The position numbers and the translations under genes were made by a program. Below are positions 1 through 64,000 of a DNA stretch of 64,000 bases, one piece after another (the stretch's first letter is position 1; each line of letters begins with the position of its first letter). This DNA comes from Thermococcus sp. 21S9 (GTDB lineage Archaea > Methanobacteriota_B > Thermococci > Thermococcales > Thermococcaceae). The notes below the pieces were generated by a model. It saw nothing but the letters and a program-made list of their open reading frames with translations. It made no database searches and had not been told where the DNA came from. The stretch lies in the NCBI RefSeq assembly GCF_012027635.1, contig NZ_SNUS01000001.1:1612001-1676000 (forward strand). The letters run 5' to 3'.

Positions 1-713
1 TTCTTCATGGCTTCCACGAATGCCAGACCGTAGTCGTAGAGCCTCGGAAGGAGCGACTCCCTCAAAGCGACGCCAACGTTCCCCGCTATCGTGTAGGGGA
101 GCGGTTTCACTGGCCAGCGGGCGTTTCCATCGGCTATAACAACGCGCTCGTCGACGCCGAGGAGTTCGAGCCTCCCCAGAATCGGCGAGTAGAAGAAGTG
201 GACGTAGAGGTAAACGCCCGGGACGAACTCCTCTATTCTGTGGGGTTCCCTAAGCTCCCCTAACTTCTCCTCAAGCTCCTCCCCGCGCGCTATGAAGTGC
301 CCGCTCCCTCCCCTCGGCCCCTCAAGGCGGACGAAGTAGAGCTTCCCCGGCTCAATCTCATCGGGCTCGATGACCCGAACCCTCGGAATTCCCGCCTCGT
401 CGAGAGCTTTATCCTGGAGTTCAAAGCTGGTTTCCCACTTGAGGAAGTGCCTGTTGCCAAAGAGCTTTGCCCTGGCCCTCTCTATTCTCTCAAGGCCGAG
501 GTAAGCCACAAAGGAGCCGTGGGGGATTACTATCCCGTCGTCGTCAAGAATCGCGCCCATGTCTTCAGTGACGACAAGCTCGTCCGCGAGCCTCGTGGAG
601 GCGTAGAAGGCCCTCCTTTCGGGCTTCACGTAGAGCCTCGTCATGAACCCCTCGTCTTTGGCTCCGAGGAGAATCTGGAGGGATGAATGAGACGCTATCG
701 TCGAGATTATCAT
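1..713 (-). CDS. purP: FAICAR synthetase PurP (formate-dependent), 3' end cut by the window
   Basis: The visible part is the N-terminal 237 residues or so; the rest lies beyond position 1. It starts MIISTIASHSSLQILLGAKD, the typical start of archaeal PurP. PurP makes FAICAR from AICAR, formate and ATP in purine synthesis and belongs to the ATP-grasp superfamily. A conserved block reads FVRLEGPRGGSGHF (about residues 124-137), followed by YLYVHFFYSPILGRLELLGV, as known for this family. The ATG at 713 overlaps the purC stop in an ATGA, so it is the last visible gene of the thiC-purC-purP operon. The C-terminal ATP-grasp part cannot be checked here. Confidence 0.93.
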   Translation of the reverse strand, partial: MIISTIASHSSLQILLGAKDEGFMTRLYVKPERRAFYASTRLADELVVTEDMGAILDDDGIVIPHGSFVAYLGLERIERARAKLFGNRHFLKWETSFELQDKALDEAGIPRVRVIEPDEIEPGKLYFVRLEGPRGGSGHFIARGEELEEKLGELREPHRIEEFVPGVYLYVHFFYSPILGRLELLGVDERVVIADGNARWPVKPLPYTIAGNVGVALRESLLPRLYDYGLAFVEAMK

Positions 714-1369
714 CCAACCACCTCCGAGAGTTCCTCGCGCGTCAGAATCCTCCCGTTCCTCGCGACGCGCATGGTATCTCCGCTTAGCTCGTCTATGACG
801 ATTAGCCCGCCGTCAAGCCTGCCGAACTCAAGCTTAAAATCAACGAGCTGGAGACCCTTCGAGGAAAAGAACTCCCGCAGGATTCCCGCAACCTTTCTTG
901 TGGTTTTCTTCATCGCCTCAACCTCTTCTCTGTTCGAGATTCCGAGGGCAATAACGGCTTCCTCCGCTATGAGAGGGTCGTCGAGCGAGTCGTCCTTCAG
1001 GGTGAATTCCACTATCCCGAGCCTCTGGAACGGCCTCACCCAGCCTTTGTAGCGCCGAAGGAAGCTCCCGTAGGCCAGCTCGCGGTAGATGACCTCCAGC
1101 GGAATCCTCTCGGCCTTCAGGAAGCGGGCTTTTCTATCGTCAATCCTCTCCACGAAGTGCGTCTTCACGCCGTTTTCCTCAAGCAACCTGAAGAAGAACT
1201 CGGTCTGCTTCAAAACGAGGCTTCCCTTCCCGGCTTTCTCGCCGATTACCTCGTTGCCCCCGCTGTCCTCACTGCCTTCCCTCCCGAGAACGGCGTCCTT
1301 GAAGTGGAAGACGAGGTAGGGGCCGTCCTCGTAAACGTCCTTCGTCTTGCCGGAATAGACGAGCCTCAA
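710..1369 (-). CDS. purC: SAICAR synthetase PurC
   Basis: This 219-residue protein condenses CAIR with aspartate using ATP in purine synthesis. The N-terminus has SGKTKDVYE, the glycine/lysine ATP-binding loop of the family, and the C-terminal half has KLEFGR followed by IDELSGDTMR, the substrate-binding block (usual form DExSPDTxR; Gly replaces Pro here). The length fits archaeal and bacterial single-domain PurC. The start is a TTG at 1369 preceded by GGGGTGAGAGC; this ribosome binding site overlaps the thiC stop codon, so translation is probably coupled. PurP follows with a 4-base overlap. Confidence 0.95.
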   Translation of the reverse strand: MRLVYSGKTKDVYEDGPYLVFHFKDAVLGREGSEDSGGNEVIGEKAGKGSLVLKQTEFFFRLLEENGVKTHFVERIDDRKARFLKAERIPLEVIYRELAYGSFLRRYKGWVRPFQRLGIVEFTLKDDSLDDPLIAEEAVIALGISNREEVEAMKKTTRKVAGILREFFSSKGLQLVDFKLEFGRLDGGLIVIDELSGDTMRVARNGRILTREELSEVVG

Positions 1370-1373
1370 GCTC

Positions 1374-2654
1374 TCACCCCTTCCTCAGCATGTCGTTGAT
1401 GAGCTTTATCGCGCATAAATCACCGCACATCGAGCAGGCCTCGGTTTTCGTCGGCCTCTCCTTCCTTATCTCGATGAACTTCTCCCTGTCCTGGCTCAGT
1501 TCGAACTGTCCGGCCCACTCGAGCCTTCCACGCGCGAGGCTCATGAGGTAGTCCTTCTTAAAGTCGGCCTCGAAGCGGGTCAAATTGACTGCGTGGGCGG
1601 CTATCTTCGTCGCGATTACTCCCTCGCGGACGTGCTCGACCGTCGGCAGTCCGAGGTGCTCGGCTGGAGTAACGTAGCACAGGAAGTCCGCTCCGTTCAA
1701 AGCCGCTATCGCTCCCCCTATGGCTGAAGTTATGTGGTCGTAGCCCGGGAAGATGTCGGTAACGATTGGGCCGAGGACGTAGAAGGGTGCGTTGTCCGTT
1801 GCCACCTTCGCGAGCTTTATCTGGGCCGGAATCTGGTCAATCGGCACGTGGCCGGGACCCTCGACCATCGTCTGGACTCCGGCTTCCCTCGCGCGCCTCA
1901 CGAGCCTTCCGAGGGTGTAAAGCTCGGCAATCTGAAGCTCGTCGCCGGCATCCGGAAGACCGCCGGGTCTAAGTCCATCGCCGAGGCTCAGAACAACGTC
2001 GTACTCCTTGGCGAGCTCGAGCAGGTAGTCGTAGTCCCTGTAGAACGGGTTCTCCTCGCCCCAGTGGAGTATCCACGCCGCGAGAAAAGTTCCTCCGCGC
2101 GAGACCATGCCGACGACTCTCTTTACCCTTTTCATCTTCTCGACGACTTCTTTCGTAACTCCAACGTGAATCGTCGTGTAGTCAACGCCGTCCCTGAAGT
2201 GCTTCTCGACGGCCCTCCACATGTCGTCCTCGGTCATCTCAATGATGGCCTTTCCTTTAGCCAGCATCTCCTCGGCGGCCTGGTAAATCGGCACGGTGCC
2301 GATGGGCACGTCAACCGCCTTCATTATGGCCTTTCTTATCGAGTCAAGGTCGCCACCGGTTGAGAGGTCCATTATCGTGTCGGCGCCGTATTTCACGGCG
2401 ACCTTAGCCTTCTCTATCTCAGCTTTAACGTCCACTATGTCGCGCGACGTTCCAATGTTGGCGTTGACCTTAACGCGGACGACGTTGCCAACTGCCACCG
2501 GCTTAACCCAGTCGTGGCGGACGTTCCTGAATACCACCGTGTGCCCCTTTGCCACGCTCCTCCTGAGCTTCTCGGCACTTATCCCCTCCCACTCGGCGAT
2601 AAACTTCATCTCCTCGGTGATTACTCCTCGCTTGGCATCCTCAAGCTGGGTCAT
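1374..2654 (-). CDS. thiC: Phosphomethylpyrimidine synthase ThiC
   Basis: ThiC is the radical SAM enzyme that turns the purine intermediate AIR into HMP phosphate for thiamine. The protein is about 426 residues. The C-terminus carries CSMCGDLC, the cluster-binding cysteines; the last two are three residues apart, while the Escherichia coli form has four. Other conserved blocks are NANIGTS, STGGD, VPIGTVPIYQA and MVEGPGHVP. I choose the ATG at 2654 over the GTG at 2663, because GGGTGAT ends five bases upstream and the GTG lies inside it. It heads the leftward operon thiC-purC-purP, with a palindromic operator candidate 48 bases upstream. Confidence 0.95.
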   Translation of the reverse strand: MTQLEDAKRGVITEEMKFIAEWEGISAEKLRRSVAKGHTVVFRNVRHDWVKPVAVGNVVRVKVNANIGTSRDIVDVKAEIEKAKVAVKYGADTIMDLSTGGDLDSIRKAIMKAVDVPIGTVPIYQAAEEMLAKGKAIIEMTEDDMWRAVEKHFRDGVDYTTIHVGVTKEVVEKMKRVKRVVGMVSRGGTFLAAWILHWGEENPFYRDYDYLLELAKEYDVVLSLGDGLRPGGLPDAGDELQIAELYTLGRLVRRAREAGVQTMVEGPGHVPIDQIPAQIKLAKVATDNAPFYVLGPIVTDIFPGYDHITSAIGGAIAALNGADFLCYVTPAEHLGLPTVEHVREGVIATKIAAHAVNLTRFEADFKKDYLMSLARGRLEWAGQFELSQDREKFIEIRKERPTKTEACSMCGDLCAIKLINDMLRKG

Positions 2655-2668
2655 GCCAATCACCCGGT

Positions 2669-2741
2669 TTTAAAACCCGTTTATAACAAAGTTTTTAAAT
2701 TTCAAAACTCAGTTTTGAGCTGAACTTAAAAGATTTTTGGG
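2669..2741. repeat. Thiamine promoter module, copy 1 (73-bp direct repeat)
   Basis: Identical to 3485-3557 at 71 of 73 positions, in the same orientation. It holds a symmetric A+T core (TTTTTAAATTT, 2692-2702) that can act as TATA for thiC on the minus strand, and a 17-bp palindrome at 2702-2718. The two differences from copy 2 are C2710, the central base of the palindrome, and T2721. Confidence 0.9.
2702..2718. promoter_or_regulatory. 17-bp palindrome TCAAAACTcAGTTTTGA, candidate thiamine operator (thiC side)
   Basis: A perfect 8-1-8 inverted repeat directly beside the TATA-like core upstream of thiC. The same palindrome with a T centre occurs at 3518-3534 before thi4. Seen directly; the role as a regulator site is inferred from its position before thiamine genes. 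A thiamine-responsive ThiR-type repressor is the expected partner from work on archaea, but no ThiR gene is in the window. Confidence 0.6.
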
Positions 2742-2827
2742 CATTCAATCGAAGTGAAGATTTTTTTAATCATGTTTTATTTTCAAAATAATGCTGGTAA
2801 TGAGAAAGCAGAACTCGAGGGGTGGAG

Positions 2828-3382
2828 ATGAGGAAAATAATCATGATTCCCGCTGGGGTGTACATAGTCATTCTCCTGCTGGCAAACGCTGCCTACGTTG
2901 TCCCATCGGGACCATGTAATGAGAGTATGTTTTTGGGATATGGAGAATCAAGGGCTATTCAGAAGGTTTATACAGGTTCTGGTGACATCTGTGTGAGTTT
3001 TGAGGCATACTCTTGGTATTCCCCTGTAACTTACCGGGAAGCTTACATCAGCTTTAGAGAAGTGGGCGATTCGGGAGAGTTTGCGAAGGGGATTTTTCCG
3101 GTGATAGAGAGTATTCAAATATATTCGAACGATTCCAACATTGAATGGGACTTCGAGGTCAGACGAACGAAACGGGGTAAAGATTTGTACACAATTGTTG
3201 TTGGCCTCCTGCCCCATGTCTTAGGGGATTCTTCCAATGGGGATATCCTGCCGCTGAATGTATCACTCAATATAACCGTTAAACTTCGGATTTACAAAAT
3301 TTACCGTGTCGGTTTCATAAAAAGGAACGAAGTCACTGTAACGTTCAAGAACATCAACACAACTATAGTTGAAAGCTGGTAA
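2828..3382 (+). CDS. Orphan secreted or membrane-anchored protein
   Basis: I do not recognise this 184-residue protein. It starts MRKIIMIPAGVYIVILLLAN, a clear signal peptide or N-terminal anchor, so the remainder is probably outside the cell. The outside part has two early cysteines (PCNES and DICVS) that could pair, several Asn-X-Ser/Thr sites near the end (NVSLNITV, NINTT), and alternating hydrophobic residues suggesting a beta fold. The ATG at 2828 has GGTGG three bases upstream; a T-rich stretch at 2760-2785 may hold its promoter. It lies between the two copies of the thiamine promoter repeat and seems unrelated to thiamine. Codon use is more A+T-rich than in thi4, consistent with later arrival. 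Confidence 0.7.
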   Translation: MRKIIMIPAGVYIVILLLANAAYVVPSGPCNESMFLGYGESRAIQKVYTGSGDICVSFEAYSWYSPVTYREAYISFREVGDSGEFAKGIFPVIESIQIYSNDSNIEWDFEVRRTKRGKDLYTIVVGLLPHVLGDSSNGDILPLNVSLNITVKLRIYKIYRVGFIKRNEVTVTFKNINTTIVESW

Positions 3383-3424
3383 TACCATCTGTGCCAGTGT
3401 TCTGGCTGCTGCCCGGGTGGTATT
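3382..3424 (+). terminator. Hairpin region after the orphan gene
   Basis: AATACCA at 3381-3387 pairs with TGGTATT at 3418-3424, and a second short stem GCCAG/CTGGC with a four-base loop (3393-3406) sits inside. A T5 run follows at about 3458. This could end the orphan transcript before the thi4 promoter. Pairing is seen; the function is inferred. Confidence 0.3.
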
Positions 3425-3484
3425 TCCGGTCAGTCATATATTCTGCTATGTACTCTTTTTACCCACATCGCATTTCATTTGCAG

Positions 3485-3557
3485 TTTAAAACCCGTTTAT
3501 AACAAAGTTTTTAAATTTCAAAACTTAGTTTTGAGCGGAACTTAAAAGATTTTTGGG
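3485..3557. repeat. Thiamine promoter module, copy 2 (73-bp direct repeat)
   Basis: Second copy of 2669-2741. It ends in GGG, which forms the start of the thi4 ribosome binding site. For thi4 the TATA-like core (3508-3518) lies about 50 bases before the ATG, and the palindrome lies between TATA and the expected transcription start. Confidence 0.9.
3518..3534. promoter_or_regulatory. 17-bp palindrome TCAAAACTtAGTTTTGA, candidate thiamine operator (thi4 side)
   Basis: Perfect 8-1-8 inverted repeat whose arms are identical to those at 2702-2718; only the central base differs. It lies just downstream of the TATA core of thi4, where a bound protein would block the transcription start. Repression is inferred from position. 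Confidence 0.6.
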
Positions 3558-3565
3558 TGGTCGTG

Positions 3566-4318
3566 ATGCTTAGGGAGATAGAGATAAGCAGGGCGATAAT
3601 AGAGGCCTACACTTCCGAGCTTCTCGAAAGCCTGAGCCTCGACGTCGCTATTGTAGGTGCCGGCCCCTCGGGAATGGTAGCAGGCTACTACCTCGCGAAG
3701 AACGGTGCGAAGGTGGCGATATTCGAGAAGAAGCTCTCAATAGGCGGTGGAATCTGGGGCGGTGCGATGGGCTTCAACAAAATCGTCGTTCAGGAGGAGG
3801 CAAGGGAAATCCTCGATGAGTTCGGGATAGACTACAGACCCTTCAGGAACGGCCTCTACGTTGCCGACGCCATCGAGACGGCTACGACGATAGCGAGCAG
3901 GGCCGTAAAGGCCGGCGTGAGGTTCTTCAACATGGTTGAGGTCGAGGATTTGGTTCTCAAGGAGAACCGCATCGCGGGAATCGTAATCAACTGGACACCT
4001 GTGATGATGACGGGCCTTCACGTGGACCCGCTCACGGTCGAGGCGCGCTTTGTGATTGACGCCACCGGCCACGGGGCGCAGATAACCCAGCACCTCGTCA
4101 GGCGCGGTTTCCTCCAGGTTCCCGGGGAGGGACCGATGTGGGCCGAGAGAGGGGAGGAGCTGACTGTGAAGCACACGAGGGAAATCTTTCCGGGCCTCTA
4201 CGTTACGGGAATGGCCGCCAATGCTATCGCTGGAGCGCCGAGGATGGGGCCGATATTCGGCGGAATGTTCCTGAGCGGACAGAAAGCGGCCTTCGAAATC
4301 CTCGAGAAGCTGAGGTGA
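3566..4318 (+). CDS. thi4: Archaeal Thi4-type thiazole synthase
   Basis: A 250-residue relative of yeast Thi4 that makes the thiazole precursor of thiamine. The N-terminal dinucleotide-binding fold reads IVGAGPSGMVAGYYLAKNG, with an acidic strand end (VAIFEKK). GGGIWGGAMGFN and the C-terminal GAPRMGPIFGGMFLSG are typical of the family. The segment MMTGLHVDPLT has His where yeast Thi4 has its sulfur-donating Cys205. Archaeal enzymes with His use sulfide and are true catalysts, so this one is predicted to be non-suicidal. I choose the ATG at 3566, preceded by GGTGGT, over the in-frame GTG codons at 3557 and 3563. The next gene follows after four bases, so both are co-transcribed. Confidence 0.94.
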   Translation: MLREIEISRAIIEAYTSELLESLSLDVAIVGAGPSGMVAGYYLAKNGAKVAIFEKKLSIGGGIWGGAMGFNKIVVQEEAREILDEFGIDYRPFRNGLYVADAIETATTIASRAVKAGVRFFNMVEVEDLVLKENRIAGIVINWTPVMMTGLHVDPLTVEARFVIDATGHGAQITQHLVRRGFLQVPGEGPMWAERGEELTVKHTREIFPGLYVTGMAANAIAGAPRMGPIFGGMFLSGQKAAFEILEKLR

Positions 4319-4322
4319 TGGA

Positions 4323-5606
4323 ATGGCCGTCCTGATTGTAGCGGGCCTTGACACTGGTGGCGGGGCCGGTTTAAAGGCTGACATCGAGACTGTCTCTGCT
4401 CTGGGCGAGCACCCGCTCCCGGTTCTGACCGCTGTTACCTACCAGAACCCCTCGGAGGTTAGGGGCCACCACACCCTTCCGCCCGAGGTTGTAAGGGAGC
4501 AGATACGGGCCGTTAAGGACGGCTTTGAGATTAAAGCGGTCAAAATCGGGATGCTCGGGAGTGGTGAGGTTGCCCGGGTCGTGATGGAAGAGACGGAAGG
4601 CTTTACCCGGGTTTTCGACCCGGTAATGGCCTCAAGCACCGGAAAAAAGCTCATTGGCAACGCTGAATCTCTCAAGACCCTCATTCCAGGCTCGATAGTC
4701 ACTCCCAACGTCCCGGAGGCCGAAGCGCTTACTGGAGTTAAAATTCGCTCGGTTGAGGATATGGGAAAAGCCGCGAAGGCCCTCGTGGAGGACCTCGGCG
4801 CCGAGGGTGCGGTCGTAACTGGGGGACACCTTGACCTCACCGACGTCCTCTACTGGCGCGGGAGACTCTACGAGTTCCCGGGAGAAAATGTTATGGGCTT
4901 CACCCACGGGACAGGCTGTGCATTCTCCTCGGCTCTGGCGACGTTCCTCGCCAAGGGGCTTGAGCTTCCGAAAGCCGTCGAGATGGCGAAGCGCTTCGTT
5001 GAGAACTCCATCAGGTTTTCAAAGGCGGAAGCTAAGGCCGTAAACCCTCTCTGGGAGCTGGAGAGAGACTTCCACCGCTGGAAAGCTGAGAAAGAGCTTG
5101 AAGGGGCCGTTAAAGAGCTGGTGGCCTTTGGAGAAAGGCTCAACCCGCACGTTCCGGAGGTGGGAACGAACTTCGCCCTCGCGACGCCCTTTGGAGAAGT
5201 CTTCGCCGTCAAGGGCAGAATCGTCCGCTACGGGAAGACCGTAAAGCCCGTCGGCCCCGTTGAGCTCAACGCCAGCGACCACCTGAGAAGGGCCCTCCTC
5301 AAGATGCGCGAGTTCTATCCGGAGCTTAAAGCGGTTCTGAACCTGAGGTACTCAAGGGAGCTGATAGAGAAGGCGAAGGAACTCGGCCTCGTCGTTTCGT
5401 TCTACGACCGCAGGGAAGAGCCTGAAGAGGTGAAGAGGGCAGAGAGGGGGACTATGGAGTGGGGCATCGAGACGGCAGTAAAGAGGGCCGGAGAAAGGCC
5501 CGACGTGGTTTACCATCTCGGCGACTGGGGAAAGGAGCCGATGGTTCTGGTCTTCGGGAGGGACGCGGGGGAGGTCGTGGAGAGGGTGCGGAAGCTCTTG
5601 GGCTAA
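4323..5606 (+). CDS. thiDN: Bifunctional HMP(-P) kinase / thiamine phosphate synthase (ThiD-ThiN fusion)
   Basis: This 427-residue protein joins two steps. Residues 1 to about 245 form a ThiD ribokinase-type kinase: substrate loop GLDTGGGAGLKADIETV, FDPVMASSTG, and anion-hole motif GTGCAFSSALA. From about residue 260 to the end it is a ThiN domain, which replaces ThiE and couples HMP-PP to thiazole phosphate; the conserved block is VPEVGTNFALATP. No helix-turn-helix domain is visible, so it is the enzyme form of ThiN and not the ThiR regulator. The ATG at 4323 follows GGTGATGG that overlaps the thi4 stop. With thi4 and thiC it covers most of thiamine monophosphate synthesis. Confidence 0.94.
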   Translation: MAVLIVAGLDTGGGAGLKADIETVSALGEHPLPVLTAVTYQNPSEVRGHHTLPPEVVREQIRAVKDGFEIKAVKIGMLGSGEVARVVMEETEGFTRVFDPVMASSTGKKLIGNAESLKTLIPGSIVTPNVPEAEALTGVKIRSVEDMGKAAKALVEDLGAEGAVVTGGHLDLTDVLYWRGRLYEFPGENVMGFTHGTGCAFSSALATFLAKGLELPKAVEMAKRFVENSIRFSKAEAKAVNPLWELERDFHRWKAEKELEGAVKELVAFGERLNPHVPEVGTNFALATPFGEVFAVKGRIVRYGKTVKPVGPVELNASDHLRRALLKMREFYPELKAVLNLRYSRELIEKAKELGLVVSFYDRREEPEEVKRAERGTMEWGIETAVKRAGERPDVVYHLGDWGKEPMVLVFGRDAGEVVERVRKLLG

Positions 5607-5645
5607 CGTTTTAACTCCCTCTTCCCTATTTATCTCGGTGATTCC

Positions 5646-7559
5646 ATGCTCATAAGGGGAAAGGTTACGGGTAGCGAAATCCCGCGCTTCAAGCACCGCT
5701 GGTTTGGAATCCTCGAGATTGAAGCTGATGGCGAAAAGTACCGCCTCTACATGACGGGCAACGTCGCCCAATGGTTTCTGAACGGCGATGAGGTTGAGGT
5801 TGAAGTCCTCCATAAGCCAAAGGAAAAGGACGGCGTCAAGGTTCTCGACTTCGACGATTATAGGCTGTGGAAGTTCTACGAGGGCGATAGAATTCCCGTA
5901 TGGCCACTCTTCGAGAAAACCGTTGAGGCCAAGCGCTACTCGCCTTTGACCGGCGAGCTCCTCTACACCTACAAAATCAGGGCGAGGGAGGCGAAATACG
6001 AGTCCGATTTCGAGGCGATTGCCGAGCTGGAGCAGTACCACTACGCGAGCCAGAAGGAGAAGGTGGCCTTATGGCGCTGTGAGAACGGCCACATCTTCGA
6101 GGCGAACACCAAGCAGAAGTGCCCAATCTGCGGGGCTGAGAGCCACATACTCGAGATAAAGGGCTCGACCCCGGCGTCGCGCTTCCTCATCTTCGAGCTC
6201 GTCGAGAGGGAAGAATACGAGCCGAGGATTCTCAGCTACGTCCGCGTTGACCCGCCGATACCGCTCATGCACCGTCGCTTGCCGAACGGCGAAATTGAGA
6301 AGAACATCCGCGAGAAGGTCTTTCCCGAGGAGTGGTTCCACCCGGCGTTCTGGCCGGAGCGCATAATGAAGGAGCTCTACGAAGAGCTGAAGAAGAAATA
6401 TGGAAAGAGGAGAATCGCCCGCTCCTACCTCTGGGAGCAGGCCAAGTGGAGGGCTTTGGCAGAGACGAACACCGCCGGCGCGAGGATTGCGCGCGTAGTT
6501 GTTCACCCGGACTACCGCTCCGACGGGCTGGGGCAGTTGAGCGTCAAGTCGGCCCTCGAGTGGATAGTCGAGCGCAGGATTCCCGAGATGCGGAAGAGGA
6601 AGCACATCGTCGAGACCATAGCGCAGATGGCCCGCTACAACCCGTTCTTCGAGAAGGTCGGCTTCAAGTTCCTCTGGGAGACCGCGAGCGGAAGGCCGGT
6701 CCTCTTCTACCCGCTGACCGAGGAGGCTAAAGAATACATTGAGCGCTTTTTGAAGGAAGACCCCTACGCTCCAAAGGACGGAAGGCTCTGGAAGCCGAGC
6801 TACGGAAAGGTTGAGCCTTTAGCGGGGCCGATAGTCTTCAAGAACGTCAGCAAGGTCTTTGAGAGCGAGCTCGACATAAAGGGCCTACCCGAGGAGATTC
6901 AGGAACTGCTGAAGGCCTTTGGAGTTAGACACCGCGTCATCCAGAGGCCCGTTTTAAGGAACTTGAGCTTCGAAATCCGGCCAGGTGAGCTCATAGCCGT
7001 CGTCGGCGCGAGCGGAGCGGGGAAAACGACACTGCTGAGGCTCATCCTCGGCTCGGTCAACGGCTGGTGGGAGGAGCGTTTTAGACCGACGGAGGGTGAG
7101 ATTGAGGTTCCGGACAACGCCAAGGTCTCGGTGATGATTCCCGGCGAGTTCGAGCCGACCTTTGGAACCGAGAGCATCTTGGAGCACGTTTACAGGAAGA
7201 TAGGCGACCTCAACGCCGCCGTGGAGATACTCAACAGGGCCGGTTTGAGCGACGCCGTCCTTTACAGGGCGAAGTACGGCGAGCTGAGCACGGGTCAGAA
7301 GGAGAGGGCGAGGATAGCTTCGCTCTTGGCAGAGAAACCCAACCTGCTCCTCATTGACGAGTTTTCGGCCCACCTCGACACGCTGACGGCGATGCGCGTT
7401 GCAAAGAAAGTCGCTGAGATAATACGCGAGGCTGGCATAACTGCCCTGATAATCACCCACAGGCCTGAGGTTTTAAAGGCCCTCGACCCGGACAGGGTGC
7501 TCTTCGTCGGCTACGGGACGGCTAGGCTAAAGAGCGCAAAGGACGTCGAAAAACGCTGA
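5646..7559 (+). CDS. ABC-type ATPase fused to a GNAT acetyltransferase-like domain (COG2401-like)
   Basis: A 637-residue soluble fusion. The N-terminal 135 residues are not recognised. A zinc-ribbon-like region follows (CENGH ... CPICG, residues about 143-160). A GNAT-like segment around residues 270-350 has VVHPDYRSDGLGQLSVKSAL, matching the acetyl-CoA loop region (usual R/Q-x-x-G-x-G/A). The C-terminal 250 residues are an ABC ATPase with Walker A GASGAGKTTLL, signature LSTGQKERARIASLL, Walker B LLLIDEF and H-loop ITHRPE. No membrane segment is visible and no permease gene is adjacent, so transport is unlikely. The architecture is known as an ABC ATPase fused to a predicted acetyltransferase in archaea, with no firm function. 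GGTGATT precedes the ATG. The 3' end overlaps the convergent next gene by 33 bases. Confidence 0.85.
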   Translation: MLIRGKVTGSEIPRFKHRWFGILEIEADGEKYRLYMTGNVAQWFLNGDEVEVEVLHKPKEKDGVKVLDFDDYRLWKFYEGDRIPVWPLFEKTVEAKRYSPLTGELLYTYKIRAREAKYESDFEAIAELEQYHYASQKEKVALWRCENGHIFEANTKQKCPICGAESHILEIKGSTPASRFLIFELVEREEYEPRILSYVRVDPPIPLMHRRLPNGEIEKNIREKVFPEEWFHPAFWPERIMKELYEELKKKYGKRRIARSYLWEQAKWRALAETNTAGARIARVVVHPDYRSDGLGQLSVKSALEWIVERRIPEMRKRKHIVETIAQMARYNPFFEKVGFKFLWETASGRPVLFYPLTEEAKEYIERFLKEDPYAPKDGRLWKPSYGKVEPLAGPIVFKNVSKVFESELDIKGLPEEIQELLKAFGVRHRVIQRPVLRNLSFEIRPGELIAVVGASGAGKTTLLRLILGSVNGWWEERFRPTEGEIEVPDNAKVSVMIPGEFEPTFGTESILEHVYRKIGDLNAAVEILNRAGLSDAVLYRAKYGELSTGQKERARIASLLAEKPNLLLIDEFSAHLDTLTAMRVAKKVAEIIREAGITALIITHRPEVLKALDPDRVLFVGYGTARLKSAKDVEKR

Positions 7560-8117
7560 GCCGAGCCAGTGGAGGAGGAAGCTCGGGAGGAAGCTCTCCC
7601 CTTCCAAATCCATTTTTGCGAAGATTATTCCTGCCACCAACGCGTAGGGCACCTCTATTCTGGGCTTCCCTACGTGGACGAGCGTGTAGGGGATGTCCTG
7701 GAGGACTATCGCCAGCCACTCGTTCTTTCTGGCGAGCGGGAAGAGGAGGAAGCCCCTGTAAAAGGCCTCGTGGGCGAGCATTATCAGACCCATGCCGAGC
7801 TCCCCGAGGAGGAAGCTTCCCGGGCCCGAGTAGGGAAAAACCGGGTAGTAGTTTCGCATCGAGGGAATTGTAGCCCCGTAGAGACTCAGTGGAATCGAGA
7901 GGGCGAAGAACAGGAGGAACAGCTTGACGCCCTTACGGTTTGGAGGTTTGAGTCCCAGCTCCTCTGGTCTGAAGCCGAGGGCCATCGAGATTGCCAGGGG
8001 AACGAGCAGGTAGGCAACGAGGACAACGGCAACGTGCTCCCAGAAAGAGGCCGGGATTAGCCAGGGAACGAAGCTCAGGGGAAAGAGAAGGACGTAGAGA
8101 AGCGAAGCTCTGTCCAT
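7527..8117 (-). CDS. CPBP family (CAAX protease-like) membrane protein
   Basis: A 196-residue protein with about five or six hydrophobic segments. Three motifs of the CPBP/Abi family can be placed: HEAFYRGFLLF (usual EExxxR; the first Glu is His here), YTLVH (usual FxxxH) and HWLGSAFFD (usual HxxxN/B; the last residue is not Asn). The variant residues leave peptidase activity uncertain. The ATG at 8117 is three bases from the stop of the upstream gene, so the two are probably one transcript. The 3' end overlaps the convergent ABC-GNAT gene. Confidence 0.78.
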   Translation of the reverse strand: MDRASLLYVLLFPLSFVPWLIPASFWEHVAVVLVAYLLVPLAISMALGFRPEELGLKPPNRKGVKLFLLFFALSIPLSLYGATIPSMRNYYPVFPYSGPGSFLLGELGMGLIMLAHEAFYRGFLLFPLARKNEWLAIVLQDIPYTLVHVGKPRIEVPYALVAGIIFAKMDLEGESFLPSFLLHWLGSAFFDVLCAL

Positions 8118-8120
8118 TCT

Positions 8121-9023
8121 TCACACCATGAAGCTTATCTGGACAGTGTTGGCATAGCGTCTGACCTCGATTCCGCGGTTTGTGAAGGCTATTCCTATCT
8201 CCAGGGGCCTCTTGGGGTTCGCCCTCCTGATGACGCGGATTCCGACCTCGTCGCCGATTCTGTCCTTGTTGAGCCTGTTGATGTGGTCGTAGAGCAGTCT
8301 GAGGAAGTTCCGGTAGTCCTGCATCTCCTCCAGGAACTCCCTCTGCTCCGGGTTTAGTTTGGGGTATAGGTAGCGGTGGAAGAACCAGTCGAAGGAGCTG
8401 TAGGTCTCGGAGGCGTGGGCGAAGAGGAGCTTGTAAAAGTCTACGTTCTTGTTGCCGAAGGCCGAGTCCATGTACTCTATGGCCTTGCCGAGGTAGTTCG
8501 CGGCCTCGCTGAGCTTCATCCTTATGAGCCTCACGTCAAGGTCGTTGCCCCTAAGGAGGAGCTGGATGTAACGCCCACCTCCGTAATCCATGTAAATCGT
8601 GTTGTAGAACAGCACGAGCCTCGACGGACGAACCGTCATGTACTGGGCAAGCCTCCTTATGACGTCCGAGAGCCTGTTAAGCCCACGCGGGTCTCCGATG
8701 AGGAGCGCTTCCATTCCGTATAGGTTTTCCTGGATGACCACGTCGTTGTCGAGCCAGAACTCCACTTCCCTCCTCCAGCCAGGCATGTTGTAGCGGTTCA
8801 GGATTCTGAGGTTGAGTATCGAGACGGGGACTTCCTTCTGAACCCTGCCAAAGCGCTTCTTGAAGATGACGACTGGATGATAACCGCTTGAGGGGTTGAG
8901 GTACGACACTGGAATCTCCATAACGCGCCTAAGGGCCAGAAGGGCGTTCTTAATCTTTGGAATGTCGTCCTTTGTGAACCTGCTCCCAAGGTCTTCCAGC
9001 AGAATATCGAAGCGACCCGGCAT
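8121..9023 (-). CDS. Conserved protein of unknown function, 300 residues
   Basis: I do not recognise a family. It is soluble, rich in Arg, Tyr and Leu, with an N-terminal segment MPGRFDILLEDLG, a middle region with FWLDNDVVIQENLYGMEALL, and a helical C-terminal half containing aromatic-rich stretches (YSSFDWFFHRYLYPKL). There is no signal peptide and no cysteine cluster. The ATG at 9023 is chosen over an in-frame start at 9068, because GGGGGTG lies three bases upstream of it. It lies between the FKBP gene (41 bases upstream) and the CPBP gene, in the same direction. Confidence 0.7.
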   Translation of the reverse strand: MPGRFDILLEDLGSRFTKDDIPKIKNALLALRRVMEIPVSYLNPSSGYHPVVIFKKRFGRVQKEVPVSILNLRILNRYNMPGWRREVEFWLDNDVVIQENLYGMEALLIGDPRGLNRLSDVIRRLAQYMTVRPSRLVLFYNTIYMDYGGGRYIQLLLRGNDLDVRLIRMKLSEAANYLGKAIEYMDSAFGNKNVDFYKLLFAHASETYSSFDWFFHRYLYPKLNPEQREFLEEMQDYRNFLRLLYDHINRLNKDRIGDEVGIRVIRRANPKRPLEIGIAFTNRGIEVRRYANTVQISFMV

Positions 9024-9064
9024 GCACACCCCCAGAAAAGAAATGAGGTTGGGGGTTAAAAACC

Positions 9065-10099
9065 TCACTCAGACTTCTCTTCCTTCTCCTCGGCGGCCTT
9101 GGTCTTCTTCTTGCTGGTGGTCTTCTTGGTGGTGGTTCTCCTGGTCTTCCTGCCCTTGGTGCTCTTCCTGGTTTTCTTCTTGGGTTTCTCCTTTTTCTCC
9201 TCGACCTTCTCGGCTTCTTCCTTCGGCTCCTCGCCCTCTTCCTTCTCCTCGACGGGCTTTTCCTCCTGAGTGGTCTCGGTGGTCTCCTCGGTGGCTTCGG
9301 TAGTTTCAGCGGGCTCGGCCTCTTCGGTCTTCTCCTGCCCTTCAACCTTTTCCTCGGTGGTCTCTGTCTCGGCTTCGGCCTCCTCCGGAGGCTTGAGGAG
9401 CTCCTCAACGTTCGGCTTGAAGGTTATCTCCTCGTAGCCAAGGAACTTGAGGTCGCTCTCAAGGAGTATCTCGCCGAGGGCGAGGGTTCCCCTGTCAACT
9501 TCGTCGAGAACCGGGGTGAAGTCAACGACGACGTCCTTCTCGCCGACCTCGATGATGACCTTGTTGGCGTCGACCCTCGGGAGGCGGAGCTCAATCATGC
9601 CCTTGACTTTCTCTATCGGGTCCTCAACCTTCTCAACTATCTCGACCTCGTAAACCAGGTGCTTGCCCGCGTAGGGGTGGTTGAAGTCGACCCTGACGCG
9701 ACCTCCACTGACGGTGAGAACCCTTCCTTTGAGCTTCCTTCCGCCCTCGGTCTCAATCTCGACCGGCATTCCCGGGAACGGGATTATGCCCTGCCTCCTG
9801 AACTGGCCGAGGGTGAAGGTCTTGATGAGCTTCCTGTCGCGCTTTCCAAAGCCCTTCTCGGGCGGAATCTCTATCTCGTACTTCTTGCCAACCTCGAGGC
9901 CCTCAAGAGCCTCGTCGAGACCCTGAAGGACGTGGCCGGCGCCGACCGCTATCGGGACCGGACCGTAAACGCCGTTCTCCTTGTAAATGCCGGCCTGCTT
10001 GGCTATCTCCTCATCGGTAGTGTCAAAAATCTCGCCGGTTTCCTTAATCCTTCCTGTATAGCGGAGCTTTATGACGTCTCCCTTCTCAACCTTGACCAT
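9065..10099 (-). CDS. Long FKBP-type peptidyl-prolyl isomerase with an acidic/basic C-terminal tail
   Basis: A 344-residue protein. Residues 1 to about 155 are an FKBP domain with the insert-in-flap arrangement of archaeal and SlyD-type enzymes: GDVIKLRYTGRIKETGEIFD, VGAGHVLQGLDEALEGLEVG, PPEKGFGKRD and FNHPYAGKHL. Residues about 155-230 match the extra domain of the long archaeal FKBP (about 29 kDa). After residue 230 there is a low-complexity tail, first Glu/Thr-rich, then Lys/Arg/Thr-rich, with repeats such as KKTRKSTKGRKTRRTT, and a short acidic end. The tail resembles an eukaryotic H1-like or nucleoplasmin-like tail in composition only. Role: protein folding in the cytoplasm; a nucleic acid or chromatin link is speculation. 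Confidence 0.92.
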   Translation of the reverse strand: MVKVEKGDVIKLRYTGRIKETGEIFDTTDEEIAKQAGIYKENGVYGPVPIAVGAGHVLQGLDEALEGLEVGKKYEIEIPPEKGFGKRDRKLIKTFTLGQFRRQGIIPFPGMPVEIETEGGRKLKGRVLTVSGGRVRVDFNHPYAGKHLVYEVEIVEKVEDPIEKVKGMIELRLPRVDANKVIIEVGEKDVVVDFTPVLDEVDRGTLALGEILLESDLKFLGYEEITFKPNVEELLKPPEEAEAETETTEEKVEGQEKTEEAEPAETTEATEETTETTQEEKPVEEKEEGEEPKEEAEKVEEKKEKPKKKTRKSTKGRKTRRTTTKKTTSKKKTKAAEEKEEKSE

Positions 10100-10144
10100 C
10101 TTTACAACCCCCTTTTTCGGGCTCTAACCGGAGTTGTGGAGTTG

Positions 10145-10181
10145 GTTTTTAAGCTTTCCCGCAACGATAAGCTAATAAAAA
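10145..10181. promoter_or_regulatory. Divergent promoters of the FKBP gene and cysS
   Basis: On the minus strand AAAGCTTAAAAACC (10145-10158) is a good BRE/TATA for the FKBP gene. On the plus strand GCTAATAAAAA (10170-10180) is a TATA candidate about 40 bases before the cysS ATG. Assigned by motif and spacing only. Confidence 0.45.
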
Positions 10182-10210
10182 GGCCCTCCCAAAAGGCCCC
10201 GGTGGTGGGA

Positions 10211-11641
10211 ATGGCGATTAGGATATACAACACCCTCACGAGGCAGAAGGAGGAGTTCAAACCGCTCCGCGAAGGCGAGGTTAGAATGTACGTCTGCGGT
10301 CCAACGGTTTACGATTACCCTCACCTCGGCCACGCGAGGACTTACATTGCCTTCGACGTCGTCAGGCGCTACCTTGAGCACAAGGGCTACACGGTTCTCA
10401 TGGTCATGAACTTCACCGACATAGACGACAAAATCATCAAGAGGGCCAACGAGACCGGCGAGGACCCGAAGGAACTGGCCGAGCGCTTTTTGATGATTTT
10501 CCTCGAGGACATGAAAGCTTTAAAGGTCAAGCCGGCCGACGTTTATCCCCGCGTCACCGAGCACATGGACGAGATAATCAACTTCGTGAAGAAGCTGGAA
10601 GAGAAGGGCTACGCCTACGAAGGTAGCGACGGCGTTTACTTCGAGGTCAGGAAGTTCAAAGATTACGGAAAGCTGAGCAAGATAAAGCTCGAAGACCTCG
10701 TGAAGGGCGCGCGCGTCGAGCCCGGCGAGGGGAAGAGGAACCCCGAGGATTTTGCCCTCTGGAAGAAGGCGAAACCCGGCGAGCCCAAGTGGGAAAGCCC
10801 CTGGGGCGAGGGAAGGCCCGGCTGGCACATAGAGTGCTCCACGATGAGCAGTAAATACCTCGGCGAGAGCTTCGACATCCACGGCGGAGGAAACGACCTC
10901 ATCTTCCCGCACCACGAGAACGAGATAGCCCAGAGCGAGGCCTGCTTCGGCCACGAGTGGGTTCACTACTGGATGCACACCGGTTTCCTGATGGTGAACG
11001 GCGAGAAGATGAGCAAGAGCCTGGGCAACTTCGTAACCGTTAGAGAGCTTCTCAAGCGCTACGACCCGGAGGTTATAAGGCTCTTTGTCCTCCAGAGGCA
11101 CTACCGCTCGCCCCTCGACTACAGCGAAGAGGGCATAGAGCACGCCAAGAACAACCTTGAGAGGCTCTACAACACTCTCGAAAACATCCGCGTGGCGATG
11201 GAGAAGGCGGAGATTTCCTTCCGCTGGGACGAGCCTGAATTTAAGGCCTACGAGGCCATAAGGGACGCAAGGAGGAAGTTCTACGAGGCGATGGACGACG
11301 ACTTCAACACGGCCGAGGCCTTGAAGGCGGTCTTTGAGGTCAGCAACGCTATCAATAGATACCTCACCGAGGTGGAAAAGCCGAAGGAGAGCATCCTCAG
11401 GAAGGCCTGGGAGTTCTTCAAGGACGTCGGCGAGGTCTTCGGCCTGTTCGAGGACTACTTTAAGGAGCAGAAGACCGGAAACGAGGAGGAACTCATAAAC
11501 CTGCTCGTTGAGGTAAGGAGTCAGCTCAGGAAGGAGAGGAAGTTCGATTTGGCCGACAGAATCAGGGACGAGCTGAGAAAGCTCGGCATCCAGCTGGAGG
11601 ACACACCGCAGGGGACGGTCTGGAAGAGGATTAAGGTTTGA
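10211..11641 (+). CDS. cysS: Cysteinyl-tRNA synthetase
   Basis: A 476-residue class I aminoacyl-tRNA synthetase. It shows the signature [15 protein letters not shown] with the HIGH-type motif, the zinc ligands in the first Cys, GWHIECS and [11 protein letters not shown], and the KMSKSLGNF loop. The C-terminal helical domain has the anticodon-binding tail ending near [13 protein letters not shown]. The long reading frame runs upstream through the FKBP gene, but the ATG at 10211 with GGTGGTGG just before it is the real start. The CRISPR array begins 40 bases after its stop on the trailer side. Confidence 0.96.
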
Positions 11642-11681
11642 GGTTTCCTTTTCCTTGGATGCCCTATTTTGTTCTGAGAAA

Positions 11682-13389
11682 TTTCTTCGGGTCTTAGAGT
11701 CTTATTGCAACGTCTCATTCTCGTCCCCGGTGTCAATACAGAGGAGCTCTTTCAATTCTCTTCGAGTCTTATTGCAACTAATCCAGCTCCCGCCATAAGT
11801 CCGTCGCGTCTTCGGCTTTCAATTCTCTTCGAGTCTTATTGCAACGAGAACTGGGGAGCACCTGACGCTGCAGCTCTAGCCCTTTCAATTCTCTTCGAGT
11901 CTTATTGCAACGGTTGGACGATGAAAGCGGAGCGCACAAAGAAGAAGAGCTTTCAATTCTCTTCGAGTCTTATTGCAACACGGTGCGCACGGGTAGGCTA
12001 AGGGCGTCAATTCATCACTTTCAATTCTCTTCGAGTCTTATTGCAACCGCCTATGTGAGTTTCCCCCTCTTCAATCATTACATCTTTCAATTCTCTTCGA
12101 GTCTTATTGCAACAACCCTTTAAAGGCTCATGCTCTAATGTCTTATTGACTTTCAATTCTCTTCGAGTCTTATTGCAACATCGACAGCCCTGGAATTGCG
12201 ACTGACGCAATCACTGCTTTCAATTCTCTTCGAGTCTTATTGCAACTATCCCTCCAAAGTTGTCGGTAGTAAAATACCAAATCTTTCAATTCTCTTCGAG
12301 TCTTATTGCAACTTCCCGCAGAGGTGGCAGAGGCCTTGGACCTCGCCCCCTTTCAATTCTCTTCGAGTCTTATTGCAACTTCCCTGAATTTCCGCGCATT
12401 TTCCTAATAGAGGAAAATTCTTTCAATTCTCTTCGAGTCTTATTGCAACAGCGATTGACATAGCTCTAACAGTGCTTAACAACATCTTTCAATTCTCTTC
12501 GAGTCTTATTGCAACACAAGGCCCTTGAGATTTTCGTCCCGGAGAGGCTCTCTTTCAATTCTCTTCGAGTCTTATTGCAACGACATCAAGCCCACCACCG
12601 ACGCTCGCAAGCTCCTTGCTTTCAATTCTCTTCGAGTCTTATTGCAACCTCCCTACCCCAGGCCCGTGTCGAGGGGGTCTCTCAAGCTTTCAATTCTCTT
12701 CGAGTCTTATTGCAACCTGAACTCTCAATTCTTCGAGAGGAACTTTCTCTCCTGCTTTCAATTCTCTTCGAGTCTTATTGCAACAGTAGGAAGGCCTTAG
12801 CGATTGAGAAACTCATTAACGCTTTCAATTCTCTTCGAGTCTTATTGCAACTTGCCAGAGCTTAATATAGCCCGCGCTGACCAGCCCTCTTTCAATTCTC
12901 TTCGAGTCTTATTGCAACCCTCTTGTACGGGGGTGAGGATGAAGAGGGGTACGAGCTTTCAATTCTCTTCGAGTCTTATTGCAACCGCTCGAAGCCTCTC
13001 CCTGAGTATCTCCTCAGTTGACTTTCAGTTCTCTTCGAGTCTTATTGCAACACGGTGATACGGGTCAGCTCGTCGAAGTCAAAAGCCTCTTTCAATTCTC
13101 TTCGAGTCTTATTGCAACAGAAGGATGGAGATACGCTCGGCGTTTTCTATGTGAACTTTCAATTCTCTTCGAGTCTTATTGCAACCATAGTTACGTCCTT
13201 CGTATGTGTAGTATATTTCAATGCCTTTCAATTCTCTTCGAGTCTTATTGCAACTCGTAACCCGCCAGAAAAGTTCATACCAGAAGTAATTCTTTCAATT
13301 CTCTTCGAGTCTTATTGCAACTGAGGTCTGGCTCCGCCTCGGCCCTGGAGATGACGTCGCTTTCAATTCTCTTCGAGTCTTATTGCAAC
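11682..13389 (-). CRISPR. CRISPR array: 25 full 30-bp repeats plus one degenerate end repeat, 25 spacers
   Basis: The full repeats run from 11749-11778 to 13360-13389. The plus-strand repeat begins CTTTCAATTCTC and ends GTCTTATTGCAAC. All look identical except the one at 13022-13051, which has G for A at its seventh base. A degenerate repeat at 11682-11711 keeps only the last 15 bases. The 25 spacers are 36-40 bases long, mostly 36-38. By comparison with Thermococcales repeats, and because the decayed copy is on the left, the array is read leftward, giving crRNA 5' handles ending in ATTGAAAG. No cas gene is in the window, so processing must be done by Cas proteins encoded elsewhere. Confidence 0.99.
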
Positions 13390-13960
13390 AGGGCGCAAAA
13401 CCCGCTCTTTCACCCAACAAAGGAGGAATAACCTCCCAATATTTAAGCCTTTCTGGAAACCCGCGTTTACCCGGGTCGGCGTGCTGACCGCCACGTTGTC
13501 TCTCGCGGGAGTGGGTGCCGTCCTCACGCTTGACCGGAAGGCACTGTTGGGATTTCCAGACTCACGAGAGCGTTTTAATGCCGGTTTTGAGGCAGTTTTG
13601 GTTTTGTCGGGTGAAATTATTGAACCCCATCAGGGTTCCAGTGAAAAGCTCCCCGCTCGTATCTGCTCTATTCGCTTCGAAAAAACTTCGTAACATTTTA
13701 ACTGAAAATCTGGAACACTATGTCGCATTTTGAGATTTGTAAAATCCGATTTCCAACCGCCTCTTCCGCCCGCTCGTTTTGAATTTTCCTCTCTAACGGG
13801 GCCCCTCTGGTCTCGGCCCGTTCTCACCGTGATGTTCCGGAGAAAAGTGCCGGCCGATTTTATGTCAAACCATGCATATTTAGTGAACAACTTAATAACC
13901 CACCGTAATGTTTAAAACCCGCAGGTCTTATAAGCGCCAGAAACAACGGCCAACGGTGGT
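13390..13960 (-). promoter_or_regulatory. CRISPR leader region and metG promoter (575-bp non-coding stretch)
   Basis: No convincing gene is present between the last repeat and metG. On the minus strand GGCTTAAATATTGGG (13448-13434) is a strong BRE/TATA for pre-crRNA, placing the start near 13420. There an inverted repeat GGAGG-AATAA-CCTCC (13422-13436) overlaps it. The rest, to about 13900, is presumed leader used in spacer acquisition, with A+T-rich patches near 13690-13760 and 13850-13920. At the right end TGTTTAAAACCC (13907-13918) and TCTTATAAGCG (13926-13936) are TATA candidates for metG. Confidence 0.65.
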
Positions 13961-13964
13961 TGAA

Positions 13965-16184
13965 ATGGTGCGCTACATGGTAACCTCGGCACTCCCTTAC
14001 GCGAACGGGCCGATTCACGCGGGCCACCTGGCGGGAGCGTATCTGCCGGCCGATATATTCGTCCGCTACCTCAGACTGAAGGGTAAGGAAGTGCTCTTCA
14101 TATGCGGTACAGATGAGCACGGAACGCCGATAACCTTCCGCGCGCTCAAGGAAGGCAGAAGCCCGAGGGAAATCGTCGACGAGTTCCACGAGCACATAAA
14201 GACAACCTTCGAGAGGGCTAAAATCAGCTTCGACTACTTCGGCAGAACCGAGCTACCGGTGCACTACAGGATAAGCCAGGAGTTCTTCCTGAAAGCCCTT
14301 GAAAACGGCCACCTCGTCAAGAAGGTCACCAAGCAGGCCTACTGCGAGCACGACAAGATGTTCCTGCCAGACAGGTACGTCATCGGAACCTGCCCCTACT
14401 GTGGCGCCGAAAACCAGCGCGGAGACCAGTGTGAGGTCTGCGGGAGGCCTTTAACGCCGGAAATCCTCATCAACCCGCGCTGTAACATCTGCGGAAACCC
14501 GATAACCTTCAAGGACTCGGCCCACTACTACATCAAAATGCAGGACTTCGAGGAGAGGCTCAAGAAGTGGGTTGAGAGCCAGCACTGGAAGCCCAACGTC
14601 AAGAACACCGTTTTGGGGTGGATTAACGAGGGCCTTGAGGAGAGGGCCATAACGCGCGACCTCGACTGGGGAATCCCGGTCCCGCTCGACGACGAGGACG
14701 TTAAAGGGAAAGTCCTCTACGTCTGGTTTGAAGCTCCCATCGGTTACATCTCCATCACCATCGAGGCTCTCAAGCGCGCCGACAAGGAGAAGGAGTGGAA
14801 GAAGTTCTGGCTCAACCTCGACGGCGAGACCAAAGTTATACACTTCATCGGCAAGGACAACATACCCTTCCACGCGATATTCTGGCCGGCGTTCCTGATG
14901 GCCTACGGCAAATACAAAGACAAGGAAGTCGAGGCCGAGTGGAACCTCCCATACGACATCCCGGCCAACGAGTACCTCAATCTGGAAGGTAAGAAGTTCT
15001 CCACCAGCAGGAACTGGGCCATCTGGGTTCACGAGTTCCTCGACGCATTCCCGGCCGACTACCTGAGGTATTATCTCACCGCGATAATGCCCGAAACTCG
15101 CGACAGCGACTTCAGCTTCGCCGACTTCAAGGTGAAGATAAACGAGGAGCTGGTGAACAACCTTGGCAACTTCGTTCACCGCGCGCTCACCTTCGTGAAC
15201 CGCTACTTCGACGGAATCGTCCCCGAGAGGGGCGAGCTCAACGAGCTGGACAAAGTAGCCTTTGAGGAAATCCAGAAGGCCTTCGAGGAGGTCGGCGAGC
15301 TCATAATGAACTACCGCTTCAAGGACGCGCTCAGAAGGGTAATGGAGCTGGCCATCTTCGGCAACCGCTACTTCGACCACCAGAGACCCTGGAAGACGGC
15401 AAAGACCGACCGCGAGAGGACGGCAACAACGGTAAACGTCTCGCTCCAGATAGTCAAGGCCCTCGGAATTCTCCTTGAGCCGTTCCTGCCAGATGCCAGC
15501 GAGAAGATATGGCACCTGCTCAACCTCGAGGAGCTCAAGCGCTGGGAGTTCACCGAGATTCCCTCAGGTCATCGCGTCAGGAAGGCAACTCCGATGTTCA
15601 GGAAGGTCACCGACGAGGACATCATCTACTTCATACTCAACTACATCGCCAGAGGAAACCCGGAGAGCGCGAAGGTGCTCCTCGACAAGTACTACAAGCG
15701 GGACGATGTTGTGAAGGTCGCCCTGGAGCGCTTCAAGAACAAAGAGGAGGCGAGGGCAATACTTAAGAGCGTCTACGGTGAGGAACTCGAGGTCAAGTCC
15801 GAAAAGCCCGGAAAGGCCTCGAAGAAGGAGAAGGTGAAGAAAAAGGAGGGTGGAAAGATGGACTACGTCAGCTTTGACGACTTCGCGAAGCTCGACCTCC
15901 GCGTTGGAAAGATAATCGAGGTCAAGGACCACCCGAACGCCGACAGGCTCTATGTGGTCAAGGTTGACCTGGGAGACGAGGTCAGACAGCTCGTTGCCGG
16001 CCTTAAGAAGTACTACAAGCCGGAAGAGCTCCTCAACAAGACCGTCGTCATCATAGCGAACCTCGAACCCAAGAAGCTCCGCGGTGTCGAGAGCCAGGGA
16101 ATGCTCTTAGCCGCTGATGACGGCGAGAACGTGGCTTTGCTGATGCCCGACAAGGAGGTAAAGCTCGGCGCGAGGATTAGGTGA
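13965..16184 (+). CDS. metG: Methionyl-tRNA synthetase with C-terminal tRNA-binding domain
   Basis: A 739-residue class I synthetase. It has the HIGH-type motif PIHAGHLAG, a double zinc knuckle (CPYCGAENQ, CEVCGRPL, CNICG) and the KMSKS variant KKFSTSRNWA, as in Pyrococcus. After a Lys/Glu-rich linker around residues 610-630, the last 110 residues form an EMAP/Trbp111-type OB fold (FAKLDLRVGKIIEV) that helps bind tRNA and dimerise. The ATG at 13965 with GGTGGT upstream is preferred to an upstream in-frame ATG at 13908, which would add a basic 19-residue extension covering the promoter. Confidence 0.96.
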   Translation: MVRYMVTSALPYANGPIHAGHLAGAYLPADIFVRYLRLKGKEVLFICGTDEHGTPITFRALKEGRSPREIVDEFHEHIKTTFERAKISFDYFGRTELPVHYRISQEFFLKALENGHLVKKVTKQAYCEHDKMFLPDRYVIGTCPYCGAENQRGDQCEVCGRPLTPEILINPRCNICGNPITFKDSAHYYIKMQDFEERLKKWVESQHWKPNVKNTVLGWINEGLEERAITRDLDWGIPVPLDDEDVKGKVLYVWFEAPIGYISITIEALKRADKEKEWKKFWLNLDGETKVIHFIGKDNIPFHAIFWPAFLMAYGKYKDKEVEAEWNLPYDIPANEYLNLEGKKFSTSRNWAIWVHEFLDAFPADYLRYYLTAIMPETRDSDFSFADFKVKINEELVNNLGNFVHRALTFVNRYFDGIVPERGELNELDKVAFEEIQKAFEEVGELIMNYRFKDALRRVMELAIFGNRYFDHQRPWKTAKTDRERTATTVNVSLQIVKALGILLEPFLPDASEKIWHLLNLEELKRWEFTEIPSGHRVRKATPMFRKVTDEDIIYFILNYIARGNPESAKVLLDKYYKRDDVVKVALERFKNKEEARAILKSVYGEELEVKSEKPGKASKKEKVKKKEGGKMDYVSFDDFAKLDLRVGKIIEVKDHPNADRLYVVKVDLGDEVRQLVAGLKKYYKPEELLNKTVVIIANLEPKKLRGVESQGMLLAADDGENVALLMPDKEVKLGARIR

Positions 16185-16350
16185 GCTTTTTCCCTCCTTT
16201 TGTTTGTGCTCTTTCACTCTTCAAATCCACTCTTTAGACGGTATTGTGCTTCTGAAAGTCAATAACAAAAGTTATGGCGCGGGTATCATACTCAGCCAAC
16301 AACTTTTCATATTTTCATAAAAGCAGAAAGGTTCCAGAGAGGCCGGCACC

Positions 16351-17334
16351 TTAAAGTACCAGCTCCACCCAGTTCTCCTTCCCCCTCTTGTAGACCCGTA
16401 CGAGGCCCTTCTCTTCGAGGCGCTTGAACATCCTCCACGCGGTAGTTTTAGGAATACCGAGGGCCTTCCTGACGTCTGCCTGCTTGGCCTTTCCGCCCTG
16501 GTCGTAGACGTAGAGGAGCGCGTTGATTTCCTCGTCGGTGAGACCCATCGCTTCAAGCTTTTCCTTTAGCTCGTCCTTTGAGATGGGAAGTCCTCCCGGG
16601 CGTTTCCTGTTCCTCGCCCAGTAGGCAACCGCGGGAATGCCAACGACCGCCAGGAGGCCGAGTATCGGGAGCAGGTTCCTTCCGCCGGAGGACGCGGGGG
16701 TGCTCGGCTCACCTGGGGAGGTGCTCGTTGAGGGAATTGCTACGGGTGAGGATGTGCTCGAGGTCGTGCTCGAGGGCGTTGATGACGTGCTCGACGTGGT
16801 GGTCGTTGTGGGTGTCTGGGTGGGTGATGGAGATGACGTAGTTGATGTGGTCGGGGGCGGGAGGATGTAGGAGACGCTCTGGTTGCCGGGGGGCATTGTT
16901 ATCGAGTTCGAGGTTATCGTGAGGGGAACGTCGCTCAAATCAACGACAATGGCCCCGGGCGGGAGCTTGATTGTAACGGGATACGGGAAGCTGTAGGTAA
17001 GGTTCCAGACCTTTCCCTCCTTTGAGGTCAGGGAGTCGGTGAAGTAGGTAATTGTTATCCGGGTAGTCGAGTTGAGGACGTAAACCGTTAGAACGCTTCT
17101 GTTCTTCTCAAAGAGGAGTGGTTTTCCGTTCTCGTCCAGAACGGAGAGGCCTGTAACGTTCTCGCTCAGGAGGGGCACCTCAACGGCCACGGAGTAATTG
17201 AAGGGCACCACTACCTCGGTCACCTTAACGTATCCACTACTGTAAACCTCGACTGAAACCCTCTCGACCGTAGCCTGAGCCAAAACTATTGGCAGGGTGA
17301 GTAGCAGGAGCATCACTGCCAGGGACTTTTTCAC
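16351..17334 (-). CDS. Membrane-spanning winged-helix regulator, cassette 1
   Basis: A 327-residue protein. A signal peptide (KSLAVMLLLLTLPIVLAQA) leads to an outside domain of about 140 residues ending in SITMPPGNQSVSYIL. A long Ser/Thr/Pro linker follows, then one transmembrane helix (LLPILGLLAVVGIPAVAYWA) and a cytoplasmic winged helix with ALGIPKTTAWRMFKRLEEKG as recognition region. It is the same plan as archaeal membrane-associated transcription regulators (COG2512-like): outside sensor, inside DNA binding. The GTG at 17334 has GGAGGG eight bases upstream; the longer frame overlapping the upstream gene is rejected. It follows its secreted partner by 16 bases. Its paralogue is at 18387-19220. 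Confidence 0.85.
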   Translation of the reverse strand: MKKSLAVMLLLLTLPIVLAQATVERVSVEVYSSGYVKVTEVVVPFNYSVAVEVPLLSENVTGLSVLDENGKPLLFEKNRSVLTVYVLNSTTRITITYFTDSLTSKEGKVWNLTYSFPYPVTIKLPPGAIVVDLSDVPLTITSNSITMPPGNQSVSYILPPPTTSTTSSPSPTQTPTTTTTSSTSSTPSSTTSSTSSPVAIPSTSTSPGEPSTPASSGGRNLLPILGLLAVVGIPAVAYWARNRKRPGGLPISKDELKEKLEAMGLTDEEINALLYVYDQGGKAKQADVRKALGIPKTTAWRMFKRLEEKGLVRVYKRGKENWVELVL

Positions 17335-17350
17335 AGTTCTCCCTCCGGGT

Positions 17351-18253
17351 TTATCTCCTCTCACCGGAGTTGTTGCCCGGCATGCTCTTCTTTGGGGGCG
17401 CGCCCGGTGAGCCCTCCTCAGAGCTACCCGGGAACGATGGGTGGCCCGGAGTTGTGTGGACAATCTCCCCAATCTTCCCCGACCGCCCCATATCGGCGAG
17501 AACCCGGGTTATTTCCTTGAGCAACTGGAGAACCTTCTCCGAGTCCCCGCTGTTGATGGCGTTTTCGAGCTCGGCCCGTAGCGTTAGGAGCTCAGTCGAG
17601 TTAACGCCCATCGCCATAAGCCTGTCAATCCTCCGAAGCTGGGCCCTGCCCATCAGTTCGGCCCGTTCCCTGACTGAGTTTTGAACCGCCAGGTTTATGG
17701 CCTCCTCGAGTCTTTCCCTCGAAGTCTGAAGGAACGCTACCTTATGGGGGAGGTCCTGTGTGTCGTTATTCTCCAGAGCGATTTTCACGGCGTTGTACGC
17801 GAGGAGCGTTTGGTTGTACTCAGCCTCGACCCTTGCCCTGTCCTCCTCGCTCAGCTCGTTAGATTCGAGCAGTTTTCTCGCGTATTCAAGGACGTTTGAA
17901 GTGATGCCCAGCTCCGTCTCGGCGACAGAGACCCAGTCCTGCGTCATGTTCTCCTCCCCGGTAGTTTTACAGTATTCGAGCGCGGAGCGGTACAGGCCCA
18001 TCGCCTTAAGAGCTTCCTCGGCACTCTCGTTGTAGTTCCCTGCCCTGTACAGCTCCCAGGCCTTCTCTCTAAGGGCGTCTGCCTGCTCTGAGGTGCAGTT
18101 GAGGGAGTGGGTGTAGTTGGCGAGCCTGTCCAGTGCAAGGAGCAGTCCGTTTGCTCTCGTTGACGTAGAGACGGTCTCGGAACTAACCCCACCGACTGCC
18201 GGGACAAGTGAGACGAGGAGTATCCCGATAATCATGAACGCGATTTCCCTCAC
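17351..18253 (-). CDS. Secreted helical protein, cassette 1
   Basis: A 300-residue exported protein of no recognised family. After the signal peptide (IAFMIIGILLVSLVPAVGG) the sequence is nearly all helical, with heptad-like stretches, TPR-like AWELYRAGNYNESAEEALKAM, several Asn-X-Ser/Thr sites, and a Gly/Pro/Ser-rich end without a membrane anchor. Its paralogue at 19245-20387 shares the motif YRxGNYNxSxxxALxAMxxYR. The GTG at 18253 has GGTGAT four bases upstream. A likely partner or ligand carrier for the membrane regulator encoded next; this is inferred from the duplicated gene pair. Confidence 0.78.
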   Translation of the reverse strand: MREIAFMIIGILLVSLVPAVGGVSSETVSTSTRANGLLLALDRLANYTHSLNCTSEQADALREKAWELYRAGNYNESAEEALKAMGLYRSALEYCKTTGEENMTQDWVSVAETELGITSNVLEYARKLLESNELSEEDRARVEAEYNQTLLAYNAVKIALENNDTQDLPHKVAFLQTSRERLEEAINLAVQNSVRERAELMGRAQLRRIDRLMAMGVNSTELLTLRAELENAINSGDSEKVLQLLKEITRVLADMGRSGKIGEIVHTTPGHPSFPGSSEEGSPGAPPKKSMPGNNSGERR

Positions 18254-18281
18254 GGTTATCACCGCTTTAAGTTACGGCTCA

Positions 18282-18306
18282 TCCCTAATTAGGGAAGCGG
18301 TGGAAC
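18282..18306 (-). promoter_or_regulatory. Promoter element of cassette 1: GTTCCACCGC next to CCCTAA core
   Basis: On the minus strand GTTCCACCGC is followed by two bases and CCCTAATTAGGG. The CCCTAA starts 41 bases before the GTG start, the distance expected for BRE/TATA. The same block occurs before cassette 2 (20424-20441). Here the core also forms a perfect 14-bp palindrome, TCCCTAATTAGGGA (18282-18295). It may be the site of a regulator common to both cassettes. Confidence 0.6.
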
Positions 18307-18386
18307 AAAGGACTTAAAACGTTTCCGCAAGTTCCTTTCGATTTCAGGCGAATAGAATTAGGGGCGAGGGGGATATAACGTTTTCT

Positions 18387-19220
18387 CTAACGCTTCAACT
18401 CCACCCAGTTCTCTTTCCTCCCCCGGATGATTTTAACGAGACCCTTCTCCTCAAGGCGCTTGAACATCCTCCACGCGGTTGTCTTAGGAATCCCAAGCGC
18501 GTCCCTTATCTCAGCCTGACTGGCCCGTCCGCCATGCTCCAGCAGGTACTTCAGCGCAAGCCTTTCCTCTTCCCTCAGCTCGTCGCTTTCAAGGGCCCCT
18601 TCAATGGGGTCAGCTTTGGTCTCACCGCCATCGTTTCCGGCCCGTTTTCGCCACCATATGAAAAACACTCCTCCGATGAGAATAGCCCCGCCAAAGGCCA
18701 GGAGGACTTCAAGGGCACCGCTCTTCTGGTTCTTGCCAGTTGGGGGGTTTTCAATGATGTATGAGACGCTCTGGTTGCCCGGAGGCATCGTTATGGAGGT
18801 CCCGTTAATCCGGAGGGGAATATCGCTTAAATCAACGATAACGGCACCATCGGGCAGGAGGACCTCAAAGGGAACCTCGGAGGAGAAGTTAACCGTCCAG
18901 ACTATTCCCCTCTTGGATGTGAGGTCGGGGGTGTAGTAGGAAACCCTAACGAGCTCGGCGCTTCCGGGGTAAATCAGGAGGGATCCGTTGGTTTCCTGGA
19001 AATCGATGGGGTTTCCCCGGGAGTCCTCAACGATGATGTCCTGGGCGTGTTCGGTAACCGGCACGATTAGCGGTTCGGTGTAGTTATCGGGCACTATCGA
19101 GATTTCCACCTGGACGTAGCCGTCCTCGTAAACGAAGAGCTTTACGGTCTCCTGGGCGAGGACCGGGGAAGCCAGCAGAAGCATTGCGAAGATGAGCGCC
19201 GTGCATCGAATCCTTCTCAT
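18387..19220 (-). CDS. Membrane-spanning winged-helix regulator, cassette 2
   Basis: A 277-residue paralogue of 16351-17334. Order: signal peptide (TALIFAMLLLASPVLAQ), an outside domain of about 140 residues ending SITMPPGNQSVSYII, a transmembrane helix (LEVLLAFGGAILIGGVFFIW), and a cytoplasmic winged helix whose recognition segment, ALGIPKTTAWRMFKRLEEKG, is identical to cassette 1. It lacks the long Ser/Thr/Pro linker. The ATG at 19220 follows GGAGGTGGAGG. Identical recognition helices suggest that both regulators read the same DNA site while their outside domains may sense different signals. Confidence 0.86.
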   Translation of the reverse strand: MRRIRCTALIFAMLLLASPVLAQETVKLFVYEDGYVQVEISIVPDNYTEPLIVPVTEHAQDIIVEDSRGNPIDFQETNGSLLIYPGSAELVRVSYYTPDLTSKRGIVWTVNFSSEVPFEVLLPDGAVIVDLSDIPLRINGTSITMPPGNQSVSYIIENPPTGKNQKSGALEVLLAFGGAILIGGVFFIWWRKRAGNDGGETKADPIEGALESDELREEERLALKYLLEHGGRASQAEIRDALGIPKTTAWRMFKRLEEKGLVKIIRGRKENWVELKR

Positions 19221-19244
19221 TCCTCCACCTCCAAAATGAAAGGG

Positions 19245-20387
19245 TCAGGAGTGCGCGTTGATGAATGCCTCCACCTCCTTCAGGAGGGTGACGGCGGTGT
19301 CAAAGTGTTCTTTCGCCTTCTCAGGCTGTCCTGTACGGAGCAGGCGGATTCCGAGCTTGTATTCGTTCATTGCACTCCTCAACTGAACTTCCGCCTTTGA
19401 GACGTCAACGCCCTCGCGCTTTAATTTTTTGAGCTCCCTGCCGTCGTGGATTATCCTCTCGTGGAGTTCCTTGAGCTTCTCGAAGTTCCCTTCCCACTTG
19501 AAGTGGCCCCTCGCCATGACCTTTCCCCTGCCGAGCTCCATCTGGAACTCCTTGACCACGTCTCTCTTCTCGATTATGAGGTTAAGGGCCTCGTCCCACT
19601 TGCCCTCGTCCGCGAGGGTCTTGACGCTCGTGTAGAGCTCAAGGAACGCGGTGTAAGTCTCGTTCAGCTCGGGGTTCGGGTTCTCGCTCAGGGTCCTGTT
19701 GGCGAGCTGGATTGCCCTCTCGCCCTTTGCAAGGAAGCGCTCAACCACTTGCTCCGCATTCTGGTGGAGCATCTGAAGCCTCAGTTCCTTCAACGCGGAG
19801 TCGAGTTCGGCCTTCTTCTGGAGGGCAACCTCGTAGTCCTCCCTTGCCTTTGTCAGGTTTCCGGAGCGTACGTCCTCCATCACGAGCTTGAACGCCTCAA
19901 GGGTCTCGTTGTAGAGCTCCCGCGCCTCGGTGACGTTTAGTCCCCTCTCGCCGGCAACGTTGATGAGCCTCTCAGCGTAGCGCAGGTAAGCCCTGGTTCT
20001 CTCAACCTGTGCCCTGAACTGGGCTTCCACGTTGGCACCGGCTCCCTTCATCGGGCTAATCTCCGACAGCACGAGCCGGTAGTAGTGCATCGCCATCAGC
20101 GCGTCCACCATGGAGGCGTTGTAGTTTCCATCCTGGAACTCGCTCAGGGCTTTGTTGTAGTGTTCCTCAGCTAAGGTTAGATACGTTGAGTTCGTCATGT
20201 TCTCGGGAACTTTTGCCTCGGTAACCTCAGCGAGCCTCTTGAGGTTGTCTATGAGTTTCTGGGCGACGACCTTCTCCTGCGGAACCTCGTTTGTCCCGGT
20301 GGTGTTTTCAGACCCGCTTGCAAGGGCAAAGGGCACCACGCTCCCCACGAGCAGGGCCGTCAGTATTACCACGAGCAACTTCCTCAC
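19245..20387 (-). CDS. Secreted helical protein, cassette 2
   Basis: A 380-residue exported helical protein, paralogous to 17351-18253. The signal peptide is KLLVVILTALLVGSVVPFALA. The mature part is Glu/Lys/Leu-rich with TPR-like units (HYNKALSEFQDGNYNASMVDALMAMHYYR near the start, GIRLLRTGQPEKAKEHFDTA near the end). There is no C-terminal anchor. The GTG at 20387 follows GGTGAT by four bases, exactly the start architecture of the cassette 1 gene; the upstream ATG at 20393 lies inside that ribosome binding site. The regulator follows 24 bases downstream. Function unknown. Confidence 0.78.
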   Translation of the reverse strand: MRKLLVVILTALLVGSVVPFALASGSENTTGTNEVPQEKVVAQKLIDNLKRLAEVTEAKVPENMTNSTYLTLAEEHYNKALSEFQDGNYNASMVDALMAMHYYRLVLSEISPMKGAGANVEAQFRAQVERTRAYLRYAERLINVAGERGLNVTEARELYNETLEAFKLVMEDVRSGNLTKAREDYEVALQKKAELDSALKELRLQMLHQNAEQVVERFLAKGERAIQLANRTLSENPNPELNETYTAFLELYTSVKTLADEGKWDEALNLIIEKRDVVKEFQMELGRGKVMARGHFKWEGNFEKLKELHERIIHDGRELKKLKREGVDVSKAEVQLRSAMNEYKLGIRLLRTGQPEKAKEHFDTAVTLLKEVEAFINAHS

Positions 20388-20423
20388 GGCCATCACCGTC
20401 CCCCTCTTGGGGGCCCGAATATT

Positions 20424-20441
20424 TTAGGGTCGCGGTGGAAC
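20424..20441 (-). promoter_or_regulatory. Promoter element of cassette 2: GTTCCACCGC next to CCCTAA core
   Basis: On the minus strand GTTCCACCGC, two bases, then CCCTAAAATATTC. The CCCTAA begins 42 bases before the GTG start, matching 41 in cassette 1. The 10 + 6 conserved bases are identical to those at 18289-18306, while the surroundings differ, which argues for a kept regulatory element. A plausible TATA overlaps the A+T part. Confidence 0.6.
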
Positions 20442-20448
20442 GCGCGTT

Positions 20449-20721
20449 TCAAATCGTTCCTTTTTCCTCAAGCTCCTTAGCTAGGAGCGCAACGGTCAAG
20501 ATACCCTCGAAGATGCTCCCAAAGTTTGGAACCTCCCCGAACTGGGCAAAGAGGGTTCCGTAGCGAGGGTGCCACGCATCGACCTGCTTCCTGTTTTTGG
20601 CCGTTATGATGTAGACGACCCACTCCCTCTCCTCGAGCCACTCAACGAGTTTCCAAGCGTCGGCCATGTCTTTGACCTCAAGGCCGAACTTCTCGCGAAC
20701 TTTCTCGGCGAGCTCCTCCAT
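20449..20721 (-). CDS. Small unknown protein, 90 residues
   Basis: Acidic, soluble, no recognised family: N-terminal helix rich in Glu/Lys (MEELAEKVREKFGLEV), then WLEEREWVVYIITAKNRK and a Gly/Phe/Pro-containing segment (YGTLFAQFGEVPNFGSIFEG). Starts four bases after the TauE-like permease upstream, so it is probably in the same transcript. No function can be assigned. Confidence 0.65.
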   Translation of the reverse strand: MEELAEKVREKFGLEVKDMADAWKLVEWLEEREWVVYIITAKNRKQVDAWHPRYGTLFAQFGEVPNFGSIFEGILTVALLAKELEEKGTI

Positions 20722-20725
20722 GTTA

Positions 20726-21478
20726 TCACCTCAAACCACTCACTATCATCCTCAAAGCCAGGATTACCATCACAATCGCGAAGGCCCTCTTTAGGGAGGA
20801 CGCCTTAACCCTCTCCGCGAGCCTCGCGCCGAGCTGGGCCCCTATTATCAGGCCGGGCACGAGGAGGACGAGCCAGTGGAGTTCAACGTTGCCCATCATG
20901 TAGTGCTTGAGGGCGCTACTCGCGGAGGTGAACACTATGGCGAAGCTCGAGGTCGCGACGGCGTAGTGCATCGGCATGCCGAGCCACACGAGGAAGGGCA
21001 CGTTGATTATTCCGCCACCAACGCCGAGCAGACCGCTGGCAATCCCCGAGAAAAACCCGCCGATTGGGACGAGGCGGTAGTCGATTTTGACCTCTGAAAC
21101 CGTCAAATCACCAAGCTCCGCGGTTTCCTTCGTGTACATTCTGTAAGCGACGAACAGGAGGGTCACGCCGAAGATTACTTTAAGCTCTCCCGGGGTCACA
21201 TAGGTTGTCATGACGGCCCCAAGGTATGCCCCTACGATGGCGGGAATTGAAAGCAGGACGCCGGTCTTGTAGTGAATCATCCCTCTCCTCGAGTAGGCAA
21301 TCGTTGAGCTGAGGGCCGTGAAGACAACAGCGGCACTTGAAGTTCCGACGGCCTGGTGAATGCTGACACCAAGCAGGTTGAGAACCGGAACGAGGACGAA
21401 GCCACCGCCTAAGCCGAAGAGGGCAGAAACGATTCCAACAGTCACACCCACGGCGAAGTAGAGGGCGTAATTGCTCAT
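20726..21478 (-). CDS. TauE/SafE family permease, copy 2
   Basis: A 250-residue membrane protein with about eight hydrophobic segments in two repeat halves. GLGGGFVLVPVLNLLG and GVGGGIINVPFLVWLG are the paired family signatures. The family exports or imports small sulfur-containing or organic anions such as sulfite; the substrate here is unknown. It is a close paralogue of the next gene upstream (21510-22274), identical over long blocks. The ATG at 21478 has no clear ribosome binding site, but TTTTTAAAAGG lies about 25 bases upstream, so it may have its own leaderless transcript. Confidence 0.88.
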   Translation of the reverse strand: MSNYALYFAVGVTVGIVSALFGLGGGFVLVPVLNLLGVSIHQAVGTSSAAVVFTALSSTIAYSRRGMIHYKTGVLLSIPAIVGAYLGAVMTTYVTPGELKVIFGVTLLFVAYRMYTKETAELGDLTVSEVKIDYRLVPIGGFFSGIASGLLGVGGGIINVPFLVWLGMPMHYAVATSSFAIVFTSASSALKHYMMGNVELHWLVLLVPGLIIGAQLGARLAERVKASSLKRAFAIVMVILALRMIVSGLR

Positions 21479-21509
21479 GGGAAAAAGTTAAGGGGGCCTT
21501 TTAAAAACC

Positions 21510-22274
21510 TCACGGAACCGCGAAGCCAAGTCCCTTGAGAATCATTCTCAACGCCAGGAGGAACATCACGACGGCGAAGGCCTTCTTCAGACTGCTCGCC
21601 TTCGTTCTCTTGGCTATCCTGGCCCCTATCTGCGCCCCCAGTATGAGGCCCGGCACGAGGAGGACAAGCCACTGCGTCTCCACGTTGCCCATCATGTAGT
21701 GCTTGAGCGCTCCGGCCGTTGCAGTGAAGACTATGGCAAAGCTTGAGGTTGCTACCGCGTAGTGAATCGGCAGTCCGAGGTAAGTCAGGAAGGGCACGTT
21801 GATGATTCCTCCGCCAACGCCGAGCAGACCGCTCGCGATTCCCGCGAAGAAGCCACCGACCGGGACGAGCTTATAGTTCACCTTAACGTCCTCGAGTTTG
21901 ACCTCGCTCGGTTCCGCAGTCTTCTTCCGGTATATCCTGACGGCGACGACGATTAACGCCAACCCGAAGATGACCTTCAACTGGGAGGCGCTGATGAACG
22001 ATGTGAGCCATGCCCCTATGTAGGCGCCTATAACCGCCGTAGAGGCCAGCAAAAGACCCACCTTGTAGTGTATCCTCCTCTGCCTTGAGTAGGCTATCGC
22101 CGAGCTGAGCGACGTGAAGACAACCGCCGCGCTCGAAGTTCCGACCGCGTGGTGCATCTCGACGCCGAGCAGGTTGAGGGTTGGCACTATCAGAAAGCCC
22201 CCTCCGAGGCCGAACAGTGCCGCGAGAATTCCAATGAAGACACCGACAGCGAAGTAGCCGAGGTATTTCAGCAC
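21510..22274 (-). CDS. TauE/SafE family permease, copy 1
   Basis: A 254-residue membrane protein with the same two-repeat design (GLGGGFLIVPTLNLLG and GVGGGIINVPFLTYLG). It begins with GTG at 22274, preceded by GGAGGTGAT and directly abutting the vapC stop codon, so it is translated from the vapBC transcript or coupled to it. Tandem paralogues could form a hetero-oligomer or act on different anions; the sequence does not decide this. Confidence 0.88.
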   Translation of the reverse strand: MLKYLGYFAVGVFIGILAALFGLGGGFLIVPTLNLLGVEMHHAVGTSSAAVVFTSLSSAIAYSRQRRIHYKVGLLLASTAVIGAYIGAWLTSFISASQLKVIFGLALIVVAVRIYRKKTAEPSEVKLEDVKVNYKLVPVGGFFAGIASGLLGVGGGIINVPFLTYLGLPIHYAVATSSFAIVFTATAGALKHYMMGNVETQWLVLLVPGLILGAQIGARIAKRTKASSLKKAFAVVMFLLALRMILKGLGFAVP

Positions 22275-22739
22275 TCAATCACCTCCAAGGAGCGTTTTTA
22301 TTGCCCTGCTTATGCTCCAAACCTCAATAACACCTGCGCGAGAAACCTTCTCAAAGTGCCTGTCGTTGGTAACGAGGATTGCCCCGCTTTTCAGGCACGT
22401 CGCCGCGTGGACGGCATCCGCAAGCTGTGTCTCTGGGAAATACGGGAGAACGCGAAGCACTTCCTCCCTGCTTGGGTTTACAATCGTAACTCGCCTTCTA
22501 ATGAACTCATAGAAGTCCAGCGCGTTGAGCTTTTCGGCGTATTTTCGATATTCTGCCATCAAGACGTCGTTTGCCACCAGAACGTAGCGTTTGCTGATTA
22601 AAAAATGGAGTAAAAGCTCGGTCGTGTCGGTCCAGCCCCGTTTAACCGCCGCTATGAAGACGTTTGTGTCGAGCAGAAATTTAGAGTCCGTAGAGTTCCT
22701 TCGCAACCCTGTTCCCCTCTTCCTCGGTTTCAGCTTCAA
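22275..22739 (-). CDS. vapC: PIN-domain ribonuclease, VapC-type toxin
   Basis: A PIN-domain protein of up to 154 residues. Acidic residues are in place: LLDTNVF, AEYRKY, LADAVHAA and VTNDRHF. It is paired with the AbrB-type antitoxin gene upstream, whose end it overlaps. The start is uncertain: the ATG at 22739 gives a basic 18-residue lead (KLKPRKRG), while a TTG at 22706 preceded by GAGGGGAAC would start close to the PIN core. PIN toxins of this class cut RNA; the target is unknown. Confidence 0.82.
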   Translation of the reverse strand: MKLKPRKRGTGLRRNSTDSKFLLDTNVFIAAVKRGWTDTTELLLHFLISKRYVLVANDVLMAEYRKYAEKLNALDFYEFIRRRVTIVNPSREEVLRVLPYFPETQLADAVHAATCLKSGAILVTNDRHFEKVSRAGVIEVWSISRAIKTLLGGD

Positions 22740-22947
22740 GTTCCTCTAAATCCATTCCCCTTGAGTTCTTGACGAGCTTTTCGAGCATTTTCTTGACGTT
22801 GAAGCGCCTCAGGACTATCGTATCGCCGTCTATCTCCGTAACGAGGAACTCCTCGCCGGGCTTGATGTTGAGCTTTCTCCTGACGTCCTTCGGGATTACA
22901 ACCCTGCCCCGGGAGTCAACCTTCGTTATTCCCACTTTTCCCACCAT
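22681..22947 (-). CDS. vapB: AbrB/SpoVT-type antitoxin
   Basis: An 88-residue swapped-hairpin DNA-binding protein (VGITKVDSRGRVVIPKDVRR, the AbrB signature), with an acidic C-terminal tail that would bind the PIN toxin. A TATA element CCCTTAAATATTCCC lies at 22977-22963. The spacing of about 23 bases to the ATG at 22947 suggests a leaderless transcript from there; the ATG at 22959 would give four more residues. The C-terminus overlaps the toxin gene. Confidence 0.85.
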   Translation of the reverse strand: MVGKVGITKVDSRGRVVIPKDVRRKLNIKPGEEFLVTEIDGDTIVLRRFNVKKMLEKLVKNSRGMDLEELEAETEEEGNRVAKELYGL

Positions 22948-22978
22948 TCCCACTACCATGTTGGGAATATTTAAGGGT

Positions 22979-23974
22979 TTACATTTCCAGCGCTATCGCC
23001 TCAATCAGCTTTATCAGGGCCTCAAGGTCGCCGAGATGGAGCGTCTCGACCTCACTGTGGAGGTACTTCATCGGGACGCTCAGCGCTAAAACCTCGCTCT
23101 TGTGCTGGAAGGCCGAGGCATCGGTTCCACCGCCCGTAACTCCTACCTGGAGGGGAATCCCGTTGCGTGAGGCTATCTCAGCTACTCTCCTCGCCAATCT
23201 TCTCGTGTAGATGGCCGAGTTGTCCACTGCTCTTATCACCGCGCCCCCGCCTAAGCGGACGTCGCCTGTAAGCTCCGCACAGCAGGCGAAGGAATCCACC
23301 GCGAAGGCGTACTTCGGCGAATAGCGCTCCGCAAGGAATTTGGCCCCCTTAAGTCCAATCTCCTCCTGAACGGTGAAGGCGAAAATCCACCTGCCGTCGA
23401 GGTCGTGGTCGACCAGGTCCTTTATCGCCTCAATCAGTGCCACAACCCCGAAGCGGTCGTCGAGGGAGCGGGTTGAGACGTAGCGGTCGTTGAGAACCGC
23501 GAAGTGCTTCTTGAAGACAGCATAGTCGAGAACTTTAACGCCGAGTCTCTCCGCCTCTTCCCTGCTTTCGGCCCCGATGTCTATGACGAGCTTGTTCCAG
23601 GGAACCGTGTCGAACTTCCTCTCAAGGTTGAGATGAACCGGAAGTGCTCCAATAATGCCGTCGAGCTTTCCGTTCTCGGTTACAACGTCGAGGTGCCTGC
23701 CGTAGAGCAGTCTGTCGTCTATCCCTCCGACCTTTCTGAAGGTGAGCTTTCCGTCGGGCCTTATCCCGGTAATCAGAAGCCCTATCTCGTCCATGTGGGC
23801 CATGAAAATGCCTTTCAGTTCACCTTCGCCGAGTTCGACGATGAGGTTGCCGATTGTATCAACGGTGTAGTCGGCGTAGGGTTCAAGCCACTCCGCGATT
23901 TTCTCCCTTACCTTCTCCTCGTAGCCTGAAATTCCAGGAATCCGAGTTATCTCCCTCAATTCCTCAGCAAGCAT
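22979..23974 (-). CDS. M42 family aminopeptidase (TET-like)
   Basis: A 331-residue zinc/cobalt peptidase of the M42 family that trims short peptides in the cytoplasm as large tetrahedral complexes. Metal and catalytic residues can be placed: AHMDEIG (His, Asp), SLDDRFG (bridging Asp), VQEEIG (catalytic and metal Glu), VDSFAC (Asp) and YLHSEVE (His). GGTDASAFQ is typical. The ATG at 23974 follows GAGGTGG. It comes ten bases after the dehydrogenase gene. The substrate preference cannot be read from sequence. Confidence 0.9.
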   Translation of the reverse strand: MLAEELREITRIPGISGYEEKVREKIAEWLEPYADYTVDTIGNLIVELGEGELKGIFMAHMDEIGLLITGIRPDGKLTFRKVGGIDDRLLYGRHLDVVTENGKLDGIIGALPVHLNLERKFDTVPWNKLVIDIGAESREEAERLGVKVLDYAVFKKHFAVLNDRYVSTRSLDDRFGVVALIEAIKDLVDHDLDGRWIFAFTVQEEIGLKGAKFLAERYSPKYAFAVDSFACCAELTGDVRLGGGAVIRAVDNSAIYTRRLARRVAEIASRNGIPLQVGVTGGGTDASAFQHKSEVLALSVPMKYLHSEVETLHLGDLEALIKLIEAIALEM

Positions 23975-23984
23975 TCAAACCACC

Positions 23985-24986
23985 TCAGAGCATCTTTACC
24001 TCTTCCGGAGGGCGAACCTTCAGGACTTCCCTGTTGACGAGCGTTTCAGGAACTTCCCCACGCAGAACTGCTAAGAGGTTTCTAACCGCCTGAAAGCCCA
24101 TGTCCTCCATAGCCTCCTTCGAGAGGCCGGCGTAGTGGGGCGTTAAAACCGTCTCCCACTCGTAGTCGAAAAGCTCGTGCTCCTGAACCGGCTCGTTCTC
24201 GAAGACGTCGCTCGCGTAGCCCTTCAGCTTCCCCGCTTTGAGGGCTTTAACGAGGGCCTTTTCATCTACAAGGGTTCCGCGCCCGATGTTGACTAAATAC
24301 TTGCCCTCAAGGAGCTTCAACCGCTCTTCGTTGATGATGTGGTAGGTTTCCTTCGTCGCTGGAAGGGCGAGGATTACAATGTCACTCTCCCTCAGCACGT
24401 CGTCAAGGGGAAGGTACCTCGCGCCAACTTCCCCCTCGATATCCGGCTTCCGCGAGCGCGACCAGTAGAGTATCTCCGTCCCCATCGCCTTCATTCTCCG
24501 CGCTATGGCCTTTCCTATCGCCCCCATACCAAGGATTCCAACGGTTTTGCCGTAAACCGTCTCGATGCCCTTGAAACCGCTCCAGACCGTCCTGTGGGAG
24601 TCCCACTTTCCAGAGCGAATGAACCTGTCGGCGTAGGCTATTTTTCTCAGAAGCGCTACCGTTAAGCCGACGGCGAACTCCGCTACCGCCTCGCTGAGGA
24701 CGCCGGCCACTTTGGTGACGTAGATTCCCTTCCTGGTTGCAGTCTCGATGTCAACGTGGTCGTAGCCGGCCGAGTGACAGCTTATAACCTTCAGCCTGTC
24801 TGCATGTTCGAGGACCTCGCCGGGGACCGGGTTGAGGGGGGAAACTATCAGCCCGTCGTACTTCCCGATGACATCTTTAAGCTCCTCAACGCTCGGGTAG
24901 AGGATAACGTCAACGTCCGCCCATTTCTTGAGTTCCTCAAGGGGTTTGCTCTTCATCTTGAAGAGGACGGCCACCTTCGGCCTCAT
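23985..24986 (-). CDS. D-2-hydroxyacid dehydrogenase
   Basis: A 333-residue NAD(P)-dependent dehydrogenase of the D-isomer family. The coenzyme loop is GILGMGAIGKAIA. Catalytic residues: Arg in IGRGTLVDE, Glu in FENEPV and His in TPHYAGLS. NREVLKVRPP at the end resembles glyoxylate reductases of the order. It is distinct from the closer GyaR match at 34513-35514; the substrate may be glyoxylate, hydroxypyruvate or another 2-oxoacid. The ATG follows AAGGTGAT. It is likely co-transcribed with the M42 peptidase. Confidence 0.88.
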   Translation of the reverse strand: MRPKVAVLFKMKSKPLEELKKWADVDVILYPSVEELKDVIGKYDGLIVSPLNPVPGEVLEHADRLKVISCHSAGYDHVDIETATRKGIYVTKVAGVLSEAVAEFAVGLTVALLRKIAYADRFIRSGKWDSHRTVWSGFKGIETVYGKTVGILGMGAIGKAIARRMKAMGTEILYWSRSRKPDIEGEVGARYLPLDDVLRESDIVILALPATKETYHIINEERLKLLEGKYLVNIGRGTLVDEKALVKALKAGKLKGYASDVFENEPVQEHELFDYEWETVLTPHYAGLSKEAMEDMGFQAVRNLLAVLRGEVPETLVNREVLKVRPPEEVKML

Positions 24987-25104
24987 GCTATCACCTTAAG
25001 ATGACTATCGAAACGTCCCTAATAAGGTTTCCGGCTGGACGAATGTCAAGGCCGGCCCGAGAAAGCTTAAAAACTCCTTCCAGTTCTCCCTTTAGGTGGT
25101 GCAG

Positions 25105-26556
25105 ATGGGGAAGGTAAAGCGTGAGAAGTGGAGCAACGAGTTCAGCGAGTGGTACAACGAGCTCCTCGAAACGGCGGGAATTATCGACAAGCGCTACCCG
25201 GTCAAGGGAATGAACGTCTGGCTTCCGTACGGGCTGAAAATCATGCGCAACATCGAGGCCTTCATAAGGGCCGAGATGGACAGGACCGGCCACGAGGAAG
25301 TTCTGTTCCCGGCGCTCATCCCTGAAACCGAGTTCCAGAAGGAGGCCGAACATATAAAGGGCTTTGAGGACGAGGTTTACTGGGTAACGCATGCAGGCCT
25401 TGACCCCCTCGACGTCAGGCTCATTCTGAGGCCCACGAGCGAAACTGCCATGTACTCAATGTTCTCCCTCTGGATTCGCTCCCACGCGGATTTGCCCTTC
25501 AAGGTATACCAGATAGTCAACGTCTACCGCTACGAAACCAAACACACGAGGCCCCTCATTCGCGTTAGGGAAATCAGCAGGTTCTTCGAGGCCCACACGG
25601 CTCATACCGACTTCGAAGATGCCGAGAGGCAGATAAAGGAGGACCTCGAGATATTCGACCGCCTCGCGAAGTTCCTCGCCCTGCCCTACATAATCTCCAA
25701 GAGACCCGATTGGGACAAGTTCCCCGGTGCCTTCTACTCGCTCGGGGCCGAGATAATGATGCCCGACGGGAGGACGCTCCAGATAGGCACGATGCACAAC
25801 TACAAGCAGAACTTCGCCAAAGCCTACAACATCCAGTACGAGACCGAGAATGGCGACCACGAGTACGTCCACCAGACGACCTTTGGAATGAGCGAGCGCC
25901 TTTTAGCAGCTGTAATAGCGGTTCACGGCGACGACAGCGGAATGGTTCTCCCGCCGACGATAGCGCCGATTCAGGTCGTTATCGTGCCCATTCCGAAGAA
26001 AGATGCGAGCGTTGACGTCTTCGCCTACGCGAGGGAGATAGCCGAGGAGCTGAGGAAAGCGGGCTTCAGGGTGCATGTGGACGAGCGCGACATAAGGCCT
26101 GGAAGGAAGTACTACGACTGGGAGCTGAAGGGCGTTCCCCTGAGAATAGAGGTCGGCCCGAGGGACGTCGAGGGAAGGAAAGCCGTCCTCGCGAGGCGCG
26201 ACACCTTCGAGAAGGTAACCGTCGAGCGCGATAACATAGTCGAGGAAGTAGAGAAGACCCTCGATTCGATCCACGAGAACCTCTACAACCGCGCCAAGGA
26301 GTTCCTCGAGAGCCACATCAAACGCGTTGATACGATTGAGGAAGCCAAGGCCGTCTTCGAGGACAGGCGCGGAATAGTCGAGATTCCATGGTGCGGTGAC
26401 GAGGAGTGCGGGCTTAAAATGGAAGAGGACCTCGACGCGAAGATGCTCGGAACGCCCTACCCGGAGGAGAAAGCCAGAGAGGGCATCGAAGGCAAGAAGT
26501 GCCCGGTCTGCGGTAGGGAAGCGAAGTTCGTGGCGAGGTTTGCGAGAACCTACTGA
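25105..26556 (+). CDS. proS: Prolyl-tRNA synthetase, archaeal/eukaryotic type
   Basis: A 483-residue class II synthetase. It has motif 2 region [27 protein letters not shown], the motif 3 region [10 protein letters not shown] and the anticodon-binding domain after residue 290. The C-terminal zinc domain shows CGDEECG and CPVCGRE and ends with the conserved YARTY-like tail (FARTY). The ATG at 25105 follows GGTGGT; TATA GAAAGCTTAAAAACTCC lies at 25061-25077. Cytoplasmic. Confidence 0.96.
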
Positions 26557-26573
26557 TTCTTTTCCCTCCGCTA

Positions 26574-26604
26574 CCCTTTTAAACAATTTACTGCAAAGTA
26601 AATT
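26574..26604 (+). promoter_or_regulatory. TATA plus 20-bp palindrome before the DUF234 ATPase
   Basis: CCTTTTAAAC at 26575-26584 is a TATA candidate. Immediately after it is AATTTACT-GCAA-AGTAAATT (26585-26604), a perfect 8-4-8 inverted repeat between TATA and the TTG start. Such a position suits a repressor, perhaps autoregulation by the ATPase itself. Confidence 0.5.
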
Positions 26605-26617
26605 ATTGGTGGGTAAA

Positions 26618-28000
26618 TTGTCTCGCAGGTTCATAGACAGGGAACGGGAAATCGGGCTCCTTGAGAGGAGACTTGAGAGCGGGAGTGCTGAGTTCGTGGT
26701 AATCTACGGAAGGAGAAGGGTCGGGAAGACTGCCCTAATAACGGAGTTTTTGAGGAGACACGGAGGTATATACATCCTCGCGAGGGAAACGAGCGAGCTT
26801 GAGAACCTCAGGCGGTTCTCGGAGAGGATTGCCTCTTACTTCAGGGACGACGTCCTTCTCAAAAATCCATTCCGCAACTGGGATGCCCTATTTGAGTACC
26901 TCTATCAAAAAAGCAGGAAAGAAAGGCTAATCGTGGCAATAGACGAGTTCCCATACCTCGTTCTTTCGAACAAAGCCCTGCCCTCAATTCTTCAGGACTA
27001 CTGGGATACCAAGTTCTCGGAGGGAAAGCTTTACCTTATAATAAGCGGCTCAAGCGTTTCGATGATGGAAGGCCTTTTAGGATACAAGAGCCCGCTTTAC
27101 GGCAGGAGAACCGGCCAGCTGAGGGTAAAGCCCCTCGACTTCTTCAGCGCGAGGGAATTTCTCCCCCGTTTTTCGATGGAGGACTTCGTTAGAGTCTATT
27201 CAATCCTCGGGGGAACCCCCGCCTATCTTCTTGAGTTCGACGATGGGCTCAGCGTTGAGGAGAACCTCACCGAGAACTACTTCAGACAGGACAGTCTCCT
27301 CTACGGCGACGCCGAGTTCGTCCTTAGGGAAGAGCTTGAGAGGCCAAGGCTCTACTTCGCCGTTCTTGAGGCAATTGCGAGGGGAAGAACGACCCTCGGC
27401 GAGATAATGAACGAGACCGGCCTCGAGAGGGGAACGGTTGGGAAGTACCTGTCAGTTCTGATTAACCTCGGAATCGTGAGACGGGAAGTTCCGGTAACGG
27501 AGAGCAAAAAGAGCAGAAAGGGACGGTACTACATTGACGACCCCTACTTTTCGTTCTGGTTTAGGTACGTTCATCCCAACGCCGATTTAATCGAGACCGG
27601 AAACGGCGACATGCTCACGAGGCTCGTTATGAAGGATTTGGACGAACACGTCGGGAGGATTTTTGAAGAGGTTGCCAGACAGTTTCTGCTGAAAATTAAG
27701 GAGAAACTCCCTCTGAAACCGACGAGGGTTGGACGGTGGTGGCGGAAGGGCGAGGAGATTGACCTCGTTGCGATGGATGAGGTTGAGAAGAAGGTCCTCC
27801 TGATAGAGGTTAAATGGAGAGACCTGAGTGAGAGGGACGCCAGAAAGGTCTTTGATGGGCTCGATAGGAAGTCAAAGCTTATGGGCCTGGCCGGATGGGA
27901 GTTCCACTTCGGGATAATCGCCAGAAGCGTGGAATCCAAAGAAGAGCTGAGGAAACTCGGCTTCGTGTGGGACCTTAGGGATATGGAGGTGTTAAAATGA
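26618..28000 (+). CDS. Archaeal ATPase with DUF234 C-terminal domain
   Basis: A 460-residue protein of the archaeal STAND-like ATPase family. Order: FIDREREIGLLERRL lead, Walker A YGRRRVGKTAL (about residue 30), Walker B VAIDEFPYL, sensor IISGSSVSMME, and winged-helix region TGLERGTVGKYLSVL. The C-terminal DUF234 has a restriction-endonuclease-like core (GEEIDLVA, LLIEVKW). The family is multi-copy in Thermococcales and its role is unknown; the nuclease-like core suggests DNA handling. The start is a TTG at 26618 with GGTGGG before it; upstream frames run into proS. It overlaps the next gene by ATGA. Confidence 0.85.
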   Translation: MSRRFIDREREIGLLERRLESGSAEFVVIYGRRRVGKTALITEFLRRHGGIYILARETSELENLRRFSERIASYFRDDVLLKNPFRNWDALFEYLYQKSRKERLIVAIDEFPYLVLSNKALPSILQDYWDTKFSEGKLYLIISGSSVSMMEGLLGYKSPLYGRRTGQLRVKPLDFFSAREFLPRFSMEDFVRVYSILGGTPAYLLEFDDGLSVEENLTENYFRQDSLLYGDAEFVLREELERPRLYFAVLEAIARGRTTLGEIMNETGLERGTVGKYLSVLINLGIVRREVPVTESKKSRKGRYYIDDPYFSFWFRYVHPNADLIETGNGDMLTRLVMKDLDEHVGRIFEEVARQFLLKIKEKLPLKPTRVGRWWRKGEEIDLVAMDEVEKKVLLIEVKWRDLSERDARKVFDGLDRKSKLMGLAGWEFHFGIIARSVESKEELRKLGFVWDLRDMEVLK

Positions 28001-29601
28001 TTCTCGGAGTCCACGACGGCCACGACGCCGGGGCTGTTCTGATAGACGGCGAGAAGATTTTCGCGGTGAACGAGGAGCGCCTAAACCGGGTCAAGAAGTA
28101 CAGGGGCTTTCCCGAGCTGAGCATCAAGGCCGTTCTTGAGATGGCCGGAGCAAGCCCGGAGGACGTTGAGGTAATAGCCGTCGCCGGGATTTTCAGGAAG
28201 GGGAAGAGGCTCTTAGAGCTCGAAAAAAGGTTGGAGGCCATCTTCGGCCCGGAGTTCAAGAGAAAGGTCCTCTTCGTCGAGCACCATCTCGCTCACTCCG
28301 CTTCTGCTTACTACACCTCGGGCTGGCGCGAGGCCTTAGCGGTTAGCATAGACGCCGCTGGGGACGGTCTAAGCTCCTCGATTTACGTGGCGAGAGACGG
28401 CGAGATGATTAGGATAGCGCAGAGCACTTACATTGACTCCCTTGGCGACTTCTACGCCTCGGTTACGGAGCTTTTAGGATTCAAGCCGATGCGCCACGAG
28501 GGAAAGGTGATGAGCCTCGCCTCCTACGGACGGCCGGCCTATGATTTGAGCGCGATTATCGAGCTGAACGGACTGACCTTTGAAAACCACCTCAAGGTCA
28601 TCGGCGTTGAGGCAACCAAAAAGCTGGCCGAGTTCTTCGGCTATCCGCTCTCAAAGGCGAAAGAAATTGCCAACCAGATGAAGCGCGGGAAGCTCGACGG
28701 CGAGCTCCAGAGGAAGGCCATCGAGATAGCGGCGAGCGCTCAGAGACACCTTGAAAAGCTCCTCGAGGAGCTCGGCGTTAAGCTGAGTTTGAAGGACCTT
28801 CCTTTAGCCTACGCCGGTGGTGTGGCTCAGAACGTCAAGGCCAACGCAGTCCTTAGGAGAATCTTCGGGGACAATAACCTGTGGGTCTTCCCCGCGATGG
28901 ACGACGGCGGATTAGCTTTCGGCTCCGCGATATTCGTCAGGGCCCAGCTCGAGAGGCTCGACGGAAAATGGAAGCCCTTCAAGCTCGAGCACGTCTACCT
29001 CGGCCCGTCCTACGGGAGGGCTTACGTTGAGGAGTTCCTGAGGAAGGAGGGGCTCGAGTTTGAGGAAGTCAACGAAAAGTTCATTGCCGACGTCCTGAGT
29101 GAGGGGAAGCTCGTCGGCTTCTTCCAGGAGGCGATGGAGTTCGGACCGAGGGCCCTTGGCAACCGCTCGATTCTGGCGAATCCTTCCGACGAAAAGGTTA
29201 AGGAGAGGCTCAACTTAGCCCTCAAAAGGGACGTCTTCCAGCCCTTCGCACCATCTCTGCTCTGGGAGAAGGCCGAGGAATACCTTGAAGACCTTGAAGG
29301 GAAGCCGAACGAGTTCATGACGATGAGCTACACCGCGAGCGAAGAGTTCCGGAAGCTTGCTCCAGCTGTTATTCACGTGGACGGCACGACGAGGCCTCAA
29401 GCAGTGAGGAAAGAGGTGAATCCGAGCTACTACGGAATCATCAAAGCATTCGAGAGGAGAACCGGCATCGGAGCAGTGCTGAACACGAGCTTCAACATGC
29501 ACGGTGAACCCATAGTGTGCTCACCGGAGGACGCGCTGAGGACGTTTAGAAAGGCCGGACTGGACGTCCTGGTCATGGAGGGCTTGGCCGTCTGGAGGTA
29601 G
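27997..29601 (+). CDS. Carbamoyltransferase (NodU/TobZ/HypF-C type)
   Basis: A 534-residue enzyme of the O-carbamoyltransferase family. The N-terminal Kae1-like ASKHA fold has GVHDGHDAGAVL, the metal motif VEHHLAHSASAYY and IDAAGDG. The C-terminal YrdC-like domain region has FGPRALGNRSILA, with NTSFNMHGEPIV before the end. It probably moves a carbamoyl group from carbamoyl phosphate to a hydroxyl of an unknown acceptor, perhaps a sugar or a cell-surface or antibiotic-like compound. It overlaps the DUF234 ATPase by four bases. No sugar or secondary-metabolite gene is adjacent, so the acceptor cannot be guessed. Confidence 0.88.
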   Translation: MILGVHDGHDAGAVLIDGEKIFAVNEERLNRVKKYRGFPELSIKAVLEMAGASPEDVEVIAVAGIFRKGKRLLELEKRLEAIFGPEFKRKVLFVEHHLAHSASAYYTSGWREALAVSIDAAGDGLSSSIYVARDGEMIRIAQSTYIDSLGDFYASVTELLGFKPMRHEGKVMSLASYGRPAYDLSAIIELNGLTFENHLKVIGVEATKKLAEFFGYPLSKAKEIANQMKRGKLDGELQRKAIEIAASAQRHLEKLLEELGVKLSLKDLPLAYAGGVAQNVKANAVLRRIFGDNNLWVFPAMDDGGLAFGSAIFVRAQLERLDGKWKPFKLEHVYLGPSYGRAYVEEFLRKEGLEFEEVNEKFIADVLSEGKLVGFFQEAMEFGPRALGNRSILANPSDEKVKERLNLALKRDVFQPFAPSLLWEKAEEYLEDLEGKPNEFMTMSYTASEEFRKLAPAVIHVDGTTRPQAVRKEVNPSYYGIIKAFERRTGIGAVLNTSFNMHGEPIVCSPEDALRTFRKAGLDVLVMEGLAVWR

Positions 29602-30063
29602 TCAGCTAAAGATGCCAAGGGCAGGTAGGACCGTTATCGCCATGCTCAAGAGCCCGCCGAGGATTAGAGCTGGAACCGTCTGCTTTTTCTCGATTCCGAG
29701 GAGGTAAGCCGCCAAAGCCCCGGTCCATATTCCCGTCCCAGGCAGGGGAATGGCAACGAAAATCGTGAGGCCTATAAAGCCCCACCTCTCCACGTAGGGG
29801 TGTGCCTTTTTTCGAACGCGTTCGACGTAGTAGAGGTAGAGGTGTGCCACCTTTCTGAGGGGCGTTTTTTCGAGCCAGAGCATTATCCGGTCTATGTAGG
29901 GGAGCAGTGCAGGCAGGAGGAGCGAAAGGGTGAGCACACCAAGGGAAGCGCTCAAAAGCGTCTCCCAGAGTGGATACCCCCGTCCGATGCCGTAGACTAT
30001 CGCATATCTTCCTTCAAAGGTCGGCACAAGGGAGAGCAGGAAGACCTCAAGGAAGCTATTCAA
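29602..30063 (-). CDS. Small multi-drug export protein family (COG2426) membrane protein
   Basis: A 153-residue protein with about five hydrophobic segments. The conserved family parts are LVPTFEGRYAIVYGIG near the N-terminus and IPLPGTGIWTGALAAYLLG near the C-terminus, which form re-entrant loops in related DedA-like proteins. Family name aside, the transported compound is unproven. It overlaps the upstream PAP2 gene by eight bases. Confidence 0.82.
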   Translation of the reverse strand: MNSFLEVFLLSLVPTFEGRYAIVYGIGRGYPLWETLLSASLGVLTLSLLLPALLPYIDRIMLWLEKTPLRKVAHLYLYYVERVRKKAHPYVERWGFIGLTIFVAIPLPGTGIWTGALAAYLLGIEKKQTVPALILGGLLSMAITVLPALGIFS

Positions 30064-30673
30064 CGTCGAGCACCCCCAGGCCGAGCCTTGAGATTACCCG
30101 CCTGTAGAGCGGAAGCCACGAGTCCTGGGTGGCCTTGACGATGCTGTAGACCCAGGGAGCGAGGAGCAGGCTGAAGAGGACGTCGCCGAACCAGTGGACG
30201 TGAAGGAGCAACCGCGTCATCGCAACTCCGACCGCGAAGAGAACCGCCAGGGGAGTTGCCCTCTTCCAGCGGTTCGAGGCGTAGACCGCGATTATTGCGC
30301 CTCTGTAGGTGTGGCCCGATGGAAAGGAGAAGCCCCCGTGGTTGCGGGGCCTCGGCTCGTTGATTGCGACCTTGAGAACACCGACTATGACGAGGCCGAC
30401 AAAGGCCGAGACGAGGAAAACGAGCGTCTCCCTCGAGAGCTTTCCCGAGTTCCTGACGTCAAGGTAGATAACAGCGATTGCAAAGGGAACGAGGAACAGG
30501 TCGCTTCCGAAGGCCGTCAGGGCGTTCATCAGGCCCGGGTTCGGTGATGGAAGGAGCGCGTCAACCCGGGAGTTTATGCCGGCCATTAAACCCGTGAGCT
30601 GGAGGATAAGGAGGAGCGCCAGCAACGCCGTGTTCAGCAGGAACTTCCAGTTCTTGAGGGATTCGCTGGGCAT
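30056..30673 (-). CDS. PAP2-family membrane phosphatase
   Basis: A 205-residue protein with about six transmembrane helices and the three phosphatase signatures: KVAINEPRP (KX6RP), FPSGHTYR (PSGH) and TRLLLHVHWFGDV (RX5HX3D). The active site is probably on the outer face. The likely substrate is an isoprenoid or lipid diphosphate. It overlaps the export-protein gene downstream, so both may serve membrane lipid or carrier recycling; that link is inferred only. Confidence 0.88.
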   Translation of the reverse strand: MPSESLKNWKFLLNTALLALLLILQLTGLMAGINSRVDALLPSPNPGLMNALTAFGSDLFLVPFAIAVIYLDVRNSGKLSRETLVFLVSAFVGLVIVGVLKVAINEPRPRNHGGFSFPSGHTYRGAIIAVYASNRWKRATPLAVLFAVGVAMTRLLLHVHWFGDVLFSLLLAPWVYSIVKATQDSWLPLYRRVISRLGLGVLDVE

Positions 30674-30707
30674 GGTTGGAGAAGGTGAGAGTTCCTCAAA
30701 AGCTTTT

Positions 30708-31289
30708 CTAAATCAGTCCCTCGTTGTAGAGGCCGTGGTAAACCTTGAGGAGAGCATTTCGAACTCTCTTCGGCCCGAAGGTTCTGACAGCCTTTCCAAG
30801 GCCTTCGTTGTAAATCCTGCGCATTATGAAGTCCGTTTCGCGGTTGAAGTTGAGCCTGTCCTGGTTTTCGAGGTAGAGGCGCGCTATCTCCTCCGGCTCT
30901 CGGTAGTTGAGTCCCTTGAGCCACTTGAGTGGGATTCCGTCCTTGAAGGTCTTGACGACCTCGAAGCCTATTACCGTGACCTCGTCGTCTCCGTAGAGGT
31001 CTCCATAGATTTTGTTCAGCTCTCGAAGGAGTTCCTTAACGTCCGAGAAGCCGTCGAGCTTGGCATCTTCGTTGGTGAGTTCCCTAACCTTCTTCCGCTC
31101 GACCTTCGTGATTCTGACCTTCGCTATGGCAGTGTCGCTCGGCGTTATCACGAGGTAAACCTCGCTCCCGGGCTTCGCCTCGTAGCTACCGTAGCGTATG
31201 GTTGTAACCTTGTCTCCCCGCAGGATTCTCGACTTGTAGGCGGAGTCAATCAGCATGAACTTCCGAATCTGAACGCTCTTTTTCCTCAT
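30708..31289 (-). CDS. ASCH-domain protein
   Basis: A 193-residue soluble protein. The N-terminal 110 residues look like an ASCH domain, a PUA-like RNA-binding fold ([41 protein letters not shown]). The C-terminal 80 residues are helical and basic. Such proteins are proposed to bind RNA or nucleotides; a target is unknown. It overlaps the HAD gene by 44 bases, if the ATG at 31289 is right; an internal ATG at 31256 would remove most of the overlap. Confidence 0.8.
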
Positions 31290-31974
31290 TGTTTAGTCCC
31301 CTCACAATCTTCGGAACCTCTTCAAGGCTCTCAATCGTGAAGTCGGCGTAGTCGAGGTAGTCGAGCTCCCGGTCGCGGTATTTTCCATACCTGAACCAGA
31401 CGGTCCTCATCCCCACCTGCTTGGCCCCGTAGATGTCGGAGTAGAGCCTGTCGCCGACCATTATGGCCTCTTCCGGTTTAACACCGAGCTTCTTGAGGGC
31501 CCGCTTAAAAATCTTCGGATGGGGCTTCTTGACGCCGAGGTAATCGGAGATGAAGACGTCGTCAAAGAACTCGTCCAGCTCGAGGCGGAGTATCTTCTCC
31601 CACTGCTTTATCGGGTCGCCGTCGGTGATTATCGCGAGGATGTAACCGTCCTTCTTGAGCTCGAGGAGGACCTTCCTTGCGCCCCGGACGCTCTTCAGGT
31701 AGGCGAACTTCGTGTTGTGGTAGGCTATAACGCCGGAGGCAATCCACTTGGGGTTGTTGGGAAGTTCGAGGCGCCTGAGGAGGTAGTCAAAGTGCCTATT
31801 GAAGTTGCTTCCGTACTCCGCTATCAGTTCAAGGAGCTCATTGTAGGCGGTCTCGAAGTCAACGGGAAGACCGTGGCGTATCATATTCTCTATCGCGTTT
31901 CGACGCGCCATCTCTGCCAAGCGGGTGGTGTCAACAATCGTGTCGTCAAGGTCAAACAGGACGGCCCTAATCAT
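31246..31974 (-). CDS. HAD-superfamily phosphatase
   Basis: A 242-residue hydrolase with all HAD motifs: [11 protein letters not shown] (nucleophile and acid Asp), ITDG (motif II), KKPHPKIF (motif III Lys) and [13 protein letters not shown] (motif IV). The cap is helical, residues 15-95. It resembles the TIGR02253-type archaeal subgroup. The phosphate substrate is unknown. The C-terminus overlaps the ASCH gene. Confidence 0.88.
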
Positions 31975-32006
31975 ACCCCGACCCCTCGGGTTTCTTCTCC
32001 TCCCAA

Positions 32007-32408
32007 CTATTTAACGTTGCCGATGTCGAGGAAAATTCCTTTCTTCCCTTTGACCTGTTTTTTCGCCTCCCTCATGGCCCTGAAGTACTCATCTTCCCGT
32101 CTCAGCTCATCAAGGAGCTCCTCCAGCGTCCATTTAAGGTTCGTCTCGGTCGTCGTCGCAAAGATTACCCTTCCTTCGGCCAGCTTCCTGACCTCATTTA
32201 TAACCCTCTTGATGCCCTCGTTGTCCAGACCGTGCATAATCAGGAACTTTCCTCCGGCCCAGTCGAGCTTTCCGCCCTCCGTTGTCCTCTCGAGTATCTC
32301 CGCCGGGGTGAGCTTTCTGAAGTGCTCGGGAACCGGCAGAACCGGGTAACCGAGCTCTGCAATCCTCTCAATTTCATCCTCGGTAAAACCCACCAGGAGC
32401 AACTTCAT
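32007..32408 (-). CDS. DUF3783 family protein
   Basis: A 133-residue soluble protein whose core [19 protein letters not shown] and [20 protein letters not shown] matches the DUF3783 family as I know it. The C-terminus is basic. No catalytic residues are evident. It overlaps the sirtuin gene by four bases (ATGA), so it is translated with it. Confidence 0.75.
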
Positions 32409-33157
32409 TTCAATCCCCTCACGAGCTCAACGAGCTTTGGAAGTACTTCGCCTGCCTTCCCGCGCAGGAAGACGTCCGCTATCGGCGTTATTCCACTCCT
32501 CTCGACGTTCACCTCTATAACCCTTCCGCCCCTCTCCTTGACGATGTATGGTATGTAAGCGGCGGGATAAACAACTCCGCTCGTCCCGATGACGATGACA
32601 GTATCTGCCTTCTCCGCCAGTCGAAAGGCCTCTTCTAAGGCATCCCTCGGCAGGGCCTCTCCGAACCAGACCACGTCGGGTCTGAGGAGAGAACCACAGC
32701 GGGGGCACTTCGGGAGATCCGTTGAGTCCACGAACTCATAGACCCGACCTCTTTCCTTCAGGTTCTCCCTGTAATCGCAGGAGGTACAGCGAACCCGAAA
32801 GATGTTTCCGTGGAGCTCTATCAGGTTCCTTGTCCCCGCCTCGCGGTGCAAATCGTCAACGTTCTGGGTTATCACCGCCCTGAGGATTCCCATCCGTTCG
32901 AGCTCCGCAAGGGCGTAATGAGCGGGGTTCGGCTTCGCATCCAGAATCCTGCGCATCCTCCACCGGTAGAATTCCCAGACGAGGTGGGGGTCCCGCTTGA
33001 AGGCCTCTGGCGTTGCGAGCTCCTCCGGCCGGTAGCGTTTCCACAGGCCGTTGAAACCCCTGAACGTTGGCACACCACTCTCAGCGCTGATTCCTGCACC
33101 GGTAAAGGCTATCGCAAAGCGCGACCTCGCCAGAATTTTAGCGGCGTGGCTCAGCAT
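32405..33157 (-). CDS. cobB: Sir2-type NAD-dependent deacylase
   Basis: A 250-residue sirtuin. NAD-binding and catalytic motifs: [29 protein letters not shown] and ELHGNIF (catalytic His). The zinc site is CTSCDY ... CPRCGS. Y-x-x-R is present in EFYRWRMRR, as in class III desuccinylase-type sirtuins. It may deacylate the DNA-binding protein Alba or metabolic enzymes; this is family knowledge from other archaea. The ATG at 33157 has no ribosome binding site but a TATA (TTTTTAAG, near 33178-33185) about 25 bases upstream, so it is probably leaderless. Confidence 0.94.
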
Positions 33158-33290
33158 GGTTGTATCTCGACCGGAAACTTAAAAATTCTATCCAATCCCC
33201 GGGGTGGTCGAAGGATATTAGAAACCTCCTTCAACCTTTCGAGCGAGGGTTTAAATTGTGTTCATCGGGACATTGTGCGGGGGTGAGAGG

Positions 33291-34478
33291 ATGCCCGTTT
33301 CGGAAGGAGTTGAGAGAAGGAAGGTTACCACCTCACACGGTCGTTATTACTCGGCCCGTATAGCGGCGCAGAGGAGAAAAAAGCTCATCCTGATTCAGAA
33401 CCTCCGGAAGAGGAAAGCCGTGAGGGGTCTCAGGGTAAGCACGATTCGCGTTGAGAAGAAGCGCATAACCAAAGGAGAGGCACTGGCCATCCTCGTGGGG
33501 ACGCAGATAGGTGCGGGAGTGCTGGGACTGCCTTACGCGGCGAGTAAGGTCGGCCTCATACCGGCACTGGCGGTGCTCATCGGTGTGATGTTCCTGATGC
33601 TCTGGACCGGCTTCATCGTCCTCAAGTTCTCCGCCGGAATGGGCGGGGCGCAGATGAGCACCATAGCCCAGCGCGTCCTCGGAAAGGCCGGTGGCTGGCT
33701 GATGTACGTCAGCATCTTCATCATGAGCTTTGGGGCAATCCTCGCCTACATAGCGGGAATGGGAAGCGTCTTTGCGAACCTCTTCGGGATAAGCGAAACG
33801 GCCGGAGCGTTCATATTCTGGGTTCTCGCCTCGATAGTCGTTTACCGCGGTCTTGAGGCGAGCGGAAAGACCGAGCTGGCGATGAGCTACGTCATGCTCG
33901 CCCTCTTCATAGCGGTCACCCTCATGCTGATTCCCCACGCGAAGCTCAGCAACGGCCTCTACACTGACCTCTCGGGAATCCTCAGCATAACGGGCGTTGC
34001 CATCTTCGCCCTCGGTTGCCACACGGTAATTCCAGACGTCTACAAGGGCCTCGGAAGCTACGAGGAGACCAAGAAGGTCCTCGTCTGGGCCTTCATCATC
34101 CCGACGGCCATCTACGCGGTATTCATGGTCGCCTTCCTCCTCGCCTTCGGCAGGAACACGCCCCAGATAGCCACGCAGGGCCTTGAGCTCCTCTACGGGC
34201 ACATTGGAAAAATCATCGGAAACCTCATTCCACTCCTTGCAATAACCACGAGCTACATCGGAATCGCCCTTGCACAGCAGAGCAACAACGAGGAGTTCGT
34301 CAAGCTCAAGAGGCCGATAGCATGGGGCCTGACGGTTATTCCGCCTGCAATCGTATACTTCGCCGGCGTAAAGAACTTCGCTGACGTCTTGGCCTTCGCC
34401 GGTGACACCGGAGACATGATGGCCTTCATAATCCTACCAATACTCATCTGGCTCGTTGACAAGCTGAGAAAACGCTAA
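33291..34478 (+). CDS. Amino acid permease (HAAAP/AAAP type)
   Basis: A 395-residue transporter. A basic cytoplasmic lead of about 60 residues ([16 protein letters not shown]) precedes the first helix. The first transmembrane helix has the family motif [20 protein letters not shown], with the unwound GxGVLGLP segment that binds substrate. About eleven helices follow. Close relatives take up aromatic or small neutral amino acids with H+ or Na+. The ATG at 33291 has GGGGGTGAG upstream, and TTTAAATT near 33250 is a TATA candidate; the long lead is therefore probably real. Confidence 0.85.
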
Positions 34479-34512
34479 AAGCTTCTCCCCTTTTCTTTAT
34501 CCGGTGGTGGTC

Positions 34513-35514
34513 ATGCCGAGGGTTTTCATCACGCGCGCGATTCCCGAGAACGGCATCGAGCTTTTGAAGGAGCACTTCGAGGTCGAGGTCTGGCCGGAGG
34601 AGAGGGAAATTCCCCGGGAAGTTCTCCTCGAGAAGGTCCGCGATGCTGACGCACTCGTCACGATGCTCAGCGAGAGGATTGACAGAGAGGTCTTCGACAA
34701 CGCCCCGAAGCTCAGAATCGTCGCGAACTACGCGGTCGGCTACGACAACATAGACGTTGAAGAGGCGACGCGGAGGGGAATCTACGTAACGAACACTCCT
34801 GATGTCCTCACCGACGCAACGGCTGACTTCGCGTGGACGCTTCTCCTAGCGACGGCGAGACGCTTAATCGAGGCCGATAACTTCACGCGCTCCGGCGAGT
34901 GGAAGAAGCGCGGTATTGCCTGGCACCCGCGCTGGTTCTTGGGCTACGACGTCTACGGCAAAACCATCGGAATCATCGGCTTCGGCAGAATCGGGCAGGC
35001 GGTGGCGAGAAGGGCCAAGGGCTTCGGCATGAGAATCCTCTACTACTCGAGGAGGAGAAAGCCAGAAGCGGAGAAGGAACTCAACGCAGAGTTCAAGCCC
35101 CTCGACGAGCTCCTGAGCGAGAGCGACTTCGTGGTTCTGGCGGTTCCCCTGACTAAGGAAACCTACCACATGATAGGCGAGAATGAATTTAGACTCATGA
35201 AGGAAACGGCAATTCTCGTGAACATAGCGCGCGGAAAGGTCGTTGACACCGACGCGCTCATCAGGGCCCTTAGGGAGGGCTGGATTGCCGGGGCCGGTCT
35301 CGACGTCTACGAGGAGGAGCCGTACTACAACGAAGAGCTATTCAGCCTGAAGAACGTGGTCTTGGCGCCCCACATCGGTAGCGCGACCTTTGGAGCGAGG
35401 AAAGGAATGGCCGAGCTCGTGGCGAGGAATCTCATCGCGTTCAAGAACGGTCAAATCCCGCCGACGCTCGTGAACAGAGAAGTGGTGAAGGTCAGGAAGC
35501 CGGGGTTCGGCTGA
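34513..35514 (+). CDS. gyaR: Glyoxylate reductase
   Basis: A 333-residue NAD(H)-dependent 2-hydroxyacid dehydrogenase closely resembling the Thermococcus glyoxylate reductase. Coenzyme loop [13 protein letters not shown]; Arg in NIARGKVVD; Glu in YEEEPYY; His in [12 protein letters not shown]. It reduces glyoxylate to glycolate and also hydroxypyruvate. The ATG at 34513 is preferred over the GTG at 34504, since GGTGGTGG precedes it. Convergent with the DUF72 gene across a C/D-box RNA. Confidence 0.93.
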
Positions 35515-35528
35515 ACCCCTTCCTTTTT

Positions 35529-35586
35529 GGGCGATGATGACGACACCCTCGGCTGACGGTGATGAGCTGGACCCGTGCCTGAGCCC
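35529..35586 (+). ncRNA. C/D-box guide sRNA
   Basis: All four boxes are present: C ATGATGA (35534-35540), D' CTGA (35553-35556), C' GTGATGA (35559-35565) and D CTGA (35579-35582). The ends pair through GGGC (35529-35532) and GCCC (35583-35586). Box D' to C' spacing is two bases before GTGATGA, as compact as in archaeal sRNAs. The guides are CGACACCCTCGG before D' and GCTGGACCCGTGC before D. By the fifth-base rule the predicted methylated bases are the G in target CCGAG and the G in target GCACG. It lies between the converging gyaR and DUF72 genes. Confidence 0.88.
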
Positions 35587-36299
35587 TAAATGAGTGCTTT
35601 GAACCTCTTCGCGTCCCTGCACATGTCGGTGTTGTTGAAGAAGACGAAGCTCTCGCCCCTGTTCCAGCCGAGGACGCGCTCCCTGATTCTTTGAAGTTCC
35701 TCGTCGCTGTAGGAGTGCCGGTAGATTATCCGCCCGTTCTCGTAGCGCCCGTGAAGGCGGTAGTAGTTCGTCTCACCGCTGTGGAGCGGAATCCTCACGA
35801 GCGGGTCGGTCACGTCTATGACGTCGAAGGCCCTAACGAAGCGCTTAACGCCCTTCTCGCTCCAGCCCCTCAGCTCAACGGCTATCTCGAAGTTTCCCCT
35901 GTCAATCATCTCGAAGAACCTTTCCGCGTTGGCGAAGCTCTCCTCGCCCTCCCTGAAGCTCTTCGGCAACTGAATTAGAATGAAGCGCGCACCGAGGGTT
36001 TCGGCCTCTTTGAGCGTCAGGCGCCAGAAGTGAAGGGCGTCGCTCGTTGGCCTGAGAAGACCGACGTTTTTGCTCGGCTTCACGTTGCTCCTCCGCCACG
36101 TCGGGCTGTTTGGAGGGTGCGTTACGCCCTGAAATGCCTTCATCGCGAAGATAAAACCTTCCGGGGCTTCCTTCCTCCAGCGCTCAAGGGTTTTCTCCTG
36201 GAGGATTCGGTAAAACGTCTGCTGGACCTCAACCGCGTCGAAGTCCCGGAAGTATTTTGCCCTCCCCTCGCAGAAGCCACACGTTCCAACCTTAATCAT
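35586..36299 (-). CDS. DUF72 family protein (COG1801)
   Basis: A 237-residue TIM-barrel-like protein of the DUF72 family. Recognised parts are IKVGTCGFCEG at the start, AVEVQQTFYRI, FAMKAFQGVTHP, and the late YYRLHGRYENGRIIYRHSYSDEEL and VFFNNT blocks. Function unknown; a nuclease or glycosidase-like role has been proposed for the family. The ATG at 36299 is chosen because GGAGTGATG lies just before it. It comes directly after nurA, whose stop it overlaps upstream, so it belongs to the end of the herA-mre11-rad50-nurA operon. Confidence 0.85.
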   Translation of the reverse strand: MIKVGTCGFCEGRAKYFRDFDAVEVQQTFYRILQEKTLERWRKEAPEGFIFAMKAFQGVTHPPNSPTWRRSNVKPSKNVGLLRPTSDALHFWRLTLKEAETLGARFILIQLPKSFREGEESFANAERFFEMIDRGNFEIAVELRGWSEKGVKRFVRAFDVIDVTDPLVRIPLHSGETNYYRLHGRYENGRIIYRHSYSDEELQRIRERVLGWNRGESFVFFNNTDMCRDAKRFKALI

Positions 36300-36304
36300 C
36301 TCCA

Positions 36305-37543
36305 TCACTCCAGAGGTTCCCTTCCGTAGCGCAGGAAGTTCAGGTAAGCCTCGTCCTCTCCAACTATCGCGCTCAGGATTGCGTCGACGTAGGCGTCGAA
36401 CTCCCTCTTCTTGATTACGACCGAGTGGTGCGCGTACTCGAGCGGAATCACGTATTCGTCTTCTGCCACAGAGAGGATTTTCGCCAGCGTCTCCTCGAAG
36501 TCCTGCTTCTCCGGAACCTCGAGGAGGTAAATCAATCCCCCATCGGCGAAGCGGACGTAGGCCGGCCGTATCCTCGCGCCCTCTATCTTCCTTCCGTCGA
36601 GGACGAGAATCTCGCGGAGGTTCTCGAAAAAGCCGTGCTCCATGAGGTCGAGGATTAGTTGAGCGAGAGCCTCTTTCTTGCCGACCTTCGACGAGAAGCG
36701 CAGGTAACCGCTCCCATCGGTCAGCGAAGCAACGACCGGCGTGTCCACCATTATCGGGACCTTCTTCAGTTTCTCCCTCTCGGCTACCGTCCCTATGACG
36801 TCGGAGCGGTAGAAGGTCTTCGCTATTGAGGCTATCTCGTTTCCCAAAAGCCTGTCGAGGGCGTGGAGATACTCGAGATACTCAAAGAGGACTATCAGGT
36901 TTTCGGCATCCACAACCCACCATATTTTTCCGCGAATGCTCCTCGAACCCTTCTCCTCCAGTATCTTGAAGATTGACTTCCCTTCCCTCCCGCGAGCGAG
37001 CAGAGATGGGCCAGAGATGACGCCCTTCTTGAGCTCCCGTTTCCACTCCCTCCACTTGAGGTTCAGAGCATCGAGAAAGTCCAGCGAGGCCTCCAAGAGC
37101 GTCCTCCCGTGTCTTTCATAGAGCTGGTTCGTGGTTGAGTTCGCGTAGCTCGGCGGTCTTATGAGGGCCCCGCTTATCGTGCCGTCCATGAGCACGAGGT
37201 CGGACATTTCCCCAACGAGAGCGCCCATTCTCTTCTCTAAGGTGTCCATGTGAACCCTTATCCTGTCGTCGGCGTTGCTGTAGGGGAAGAGCGCCCCGAT
37301 GTCGTTCCAGTAGTAGAGGTCGTCGCCGACAGCCGAAGCTGAAACGGCGTAGATTATCGCCCCACTGAGCCTCCTGGCCATTCTACTACCGTCAACGGCG
37401 TAAACCCTCGCCTTCTTCGGCTCGGGTAGGCTCTCCCAGCGGTAGTGCTTCCTCACGAGGGGAACGAGCTTTCCGAGCTCTTTCCTGCTCTCCCTGAGGA
37501 AGTGCCTGATTTCCTCGAGGTGCCTGTCATCAATACGCTCCAA
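36305..37543 (-). CDS. nurA: 5'-3' nuclease NurA
   Basis: NurA degrades DNA ends together with HerA in archaeal double-strand break repair. The catalytic block is YAVDGSRMARRL, followed by VLMDGT and IMVDTPVVASLTDGSGYLR, with AYVRF and EYAHHSVVIKKREFD towards the end, as in the NurA family. The length is about 412 residues. The start is taken as TTG at 37543, with GGAGGTGG upstream in the rad50 end; the ATG at 37570 would add nine residues. The fourth gene of the operon herA-mre11-rad50-nurA. Confidence 0.9.
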   Translation of the reverse strand: MERIDDRHLEEIRHFLRESRKELGKLVPLVRKHYRWESLPEPKKARVYAVDGSRMARRLSGAIIYAVSASAVGDDLYYWNDIGALFPYSNADDRIRVHMDTLEKRMGALVGEMSDLVLMDGTISGALIRPPSYANSTTNQLYERHGRTLLEASLDFLDALNLKWREWKRELKKGVISGPSLLARGREGKSIFKILEEKGSRSIRGKIWWVVDAENLIVLFEYLEYLHALDRLLGNEIASIAKTFYRSDVIGTVAEREKLKKVPIMVDTPVVASLTDGSGYLRFSSKVGKKEALAQLILDLMEHGFFENLREILVLDGRKIEGARIRPAYVRFADGGLIYLLEVPEKQDFEETLAKILSVAEDEYVIPLEYAHHSVVIKKREFDAYVDAILSAIVGEDEAYLNFLRYGREPLE

Positions 37544-40187
37544 GGCTCTCCACCTCCACCCTCGCTTCACCGGCGTTGGTAACCCTTATCACGTAATCGG
37601 CCGCGTCCTTCAGCTCCTCGTCGTGCGAGACGATGATTACCTGCGGTATCTTCCTCAGCTGGCTCGATATAATCTCCACGAGCTTCTTCCTCCGCTCTTC
37701 GTCCAGGAAGGGCGTTGGCTCGTCCAATATGAGCAGTTCAAGGTTGCCCACCTTGTAGAGCGAGAGGGCCAGCCTAAAGGCCAGACCGAGCGCTATCCTC
37801 TCCCCACCGCTGAGGAAGTCTATTCCCACCTCGTTGCCTGCGTAGAGGACTTTGAGCTCAATCCTCTCCTTCCCATAGCGCTTCTCGCGCCTCAGTCTTA
37901 TCCCCTGATACTTGCCCTCGGTCATCTCCGAGAACAGCTCTCCGGCCAGCTTCTGCACCTCTTCAAGGCCCCTGAGCTCCTCCTCCGCCTTCAGCCGGGC
38001 TACCTTCTCCCTGAAGGCCGTCATATCCGCGAGGGCCTTCTCGAGGAGCTCAAGTTCCCTCTCGGCCCTTTCAATCTCCCCGAGGTTCGCCTTCAGCTCG
38101 TCTATCAGGCGAGCTATCTCGTCCCTCAGGCTTTCCGCCCCTTCACGCTCGGCCCTCGCCCTCTCAAGGGCTCTCGATTTCTCAAGGTATTCCCTCTCGG
38201 CCCTCTCAAATTCCTCCTCCGAGAAGTCCTTTCTGGCATCCTCGAGCTCTTTTCTCACTTTTTCAAGCTCGGCCTTCAGGCGCTTCATGTTCCCCCTTGA
38301 CTCATCGGCCTTCCTCCGCTCGATGTCGAGCTTCTTCTCGAGGGCTTCAATCCTCCTTGGAACGTCCTTCAGCGAGAGGAACTCGTGGTAGGGCTTCTCG
38401 AGTTCCTTAAGTTTATTCTCAACCTCCTCGAAGGACTTAAATCCCCTCTCGGAGAGCCTCTTTAGAATGCCTGCCTTCCTCCCCTCGAGGGCGTGGAGTT
38501 CATTCTTTACTTCCTCCGTTTCCTTCTCAAGGCCCTCGAGCTCCTCAATCCTCTCCCTCACGCCCCGGATTTCCTTCTTGAGGCCGATGAGCTTCTCCTT
38601 CGTTTCCTCGAAGAGCTCGGCGTCCCTCTCGAGCTCCTCAACACCGAGCTCCTCAAGCTTTTCCTTCGCCTCCCTGAGCAAATCGGCCGTCTTCTTGAGG
38701 CGAATCAGCTTTGTTTCCTTCGCGAGGAGCTTCTTAAGCTCAACCTCGCGCTTTCTCAGCCCTTCGAGTTCCCCCTCAAGGACCTTGATTTCTTTCTCAA
38801 TCCTCGATATCTCGGCCCTGTATTCGGCCAGAATTTCGCCCTCCTCGTGCTCATCTATGGGTCTCCTACAGAGGGGGCAGATTTTGGCCCCTTCCAGCCT
38901 CTCCATGTTGGCCCTAAGCTCGGCTTTCTTTCCCTTCAGCGAGGCTATTCTCTCCCTGACCTTTGAAATCTCCTCGCTCAGTTTTTCGAGTTCTTCCCTG
39001 GCTTCCTCGATTTCTTTGAGTTCCTTCTCAAGCTTCTCGATGGTGTATCCGGCCCTCTCGAGTTCCTTCCTGTACTTCTCTGCCTCGCCGAGGGTTGACA
39101 GGGCGCGCTGGTAGAGCCTGTGCTTCTCCTTGAGCCTCTCGTATTCCTTCCTCGTCTCCTCTTCCCTTTTCTTCAGCTCCTCAAGCTTCTTTTCCAGTTC
39201 CTCTCTCTTCGCGGTTTCCTTCTCGAGGGAGTGGAGCTTTTCCCTCAGCGAGGAGAGCCGGACCTCAACCTTCGAGAGCTCGTCCTTCAGCTTCAGCAGT
39301 TTACCGAGCTCGGTATACTCCTCTGCAAGGGGCCTCAGCTCTTCAAGTCTCGCCTTTCTCTCTTCCAGCTCCTCGAGCTCGAGCTTCAGCTCCTCAATCC
39401 TCTTCTCCCTTTCCCTGAGGAGCTTTTCCTCGCTCGCCAGCGATTTTTCGAGGAGCGCTATCCTCTTCTCGAGGCCGGCTATCAGCTCTTTCCTCTCCTT
39501 CATCTCGCGGTAGAGCTTGGAAAGCTTCTCTACCTCGGCTGAAAGCTCCCTTTCCCTCTTCCTCAGCTCACTAATCTTCCTCAGCGTCTCGGCGAACCTC
39601 TTCTCGGCCTCGCGGAGGTTCTCCTCGATTTCGGCTTTCCTCTCGATGAGCCTCTTGAGGTTCTCCTTCCTCCTCTTCAGCTCGCGGATTACATCGGCCG
39701 AGTTCCTCTCGGCGTTTTCGTAGTCCTCTATTCCAAGAACCTTGCGCAGAACCTTCTCCATGACCTCGCGGTTGGTGATTATGCCCTCAATCTCGCCCTG
39801 TCGAATGTAGAGCGCGTTCGTGTAAACCTGAAGAGGATAAACGTTTCGCTCAATCCAGCGCGCTATATCGGAGCTCTTCTCCGCGATGAGCCTTCCGTTC
39901 TCGAGGAGCTCGCTCTTCTTCGTGGTTCTGGTTATGCGGTAGGTTTTGCCGTTGTGCTCGAACTCTAAGCTTAAAGAAAGCTCCCCGGTTCCGACGCGGG
40001 CGTTGGCCTTCAGATAACCCTTAGGGAAGCTCGGGTGTCCGAGGTAAAGCGAGGCGAAGATGGCCTCGAGGATTGAGCTCTTTCCGGCCCCGTTCTGGCC
40101 GATTATCAGGTTTATTCCGTCGCTGAACTCGACAACGCTTTTCCGGTGGGCCCTGAAGTTCCGAATCTCGATTTTCCTGACCCTCAT
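37530..40187 (-). CDS. rad50: DNA repair ATPase Rad50
   Basis: An 885-residue SMC-like ATPase that, with Mre11, senses and opens DNA ends. The N-terminal P-loop is GQNGAGKSSILEAIFASLYLG. A long antiparallel coiled coil runs from about residue 150 to 740, broken by the zinc hook CPLCRRPI near residue 440. The C-terminal half-domain holds the signature FLSGGERIALGLAFRLALS, Walker B LLILDEPTPFLDEERR and the H-loop VSHDEE. The length fits archaeal Rad50 proteins (about 850-890). The ATG overlaps the mre11 stop (ATGA). Confidence 0.97.
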   Translation of the reverse strand: MRVRKIEIRNFRAHRKSVVEFSDGINLIIGQNGAGKSSILEAIFASLYLGHPSFPKGYLKANARVGTGELSLSLEFEHNGKTYRITRTTKKSELLENGRLIAEKSSDIARWIERNVYPLQVYTNALYIRQGEIEGIITNREVMEKVLRKVLGIEDYENAERNSADVIRELKRRKENLKRLIERKAEIEENLREAEKRFAETLRKISELRKRERELSAEVEKLSKLYREMKERKELIAGLEKRIALLEKSLASEEKLLREREKRIEELKLELEELEERKARLEELRPLAEEYTELGKLLKLKDELSKVEVRLSSLREKLHSLEKETAKREELEKKLEELKKREEETRKEYERLKEKHRLYQRALSTLGEAEKYRKELERAGYTIEKLEKELKEIEEAREELEKLSEEISKVRERIASLKGKKAELRANMERLEGAKICPLCRRPIDEHEEGEILAEYRAEISRIEKEIKVLEGELEGLRKREVELKKLLAKETKLIRLKKTADLLREAKEKLEELGVEELERDAELFEETKEKLIGLKKEIRGVRERIEELEGLEKETEEVKNELHALEGRKAGILKRLSERGFKSFEEVENKLKELEKPYHEFLSLKDVPRRIEALEKKLDIERRKADESRGNMKRLKAELEKVRKELEDARKDFSEEEFERAEREYLEKSRALERARAEREGAESLRDEIARLIDELKANLGEIERAERELELLEKALADMTAFREKVARLKAEEELRGLEEVQKLAGELFSEMTEGKYQGIRLRREKRYGKERIELKVLYAGNEVGIDFLSGGERIALGLAFRLALSLYKVGNLELLILDEPTPFLDEERRKKLVEIISSQLRKIPQVIIVSHDEELKDAADYVIRVTNAGEARVEVESLGAY

Positions 40188-41584
40188 AGCTTACCACCCC
40201 TGAGCCACGCGTCGAGGCTCGACGGCTTTGCCGGCTTCGGTTTCTTTCCGGTCTTCTTCTCGGGTTTTGGCTTTTCCTGTTTCTCCCTCCTCGGAGTTAC
40301 CTTCACGTGCTTTTTCTCCTTCGGCGGTTTCTTTTCAACGTTTTCCGGTTTCTTCGGCTCTTCCGCTGGTTTGCGGGCTCTTGCGCTCATCTCCGCTGGA
40401 ACGCCGAGGCGATACTTTTCAAGGAGCCAGTCCATGAACTCGTCGAGCGGGAACTCCTTCGGTTCGCTCCTCATGTGGAGGAAGAGCTCCCTCTCCCACT
40501 CGGTCAGTATCTCCTCACTCACGCGCTCCCTCGAGATTATCGCCTCGCTCGTAACCCTGCTCCTGAAGGCGTAGTAGGCTATGCCAAAGTCCTTCAGCAG
40601 GTCGTTGAACTCCGCTAGACTAACGCCACCCTTCACAGTTCCCTCGAGGTAGATGATTGCCACGGCATCTTTCGGAATCAGTTCCGCTACCTCCTCGACC
40701 CTCCGCCTGAGCTCAGCCTTTGAGTTTCCGGAAATTGTAACGCGGTAGAAGGGCCTCGTTTCGACCTCAATGAACTCCGGCTTGAAGTCCTCGACGATGT
40801 AGAAGCCCTTCGGCTGGTTGTTTTCCCTGACCTTCGGCTTTCTGTCCTTCTCGCCGTAAACTATTACGTGGCTCGCCTCCCTCACGTCTGTCCTCTCGAG
40901 CGAACCGGGGTAAACGATTGGCCCGTTCAAGCCGGTCTGCTCCGGCTCCGCAACCTTCCTCACGTGGATGTGCCCGAGGGCGTAGTAGGAGAAATTCTCG
41001 GGGAGTTCGCTCAGCTTTAGGTCGAAGGCGTCCTGATAGGGTGTGTCCTTCGCGAGGTAGTCAACGGCCTGGTGGAGCATCAGGATGTCCCCTTTCTTGA
41101 ATAGGGCCTTCAGGACGTTGGTGTTGCCCCTTATGAGTTGCCAGCGCGTATGATGCCTCAGGCCGTAGATTTTAAAGCCATCAACCTCGGCCCAGACGAG
41201 GTAGCGGTCCGCTATCCTCTTGCTCCTCAGGAACTCGTCCCTCTTCTCCTCTCTCCTGAGGCCAAGGGTCCTTAGAAGGCCGAGGTGCTCGAGCAGGTCG
41301 AAGACGGAAGCTTCCCTAATCGTCTTGTCGTGGTTGCCCTCGATGGCAAAGACCGGGATTTCCCTTCTCCTCGGGATTTCGAGTATTTCAACCGCATCGC
41401 GCAGGGCCTTCGGCGACGGCCTGCTCACGTGGAAGAGGTCTCCAGCGATGAGTATGAAGTCTACCCCAGCCTTAACGGCCTTCTCAACCGCCTCGCGGAA
41501 GGCCCCAACGTAGTCCTCGTAGCGGAAGGGCTGGTTGAACTGCTCCCTGCCGAGATGGACATCGGCTATGTGCGCGAACCTCAT
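40184..41584 (-). CDS. mre11: DNA repair nuclease Mre11
   Basis: A 466-residue Mn-dependent nuclease of the calcineurin-like fold. Metal-binding motifs: IADVHLG, AGDLFHVSRP, IEGNHDK and GHIHVRKV. A C-terminal tail of about 80 residues is Lys/Pro-rich, probably disordered and close to the Rad50-binding part. The tail ends SLDAWLRGGKL. It starts nine bases after the herA stop and overlaps rad50. Confidence 0.96.
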   Translation of the reverse strand: MRFAHIADVHLGREQFNQPFRYEDYVGAFREAVEKAVKAGVDFILIAGDLFHVSRPSPKALRDAVEILEIPRRREIPVFAIEGNHDKTIREASVFDLLEHLGLLRTLGLRREEKRDEFLRSKRIADRYLVWAEVDGFKIYGLRHHTRWQLIRGNTNVLKALFKKGDILMLHQAVDYLAKDTPYQDAFDLKLSELPENFSYYALGHIHVRKVAEPEQTGLNGPIVYPGSLERTDVREASHVIVYGEKDRKPKVRENNQPKGFYIVEDFKPEFIEVETRPFYRVTISGNSKAELRRRVEEVAELIPKDAVAIIYLEGTVKGGVSLAEFNDLLKDFGIAYYAFRSRVTSEAIISRERVSEEILTEWERELFLHMRSEPKEFPLDEFMDWLLEKYRLGVPAEMSARARKPAEEPKKPENVEKKPPKEKKHVKVTPRREKQEKPKPEKKTGKKPKPAKPSSLDAWLRGGKL

Positions 41585-41593
41585 CTTAACACC

Positions 41594-43261
41594 TCACAGC
41601 GGGAGGGACGCTATGGCTTCCTCCTCGCTAACCTCTTCCTCCTTCCCCTCGAGCCACTCCTCGACGATGTCTATGTCCCTTCCCCCATAGTGGCCGTTGA
41701 AGTCCTTCTCGAAGTTATAAATCTTCACCATCGCCGGAATCGTGATGGCGTAGCCGACTATAACCGCTTCACCGACGCCCAGGGAGGCTATATCGCTCAA
41801 CAGGTCCTCGCTTATCTGTTCGCTCGCCTGCTGGACGTAGCGCTGGTCATTGGGCTCAACCAGCTTGAGGATTATCTTGGTGTTGGTCTGGCTGAGTATG
41901 TCGTCGTCCAGCTTCTTCGGCCTCTGTGATACTATTCCAAGGCCGACGCCGAACTTCCTGCCCTCTCGCGCTATCTTGCCGAGCCACAGGGTTGCGGGGT
42001 TCTTCTCGCCCCTCGGCGCGAATATGTGTGCCTCTTCAACTATGACGAGGATTGGCTTTTTCACGGCCGGGTAAGCTTCCAGTATCTCCCTCGCGGTGAG
42101 CCTGTCGTTCGTTCTGACGGCTTTGATGTACTCGATGCGGTTCTTGAGTATGCCCCTCAGAACGAAGCTCGCGAGCGTTATCATCTGCTCCTCTTCCATT
42201 CCGCTGAGGTCTATGACGTTCACCATGCCGGGCCTTATCTCGCCGAGCACATCTACCGGACTTATGAACTCGCCGAAGTTGGCCTTCAGCTCACCTATGT
42301 AGTCCTTCAGCCTTATCAGCGAGTCCAAATCCCTCGCCTGAATCTTCCTCGGCGTCTCTATACCCTTCTCGTTGTAGTAGTAGATTACCTTGTCGTCGGT
42401 GTTCTCGTAAACCCTAATCCACCCCTCTATCTTGTCCTCCATCGCCTCGAGGAATGGTAAGCCCCCGACGACCTTTCCGTCCCGTCTCATCTCCTCCTTG
42501 ACGGTTCTGTAAACGAGCCCGAGGAAGCGCCTCTGGAGGCTCGCGTTTTCGGCTATTCCCAAAAGCGTTGCCAGTTCGCTCAGCCTTATTCTCCCGGGGT
42601 CTATCGTGGCCTTTATCGGGTTCACGCGCGCCCCGGGCCAGCTCAACCGCTGATACTCGCCGTGGGGGTCGAGGATTACGACGGTGGCGTTCACGTTGTC
42701 CACGAGTTCCTTTGTGAGAACCGCTATCGTGTTGGACTTGCCGGCTCCGGTAACGGCCAGAACCGCGAAGTGCCTCGAAACGAGCCTGTTGGCGTCGAGG
42801 CGGACCTCGATATCGCTTCTCGCGATGAGCTTTCCAATCCTGAGGTGGCCGTTGGCGAAGATTCTCTCCAAATCCTCGTCTCTGGCCAGATAAACTCTCT
42901 CGCCGGGCTTTATGGGAACGCGGTTGGGGGCGGGCTTTACCAGAAACTCGCCGTCCCTCGTTCTAAGCACGCCGAGAACCTTGGCGGTAGCCAGTATCTC
43001 CTCACTCTTGTCGAGGATTCCGCGCGAGAAAACGTTGACGGTTTTTTCAACGTAGTCGTAGCTTCCCCTTCCGGCTTCCATAAGCCAGTTGAGATTTCTG
43101 ATGGACTTGAGGAGAGCCAAAACCTCGTCTCCCTCGCGGTTTTTGACAATCAAAAACTCGCCGAAGCGCGGGAGCTCGTTCTTGGGGTTGACTATGAACG
43201 TGAAGTGGTCGGTGCTCGATTCACCGAACACTATTCCAACCGAAGCGTCGCGACCCTCCAT
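41594..43261 (-). CDS. herA: Bipolar DNA helicase HerA
   Basis: A 555-residue hexameric DNA pump of the HerA/FtsK class. The N-terminal 170 residues form the HAS barrel (VGIVFGESSTDHFTF ... VYLARDEDLE). Walker A is VTGAGKSNTIAVL, Walker B is ILVIVEEAHIFAPRG, and the arginine-finger region is SQRPKKLDDDILSQTNT. HerA drives NurA to resect DNA. GGTGGTAAT precedes the ATG. It is the first gene of the leftward operon and faces the MutS-like gene. Confidence 0.95.
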   Translation of the reverse strand: MEGRDASVGIVFGESSTDHFTFIVNPKNELPRFGEFLIVKNREGDEVLALLKSIRNLNWLMEAGRGSYDYVEKTVNVFSRGILDKSEEILATAKVLGVLRTRDGEFLVKPAPNRVPIKPGERVYLARDEDLERIFANGHLRIGKLIARSDIEVRLDANRLVSRHFAVLAVTGAGKSNTIAVLTKELVDNVNATVVILDPHGEYQRLSWPGARVNPIKATIDPGRIRLSELATLLGIAENASLQRRFLGLVYRTVKEEMRRDGKVVGGLPFLEAMEDKIEGWIRVYENTDDKVIYYYNEKGIETPRKIQARDLDSLIRLKDYIGELKANFGEFISPVDVLGEIRPGMVNVIDLSGMEEEQMITLASFVLRGILKNRIEYIKAVRTNDRLTAREILEAYPAVKKPILVIVEEAHIFAPRGEKNPATLWLGKIAREGRKFGVGLGIVSQRPKKLDDDILSQTNTKIILKLVEPNDQRYVQQASEQISEDLLSDIASLGVGEAVIVGYAITIPAMVKIYNFEKDFNGHYGGRDIDIVEEWLEGKEEEVSEEEAIASLPL

Positions 43262-43350
43262 ATTACCACCTTGAGTTGATTCGCCCGGCCGAAAACAAAA
43301 ACCTTTCGATGCCGGTCAACCTTATAAACTCCCGGGCGTAGCTTCCGGAG

Positions 43351-45084
43351 ATGAAACCGAAGCTGAACCCAGAGGCGAGGGCTGTTCACAGGGCAATCCT
43401 GTCTGAGATTCGAAGAAAGCTGAGCCTTCCGGGTAGCGAGGCCTATCTCGAGCGCTTTTCCCTCACCAACGACCCGGACGAGATAAAGGGACGGCAGGCC
43501 TACCTCAGAGAGGGCCTCTCAAAGGTAAAGCCCGAGATGAGGGGCCTAATCTCAAAGGTCAGGCCGATAAGGTTCCAGAGGGAGTTTCTGAACGACAGGG
43601 TCCTCCTCGTCGACGAGTCAGAGGTTGAAACGGCAGAAGCCCTGAACCTGTGCCACGTTACAACAGACGTCGAGGAGGCCCGCGAGTATCCTATTGTCCT
43701 TAGCACCATTGGCTACGGGGTTGACGTCGAGCTGAAACCGCAGGAGATAGCTCCAGAGCTCTACATCCTGCCCCTCTGGAGGAACAGGGGGACACTTGAG
43801 GCCCTCGCCAGAATCGGCGAGCTGACCGGCGAGGGTAGCGTTGCTCCGAGAATGCTCGATGCCTTGAAGGAGTTCGAGGAGGTGATGGGACGCGAAAAGC
43901 TCCTTGAATCCCTCGACGAGCTGATAGCGGAGAAGGAGCGCGAGCTCAACGAGAGAATCGGCGAGAGGCTCGAGAGCTTCAGCTTGACCCTCAGCGGAAA
44001 AGAACTCTTGAGTTTCCTCGCCCAGCTCCGCGAGGGGAACTACGACGCCATATTCCAGCACTTCAGTGATGTCGAAGAGGAAATCCTTGAGCTGATAAAC
44101 GAGGCCGAGCGTGACCTCTCTGAAAGGCTCGGCGTTACGGTGGAGCTCTTCTCGCGGGAGGAGCTTTATCCAATTCGCGTTCCGGCTGAGAAGGTCGAAG
44201 AACTCAGGAACCTTCTCGAACGCGAATTAGCTCTTGAGCGCTATTTAAAGGCAAGGGAAATCCTCGATGAGATTGGCCCGCTCATTCCCAGGCTTAAGGA
44301 GGAACTTGAGAGGGTTCACGAGCTCGACTTTCTCCTGGCCGTGAGGGAATTTGCGGAGGGCTTTTCGTTCCCGGAAATCTGGGGCGGTGGAATCGCGTTC
44401 CTGCGCGGGAGGCACCTTTTCATCGAGAACCCACAGCCTGTGAGCTACGCCGTCGGGAGGAAGCCCGAGGGCTTTAGCGCTCCCGGCGCGGAGAGGATTA
44501 ACGATGAAGACGTTGTAATCCTCACCGGCGCGAACAGCGGTGGAAAGACGAGTTTGCTCGAGCTGATAACACAGGTTGAGATACTCTTCCACATGGGCTT
44601 CCCTGTTCCCGCTGAGAGGGCCTGGCTCGATCCCCTCGACGAGCTGTTCTTCTTCCGGCGGAAGAGGAGCGTTTATGGGGCTGGGGCCTTTGAGACCGCC
44701 CTTAAGTCCTTTGTGAGGGCCCTGCGCGGTAAGGGAAGGAAGCTAATCCTGATAGACGAGTTCGAAGCGATAACTGAACCCGGTGCCGCTGTGAAGATAA
44801 TCGGCGAGCTCCTCAAGGTGGCCCACGAGAGGGGATTTAGGGTCGTTATCGTCTCCCACCTCGGCGAGGACCTCAAGAAGGAGCTCCCCTTCGCGAGGGT
44901 TGATGGAATAGAGGCAAAGGGCCTCGACGAGAACCTGAACCTCATCGTTGACAGACAGCCCATCTTCGGAAAGCTCGGCAGAAGCACCCCCGAGTTAATA
45001 GTCGAGAGACTCGCAAGAAAGGCGAGAGGAAAGGACAGGGAGATATACGAGCGTATCCTGCAATCTTTCGGACGGAATGTGTAG
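43351..45084 (+). CDS. MutS-related ATPase (MutS2-like without SMR domain)
   Basis: A 577-residue protein. The N-terminal half is long helical (lever/clamp-like, with the conserved SKVRPIRFQREFLNDRVLLV), and the C-terminal third is a MutS-type ATPase: Walker A TGANSGGKTSLLELI, the Walker B core KLILIDEFEAIT and HLGEDLKK. There is no mismatch-recognition domain and no C-terminal SMR nuclease. It is similar in scheme to archaeal MutS2-like proteins; a role in recombination or replication control is possible. TATA CCTTATAAAC (43319-43328) lies about 25 bases before the ATG, suggesting a leaderless transcript. It diverges from herA. Confidence 0.85.
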   Translation: MKPKLNPEARAVHRAILSEIRRKLSLPGSEAYLERFSLTNDPDEIKGRQAYLREGLSKVKPEMRGLISKVRPIRFQREFLNDRVLLVDESEVETAEALNLCHVTTDVEEAREYPIVLSTIGYGVDVELKPQEIAPELYILPLWRNRGTLEALARIGELTGEGSVAPRMLDALKEFEEVMGREKLLESLDELIAEKERELNERIGERLESFSLTLSGKELLSFLAQLREGNYDAIFQHFSDVEEEILELINEAERDLSERLGVTVELFSREELYPIRVPAEKVEELRNLLERELALERYLKAREILDEIGPLIPRLKEELERVHELDFLLAVREFAEGFSFPEIWGGGIAFLRGRHLFIENPQPVSYAVGRKPEGFSAPGAERINDEDVVILTGANSGGKTSLLELITQVEILFHMGFPVPAERAWLDPLDELFFFRRKRSVYGAGAFETALKSFVRALRGKGRKLILIDEFEAITEPGAAVKIIGELLKVAHERGFRVVIVSHLGEDLKKELPFARVDGIEAKGLDENLNLIVDRQPIFGKLGRSTPELIVERLARKARGKDREIYERILQSFGRNV

Positions 45085-45090
45085 GTCCCT

Positions 45091-45115
45091 GTGTAGGTGG
45101 TTACTACACCTTTTT
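45091..45115 (+). terminator. Hairpin plus T5 after the MutS-like gene
   Basis: GTGTAG (45091-45096) pairs with CTACAC (45104-45109) across a seven-base loop, followed by C and TTTTT. The arm repeat TGTGTAGGT also occurs eleven bases earlier, at 45079-45087. It looks like an intrinsic terminator, though archaeal ends mostly depend on T-runs. Confidence 0.55.
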
Positions 45116-45189
45116 GACGTTATGTTCTTACTTCAATTGATTAGAAAGCTTTAAGTATTTTTAACGCGTACTCCCCTGGGGGATGAGGC

Positions 45190-46449
45190 ATGGATGAGAA
45201 GAGCGCGCTCATAGCGTCACCGGTTCTGGCCTTTGGCCTGACTATAGTGCCTGCGTTTTTAGCGGGCCCCATAGCGGGCCTGATTGGTGGTATCGTCGGA
45301 GTGGGAGCAGGAATACTGCTGACGAAGAACATAGCGGGGAAGGCAAAGATTCCTCCAGAGGTGGAGCAGTACCGCAGGGAGATAGAGGAGCAGATGAACG
45401 CCATCATCAGAATCCTCGACAGAATCGCCGAAGGAGACCTAACGGTTGAGGACGTTGAGCTCGACGGACACCTCAGGGAGATTCGGACGGCAATAGAGAA
45501 GATGCGCCAGAACCTCCACAGGATGGTTTCATCGATTAAGGACGCGGCGGAGATTGTAAACGAGAGGAGCGCCCTCATCAAGGAGAACATAGACCAGATT
45601 AGCGAGGCCATACAGCAGGTTGCCGAGGCAATCAACCAGGTCAGCATCGAGGCGCAGAGGGAGCAGGAGAACATCAACCACATGACCGAAACAATGCGCT
45701 ACATTGACGAGATAGGAAAGGAGACCATAAACACGATGGAGGACTTTGAGAGGTCCATGAGTGAGGTTGTCGGACTTGCCAGGGAGGGTGGCCAGAAGGG
45801 CGAAGAGGCCGTCGGGCAGATTGAAGAGATAAGGAACATGATGCTGATGATTGAGGAGACCGTCAAGGGCGTTGCCGAGATGGGCAAGAACATAGCCAAC
45901 ATAACCAACGTGATTACGGGCATCGCGGAGCAGACGAATTTGCTCGCGTTGAACGCGGCTATTGAGGCGGCGAGGGCAGGCGAGGCGGGTAAAGGCTTCG
46001 CGGTCGTTGCCGAGGAGATTAGAAACCTCGCGGAGGAGAGCAAGCAGGCCGCCGACGATATCAGGAACATTGTGGAGCAGATTATGGCCAAGATTGACGA
46101 GAGCGTCGAGGTCACCGGAAAGAGCGTAGAGACCGTTGCCCAGTCAACGGAAGTCCTCAAGGAGAGCGTCTCGTACCTCACCCACATAGCCGAGCTCATG
46201 GAGGAGATGGAGGTCAAGGCCAACGAGCTCAAGAACAAGGTCCTTGAGGAGGGCGAGAAGATAGACGAGGGTCTGCGCTTCCTTGAGAACCTCGCGGCAT
46301 CTGCGGAGGAAACCACGGCGGCGGCAGAGGAGGTCAGCGCCGCGGCGGAGGAGCAGACCTCGGCGCTGGAGGAGGTCCGCGCAACGCTCGCGGACTTCGA
46401 AGAGGTCGTCCAGAGGCTCATGGAGGAAGTCAACAGGTTCAAGCTTTGA
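45190..46449 (+). CDS. Methyl-accepting chemotaxis protein without an outside sensor domain
   Basis: A 419-residue chemoreceptor. Two hydrophobic segments near the N-terminus (about residues 7-45: [20 protein letters not shown] and [17 protein letters not shown]) form a hairpin with almost no outside loop. A HAMP-like region ([16 protein letters not shown]) follows, then a long coiled-coil signalling domain with the conserved tip [20 protein letters not shown] and [16 protein letters not shown]. Glu/Gln methylation-type sites flank the tip. With no ligand domain, it would sense membrane, energy or cytoplasmic signals. No che or arl genes are nearby. GGATGAGG precedes the ATG. Confidence 0.93.
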
Positions 46450-47107
46450 GCCAGCTCCGCTCCCGGTACCTTCCCCTGCTCTCTATCTCCTCTATCTTCT
46501 CCTCGATTTCCTTCCTCGCTTTCTCGCCGAGAACCTCTGCATAGCCCTCTAAAACGGCCCTAAAGCCCTCTTCGAACCAGGTGTAGTGCGTGCTCTCCAT
46601 CGCCCTCTTGAGGAGATGTAAATCAACGCCCCTCGCCTCGAGTGTCGAATCGAAGTCGGCCAAGCCGAAGTCTATGAGGTAGACCCTCCCGTCGCGGAGA
46701 ATCATGTTGCTCGTTGTCAAATCGCCGTGAACGATGCCGGCTTTGTGGAGCCTGCCTATCTGCCTCCCGATTTCCCGGCAGAGGCTTAAGCGTTCGTCCA
46801 TTGGGACTTCCTCAAGGTGCTCCTTCAACCTTTTGCCCTCTATGAACTCCATCACGATTACCATGTCGCGCAGGTTGACCTCGTAGACGTACGGGCAGTT
46901 CACGCCGAACTCCTTCGCCCTGTGGAGGATTCGGGCTTCCCTAACGGTCCGCTCCTTTCTCAGTTTGACGTCTATCTCCGGAATCCTGTACCTCTTTGGA
47001 ACCCTGTGCTTCACGATTACCCTCTCGTTCAGCAGGTCAACGCCAAATACCTCCTCAAAGGTCCCCTCGTAGATTTTCGCCTCGGCCCCCTGGGCTATGA
47101 GCCTCAT
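46439..47107 (-). CDS. bud32: KEOPS kinase/ATPase Bud32
   Basis: A 222-residue small RIO-like kinase. The N-terminus is [13 protein letters not shown], the ATP loop; [14 protein letters not shown] is the catalytic loop and LIDFGLADF the metal DFG. It is the ATPase subunit of the KEOPS complex that makes t6A37 in tRNA with Kae1. Kae1 is not adjacent here. The ATG overlaps the stop of the small protein upstream. Convergent with the chemoreceptor (11-base overlap). Confidence 0.94.
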
Positions 47108-47412
47108 TCAATCACCCCTGCTTCCCGAAGCAACTCCTCATACTCCCCGAGCTCAACCCGAATCTCAACAACGTTCTCGACGTTTATCACAAGCGTTCCC
47201 GTCCCGTCTCGAACGACCAGCACGGCCTTATCAACGTTGCCCTCCTTCACCTTCTCCCGCGCGTACTTGAGCTTCTCCCCGTCCGATTTGAGCATGTCGT
47301 CGAGGAGGGAAACCCTGTTCTCAACGTCCACCGCGACAATCCCATAGCGTTCGATGTCATCTAAGACCTTCCTCGCGAAGTCCGGGGAAAGGTTGTAGAC
47401 CTTTACGTCCAT
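47104..47412 (-). CDS. Small unknown protein preceding Bud32, 102 residues
   Basis: Starts MDVKVYNLSPDFARKVLDD and contains LVVRDGTGTLVINVENVVEIRV, which reads as a beta-strand-rich domain after a helical part. I do not recognise the family; a KEOPS accessory subunit is only suggested by position, and it does not look like Pcc1 or Cgi121 to me. The ATG at 47412 has GGTGGTGAG upstream; an in-frame start at 47433 is less likely. The end overlaps the bud32 start. Confidence 0.7.
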   Translation of the reverse strand: MDVKVYNLSPDFARKVLDDIERYGIVAVDVENRVSLLDDMLKSDGEKLKYAREKVKEGNVDKAVLVVRDGTGTLVINVENVVEIRVELGEYEELLREAGVIE

Positions 47413-47499
47413 AGACCACTCACCACCCGTCATTGTTCCCCAAGGTTTTAGCCCTTTCCATAACCATTCCCGAATTTTTCTGTCGATTGACCAAAATTA

Positions 47500-47541
47500 A
47501 ACCAAAAATTTGAACAATTTGAACCAAAAATTTATATAGAG
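47500..47541 (+). promoter_or_regulatory. Chaperonin promoter region with repeated AACCAAAAATTT
   Basis: AACCAAAAATTT occurs at 47500-47511 and again at 47522-47533, 22 bases apart (two helical turns). The second copy runs into ATTTATATAG, a strong TATA about 55 bases before the start codon. Repeated sites on one face suggest a bound regulator, possibly the heat-shock repressor Phr of this order. Only the repeat is seen. Confidence 0.5.
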
Positions 47542-47592
47542 CGCTGACGAACTGATTCCGCAAAAAGGTAAAAGGTTTGGAGGAATGTCAAA

Positions 47593-49248
47593 ATGAGCAT
47601 GAGTGGACAACCGGTTGTTATTCTCCCGGAGGGAACCCAGAGGTATATAGGTAAGGACGCCCAGAGGCTCAACATCCTCGCGGCGAGGATTGTCGCAGAG
47701 ACGGTTAGAACCACCCTCGGACCGAAGGGAATGGACAAGATGCTGGTTGACAGCCTCGGCGACATCGTCATCACTAATGACGGCGCGACCATTCTCGACA
47801 AGATTGACCTTCAGCACCCCGCTGCCAAGATGATGGTTGAGGTTGCGAAGACTCAGGACAAGGAGGCCGGTGACGGTACTACTACTGCCGTTGTCATCGC
47901 CGGTGAGCTCCTCAAGAAGGCCGAGGAGCTTCTCGACCAGAACATTCACCCGAGCATAATCGTCAAGGGATACACCATGGCGGCCGAGAAGGCCCAGGAG
48001 ATACTCGACGAGATAGCCATCAAGGTCAATCCGGACGACGAGGAGACCCTCCTCAAGATAGCCGGCACCTCAATCACCGGAAAGAGCGCCGAGGCCCACC
48101 GCGAGCTTCTGGCCAGGCTCGCCGTTGAGGCCGTCAGGCAGGTCGCCGAGAAGGAGAACGGAAAGTACAAGGTTGACATCGACAACATCAAGATAGAGAA
48201 GAAGCCCGGCGAGAGCGTTGACGAGAGCGAGCTCATTCGCGGTGTCGTCATCGACAAGGAGGTCGTCCACCCGAGGATGCCCAAGAGGGTTGAGAACGCC
48301 AAGATTGCCCTCATCGGCGACGCTCTCGAGGTCAAGAAGACCGAGACCGATGCGAAGATAAACATCACCAGCCCGGACCAGCTCTTCGACTTCATAGAGC
48401 AGGAGGAGAAGATGCTCAGGGACATGGTTGAGGCGATAGCCAAGACCGGGGCCAACGTTCTCTTCGTCCAGAAGGGCATCGACGACCTCGCCCAGCACTA
48501 CCTCGCCAAGCACAGCATAATGGCCGTCAGGCGCGTCAAGAAGAGCGACATGGAGAAGCTCGCGAAAGCTACTGGCGCCAAGATAGTCACCAACGTTAAG
48601 GACCTGACTCCAGAGGACCTCGGTGAGGCGGAACTCGTCGAGCAGAGGAAGGTTGCCGGCGAGAACATGATATTCGTCGAGGGCTGCAAGAACCCGAAGG
48701 CGGTAACCATACTCATTCGCGGTGGAACCGAGCACGTGGTTGACGAGGTCGAGAGGGCCCTCGAGGATGCCATCAAGGTCGTCAAGGACGTCATGGAGGA
48801 CGGTGCGATACTCCCGGCCGGCGGTGCCCCGGAGATTGAGCTGAGCATAAGGCTCGATGAGTTCGCCAAGCAGGTCGGCGGTAAGGAGGCTCTGGCCATC
48901 GAGGCCTTTGCAGAGGCCCTCAAGATAATCCCGAAGACCTTGGCTGAAAACGCTGGACTCGACCCGGTTGACATAATGGTCAAGGTCATCAGCGAGCACA
49001 AGAACAAGGGCCTTGGAATAGGCATCGATGTCTTCGAAGGCAAGCCGGCGGACATGCTCGAGAAGGGCATCATCGCTCCGCTCCGCGTTCCGAAGCAGGC
49101 CATCAAGAGCGCCAGCGAAGCCGCCATAATGATACTCAGAATCGACGACGTCATCGCCGCCAAGCCCAGCAAGTCCGAGGGAGGACAGGCCGGCGGAATG
49201 GGCGGTATGGGTGGAATGGGTGGCATGGACATGGGTATGGGCATGTGA
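47593..49248 (+). CDS. Group II chaperonin (thermosome) subunit
   Basis: A 551-residue chaperonin of the CCT/TF55 type. ATP-binding and hydrolysis motifs: [19 protein letters not shown] and GDGTTTAVV. The C-terminal tail is Gly/Met-rich (repeats of GGM ending MDMGMGM) and would lie in the folding cavity. Cytoplasmic ATP-driven folding. Thermococcales have heat- and cold-type subunits (CpkB and CpkA); I cannot assign the type with certainty. GGAGGA lies eight bases before the ATG. HtpX follows 73 bases after. Confidence 0.95.
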
Positions 49249-49320
49249 TGCCCCTTTTCTACCCACTTTTGACCAAAAAGATTTATTTTTCGCCCTTGTA
49301 TTCTTCCCCGGGGTGAGACG

Positions 49321-50193
49321 ATGGGGCTTGAAATGTGGCTCCGAACGGGGCTGTTGATGGCAATCCTCACCGGACTGCTTATGGGAATCGGCTACCTCTT
49401 CGGAGGGCCCAGCTTAGCGTTCATAATGTTCCTCTTCGCCATGCTCTTCAACTTCATAACCTACTGGTACAGCGACAAAATCGTGCTGAGCTGGTACAAC
49501 GCGAGGATAGTTGACGAAACCGAGGCGCCGGAGCTCTACGCGATAGTGAGAAACCTCGCCGAGAGGGCAGGGCTTCCTATGCCCAGGATAGCGATAATCC
49601 CAACCGAGACTCCGAACGCCTTCGCCACAGGAAGGGACCCGGAGCACGCGGTCGTCGCCGTAACTCAGGGACTTCTCAGAATCCTCAACAGGGACGAGCT
49701 TGAAGCCGTCCTCGGTCATGAGCTAACCCACATCAAGAACAGGGACATTCTCATTGGAACAATCGCGGCCGCGATGGCAGGAGCGATAATGCAACTTGCC
49801 TACTGGGCGCGCTGGATAGCGATATTCGGCTCCTACGACGACCGTGACGGTGACAACATCATCGCCGCAATCCTCGTGGCGATTCTCGCTCCAATCGCGG
49901 CGATGCTAATTCAAGCCGCTATAAGCCGTTCAAGGGAGTTCCTTGCGGACGAGGGCGGTGCGAAGCTCAGCGGAAAGCCTTGGGCGTTAGCGAGCGCGCT
50001 CCTCAAGATTGAGCAGGCCGTCCGCTACAGGCCGATGCGCGAGGGCAACCCGGCAACCGCCCACATGTTCATCATCAACCCCTTCAGGGGAATGAGCATC
50101 GCCGAGCTGTTCTCAACGCACCCGCCGACGGAGAAGAGGATTGAGAGGCTCAGGAAGCTCGCCGAGGAGATGGGCTACGTCCCCAACTTCTGA
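49321..50193 (+). CDS. htpX: Membrane metallopeptidase HtpX
   Basis: A 290-residue M48 protease. Two hydrophobic segments at the N-terminus, [10 protein letters not shown] (HExxH zinc site) and two further helices after it; the third zinc ligand is Glu in [27 protein letters not shown] is conserved near the end. It degrades damaged membrane proteins. GGGGTGAGACG precedes the ATG and GATTTATTTTTC is a TATA candidate. Confidence 0.93.
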
Positions 50194-50319
50194 TTTAATT
50201 TTTACATAATTATTTAATCCTTCAATTCTTTATTTATATAACTCTGCTGAAACCTACCGGTCGCGCTTCTCAACGATATGCATTTAAACGTTAGCTTCCA
50301 ATTTTTAACGGTGATTAAC

Positions 50320-51462
50320 GTGAAAGCCGTGAAGGCAACCCTTCTCTACGACGGCCTCGGCAACGTCCAGAGGGACGTTTACGTCGTTTTCGATAAGAGC
50401 ATCATGGATGTAACGAAAGAGAAACCGAAGGATGCAGAAGTAGTCGCGGAGGGTGTCGTTACCCCCGCATTCATAGACGGCCACAGCCACATTGGAATGG
50501 ACAGATACGGAGAACCTTACCAGGAGGGCGAAGCCAACGAGCAGATGGACTCGGTTCTTCCGCTCGTCGATGCGCTCTACTCCATCTACATGGACGACAA
50601 AGCGTTTAAGCACTCCATCGAGTTCGGCGTGCTCTACTCCTCGGTTCTACCGGGAAGCGGAAACATCATCGGCGGAAAGGCCGTCTTCATAAAGAACTAC
50701 GGGCGCGACATCGAGGACGCTTTCATCCAGTACGCGGGCGTTAAGGCCGCTTTCGGCTACAACCCGCGCTCGACCACGAGCTGGAAGGGAACCAGGCCGA
50801 GCACGAGAATGGGCGCGATAGGAATCCTCCTCAACTGGCTGATAAAGACGCAGAAGACGATAGCCCTCATCGAGAAAGGCAAGAAGGAGCCTGAGGAAGT
50901 CGAGCCAACCGTCGAGGCTCTGATTCCGGTCCTCAAGGGCGAACTTCCCCTCCGCGTCCACGTGCATAAAGAGGACGACATAGCTGCTCTGCTGATGATA
51001 AAGCGGAAGTTCGGGCTGAAGATTACCATTGAACACGCCGGCGACGTCCACAGCAGGGAGACCTTTGAAAAAATTAAGGCCGAGGGCGTTCCCGTAATCT
51101 ACGGCCCATTTGACAGCCACCCCTACAAGGTGGAACTCAAGCACGAGGACTGGAAGAACGCCAGGTATTTGCTCGAAGTCAGGCCCCTCTTCGGCCTCAT
51201 GAGCGACCACCCGGTCACGCTCCAGGCGAACCTCTACCTACAGCTCAGGCACTTCGTGAGGCTCGGCATGAGCAAGGCGGAAGCGATAAAGGTAATCACC
51301 CACAACAACGCGAAGATACTCGGCGTTGACGACAGGCTCGGAAGCATCGAGAAGGGCAAGTGGGCCTCTCTGGTAGTCTGGAACGGAGACCCGTTCAACC
51401 TCGAGAACTACCCGACGCACGTCTTCGCGGAAGGCGAGCTGATTCACGAGGCGGACTGGTGA
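50320..51462 (+). CDS. Amidohydrolase family protein
   Basis: A 380-residue metal-dependent hydrolase. The first metal pair is GHSHIG, then VHVHKEDD, IEHAGD and catalytic Asp in SDHPVT; the C-terminal small domain has GSIEKGKWASLVVWNGDPF. The family includes imidazolonepropionase-like enzymes and prolidase-like relatives; the substrate is unknown. The GTG at 50320 follows GGTGATT, and TTTAAACG near 50283 is a TATA candidate, so the longer frame from 50278 is rejected. Confidence 0.88.
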   Translation: MKAVKATLLYDGLGNVQRDVYVVFDKSIMDVTKEKPKDAEVVAEGVVTPAFIDGHSHIGMDRYGEPYQEGEANEQMDSVLPLVDALYSIYMDDKAFKHSIEFGVLYSSVLPGSGNIIGGKAVFIKNYGRDIEDAFIQYAGVKAAFGYNPRSTTSWKGTRPSTRMGAIGILLNWLIKTQKTIALIEKGKKEPEEVEPTVEALIPVLKGELPLRVHVHKEDDIAALLMIKRKFGLKITIEHAGDVHSRETFEKIKAEGVPVIYGPFDSHPYKVELKHEDWKNARYLLEVRPLFGLMSDHPVTLQANLYLQLRHFVRLGMSKAEAIKVITHNNAKILGVDDRLGSIEKGKWASLVVWNGDPFNLENYPTHVFAEGELIHEADW

Positions 51463-51500
51463 GTTAAAACCTTTTACCTCTCTTTTGCTATTCTGTTGCT

Positions 51501-52304
51501 TCAGAGGTCAACGCTCCTCGTCATCGCGCCGTCTATGACGACAGTGGAGCCGAGCATGTATTCGGCATCATCGCTGAGCAAGAAGGCCACGAGCAAGCCG
51601 AGTTCTTCCCACCTCCCGGTTCTGTGAAGGGGCGTTCTGCCGAGCACCTCGCGTTCCCACGTCTCCTCGAAGGGCTCTCCCTTCGCCTCTGCAACCGCCC
51701 TGAGGTTCTCCCGCGCACCGGGCGTGTCGAAACTGCCGAGAAGAACGGAGTAAGCACGGATTCCCTTACCTCCGTAGGTCCTTGAAACGCTCTTTGCCAG
51801 CTGAACAAGTCCGGCGCGAGTTACATCGGCAAGGATGAGCGGGGGCATCGGTTCCTTTATCGAGACCGAGTTCAAGTAAACGAGAACGCCCTTCCGCCTC
51901 TTCTCGAGCCACGTTTGAACGAGGAGCGTCGTTAGATAGCCCGGCGCGACCGTGTGAAGCGCTGAAGCTTCAATCCAGTCGAGGTAAGTGGCTTCGTGGA
52001 GGAGGCACGGCTCACAGCGGACGTTTCCGGCGTTCCAGACGAGGGCATCAACTCCCCCAAGGAGTTCCCAGCCTTCTTTCACGAGGTTCTCAAGGTCGCG
52101 CTGGTCAAAAAGATTGGCCTCAACGGCGTAAACTTCGCCGTAGCCCGAGAGCTCGTCGAGGGCCTTTCTCAGGTTTTCCCGGTTTCTGGAGCTTATCACA
52201 ACCCTTGCGTTCCTCCTCAAAAGCTCCCGCGCGACGTTGAAGCCTATCCCGCGCGAGGAGGCCGTAACTATTACACCTATTCCCTCGAGGTCAACCTCAA
52301 TCAT
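51501..52304 (-). CDS. Short-chain dehydrogenase/reductase, atypical active site
   Basis: A 267-residue Rossmann protein. The coenzyme motif is TASSRGIGFNVA and NAGNVR is present. The active-site region reads YLNSVSIKEPMPPLILADVT, where the usual Tyr-x3-Lys pair is not visible; a subclass of such SDRs exists in archaea and bacteria. The substrate is unknown. GGSxxxIDG-like end (STVVIDGAMTRSVDL) is normal for the family. Confidence 0.84.
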   Translation of the reverse strand: MIEVDLEGIGVIVTASSRGIGFNVARELLRRNARVVISSRNRENLRKALDELSGYGEVYAVEANLFDQRDLENLVKEGWELLGGVDALVWNAGNVRCEPCLLHEATYLDWIEASALHTVAPGYLTTLLVQTWLEKRRKGVLVYLNSVSIKEPMPPLILADVTRAGLVQLAKSVSRTYGGKGIRAYSVLLGSFDTPGARENLRAVAEAKGEPFEETWEREVLGRTPLHRTGRWEELGLLVAFLLSDDAEYMLGSTVVIDGAMTRSVDL

Positions 52305-52430
52305 GGTAGCGCATACGAGGGTGGGCTAATAACCTTTGTCCCGGTGACGAATTAGGCTTCCCGAATTTGGGAAATCCATGTCATTGTGGCAAAGTTTTCG
52401 GGAAAAGAAACTTAAGGTGCAAAACCTTCG

Positions 52431-52455
52431 GTTTTCAACAGGTTTTTCGAAAAAC
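52431..52455 (+). promoter_or_regulatory. GTTTTCAAC half site and palindrome GTTTTTCGAAAAAC
   Basis: GTTTTCAAC (52431-52439) fits GTTn3AAC, the core of the SurR site of Thermococcales. A perfect 14-bp palindrome follows (52442-52455), just before GGAGGTGAT. TATA AAACTTAAGG is at 52409-52418. The full SurR consensus with its second arm is not met. Confidence 0.35.
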
Positions 52456-52470
52456 TTTGGAGGTGATAGA

Positions 52471-53517
52471 GTGAAGTTCTACGTCTGCAGGGAGAAGAGC
52501 GAACCGAAGCCCTTTAAAATAGCAATCATCGGCGCGGGTCCAGCAGGGCTCACAGCCGCCGGCTACCTCGCGTGCAGGGGCTACGAGGTTCACGTCTACG
52601 ACAAAATGCCAGAGGGCGGGGGAATGGTAGCCTTCGCGATTCCTGAGGTTAGAATACCGATAAAAACTGTTAGAGAAGGTGTCAAGGACCTCGAAAAGCT
52701 CGGTGTGAACTTCCACTTCAGGACGAAGGTTGTCTACGACTCCCCGCGTGAACTTGGGGATGAGTGGGCCGAGCACTTCGTATCGCTCGAGAGGCTTTTG
52801 AGTGAGTTCGACGCCCTCCTCATAGCCACTGGCGCCTGGCGTCCGAGGAAGCTGAAGGTTCCAGGCGTTGATTTGCCGGGCGTTTACGACGCGCTTAAGC
52901 TACTCCACCACATAAAGATGGCGAGGATAGGTTACTACCCCTGGGACCGCGTTCCCGACTTGAAGGGCAAGCACGTCGTCATAATCGGAGCGGGCTACAC
53001 CGCGGTTGACGTTGCCCTCGAATCGAGGCTCCTTGGTGCTGAAAAGGTCACGATGGTCTACCGCCGTTCCCTGGAGCAGAGCTACGCAAAGGCCGAAATC
53101 AGGAAGCTCATCGAGGAGGGTCTTGAGTTCATCGAGATGGCATCGCCCGTCAGAATCCTCGGCGAAAACAGGGCCGAAGGGGTTGAGTTCGCGAGGACGA
53201 AAATCGTTGAGGGAAGCGTCGTTACAACGGACGAAAGGTTCATCGTTGACGCCGATGTGGTAGCCTACGCTATCGGTCAGTTGCCAACAAGCCCGATTCG
53301 CGAAGTCGTTTGTGCGAACGAGGAAATCCTTAAGGAGGCCGGGATTTTCTTCGCCGGAGACGTCGTCGCGCCGAGAAACATCGGAACCGCGATGCGTGAA
53401 GGGAGAGCGAGGGCGAAGGAGATAGAGGAGTGGCTCACAAAGAAGGCGCCGAGAAAGGTCTTCCCGGTTCCGGTTACTGCCAGGCTGATAGGCTCCGTCC
53501 TGAGCGGGAAGTGCTGA
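52471..53517 (+). CDS. FAD/NAD(P)-dependent oxidoreductase (GltD/NfnB-like)
   Basis: A 348-residue two-dinucleotide-domain flavoprotein. FAD site IIGAGPAGLTAAGYLA (about residue 18), GGMVAFAIPEVRIP, the NAD(P)H site VIIGAGYTAVDVALE and the FAD C-terminal motif FFAGDVV. It resembles the small subunit of glutamate synthase or the Nfn transhydrogenase, but the N-terminal Fe-S domain with its cysteines is missing. No partner subunit is adjacent. The GTG at 52471 follows GGAGGTGAT; the longer frame to 52378 covers the promoter. Confidence 0.87.
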   Translation: MKFYVCREKSEPKPFKIAIIGAGPAGLTAAGYLACRGYEVHVYDKMPEGGGMVAFAIPEVRIPIKTVREGVKDLEKLGVNFHFRTKVVYDSPRELGDEWAEHFVSLERLLSEFDALLIATGAWRPRKLKVPGVDLPGVYDALKLLHHIKMARIGYYPWDRVPDLKGKHVVIIGAGYTAVDVALESRLLGAEKVTMVYRRSLEQSYAKAEIRKLIEEGLEFIEMASPVRILGENRAEGVEFARTKIVEGSVVTTDERFIVDADVVAYAIGQLPTSPIREVVCANEEILKEAGIFFAGDVVAPRNIGTAMREGRARAKEIEEWLTKKAPRKVFPVPVTARLIGSVLSGKC

Positions 53518-53529
53518 CGAAAGCTTTAA

Positions 53530-54561
<1,032 letters not shown>

Positions 54562-54570
54562 TCTCTAAGC

Positions 54571-55065
54571 TTATTCGTTACTAATAATTTCTTTTGCTTT
54601 AGTGGGATCATAAACTGCTATTCCAATACTTTCAAGATAGCTACATACCTTTTCATCATAATCTCCTTCGCCCTGATCAGTAGTTACAATTCTTTTGTCT
54701 TTTGAGACATAGCTAACTTTTACAAATATTATGTCATCTTGATCAAACTTTAGATCCATTAGGGTTTTTTCGATTTTTCTGGGAACTCCTCTTATATTTT
54801 TATAAGAAATTCGTTGTTGTCTTTCAACGACAATCTTCCAAAATGCAGAGATAAACGAGTCGAAATGTAAATTCACATTTTTCATGTATTCATTAAGTAT
54901 TATTCCTTCATCATCAACACACAATATCTGATTGTCTTTATCCATGAACATGGAAAGGAATTGGAAGCAAGCATAATATTCATTATCTATATTCTTTGAT
55001 TTAGAGAACATATTGGCTTTTACAAGAACATTTGTATCTATTACCCACTCTTTTTGGGTAGACAT
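54571..55065 (-). CDS. PIN-like nuclease of the A+T-rich island
   Basis: A 164-residue PIN-domain protein. Acidic residues in order: VIDTNVLV (Asp), LNEYMKN (Glu), DDIIFVKV (Asp) and TTDQGEGDYD (Asp), so the active site looks complete. It is encoded 23 bases after an AAA ATPase in the same direction, in a segment much richer in A+T than its neighbours. Together they look like a two-gene module in which the ATPase controls the nuclease. The target (RNA or DNA) is unknown. Confidence 0.8.
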   Translation of the reverse strand: MSTQKEWVIDTNVLVKANMFSKSKNIDNEYYACFQFLSMFMDKDNQILCVDDEGIILNEYMKNVNLHFDSFISAFWKIVVERQQRISYKNIRGVPRKIEKTLMDLKFDQDDIIFVKVSYVSKDKRIVTTDQGEGDYDEKVCSYLESIGIAVYDPTKAKEIISNE

Positions 55066-55088
55066 AATTCCATCCCCCCTCTTACTAG

Positions 55089-56552
55089 TCAGGAGGACTC
55101 TTTCTGATGTGTGGATGTTTTTTGGATCTTATTGAGTCTAGCCTTGGTGAGCTCTATTATTTCTCTAGCGTCCTCCTCAAAGAATCCTTTTGGCCAATTT
55201 TCCAATTCTCCAAGTTCATTTATTGAAATATCTTGTATATTGGTGCCCTCTTTAGTCATTTCAAAATAATATATAGCAACGTCCTCAGGGCGAATAACCC
55301 CCTCTATGATTCTCCTTTGAAGTCTGAGAATTATATGTTCACTGTGGGTTTCTATTATTAGTTTCCTGTTCCCAGACTTTGCAATATCAATAAACAAATC
55401 AGCCATATCTGCTTGAAGTTTTGGGTGCAAATGTATTTCTGGTTGCTCTATTAATATTATTGAATCAGAAGGTGCGTGAAACCCTTCTATTATAATCGGC
55501 AATATTTGGGAAAGTCCAAATCCTACGTCTGAAATGTTCAATTTTAACCCTTGAATAGGGTCTTCAACTAATGCTTCGAGGAGTATTTGAGATTTTATGC
55601 CTTTTATTTGGAACTGTTTTGCTAAATCAAACTTCTTTAGCCACTCGTTAACTTTCTTTATCAAGTATTCCTGCCTTTTTGATGTCAACAATGTGCTCAG
55701 GGCATTTTCTCCACTGGGTCCTACGTCTAGAGGAACATCTCCCGAGAGGATGTAATATCTCTTTGGACGCTCCCGGAGAGGACCTATATAGTAAATTTTT
55801 TTCATAATTTTTTCTATTGTTCTAACAGAATCTAATAAAAATTCTGCAACAAGTATTTCACCTTCAGAAAATTCTGAAGGTGTTTCGATATCAAGAATTG
55901 GAGACATATATGCAAGGATATAAAAATTAATAGGATGTATTGTTGTAGTAGTGTTGTAGATGCGACCCGTTGTTGTTTTATAAACCCAAGCTTTCTGGAA
56001 TAATTTTCCAGCTTTCTTGTCATTTATATATACTTCATACTTTTGATTTTTGCTGTCAAATTTAAAGACGACTTTAAATGACGTGTTTCTACGTTCTTCC
56101 GAGTTCAATTGTATCTCAAATTCTTGTAGTCTTAGCGTAGGGACAACACCTTTAATTGGAGGTTTCACGTATCGTATTTTAGATTTGTATGTAATGGTGT
56201 CCCCATATTCATGAAGATATCTTAGGAAATTATCACGGCGATAGCGTATACGGTATCGTAGGTCATTTAGTACATTATCTAGCCTTACTGAAAATTCAAA
56301 TTCTATTGATTTCCTGACCCGTTGCTTGTGGATAATCTCTCTAAATGACCCTAGTTGGACATATCTACCGTTTAACACCAAGGGGCTGTCTCTAGAGGTG
56401 CTTTCTATAGTCTGTTTTAGCAATAAAAGGAATTGGATAAAACTGCTCTTGCCGCTACTGTTTGGACCAATTAAAATTGTAATGGGTTTAATTTTCTTTT
56501 TGCCAGTATCAGAAAAAGACTTAAAATTTTTCACTTTGATATCTTCAATCAT
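55089..56552 (-). CDS. AAA/SMC-like ATPase (DUF3696-type) of the A+T-rich island
   Basis: A 487-residue protein. N-terminal IKVKNFKSFSDTG and Walker A LIGPNSSGKSSFIQFLLLLK; signature-like GFGLSQILPII; Walker B IILIEQPEIHLHPKLQ; then IETHSEHIILRLQRRI. The C-terminal region (AIYYFEMTKEGTNI, WPKGFFEEDAREII) fits DUF3696. No TOPRIM nuclease domain is visible, unlike OLD proteins. The middle 250 residues are poorly conserved by eye. Gene composition is far more A+T-rich than flanking genes, a sign of transfer. The promoter region 56553-56616 is very A+T-rich with several TATA-like sites. Confidence 0.85.
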   Translation of the reverse strand: MIEDIKVKNFKSFSDTGKKKIKPITILIGPNSSGKSSFIQFLLLLKQTIESTSRDSPLVLNGRYVQLGSFREIIHKQRVRKSIEFEFSVRLDNVLNDLRYRIRYRRDNFLRYLHEYGDTITYKSKIRYVKPPIKGVVPTLRLQEFEIQLNSEERRNTSFKVVFKFDSKNQKYEVYINDKKAGKLFQKAWVYKTTTGRIYNTTTTIHPINFYILAYMSPILDIETPSEFSEGEILVAEFLLDSVRTIEKIMKKIYYIGPLRERPKRYYILSGDVPLDVGPSGENALSTLLTSKRQEYLIKKVNEWLKKFDLAKQFQIKGIKSQILLEALVEDPIQGLKLNISDVGFGLSQILPIIIEGFHAPSDSIILIEQPEIHLHPKLQADMADLFIDIAKSGNRKLIIETHSEHIILRLQRRIIEGVIRPEDVAIYYFEMTKEGTNIQDISINELGELENWPKGFFEEDAREIIELTKARLNKIQKTSTHQKESS

Positions 56553-56616
56553 TCTAATTCACCAACATTTTAAACTTTTCAAACCTTTATAAAAATTACT
56601 ATTTATAGTTTACTAT

Positions 56617-57888
56617 TTAAGAATTTAAAATCCTCTCCTCCCCACCCGGCAACACCAGAGGCCTCGACAGGTGCTTCCTCGCATCCGGCGGAACCTCGTA
56701 AATCTTCCTCTCCAGCTCGCGGGGGACTTCAACCGGAATCAGCTTCTTCGGCATTCTGTAGCCGCAGCGCTTGCACTTTAGGTAGTCGCCCTTGCTCTTC
56801 ATCGTTCCCCCACAGCGCGGGCACTTAGGTTTTCTGTATTCGATTTTCGGGACGAGCTTCACAGGGTAGAACTTCTCAAGGTTGAGCGTCAGAACTCCCT
56901 CGTGCTCCTTAACCCCTCCAGCGGCGATGATTTCATCGCCGGGCAGGAGCTTCCGAACGTAGTTCCTGAACTTCTTCGTCGGCTCGAATGCCGCGACGCG
57001 TATCTTTCCCGTCTCGTCCTCCAGCTCGAGGAAAACGTGCCTCCCGCGCTCCCAGTATGGCCTGGAAACCCTACCCCTGACAACAGCGCTGTCGTATAGC
57101 CTCAGCTCGCCGATTTTTTTTGGAGTCAAATGGTCGTCGGTGTTCTGGTTCGTCTTGTAGAGCTGGTAGAAAGCTATCGGCTCCCCAAAGCGGACCATCT
57201 CAAAGGCCTGGAGAACCTTTCCCCTATCAATCCCCCTGATTCCGACGAGAACGGGGTCTTTGCCGTGAGGGGCTATGAGTACGGTTCTCTTGTAATAATC
57301 CACGTTGTCGTAGGTGAAGGGATAGCTCCACCTGTCGGCCAGAAACACGCTTTCGGCGTCGACTTTTCTCTCCTTCCCCCAGTTCTCGGGCTCGCGGTAA
57401 GCTAAAAGCTCGTAGGTGAAGGTCTTTAAAGGATAGCCGATTGAAGCTAAAGCGCCGATTATGCCCCTGCCAAGCTTGAACTTGAAGGTTTCCGCTCCAA
57501 CCTCCCTCGCAACCCTCTCGGCTTCCTCGATGGTAACGTGCTCCCTCAAAGCTTTAAGCGAGAACTCCCTCAGTTTTTCGGGGATTTCGCCCTCGAGAAA
57601 AGCGACGCCAGGGTTTGTATTCTCGTGTGTGAAGTCCGCGAGCTGGTTGACGTAGAACAGCACGAGGTCCTTAATCTCAGGGATAAGCTCTTCATCGACC
57701 TCGAAGGTCATCGCAACCGCTCCGTTCCCGCGCGTCTTGTATGGGATGTTCGGGTTCAGTCGTATAAGCCTCGGCAGGTCGATGGGCTCAGCTAAGCGCG
57801 ACAGCTCACGGTAGAGGAGCGCGCCGAGGTAGGTCGTGCACATGCCGTTGGGTGAGTCCGTGTCGTCGATTCCGATGTGGAGGAGCAT
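56617..57888 (-). CDS. tiaS: tRNA(Ile2) 2-agmatinylcytidine synthetase TiaS
   Basis: A 423-residue enzyme that adds agmatine to C34 of the CAU-anticodon tRNA-Ile. N-terminal [18 protein letters not shown], the TCKD-like kinase region; the middle has an OB-fold domain ([15 protein letters not shown]), and the C-terminal zinc ribbon is CPRCGG ... CKRCGY. The ATG at 57888 is preceded by a TATA (TTTAATTTTTAAG, near 57908-57920) at leaderless distance; the upstream in-frame ATG at 57927 is rejected. Confidence 0.93.
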
Positions 57889-57910
57889 GGTTGGAGAAAA
57901 GAGTTGGGGC

Positions 57911-58966
57911 TTAAAAATTAAACGCAAGGATGAGCCCTGCAGAGATTACGAGGACGACGATAAAGTACGGTACGGAATACCTGTGAAAGTCCCTCAGAGA
58001 GACCCTCGCTATTCTAACCGCGATGAGATTGGCGAGAGAGCCAACAACAGTTCCAGTTCCACCAGCGTTCACACCCACAGCTAAGGGAAGCCAGCTCGGC
58101 TTTGAACCGAGGAAGACAACCGTCGCCGGAACGTTGCTTATCAGCTGGCTTAATCCTGCAGACGCCAGAACGAGGCCGGCTTCCTCGGTCGGGAGGAACA
58201 GGCCCGCCTTAAGGAATAGTGCCGAGAGCTCGTTGAAGTCTATGAAGATGAACGCGAAGGTGAGCACGAGCGCCCAGTCGAAGCTTAGAAGCACGTCCCG
58301 CTCGAGGAGAAGAAAGACCAGCAGGGTGAGCGCAATCGAGAGCTCGTGCCTCCCGATTTCGCCAAGGTAAACGTTGAGGCCGAGGAGAATGGCTGAGACG
58401 ATGAAGAGGTCCTTTCTGAAGGCAACCGCGGGAAGGGAGCGGACTGAGAGCGGTTCATCTGGAGTGAAGAAGACGATTGCCAGCAACAGGCCGAGCCAGA
58501 GGAGAACGAAGGGGAGCATGCCCTCGATGAATGCAAAGAACCCTAAACCGTACTCGCGCCAGATTATGATGTTCTGGGGGTTTCCTATCGGCGTCAAAGC
58601 GGAACCGACGTTCGCCGCTATCGCCGAAAGTGTTACCGCCCTCGCCTTGTCCATCCCGGAAAGCTCGGAGAGGGCCACGACGAGGGGAATGAAGACGAGC
58701 ATCGCTGTATCGTTCATTATCAGTGCCGAGGAAAGGGCTATCGTTGGAAGCAGAAGGAAAAGCAGTCTCCTGCTCGAGCCGTTTGCCCGCGTTACAAGCC
58801 TTGGCGCGAGCCTGTTGAAGACTCCGGACAGCTCGAGACCCTTCGAGGTTATGATTAAAGCGGTGATGAGGCTTAAACTGCTCCAGTCGACGAGGTCAGG
58901 CGTTCTTCCGGGAAGGGAGCGGTCTATCAGGACTAACCCGGCGTAGAGGAGGAGCAGAACGCTCAA
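57911..58966 (-). CDS. Ion transporter of the ArsB/NhaD/CitM superfamily
   Basis: A 351-residue permease with about ten hydrophobic segments. Conserved paired motifs are [14 protein letters not shown] and [17 protein letters not shown], typical of the ion transporter superfamily (arsenite, Na+/H+, citrate). The substrate cannot be fixed; no arsenic regulator or ATPase is near. The start is TTG at 58966 with AGGGAGTGG before it; no ATG or GTG occurs between it and an in-frame stop upstream. Confidence 0.82.
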
Positions 58967-58997
58967 GAACCACTCCCTTTTCAGGAACTCTTTCAGC

Positions 58998-59459
58998 CTA
59001 CAGGCCGTGTCGCCTCACCTCTTCGGTTAGGTGGTAATCTGGAATCAGCTCGCTTCCGTCCGCAGAGACGCGGACGTGCAGGATTATAAAGCTTTTCCAG
59101 GCAACAGGCACGACCCAGCAGTCTTCCGGCTCCCTGAACTCCGCCCCCTCAAGGACGTAAGCCTCTTTGAGGACCTCGTCTATCCTCTCGCGGGCCCCCT
59201 CAGTGCAGGGCTCCGCGTGGGGCGGTGCGCCCTTCGGGCTGGGATTGCCTGTTCGCGGGTCGTAGTGAACCCTGTCTATCGCGAAGTCGAGGTAGAGAAC
59301 CGGAACGTCCACGTGGTCGGTGTGAACTATCGGTTCTCCCGCCCTGAAGAAGGGTAAGGCCTGCCTGACGAGCTCTATTGCTTTTTCAGCGTCTTCTGGC
59401 TTAAGGATTCGGCTCTTCCTTTCGGGTGTTCGCCTTATCGGGGGAAACGGCGCGCTCAC
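58998..59459 (-). CDS. Conserved protein of unknown function, 153 residues
   Basis: No family recognised. A soluble, acidic protein: VHTDHVDVPVLYLDFAIDRV, an ordered PRTGNPSPKGAPPH loop with nearby HAEPC, and the end VVPVAWKSFIILHVRV. Starts GTG at 59459, overlapping the DUF998 stop by four bases (GTGA), so it is translated with it. It may be confined to Thermococcales. Confidence 0.7.
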   Translation of the reverse strand: MSAPFPPIRRTPERKSRILKPEDAEKAIELVRQALPFFRAGEPIVHTDHVDVPVLYLDFAIDRVHYDPRTGNPSPKGAPPHAEPCTEGARERIDEVLKEAYVLEGAEFREPEDCWVVPVAWKSFIILHVRVSADGSELIPDYHLTEEVRRHGL

Positions 59460-59998
59460 CTTTCACCACCTCCGGAAAGCGCGACGACGAGGGTGAAGGC
59501 CATGACGAGGAGAATCTCGTAGGTTTCTAAGAGGGCCGTTGAGGGCCACCTGAAAAATGCCCCAATAACCGCGAGGGCAAAGAGAACGAGCGAGGCAATC
59601 CTGACGTTTTTCTCCGAGCCGAGGCCGTAAATCAAAGCTCCCATGAAGAACTGGACGAAGAAGTACGTCGAGACGAAGACGTGGGGCCTCGTTCCCTCGT
59701 GGAATATCCCTATTAGAGCCAAGAAGATGGCCGAGACGCTTATGTAGGCCCCGCCAACGGTCTGGGCTTTGTTGACTGCCGTTAAGATTAGATAGACCGC
59801 AAAGGCCAGCACGAAGAACGATGTAACCACCAGGCCGGCGTTGTAAATCCAGGGCGAGTTTGCCTTGGCCCCTCCGAGGTCGCTCAGCGCGTTCCTCCAG
59901 AATGAGAACCAGGGGTTTCGGCTTATGCTCCAGGCAACGAAGAGCCAGTAGACAAGACCGCCCGCAAAACCGCTCCACGCGAGTTTTTTTGAGATCAT
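59456..59998 (-). CDS. DUF998 family membrane protein
   Basis: A 180-residue protein with about six hydrophobic segments. The short signature NALSDLGGAKANS near residue 40 and GIFHEGTRPHVF near 100 match the DUF998 family. Function unknown. Its stop overlaps the next gene start. Confidence 0.78.
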   Translation of the reverse strand: MISKKLAWSGFAGGLVYWLFVAWSISRNPWFSFWRNALSDLGGAKANSPWIYNAGLVVTSFFVLAFAVYLILTAVNKAQTVGGAYISVSAIFLALIGIFHEGTRPHVFVSTYFFVQFFMGALIYGLGSEKNVRIASLVLFALAVIGAFFRWPSTALLETYEILLVMAFTLVVALSGGGER

Positions 59999-60072
59999 TT
60001 TAATCCCCTAATTCCTTTGAGCTTGTGCGTAAAAACCTTTTATGTTAATTGAGGACTTCAGTTGGTGATGGC

Positions 60073-60615
60073 ATGGAGTTCTTCGAGGTTCTCAGGAAGA
60101 GGAGGAGCATCCGGAGGTTTCAGGACAGGCCCGTTCCGAGGGAGCTTGTGAACAAGTTGCTCGAATCCGCGTTCCTCGCCCCAAGCTCCTACAACAAAAG
60201 ACCCTGGCACTTCATCGTGGTGGATGATAGGGAGAAGCTCAAGGCCCTCTCAAAGGCAAAGCTCGGGGCCTCGGGCTTGGCAACGGCGCCTATTGCGATA
60301 GTGGTTACCGCAGATGAAACGAAGAGCGACGTCTGGATAGAGGACTCGAGCATAGTTGCCGAGCACATACAGCTCTCAGCCTTCGCCCTCGGCCTTGGTG
60401 CGTTCTGGGTGCAGATAAGGAACAGGATGCACAACGAGAGGAAGAGCGCGGAGGAGTACGTGCGAGAAGTCCTCGGCATTCCCGAAAACTACAGGGTCCT
60501 CTGCATAATAGGCGTTGGCTATCCGGCCGAGAAAAAGCCCCCGCACGGTGAGGAGGTCTTCGAGTGGGAGAAGGTGAGCTACAACACCTTTGGCAGGCCG
60601 TGGAAGAAACGATGA
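60073..60615 (+). CDS. Nitroreductase family flavoprotein
   Basis: A 180-residue FMN protein. Starts MEFFEVLRKRRSIRRFQDRP, the family beginning with Arg for FMN phosphate, then APSSYNKRPWHFIVV, HIQLSAFALGLGAFWVQIRN and CIIGVGYPAEKKPPHGEE. A cytoplasmic NAD(P)H-dependent reductase of unknown substrate. The ATG at 60073 follows GGTGATG; TATA-like TTTTATGTTAATT is at 60037-60049. Confidence 0.88.
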   Translation: MEFFEVLRKRRSIRRFQDRPVPRELVNKLLESAFLAPSSYNKRPWHFIVVDDREKLKALSKAKLGASGLATAPIAIVVTADETKSDVWIEDSSIVAEHIQLSAFALGLGAFWVQIRNRMHNERKSAEEYVREVLGIPENYRVLCIIGVGYPAEKKPPHGEEVFEWEKVSYNTFGRPWKKR

Positions 60616-60687
60616 AGCCACATTCATTGAAATTTTCTCCAGAAAATCGTTTTTAAGCCTCCCCGGGTACTCCCGTGGGTGGCTGTG

Positions 60688-61983
60688 GTGAGGAAGGCTG
60701 TACTGCTTGGCCTGCTGTTGGTGTTCGCGACCGGCCTCGTGAGCGCGGGGACGGTAAAATACGGTAACCTTACCTTCCACACCGTCACCAATGAAAAGGA
60801 CTTGCAAGCACTCATCTCCCAGAACGACGGCCGTTACTTCTTCCTGTTCTACAACTCGGAGAGCTGTCCCGCCTGTAATTATATGAAAACGAGTGTGTTC
60901 TCAACTCCGACGGCAGAGGAGGCCCTAAAAAGTATGGTTCTCGTCTCGATTGACGTTTACAGGGCCCGCTCTATAACAACGCTCAAATATCGGGTTTACG
61001 ACCCCGTCATCGTCATACAGCCCGACAACGCCGGTTACTATCAACCAAAATCTCCGGGAGAGGAAATCAGTGTTGGAGTCCCGGGAACACCGACGATGGT
61101 TATATTCAGGGCCGTCAACGGCACTATGGTGCTCAGGGGAGTGGCCGTCGGCGCCCTCAGTCCAGAAGGACTGGCGTTCTTCGTTGACAGGGCCCTCGGA
61201 AACGAAACCATCCAGGGCGCCAACGAAAACTCGGAGAAGGGCCAGCAAACCGGTCAGACGTCCGGGACAAATGAAACAAACCTTAGCCTCGCCGTCCTAC
61301 TGCCAATATTCTCGGCTGGAATCTTGAGCGTCTTCTCGCCCTGTGTGTTGCCGGTCGTGGTTGGAACCCTCTCCCTGACCTTCGCAAGGAGGAAAGTTGA
61401 GGCCATAATAGCGGGAATGGTGGCTTCCTTCGCCCTGCTCGGTGCACTCGTGGGGAGTCTCGGCGAGTACGCCTCCCAGATACAGGGGGCGCTGTACCTA
61501 ATCGGCGGTGTCGGTTTCATGGTCATAGGCGCGGGATTCGTGAGCGAGAGGGTAAGCTCGAAGCTTGAAAGGTTTCTGAGCTTCTCACCCACCGACAGGG
61601 TGACGGGGAAGAGGGGTGTACTCTATGACTTCGCCCTGGGCTCGGCGTTGGGGGCCACCTGGCTCGGCTGTATAGCACCGTACGTCGGCTTCGCGGTGAT
61701 AACGGCCACCCTAAGCGGGGACACGCTGAGCGGGGTTATTGTAATGGGCACATACGGCCTTGGGATGGGCCTCACTGTCTACCTGCTGACGGCATCGAAG
61801 GACCTCGGCGAGTGGGTTAACAGGAAGTTCCTCTCAGGGAGGCTATCCCTGGGCGGAAAGGGCAAGGCAAGGTGGGAACAGGCCCTCGGTGTGATTCTAA
61901 TCCTGCTTGGCCTGCTGATGCTGACCGAACTCACACCGCTCAAGCTCTGGAGTTCCCTCTTCGAGTGGCTCTCTGGACTCTAA
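60688..61983 (+). CDS. Thioredoxin-like domain fused to a CcdA/DsbD-type membrane domain
   Basis: A 431-residue thiol/disulfide protein. A signal peptide (AVLLGLLLVFATGLVSA) is followed by an outside thioredoxin-like domain with SESCPACNYM, the CxxC site, then cis-Pro VPGTPTM. A Ser/Thr/Glu/Gln linker leads to a six-helix CcdA domain: FSPCVLPVVVG and WLGCIAPYVG carry the two membrane cysteines. It would carry electrons across the membrane to reduce outside disulfides. The GTG at 60688 with GGGTGG upstream is preferred over 60679 and 60685. TATA CGTTTTTAAGCC near 60645. Confidence 0.9.
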   Translation: MRKAVLLGLLLVFATGLVSAGTVKYGNLTFHTVTNEKDLQALISQNDGRYFFLFYNSESCPACNYMKTSVFSTPTAEEALKSMVLVSIDVYRARSITTLKYRVYDPVIVIQPDNAGYYQPKSPGEEISVGVPGTPTMVIFRAVNGTMVLRGVAVGALSPEGLAFFVDRALGNETIQGANENSEKGQQTGQTSGTNETNLSLAVLLPIFSAGILSVFSPCVLPVVVGTLSLTFARRKVEAIIAGMVASFALLGALVGSLGEYASQIQGALYLIGGVGFMVIGAGFVSERVSSKLERFLSFSPTDRVTGKRGVLYDFALGSALGATWLGCIAPYVGFAVITATLSGDTLSGVIVMGTYGLGMGLTVYLLTASKDLGEWVNRKFLSGRLSLGGKGKARWEQALGVILILLGLLMLTELTPLKLWSSLFEWLSGL

Positions 61984-62037
61984 GAGCCCTTTTGGAATTT
62001 CCTCAAATTTCCAATGAGAAACTCAATGAAAAAAGAA

Positions 62038-63618
62038 TCAGTGGAGGGAGGAACTTAGCACTGCCTCGCTCAGCTTCTTCACGGCCTCAACGTAACCCTG
62101 CCAGTCCATCGCCTGAACGGAAGCTGGGTGGAAGAATCTGTCGATTATCACCGGGGCAAAAATGCCGAACGCAACCACGAGGATTCCGAGGACCAAGTTA
62201 ATCACTACGAAGAGCGGAACCTCGTGCCTCTCCGGTTCTTCATGTCCTCCGTGCTCATGGTGGTGTCCCTCGACCGGCTTTCCGCGCCAGAGGGTTATGA
62301 AGAGCTGGAAGTAGGCCCAAGCCGCTATCGCGCTCGTGATTATCACGACGGAGGCCACGAGCGGGCTCACCTGGAGGAGGGCGTTGAAAATCAGCATCTT
62401 GCTGAAGAATACGTTGAGCGGGGGAACGCCGACGAGGCTGAGCGTCGCCAGGCCGAAGAGGAACGTCGTTACCGGCATCTCCCTGCCGACTCCGGCAAGG
62501 TCTTCGACCTTCACCGCTCCCCTGCGGTAGATGAAGGCTCCAACCGTAAAGAACAGGAGTGTCTTCGCTATCGCGTGGTTGACGATGTGGAAGTCGATTG
62601 CCATCAGCGCGAGCTGGGTTCCGACGCCGAGGGTCATGAAGAGGTAGCCCATGTGGAGTATCGTGGAATAGGCAATCAGCCTCTTGACGTTCTTCTGGAC
62701 GAGCATCATAATCGAGCCGAGGAATGCCGTTGCAGTTCCGAGGACGAGGAAGACGAGCGAGAGGGTCTTCCAGAAGGGAAGCCCGTGGAAGAGCGTGTAG
62801 GTGTAGCGCGCGAGCAGGTAGATTCCGACGACCTCAACGAAACTGCTGAGTATCGCTCCAACGGGAATCGGCGCGCCTGAATAAGCGCTCGGAAGCCAGT
62901 AGTGGCCGGGGAAGATTGCGCTCTTGACTACCACCATCGCAAGGGTCAGCGCGAAGAAGATGGCCAAAGCGAGCGTTGGGTCGCCAAAGAGCTTTGTAGT
63001 TACCGGGAATGAAACCCCGTGGAACTTGGCGCTCAGGTCGGCCATGTTGAGGGTTCCGAAAGATGCGTAGATGAAGCCGAGGGCAAGGAAGTAAAGGCTC
63101 GTCGCCACTGCACCGCTTATTCCGTACTTGAAGGCCCCTTCAACGGCCTCGCTCCTGTTGCGGTAGAAACCGACTATCGCGTAGGCGCTCGCGCCGATGA
63201 CCTCGAGCATGACGAAGGTGTTGAATGCATCACCCGTCATGAAGGCTCCAAGCGTCCCTGCCTCAAGTCCGAGGAGGAAGGTGTAGTAGAACTCGAGGCC
63301 GTGCGTTCTTATGAATTTGGCCGAGTATATTCCCGCAAGGAGGAAGCCGAAAGTCGCCGTTAAAACGAGCGTCGCCGAGAGCTTGTCCACTTCGAAAACT
63401 ATTCCTATCGGAGCTATCCAGTTGCCGAAGGCGTAGACGAGGGGTTCATTGCTCGAATAGGCCCTATTGAACAGCCAGATTCCAGCGAGGAACGTAACGG
63501 TGAGGGCGATGAGCGAGTAAGCTATCACAATCGCCCGTCTCCTGCCGGTCATGAAGGCCACGAAGGGCAGGAAGAAGGCGAAGCCGAGCGGAATTACCGG
63601 AACGAGTCCGACCTGCAT
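62038..63618 (-). CDS. Mrp/MnhD-type antiporter subunit (complex I ND4/ND5-like)
   Basis: A 526-residue membrane protein with about fourteen helices. The Glu in GDAFNTFVMLEVIGASAYAI, Lys in AMVVVKSAIFPGHYWLP, and Lys in LLVQKNVKRLIAYSTI-like IMMLVQKNVKRLIAYSTI mark the proton/sodium path. Between the last helices is a His-rich loop GHHHEHGGHEEPERHE. It is ten bases after the MnhE-like gene, so both belong to an Mrp-type antiporter or hydrogenase-linked operon that continues beyond the window. Confidence 0.9.
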   Translation of the reverse strand: MQVGLVPVIPLGFAFFLPFVAFMTGRRRAIVIAYSLIALTVTFLAGIWLFNRAYSSNEPLVYAFGNWIAPIGIVFEVDKLSATLVLTATFGFLLAGIYSAKFIRTHGLEFYYTFLLGLEAGTLGAFMTGDAFNTFVMLEVIGASAYAIVGFYRNRSEAVEGAFKYGISGAVATSLYFLALGFIYASFGTLNMADLSAKFHGVSFPVTTKLFGDPTLALAIFFALTLAMVVVKSAIFPGHYWLPSAYSGAPIPVGAILSSFVEVVGIYLLARYTYTLFHGLPFWKTLSLVFLVLGTATAFLGSIMMLVQKNVKRLIAYSTILHMGYLFMTLGVGTQLALMAIDFHIVNHAIAKTLLFFTVGAFIYRRGAVKVEDLAGVGREMPVTTFLFGLATLSLVGVPPLNVFFSKMLIFNALLQVSPLVASVVIITSAIAAWAYFQLFITLWRGKPVEGHHHEHGGHEEPERHEVPLFVVINLVLGILVVAFGIFAPVIIDRFFHPASVQAMDWQGYVEAVKKLSEAVLSSSLH

Positions 63619-63627
63619 GCTATCACC

Positions 63628-64000
63628 TCAGTCGAAGATTTTCCTCGCGTAGTCCTCGAAATAAGCGACGATGTTTTCTTTCACTTCCTTCTCGTCGAGC
63701 GTGGAAACGTCAATCCAGTGGACGTAGAGCCACTTTCCGTCGTCGCTTATGTCCACCACAACCGTTCCGGGTGTGTTTGTTATCGAGTTTGCAACGAGGA
63801 CCTTTCCGTAGTCGCTCTCAACGTCGAGGGGAATTCGCACTATGCCGGGGTTGGCCTTGAGCGTGAAGACCCTCTTTGCCACATCAATGTGCGTCTTGGT
63901 TTCCTCGATGAAGAAGTAGCGGAGGGCGTAGACGATGGCGTAGAACCACCTCCTCGGCGAGAAGAACTTGAGCTCGTTTTCCACCAGCCAGTGACCGACG
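63628..64000 (-). CDS. MnhE/MrpE-type antiporter subunit, 5' end outside the window
   Basis: About 124 residues of the C-terminal part are visible. The reading frame is open through the window edge (VGHWLVENELKFFSPRRW), so the GTG at 63984 is probably internal. IPLDVESDYGKVLVANSITNTPGTVVVDISDDGKWLYVHWIDV is conserved over several short blocks (ANSITNTPGTV) in the MnhE family. It is the E subunit of a Na+/H+ antiporter complex. Confidence 0.85.
   Translation of the reverse strand, partial: VGHWLVENELKFFSPRRWFYAIVYALRYFFIEETKTHIDVAKRVFTLKANPGIVRIPLDVESDYGKVLVANSITNTPGTVVVDISDDGKWLYVHWIDVSTLDEKEVKENIVAYFEDYARKIFD

Follow-up and report, generated by a model that had tools for sequence, protein, structure and literature searches.

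CpxP, a helical protein that is exported and whose gene is linked to those of its regulator, is proposed to feed back on the envelope sensor CpxA, a histidine kinase. ToxR, TcpP and CadC, which carry an OmpR-type winged helix, adopt an N-in/C-out topology; membrane-anchored partner proteins accompany ToxR and TcpP. The TrmB sugar regulators are soluble and consist of an N-terminal HTH and a C-terminal effector domain. Transmembrane transcription regulators (TTRs), which combine a DNA-binding domain with a transmembrane (TM) region and no kinase, are a known class that includes archaeal members (PMC10269533). ArnR and ArnR1 of Sulfolobus acidocaldarius are membrane-bound one-component regulators with near-identical HTHs, inverted-repeat promoter boxes and surface-structure targets (PMC6396743). 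Archaeal envelope sensing is little known, and the system described here, which pairs a predicted secreted protein (S) with a membrane-spanning regulator (R), unites a gene pair, an operator and a candidate regulon. We propose that R is probably a transmembrane one-component regulator that needs no kinase and governs its own operon together with a small envelope regulon, S being its partner on the outside of the cell.

The two cassettes of Thermococcus sp. 21S9

The window, the whole 64,000-nucleotide stretch of Thermococcus sp. 21S9 analysed here, carries on its minus strand four genes that form two two-gene operons, S1-R1 and S2-R2 (Table 1), with intergenic gaps between S and R of 24 nt in cassette 1 and 16 nt in cassette 2. 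The four genes and two tandem cassettes recognized by a sequence-only reading are real and lie where that reading had placed them, and they are the only two cassette copies of the genome. Its use of the similar start sites (GGTGAT, a short spacer and GTG) as a sign of duplication was dropped, because the GGTGAT in front of GTG is the usual archaeal Shine-Dalgarno sequence and not by itself evidence.

Table 1. Genes and promoter elements of the two S-R cassettes (positions in the window).
Feature	Position	Strand	Description	Basis
S1	19245..20387	(-)	380 aa, GTG start; predicted secreted, all-helical, TPR-like hairpin near C-terminus	ORF, hydropathy, AF2, TPR_2
R1	18387..19220	(-)	277 aa; signal peptide, beta ectodomain, TM helix ~167-195, C-terminal winged helix (predicted)	AF2, hydropathy, Pfam
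S2	17351..18253	(-)	300 aa; predicted secreted, helical; hydrophilic C-terminal tail replaces TPR-like hairpin	S1 homology, hydropathy
R2	16351..17334	(-)	327 aa; signal peptide, beta ectodomain, Ser/Thr-rich linker, TM ~221-239, C-terminal winged helix (predicted)	R1 identity, hydropathy
S1 operator, palindromic half	20437..20450	(-)	GAAACGCGCGTTCC	Sole GRAACGNNCGTTYC match in the 1.92 Mb own genome; conserved in relatives
S1 operator, direct-repeat half	20445..20460	(-)	GGAACGATTTGAAACG	Top own-genome match of operator model, E=1.6e-6
S1 operator end and TATA-like element	20421..20441	(-)	GTTCCACCGCGACCCTAAAATA	Promoter comparison
S2 degenerate operator and TATA-like element	18289..18325	(-)	GAAACG ... 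GTTCCACCGCTTCCCTAA	Shared GTTCCACCGCNNCCCTAA

Hydropathy analysis revealed that R1 and R2 each have an N-terminal hydrophobic segment and one internal TM segment, followed by basic residues. The AlphaFold (AF2) model of R1, with a pLDDT of 88, consists of a beta ectodomain, a helix spanning residues 167-195 and a winged helix. Pfam search assigned the winged helix to TrmB (32.7 and 33.8 bits for R1 and R2, respectively, against a cut-off of 25.6), with MarR_2 and HTH_24 also above their cut-offs, and matched DUF7343 (PF24034) in both proteins (34.2 and 32.1 bits against a gathering cut-off of 27.6) as well as in all 24 of the 24 aligned R members. R1 and R2 each combine in one chain a DNA-binding domain and at least one predicted TM region, which is the definition of a TTR. 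The same search gave no match in R to the N-terminal Trans_reg_C domain of the ToxR/CadC type, the HTH of R being C-terminal. The layout of the TrmB sugar regulators is not seen in R either, as the HTH lies at the C-terminus behind the TM helix and no effector domain is matched. The best PDB structural matches of the R1 model were ribophorin I (OST1) and the N-domain of M1 aminopeptidases (E 2e-6 to 1e-3); these matches are partial, with a TM-score of ~0.3-0.4 by query, and R1 is devoid of the enzyme domain, which makes this a resemblance of fold only, from which we draw no function.

R1 and R2 show an identity of 39% by BLASTP and 46% in a global alignment, and have an exact 22-residue HTH segment in common, ALGIPKTTAWRMFKRLEEKGLV, slightly longer than the 20 identical recognition residues noticed before. 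Their ectodomains, earlier taken to be different, are homologous over the whole length, as shown by the alignment and the shared block SITMPPGNQSVSYI, whereas the long Ser/Thr-rich linker reported for one regulator is indeed present in R2 alone.

The secreted partners are less alike: S1 and S2 resemble each other solely over the first ~107 residues (34% identity). Hydropathy gives only an N-terminal hydrophobic segment in either protein, in agreement with the earlier view that they have no anchor. The AF2 model of S1 is all-helical (pLDDT 84). As for the TPR-like units ascribed to both, S1 indeed possesses one TPR_2 repeat above the Pfam cut-off (residues 343-368), whereas S2 has none, and TPR_2 is matched by only one of the 23 aligned S members at E<=0.01. 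YfdX (PF10938) was matched by neither S1 nor S2 in the Pfam search; three of the 23 S relatives match it at E<=0.01, and one diverged S lies just above the cut-off. A PDB fold search for S gave no match below 0.001.

The tree of 51 paired R proteins places the 14 long-linker R on one side of a single branch (SH-aLRT 99) and yet spreads them over several Thermococcaceae genera, so that the cassette duplication, suspected from the sequence alone, appears not only real but old. As the label of the R linker switches only once on the tree, the joint occurrence of a long R linker and an S without the C-terminal hairpin represents one event rather than repeated evidence, and the match of S tail type with R linker type was rejected as a sign of co-evolution. 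Likewise, the mirror-tree correlation of S and R distances (r 0.885) was not counted as evidence of interaction, because co-inheritance alone predicts such a correlation, and a two-cluster split of the S and R distance trees merely set apart an outgroup.

Several other elements lie in the same window. Two adjacent TauE/SafE exporter paralogues (PF01925, 20726-22274) sit beside the cassettes, and TauE-like genes adjoin S-R in many relatives as well. They are followed by a pair of PIN-domain and MazE/AbrB-type genes that looks like a toxin-antitoxin module (22275-22959). A CRISPR array of ~26 repeats (CTTTCAATTCTCTTCGAGTCTTATTGCAAC, ~67-nt spacing) adjoins metG at 11692-13390, and its low-end repeat is the variant TCTTAGAG. 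PADLOC returned only generic wHTH matches to Csa3/CARF, and we claim no defence role for the cassettes.

Pairing of S and R across relatives

Survey of 94 Thermococcaceae genomes yielded at least 150 R matches, the matches listed comprising 137 full-length and 13 HTH-less proteins. R regularly occurring apart from S was not seen: among the matches listed, 118 of the 137 full-length proteins have S immediately in front of them, in line with the pairing expected from the sequence-only reading. The 19 unpaired full-length R among these matches are confined to one genus (g3, 17 proteins) and to the genomes G045 and G056. Among the listed proteins of that genus, eight look linked to metG, and all five of the loci read have a diverged helical secreted S upstream, with a profile match to S of 97.1%. 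Another nine look devoid of S, and the six loci read possess a different recognition segment. In these six (L058, L060, L061, L064, L066 and L067) the segment is PRTT[TA]WR, and a small gene of the MPxGxGRGRGRRRK type lies directly upstream of each.

The pairing extends further. A scan of GTDB contigs found 20 loci; the 19 that contain a full regulator were read, and S is directly upstream in all whose contig extends there. In addition, the S-R pair occurs in eight genomes from two further families of the class, and in one of these families the homology of S was recovered by profile at 97.4%. That an ordinary secreted S and an unrelated membrane protein R are mere chance neighbours in the present genome is scarcely conceivable, as the pairing across 94 genomes and further families refutes it.

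S also precedes R-like proteins without the HTH, which are directly downstream of S in 12 of 13 cases among the matches listed; at one such locus (L073:3067-4896), S is followed by a 194-aa protein consisting of an ectodomain and a TM segment. These HTH-less proteins are possibly decoys or anchors. Their position behind S fits a partnership between S and the ectodomain that is independent of DNA binding, and is the best hint that S may act on the R ectodomain, a proposal to which we give about an even chance. There is a competing explanation, less probable but of real weight, in which S is just one of the target genes and accompanies its regulator: R would sense the envelope or a small ligand through its own ectodomain, and S would be a surface structural or chaperone-like protein that is produced in response and makes no contact with R. 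It would account for the solitary S genes, which occur mostly beside an aminoacyl-tRNA synthetase or peptidase gene and bear the same operator, so that S can be a plain member of the regulon; the envelope-like character of other operator targets and the weak YfdX matches of some S and diverged S also agree with it. However, co-regulation alone does not require that S adjoins the ectodomain even where the HTH is lost, and the pairing holds in three families.

Operator of the S promoters and candidate regulon

Comparison of the two S promoters revealed an exact common element, GTTCCACCGCNNCCCTAA, which has no other match in the window at <=3 mismatches; since 9 of 100 shuffles also give at least two such matches, it is the position that matters. 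In relatives, the site takes the form GRAACG-N4-GRAACG, then an inverted CGTTYC and then TTTCACCGGGTTCCTAAAATA, and the operator, with its GRAACG half-site, sits directly 5' of the TATA-like box of the S promoters. Across the 94 genomes, 82 of 137 matches of the direct-repeat pattern GRAACGNNNYGRAACG sit 56-84 nt upstream of S. At <=1 mismatch, the fixed patterns, which were derived from part of the 42 S promoters, are found in 36 of the 42 distinct S upstream regions, compared to a shuffle mean of 0.08 and to none of 279 other upstream regions. The two further families, which were not used to derive the patterns, provide an independent check: in every case where the contig reaches far enough, S has GRAACGNNCGTTYC or a one-base variant in front of it. 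In rows pre-selected for it, the aligned operator holds 1.41 bits per column and the flank upstream of it 0.28; the aligned core-promoter region has 1.28 bits per column. The own genome and those of relatives were searched with the patterns and with a sequence-only operator model built without the Thermococcus sp. 21S9 genome; the scan of the own genome with this S1-type model did not find the S2 operator, whose degeneracy counts against the proposed reading.

The operator at the S promoters supports the earlier notion of a signal read through the membrane straight to DNA; that R is the protein that reads it is our inference, which we hold with good confidence from the location and conservation of the site and from changed recognition segments. 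R types with the recognition segments PKTTVWRMV or PRTTTWRIL have no operator upstream. The R proteins of one of the further families (f4) count against R as the reader, as the palindrome is kept there despite a changed segment, PKTSSWRMM. It would seem unlikely that the operator belongs instead to another, unlinked transcription factor, with S-R as one of its targets and R controlling something else. The site does precede many genes, and in the genome G009 a strong site lies before a LamG-like gene though the main R is absent, which counts against R as well. Nevertheless, the S-R promoter is the main address of the site in genome after genome, and the R types with changed segments and no site upstream speak against another factor. 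In genomes at least 90% complete, moreover, 64 of the 69 that possess the main R have a strong site (E<1e-3), against 2 of the 13 that lack this R; the comparison is partly circular, since S promoters served to train the model, and its R-less set includes distant genomes.

Beyond S-R, the operator model matched sites before solitary S genes and before genes for membrane-anchored LamG-like proteins, a DrrA-type ABC-2 exporter, a PMT_2 glycosyltransferase, GH39, DUF257 and a ~110-aa family. These operator-bearing genes are mostly envelope-related and form a candidate regulon, as judged from their predicted products. Besides S1 (E=1.6e-6), the own-genome matches are a partial site before a secreted protein with a CWB2 domain (E=0.10) and a weak intragenic site. 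The CWB2-domain gene (L138:722-2042) has GGAACGATTTGGAACG ~140 nt upstream, in the same place as in G022 and G025. The ~110-aa family was ruled out as a universal target, as only 12 of 30 loci have the site; the own-genome homologue has no operator site, another point against the proposed reading. Matches of GRAACG within coding sequence (e.g. L141, L142, L148 and L155) were excluded as targets. Seven frames of the ~110-aa family (L171, L172, L174, L175, L176, L180 and L183) terminate in VGPGGFEPPTTRL, apparently because the frame runs on into an adjacent tRNA gene.

Proposed mechanism and comparison with known systems

Altogether, we propose that R exposes an N-terminal beta domain to the outside, crosses the membrane by one TM helix and carries a MarR/TrmB-like winged helix at its cytosolic C-terminus. 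A membrane-held R dimer would bind the GRAACG half-sites, which adjoin a poor TATA-like box on its upstream side. The BRE region of this box is not rich in purines, a hint that the promoter depends on assistance, and this favours activation; we therefore consider it somewhat more probable that R activates than that it represses, its targets being its own S-R operon and a small, largely cell-envelope gene set. The exported S would act outside and tune the R ectodomain: it could be a feedback modulator in the manner of CpxP on CpxA, or it could itself encounter the actual ligand or damage. The two cassettes would be old paralogues whose sensors stand at different heights, that of R2 being raised on a Ser/Thr stalk; with near-identical recognition helices, they may feed two inputs into a single regulon. 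The topology, N-out with a single TM segment and a C-terminal cytosolic DNA-binding domain, would also suit regulated proteolysis. In that scheme, S gates an outside event that causes cleavage within the TM helix or close to it, and the winged helix, once released, moves to DNA; we consider this improbable, as the loci read show no recurring protease gene directly next to the cassettes. Tentatively, the design of a membrane-held R with its extracellular partner may hold class-wide as kinase-free envelope sensing, with S as a dedicated co-sensor of an N-out/C-in R, one operator, a surface-glycan and export regulon and an HTH-less damper. The recurring pair and the same DNA switch suggest a simple sensor that relays news from the cell surface directly to genes, and DNA binding, the direction of control and the role of S are directly testable in the genetically tractable Thermococcus.

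Among described systems, S-R resembles the TTRs in that one protein unites a DNA-binding domain and a TM region without a kinase; in the portion consulted, the TTR survey is a census that gives no secreted partner, operator or regulon for the Thermococcales family (PMC10269533). ArnR and ArnR1 are similar in being archaeal, membrane-bound and present as two paralogues with almost identical HTHs. However, ArnR consists of an N-terminal HTH, a putative HAMP and two C-terminal TM segments (PMC6396743), an architecture that R does not share: R is N-out, with a large ectodomain, a C-terminal HTH and a secreted partner gene. ToxR/ToxS, TcpP/TcpH and CadC are alike in having a transmembrane DNA-binding activator (PMC7496328, PMC11323476, PMC5430869); compared to these, R is inverted and MarR/TrmB-like, and its partner is soluble and exported. 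The likeness to CpxP/CpxA is one of description, and S-R has no kinase. Our literature search found no earlier account of the S-R system and no paper on DUF7343. Overall, the general class is known, with the TTRs and with ArnR as the archaeal case, whereas an R family with inverted topology and a near-obligate secreted partner is new, as are the class-wide operator and the candidate envelope regulon predicted from it.
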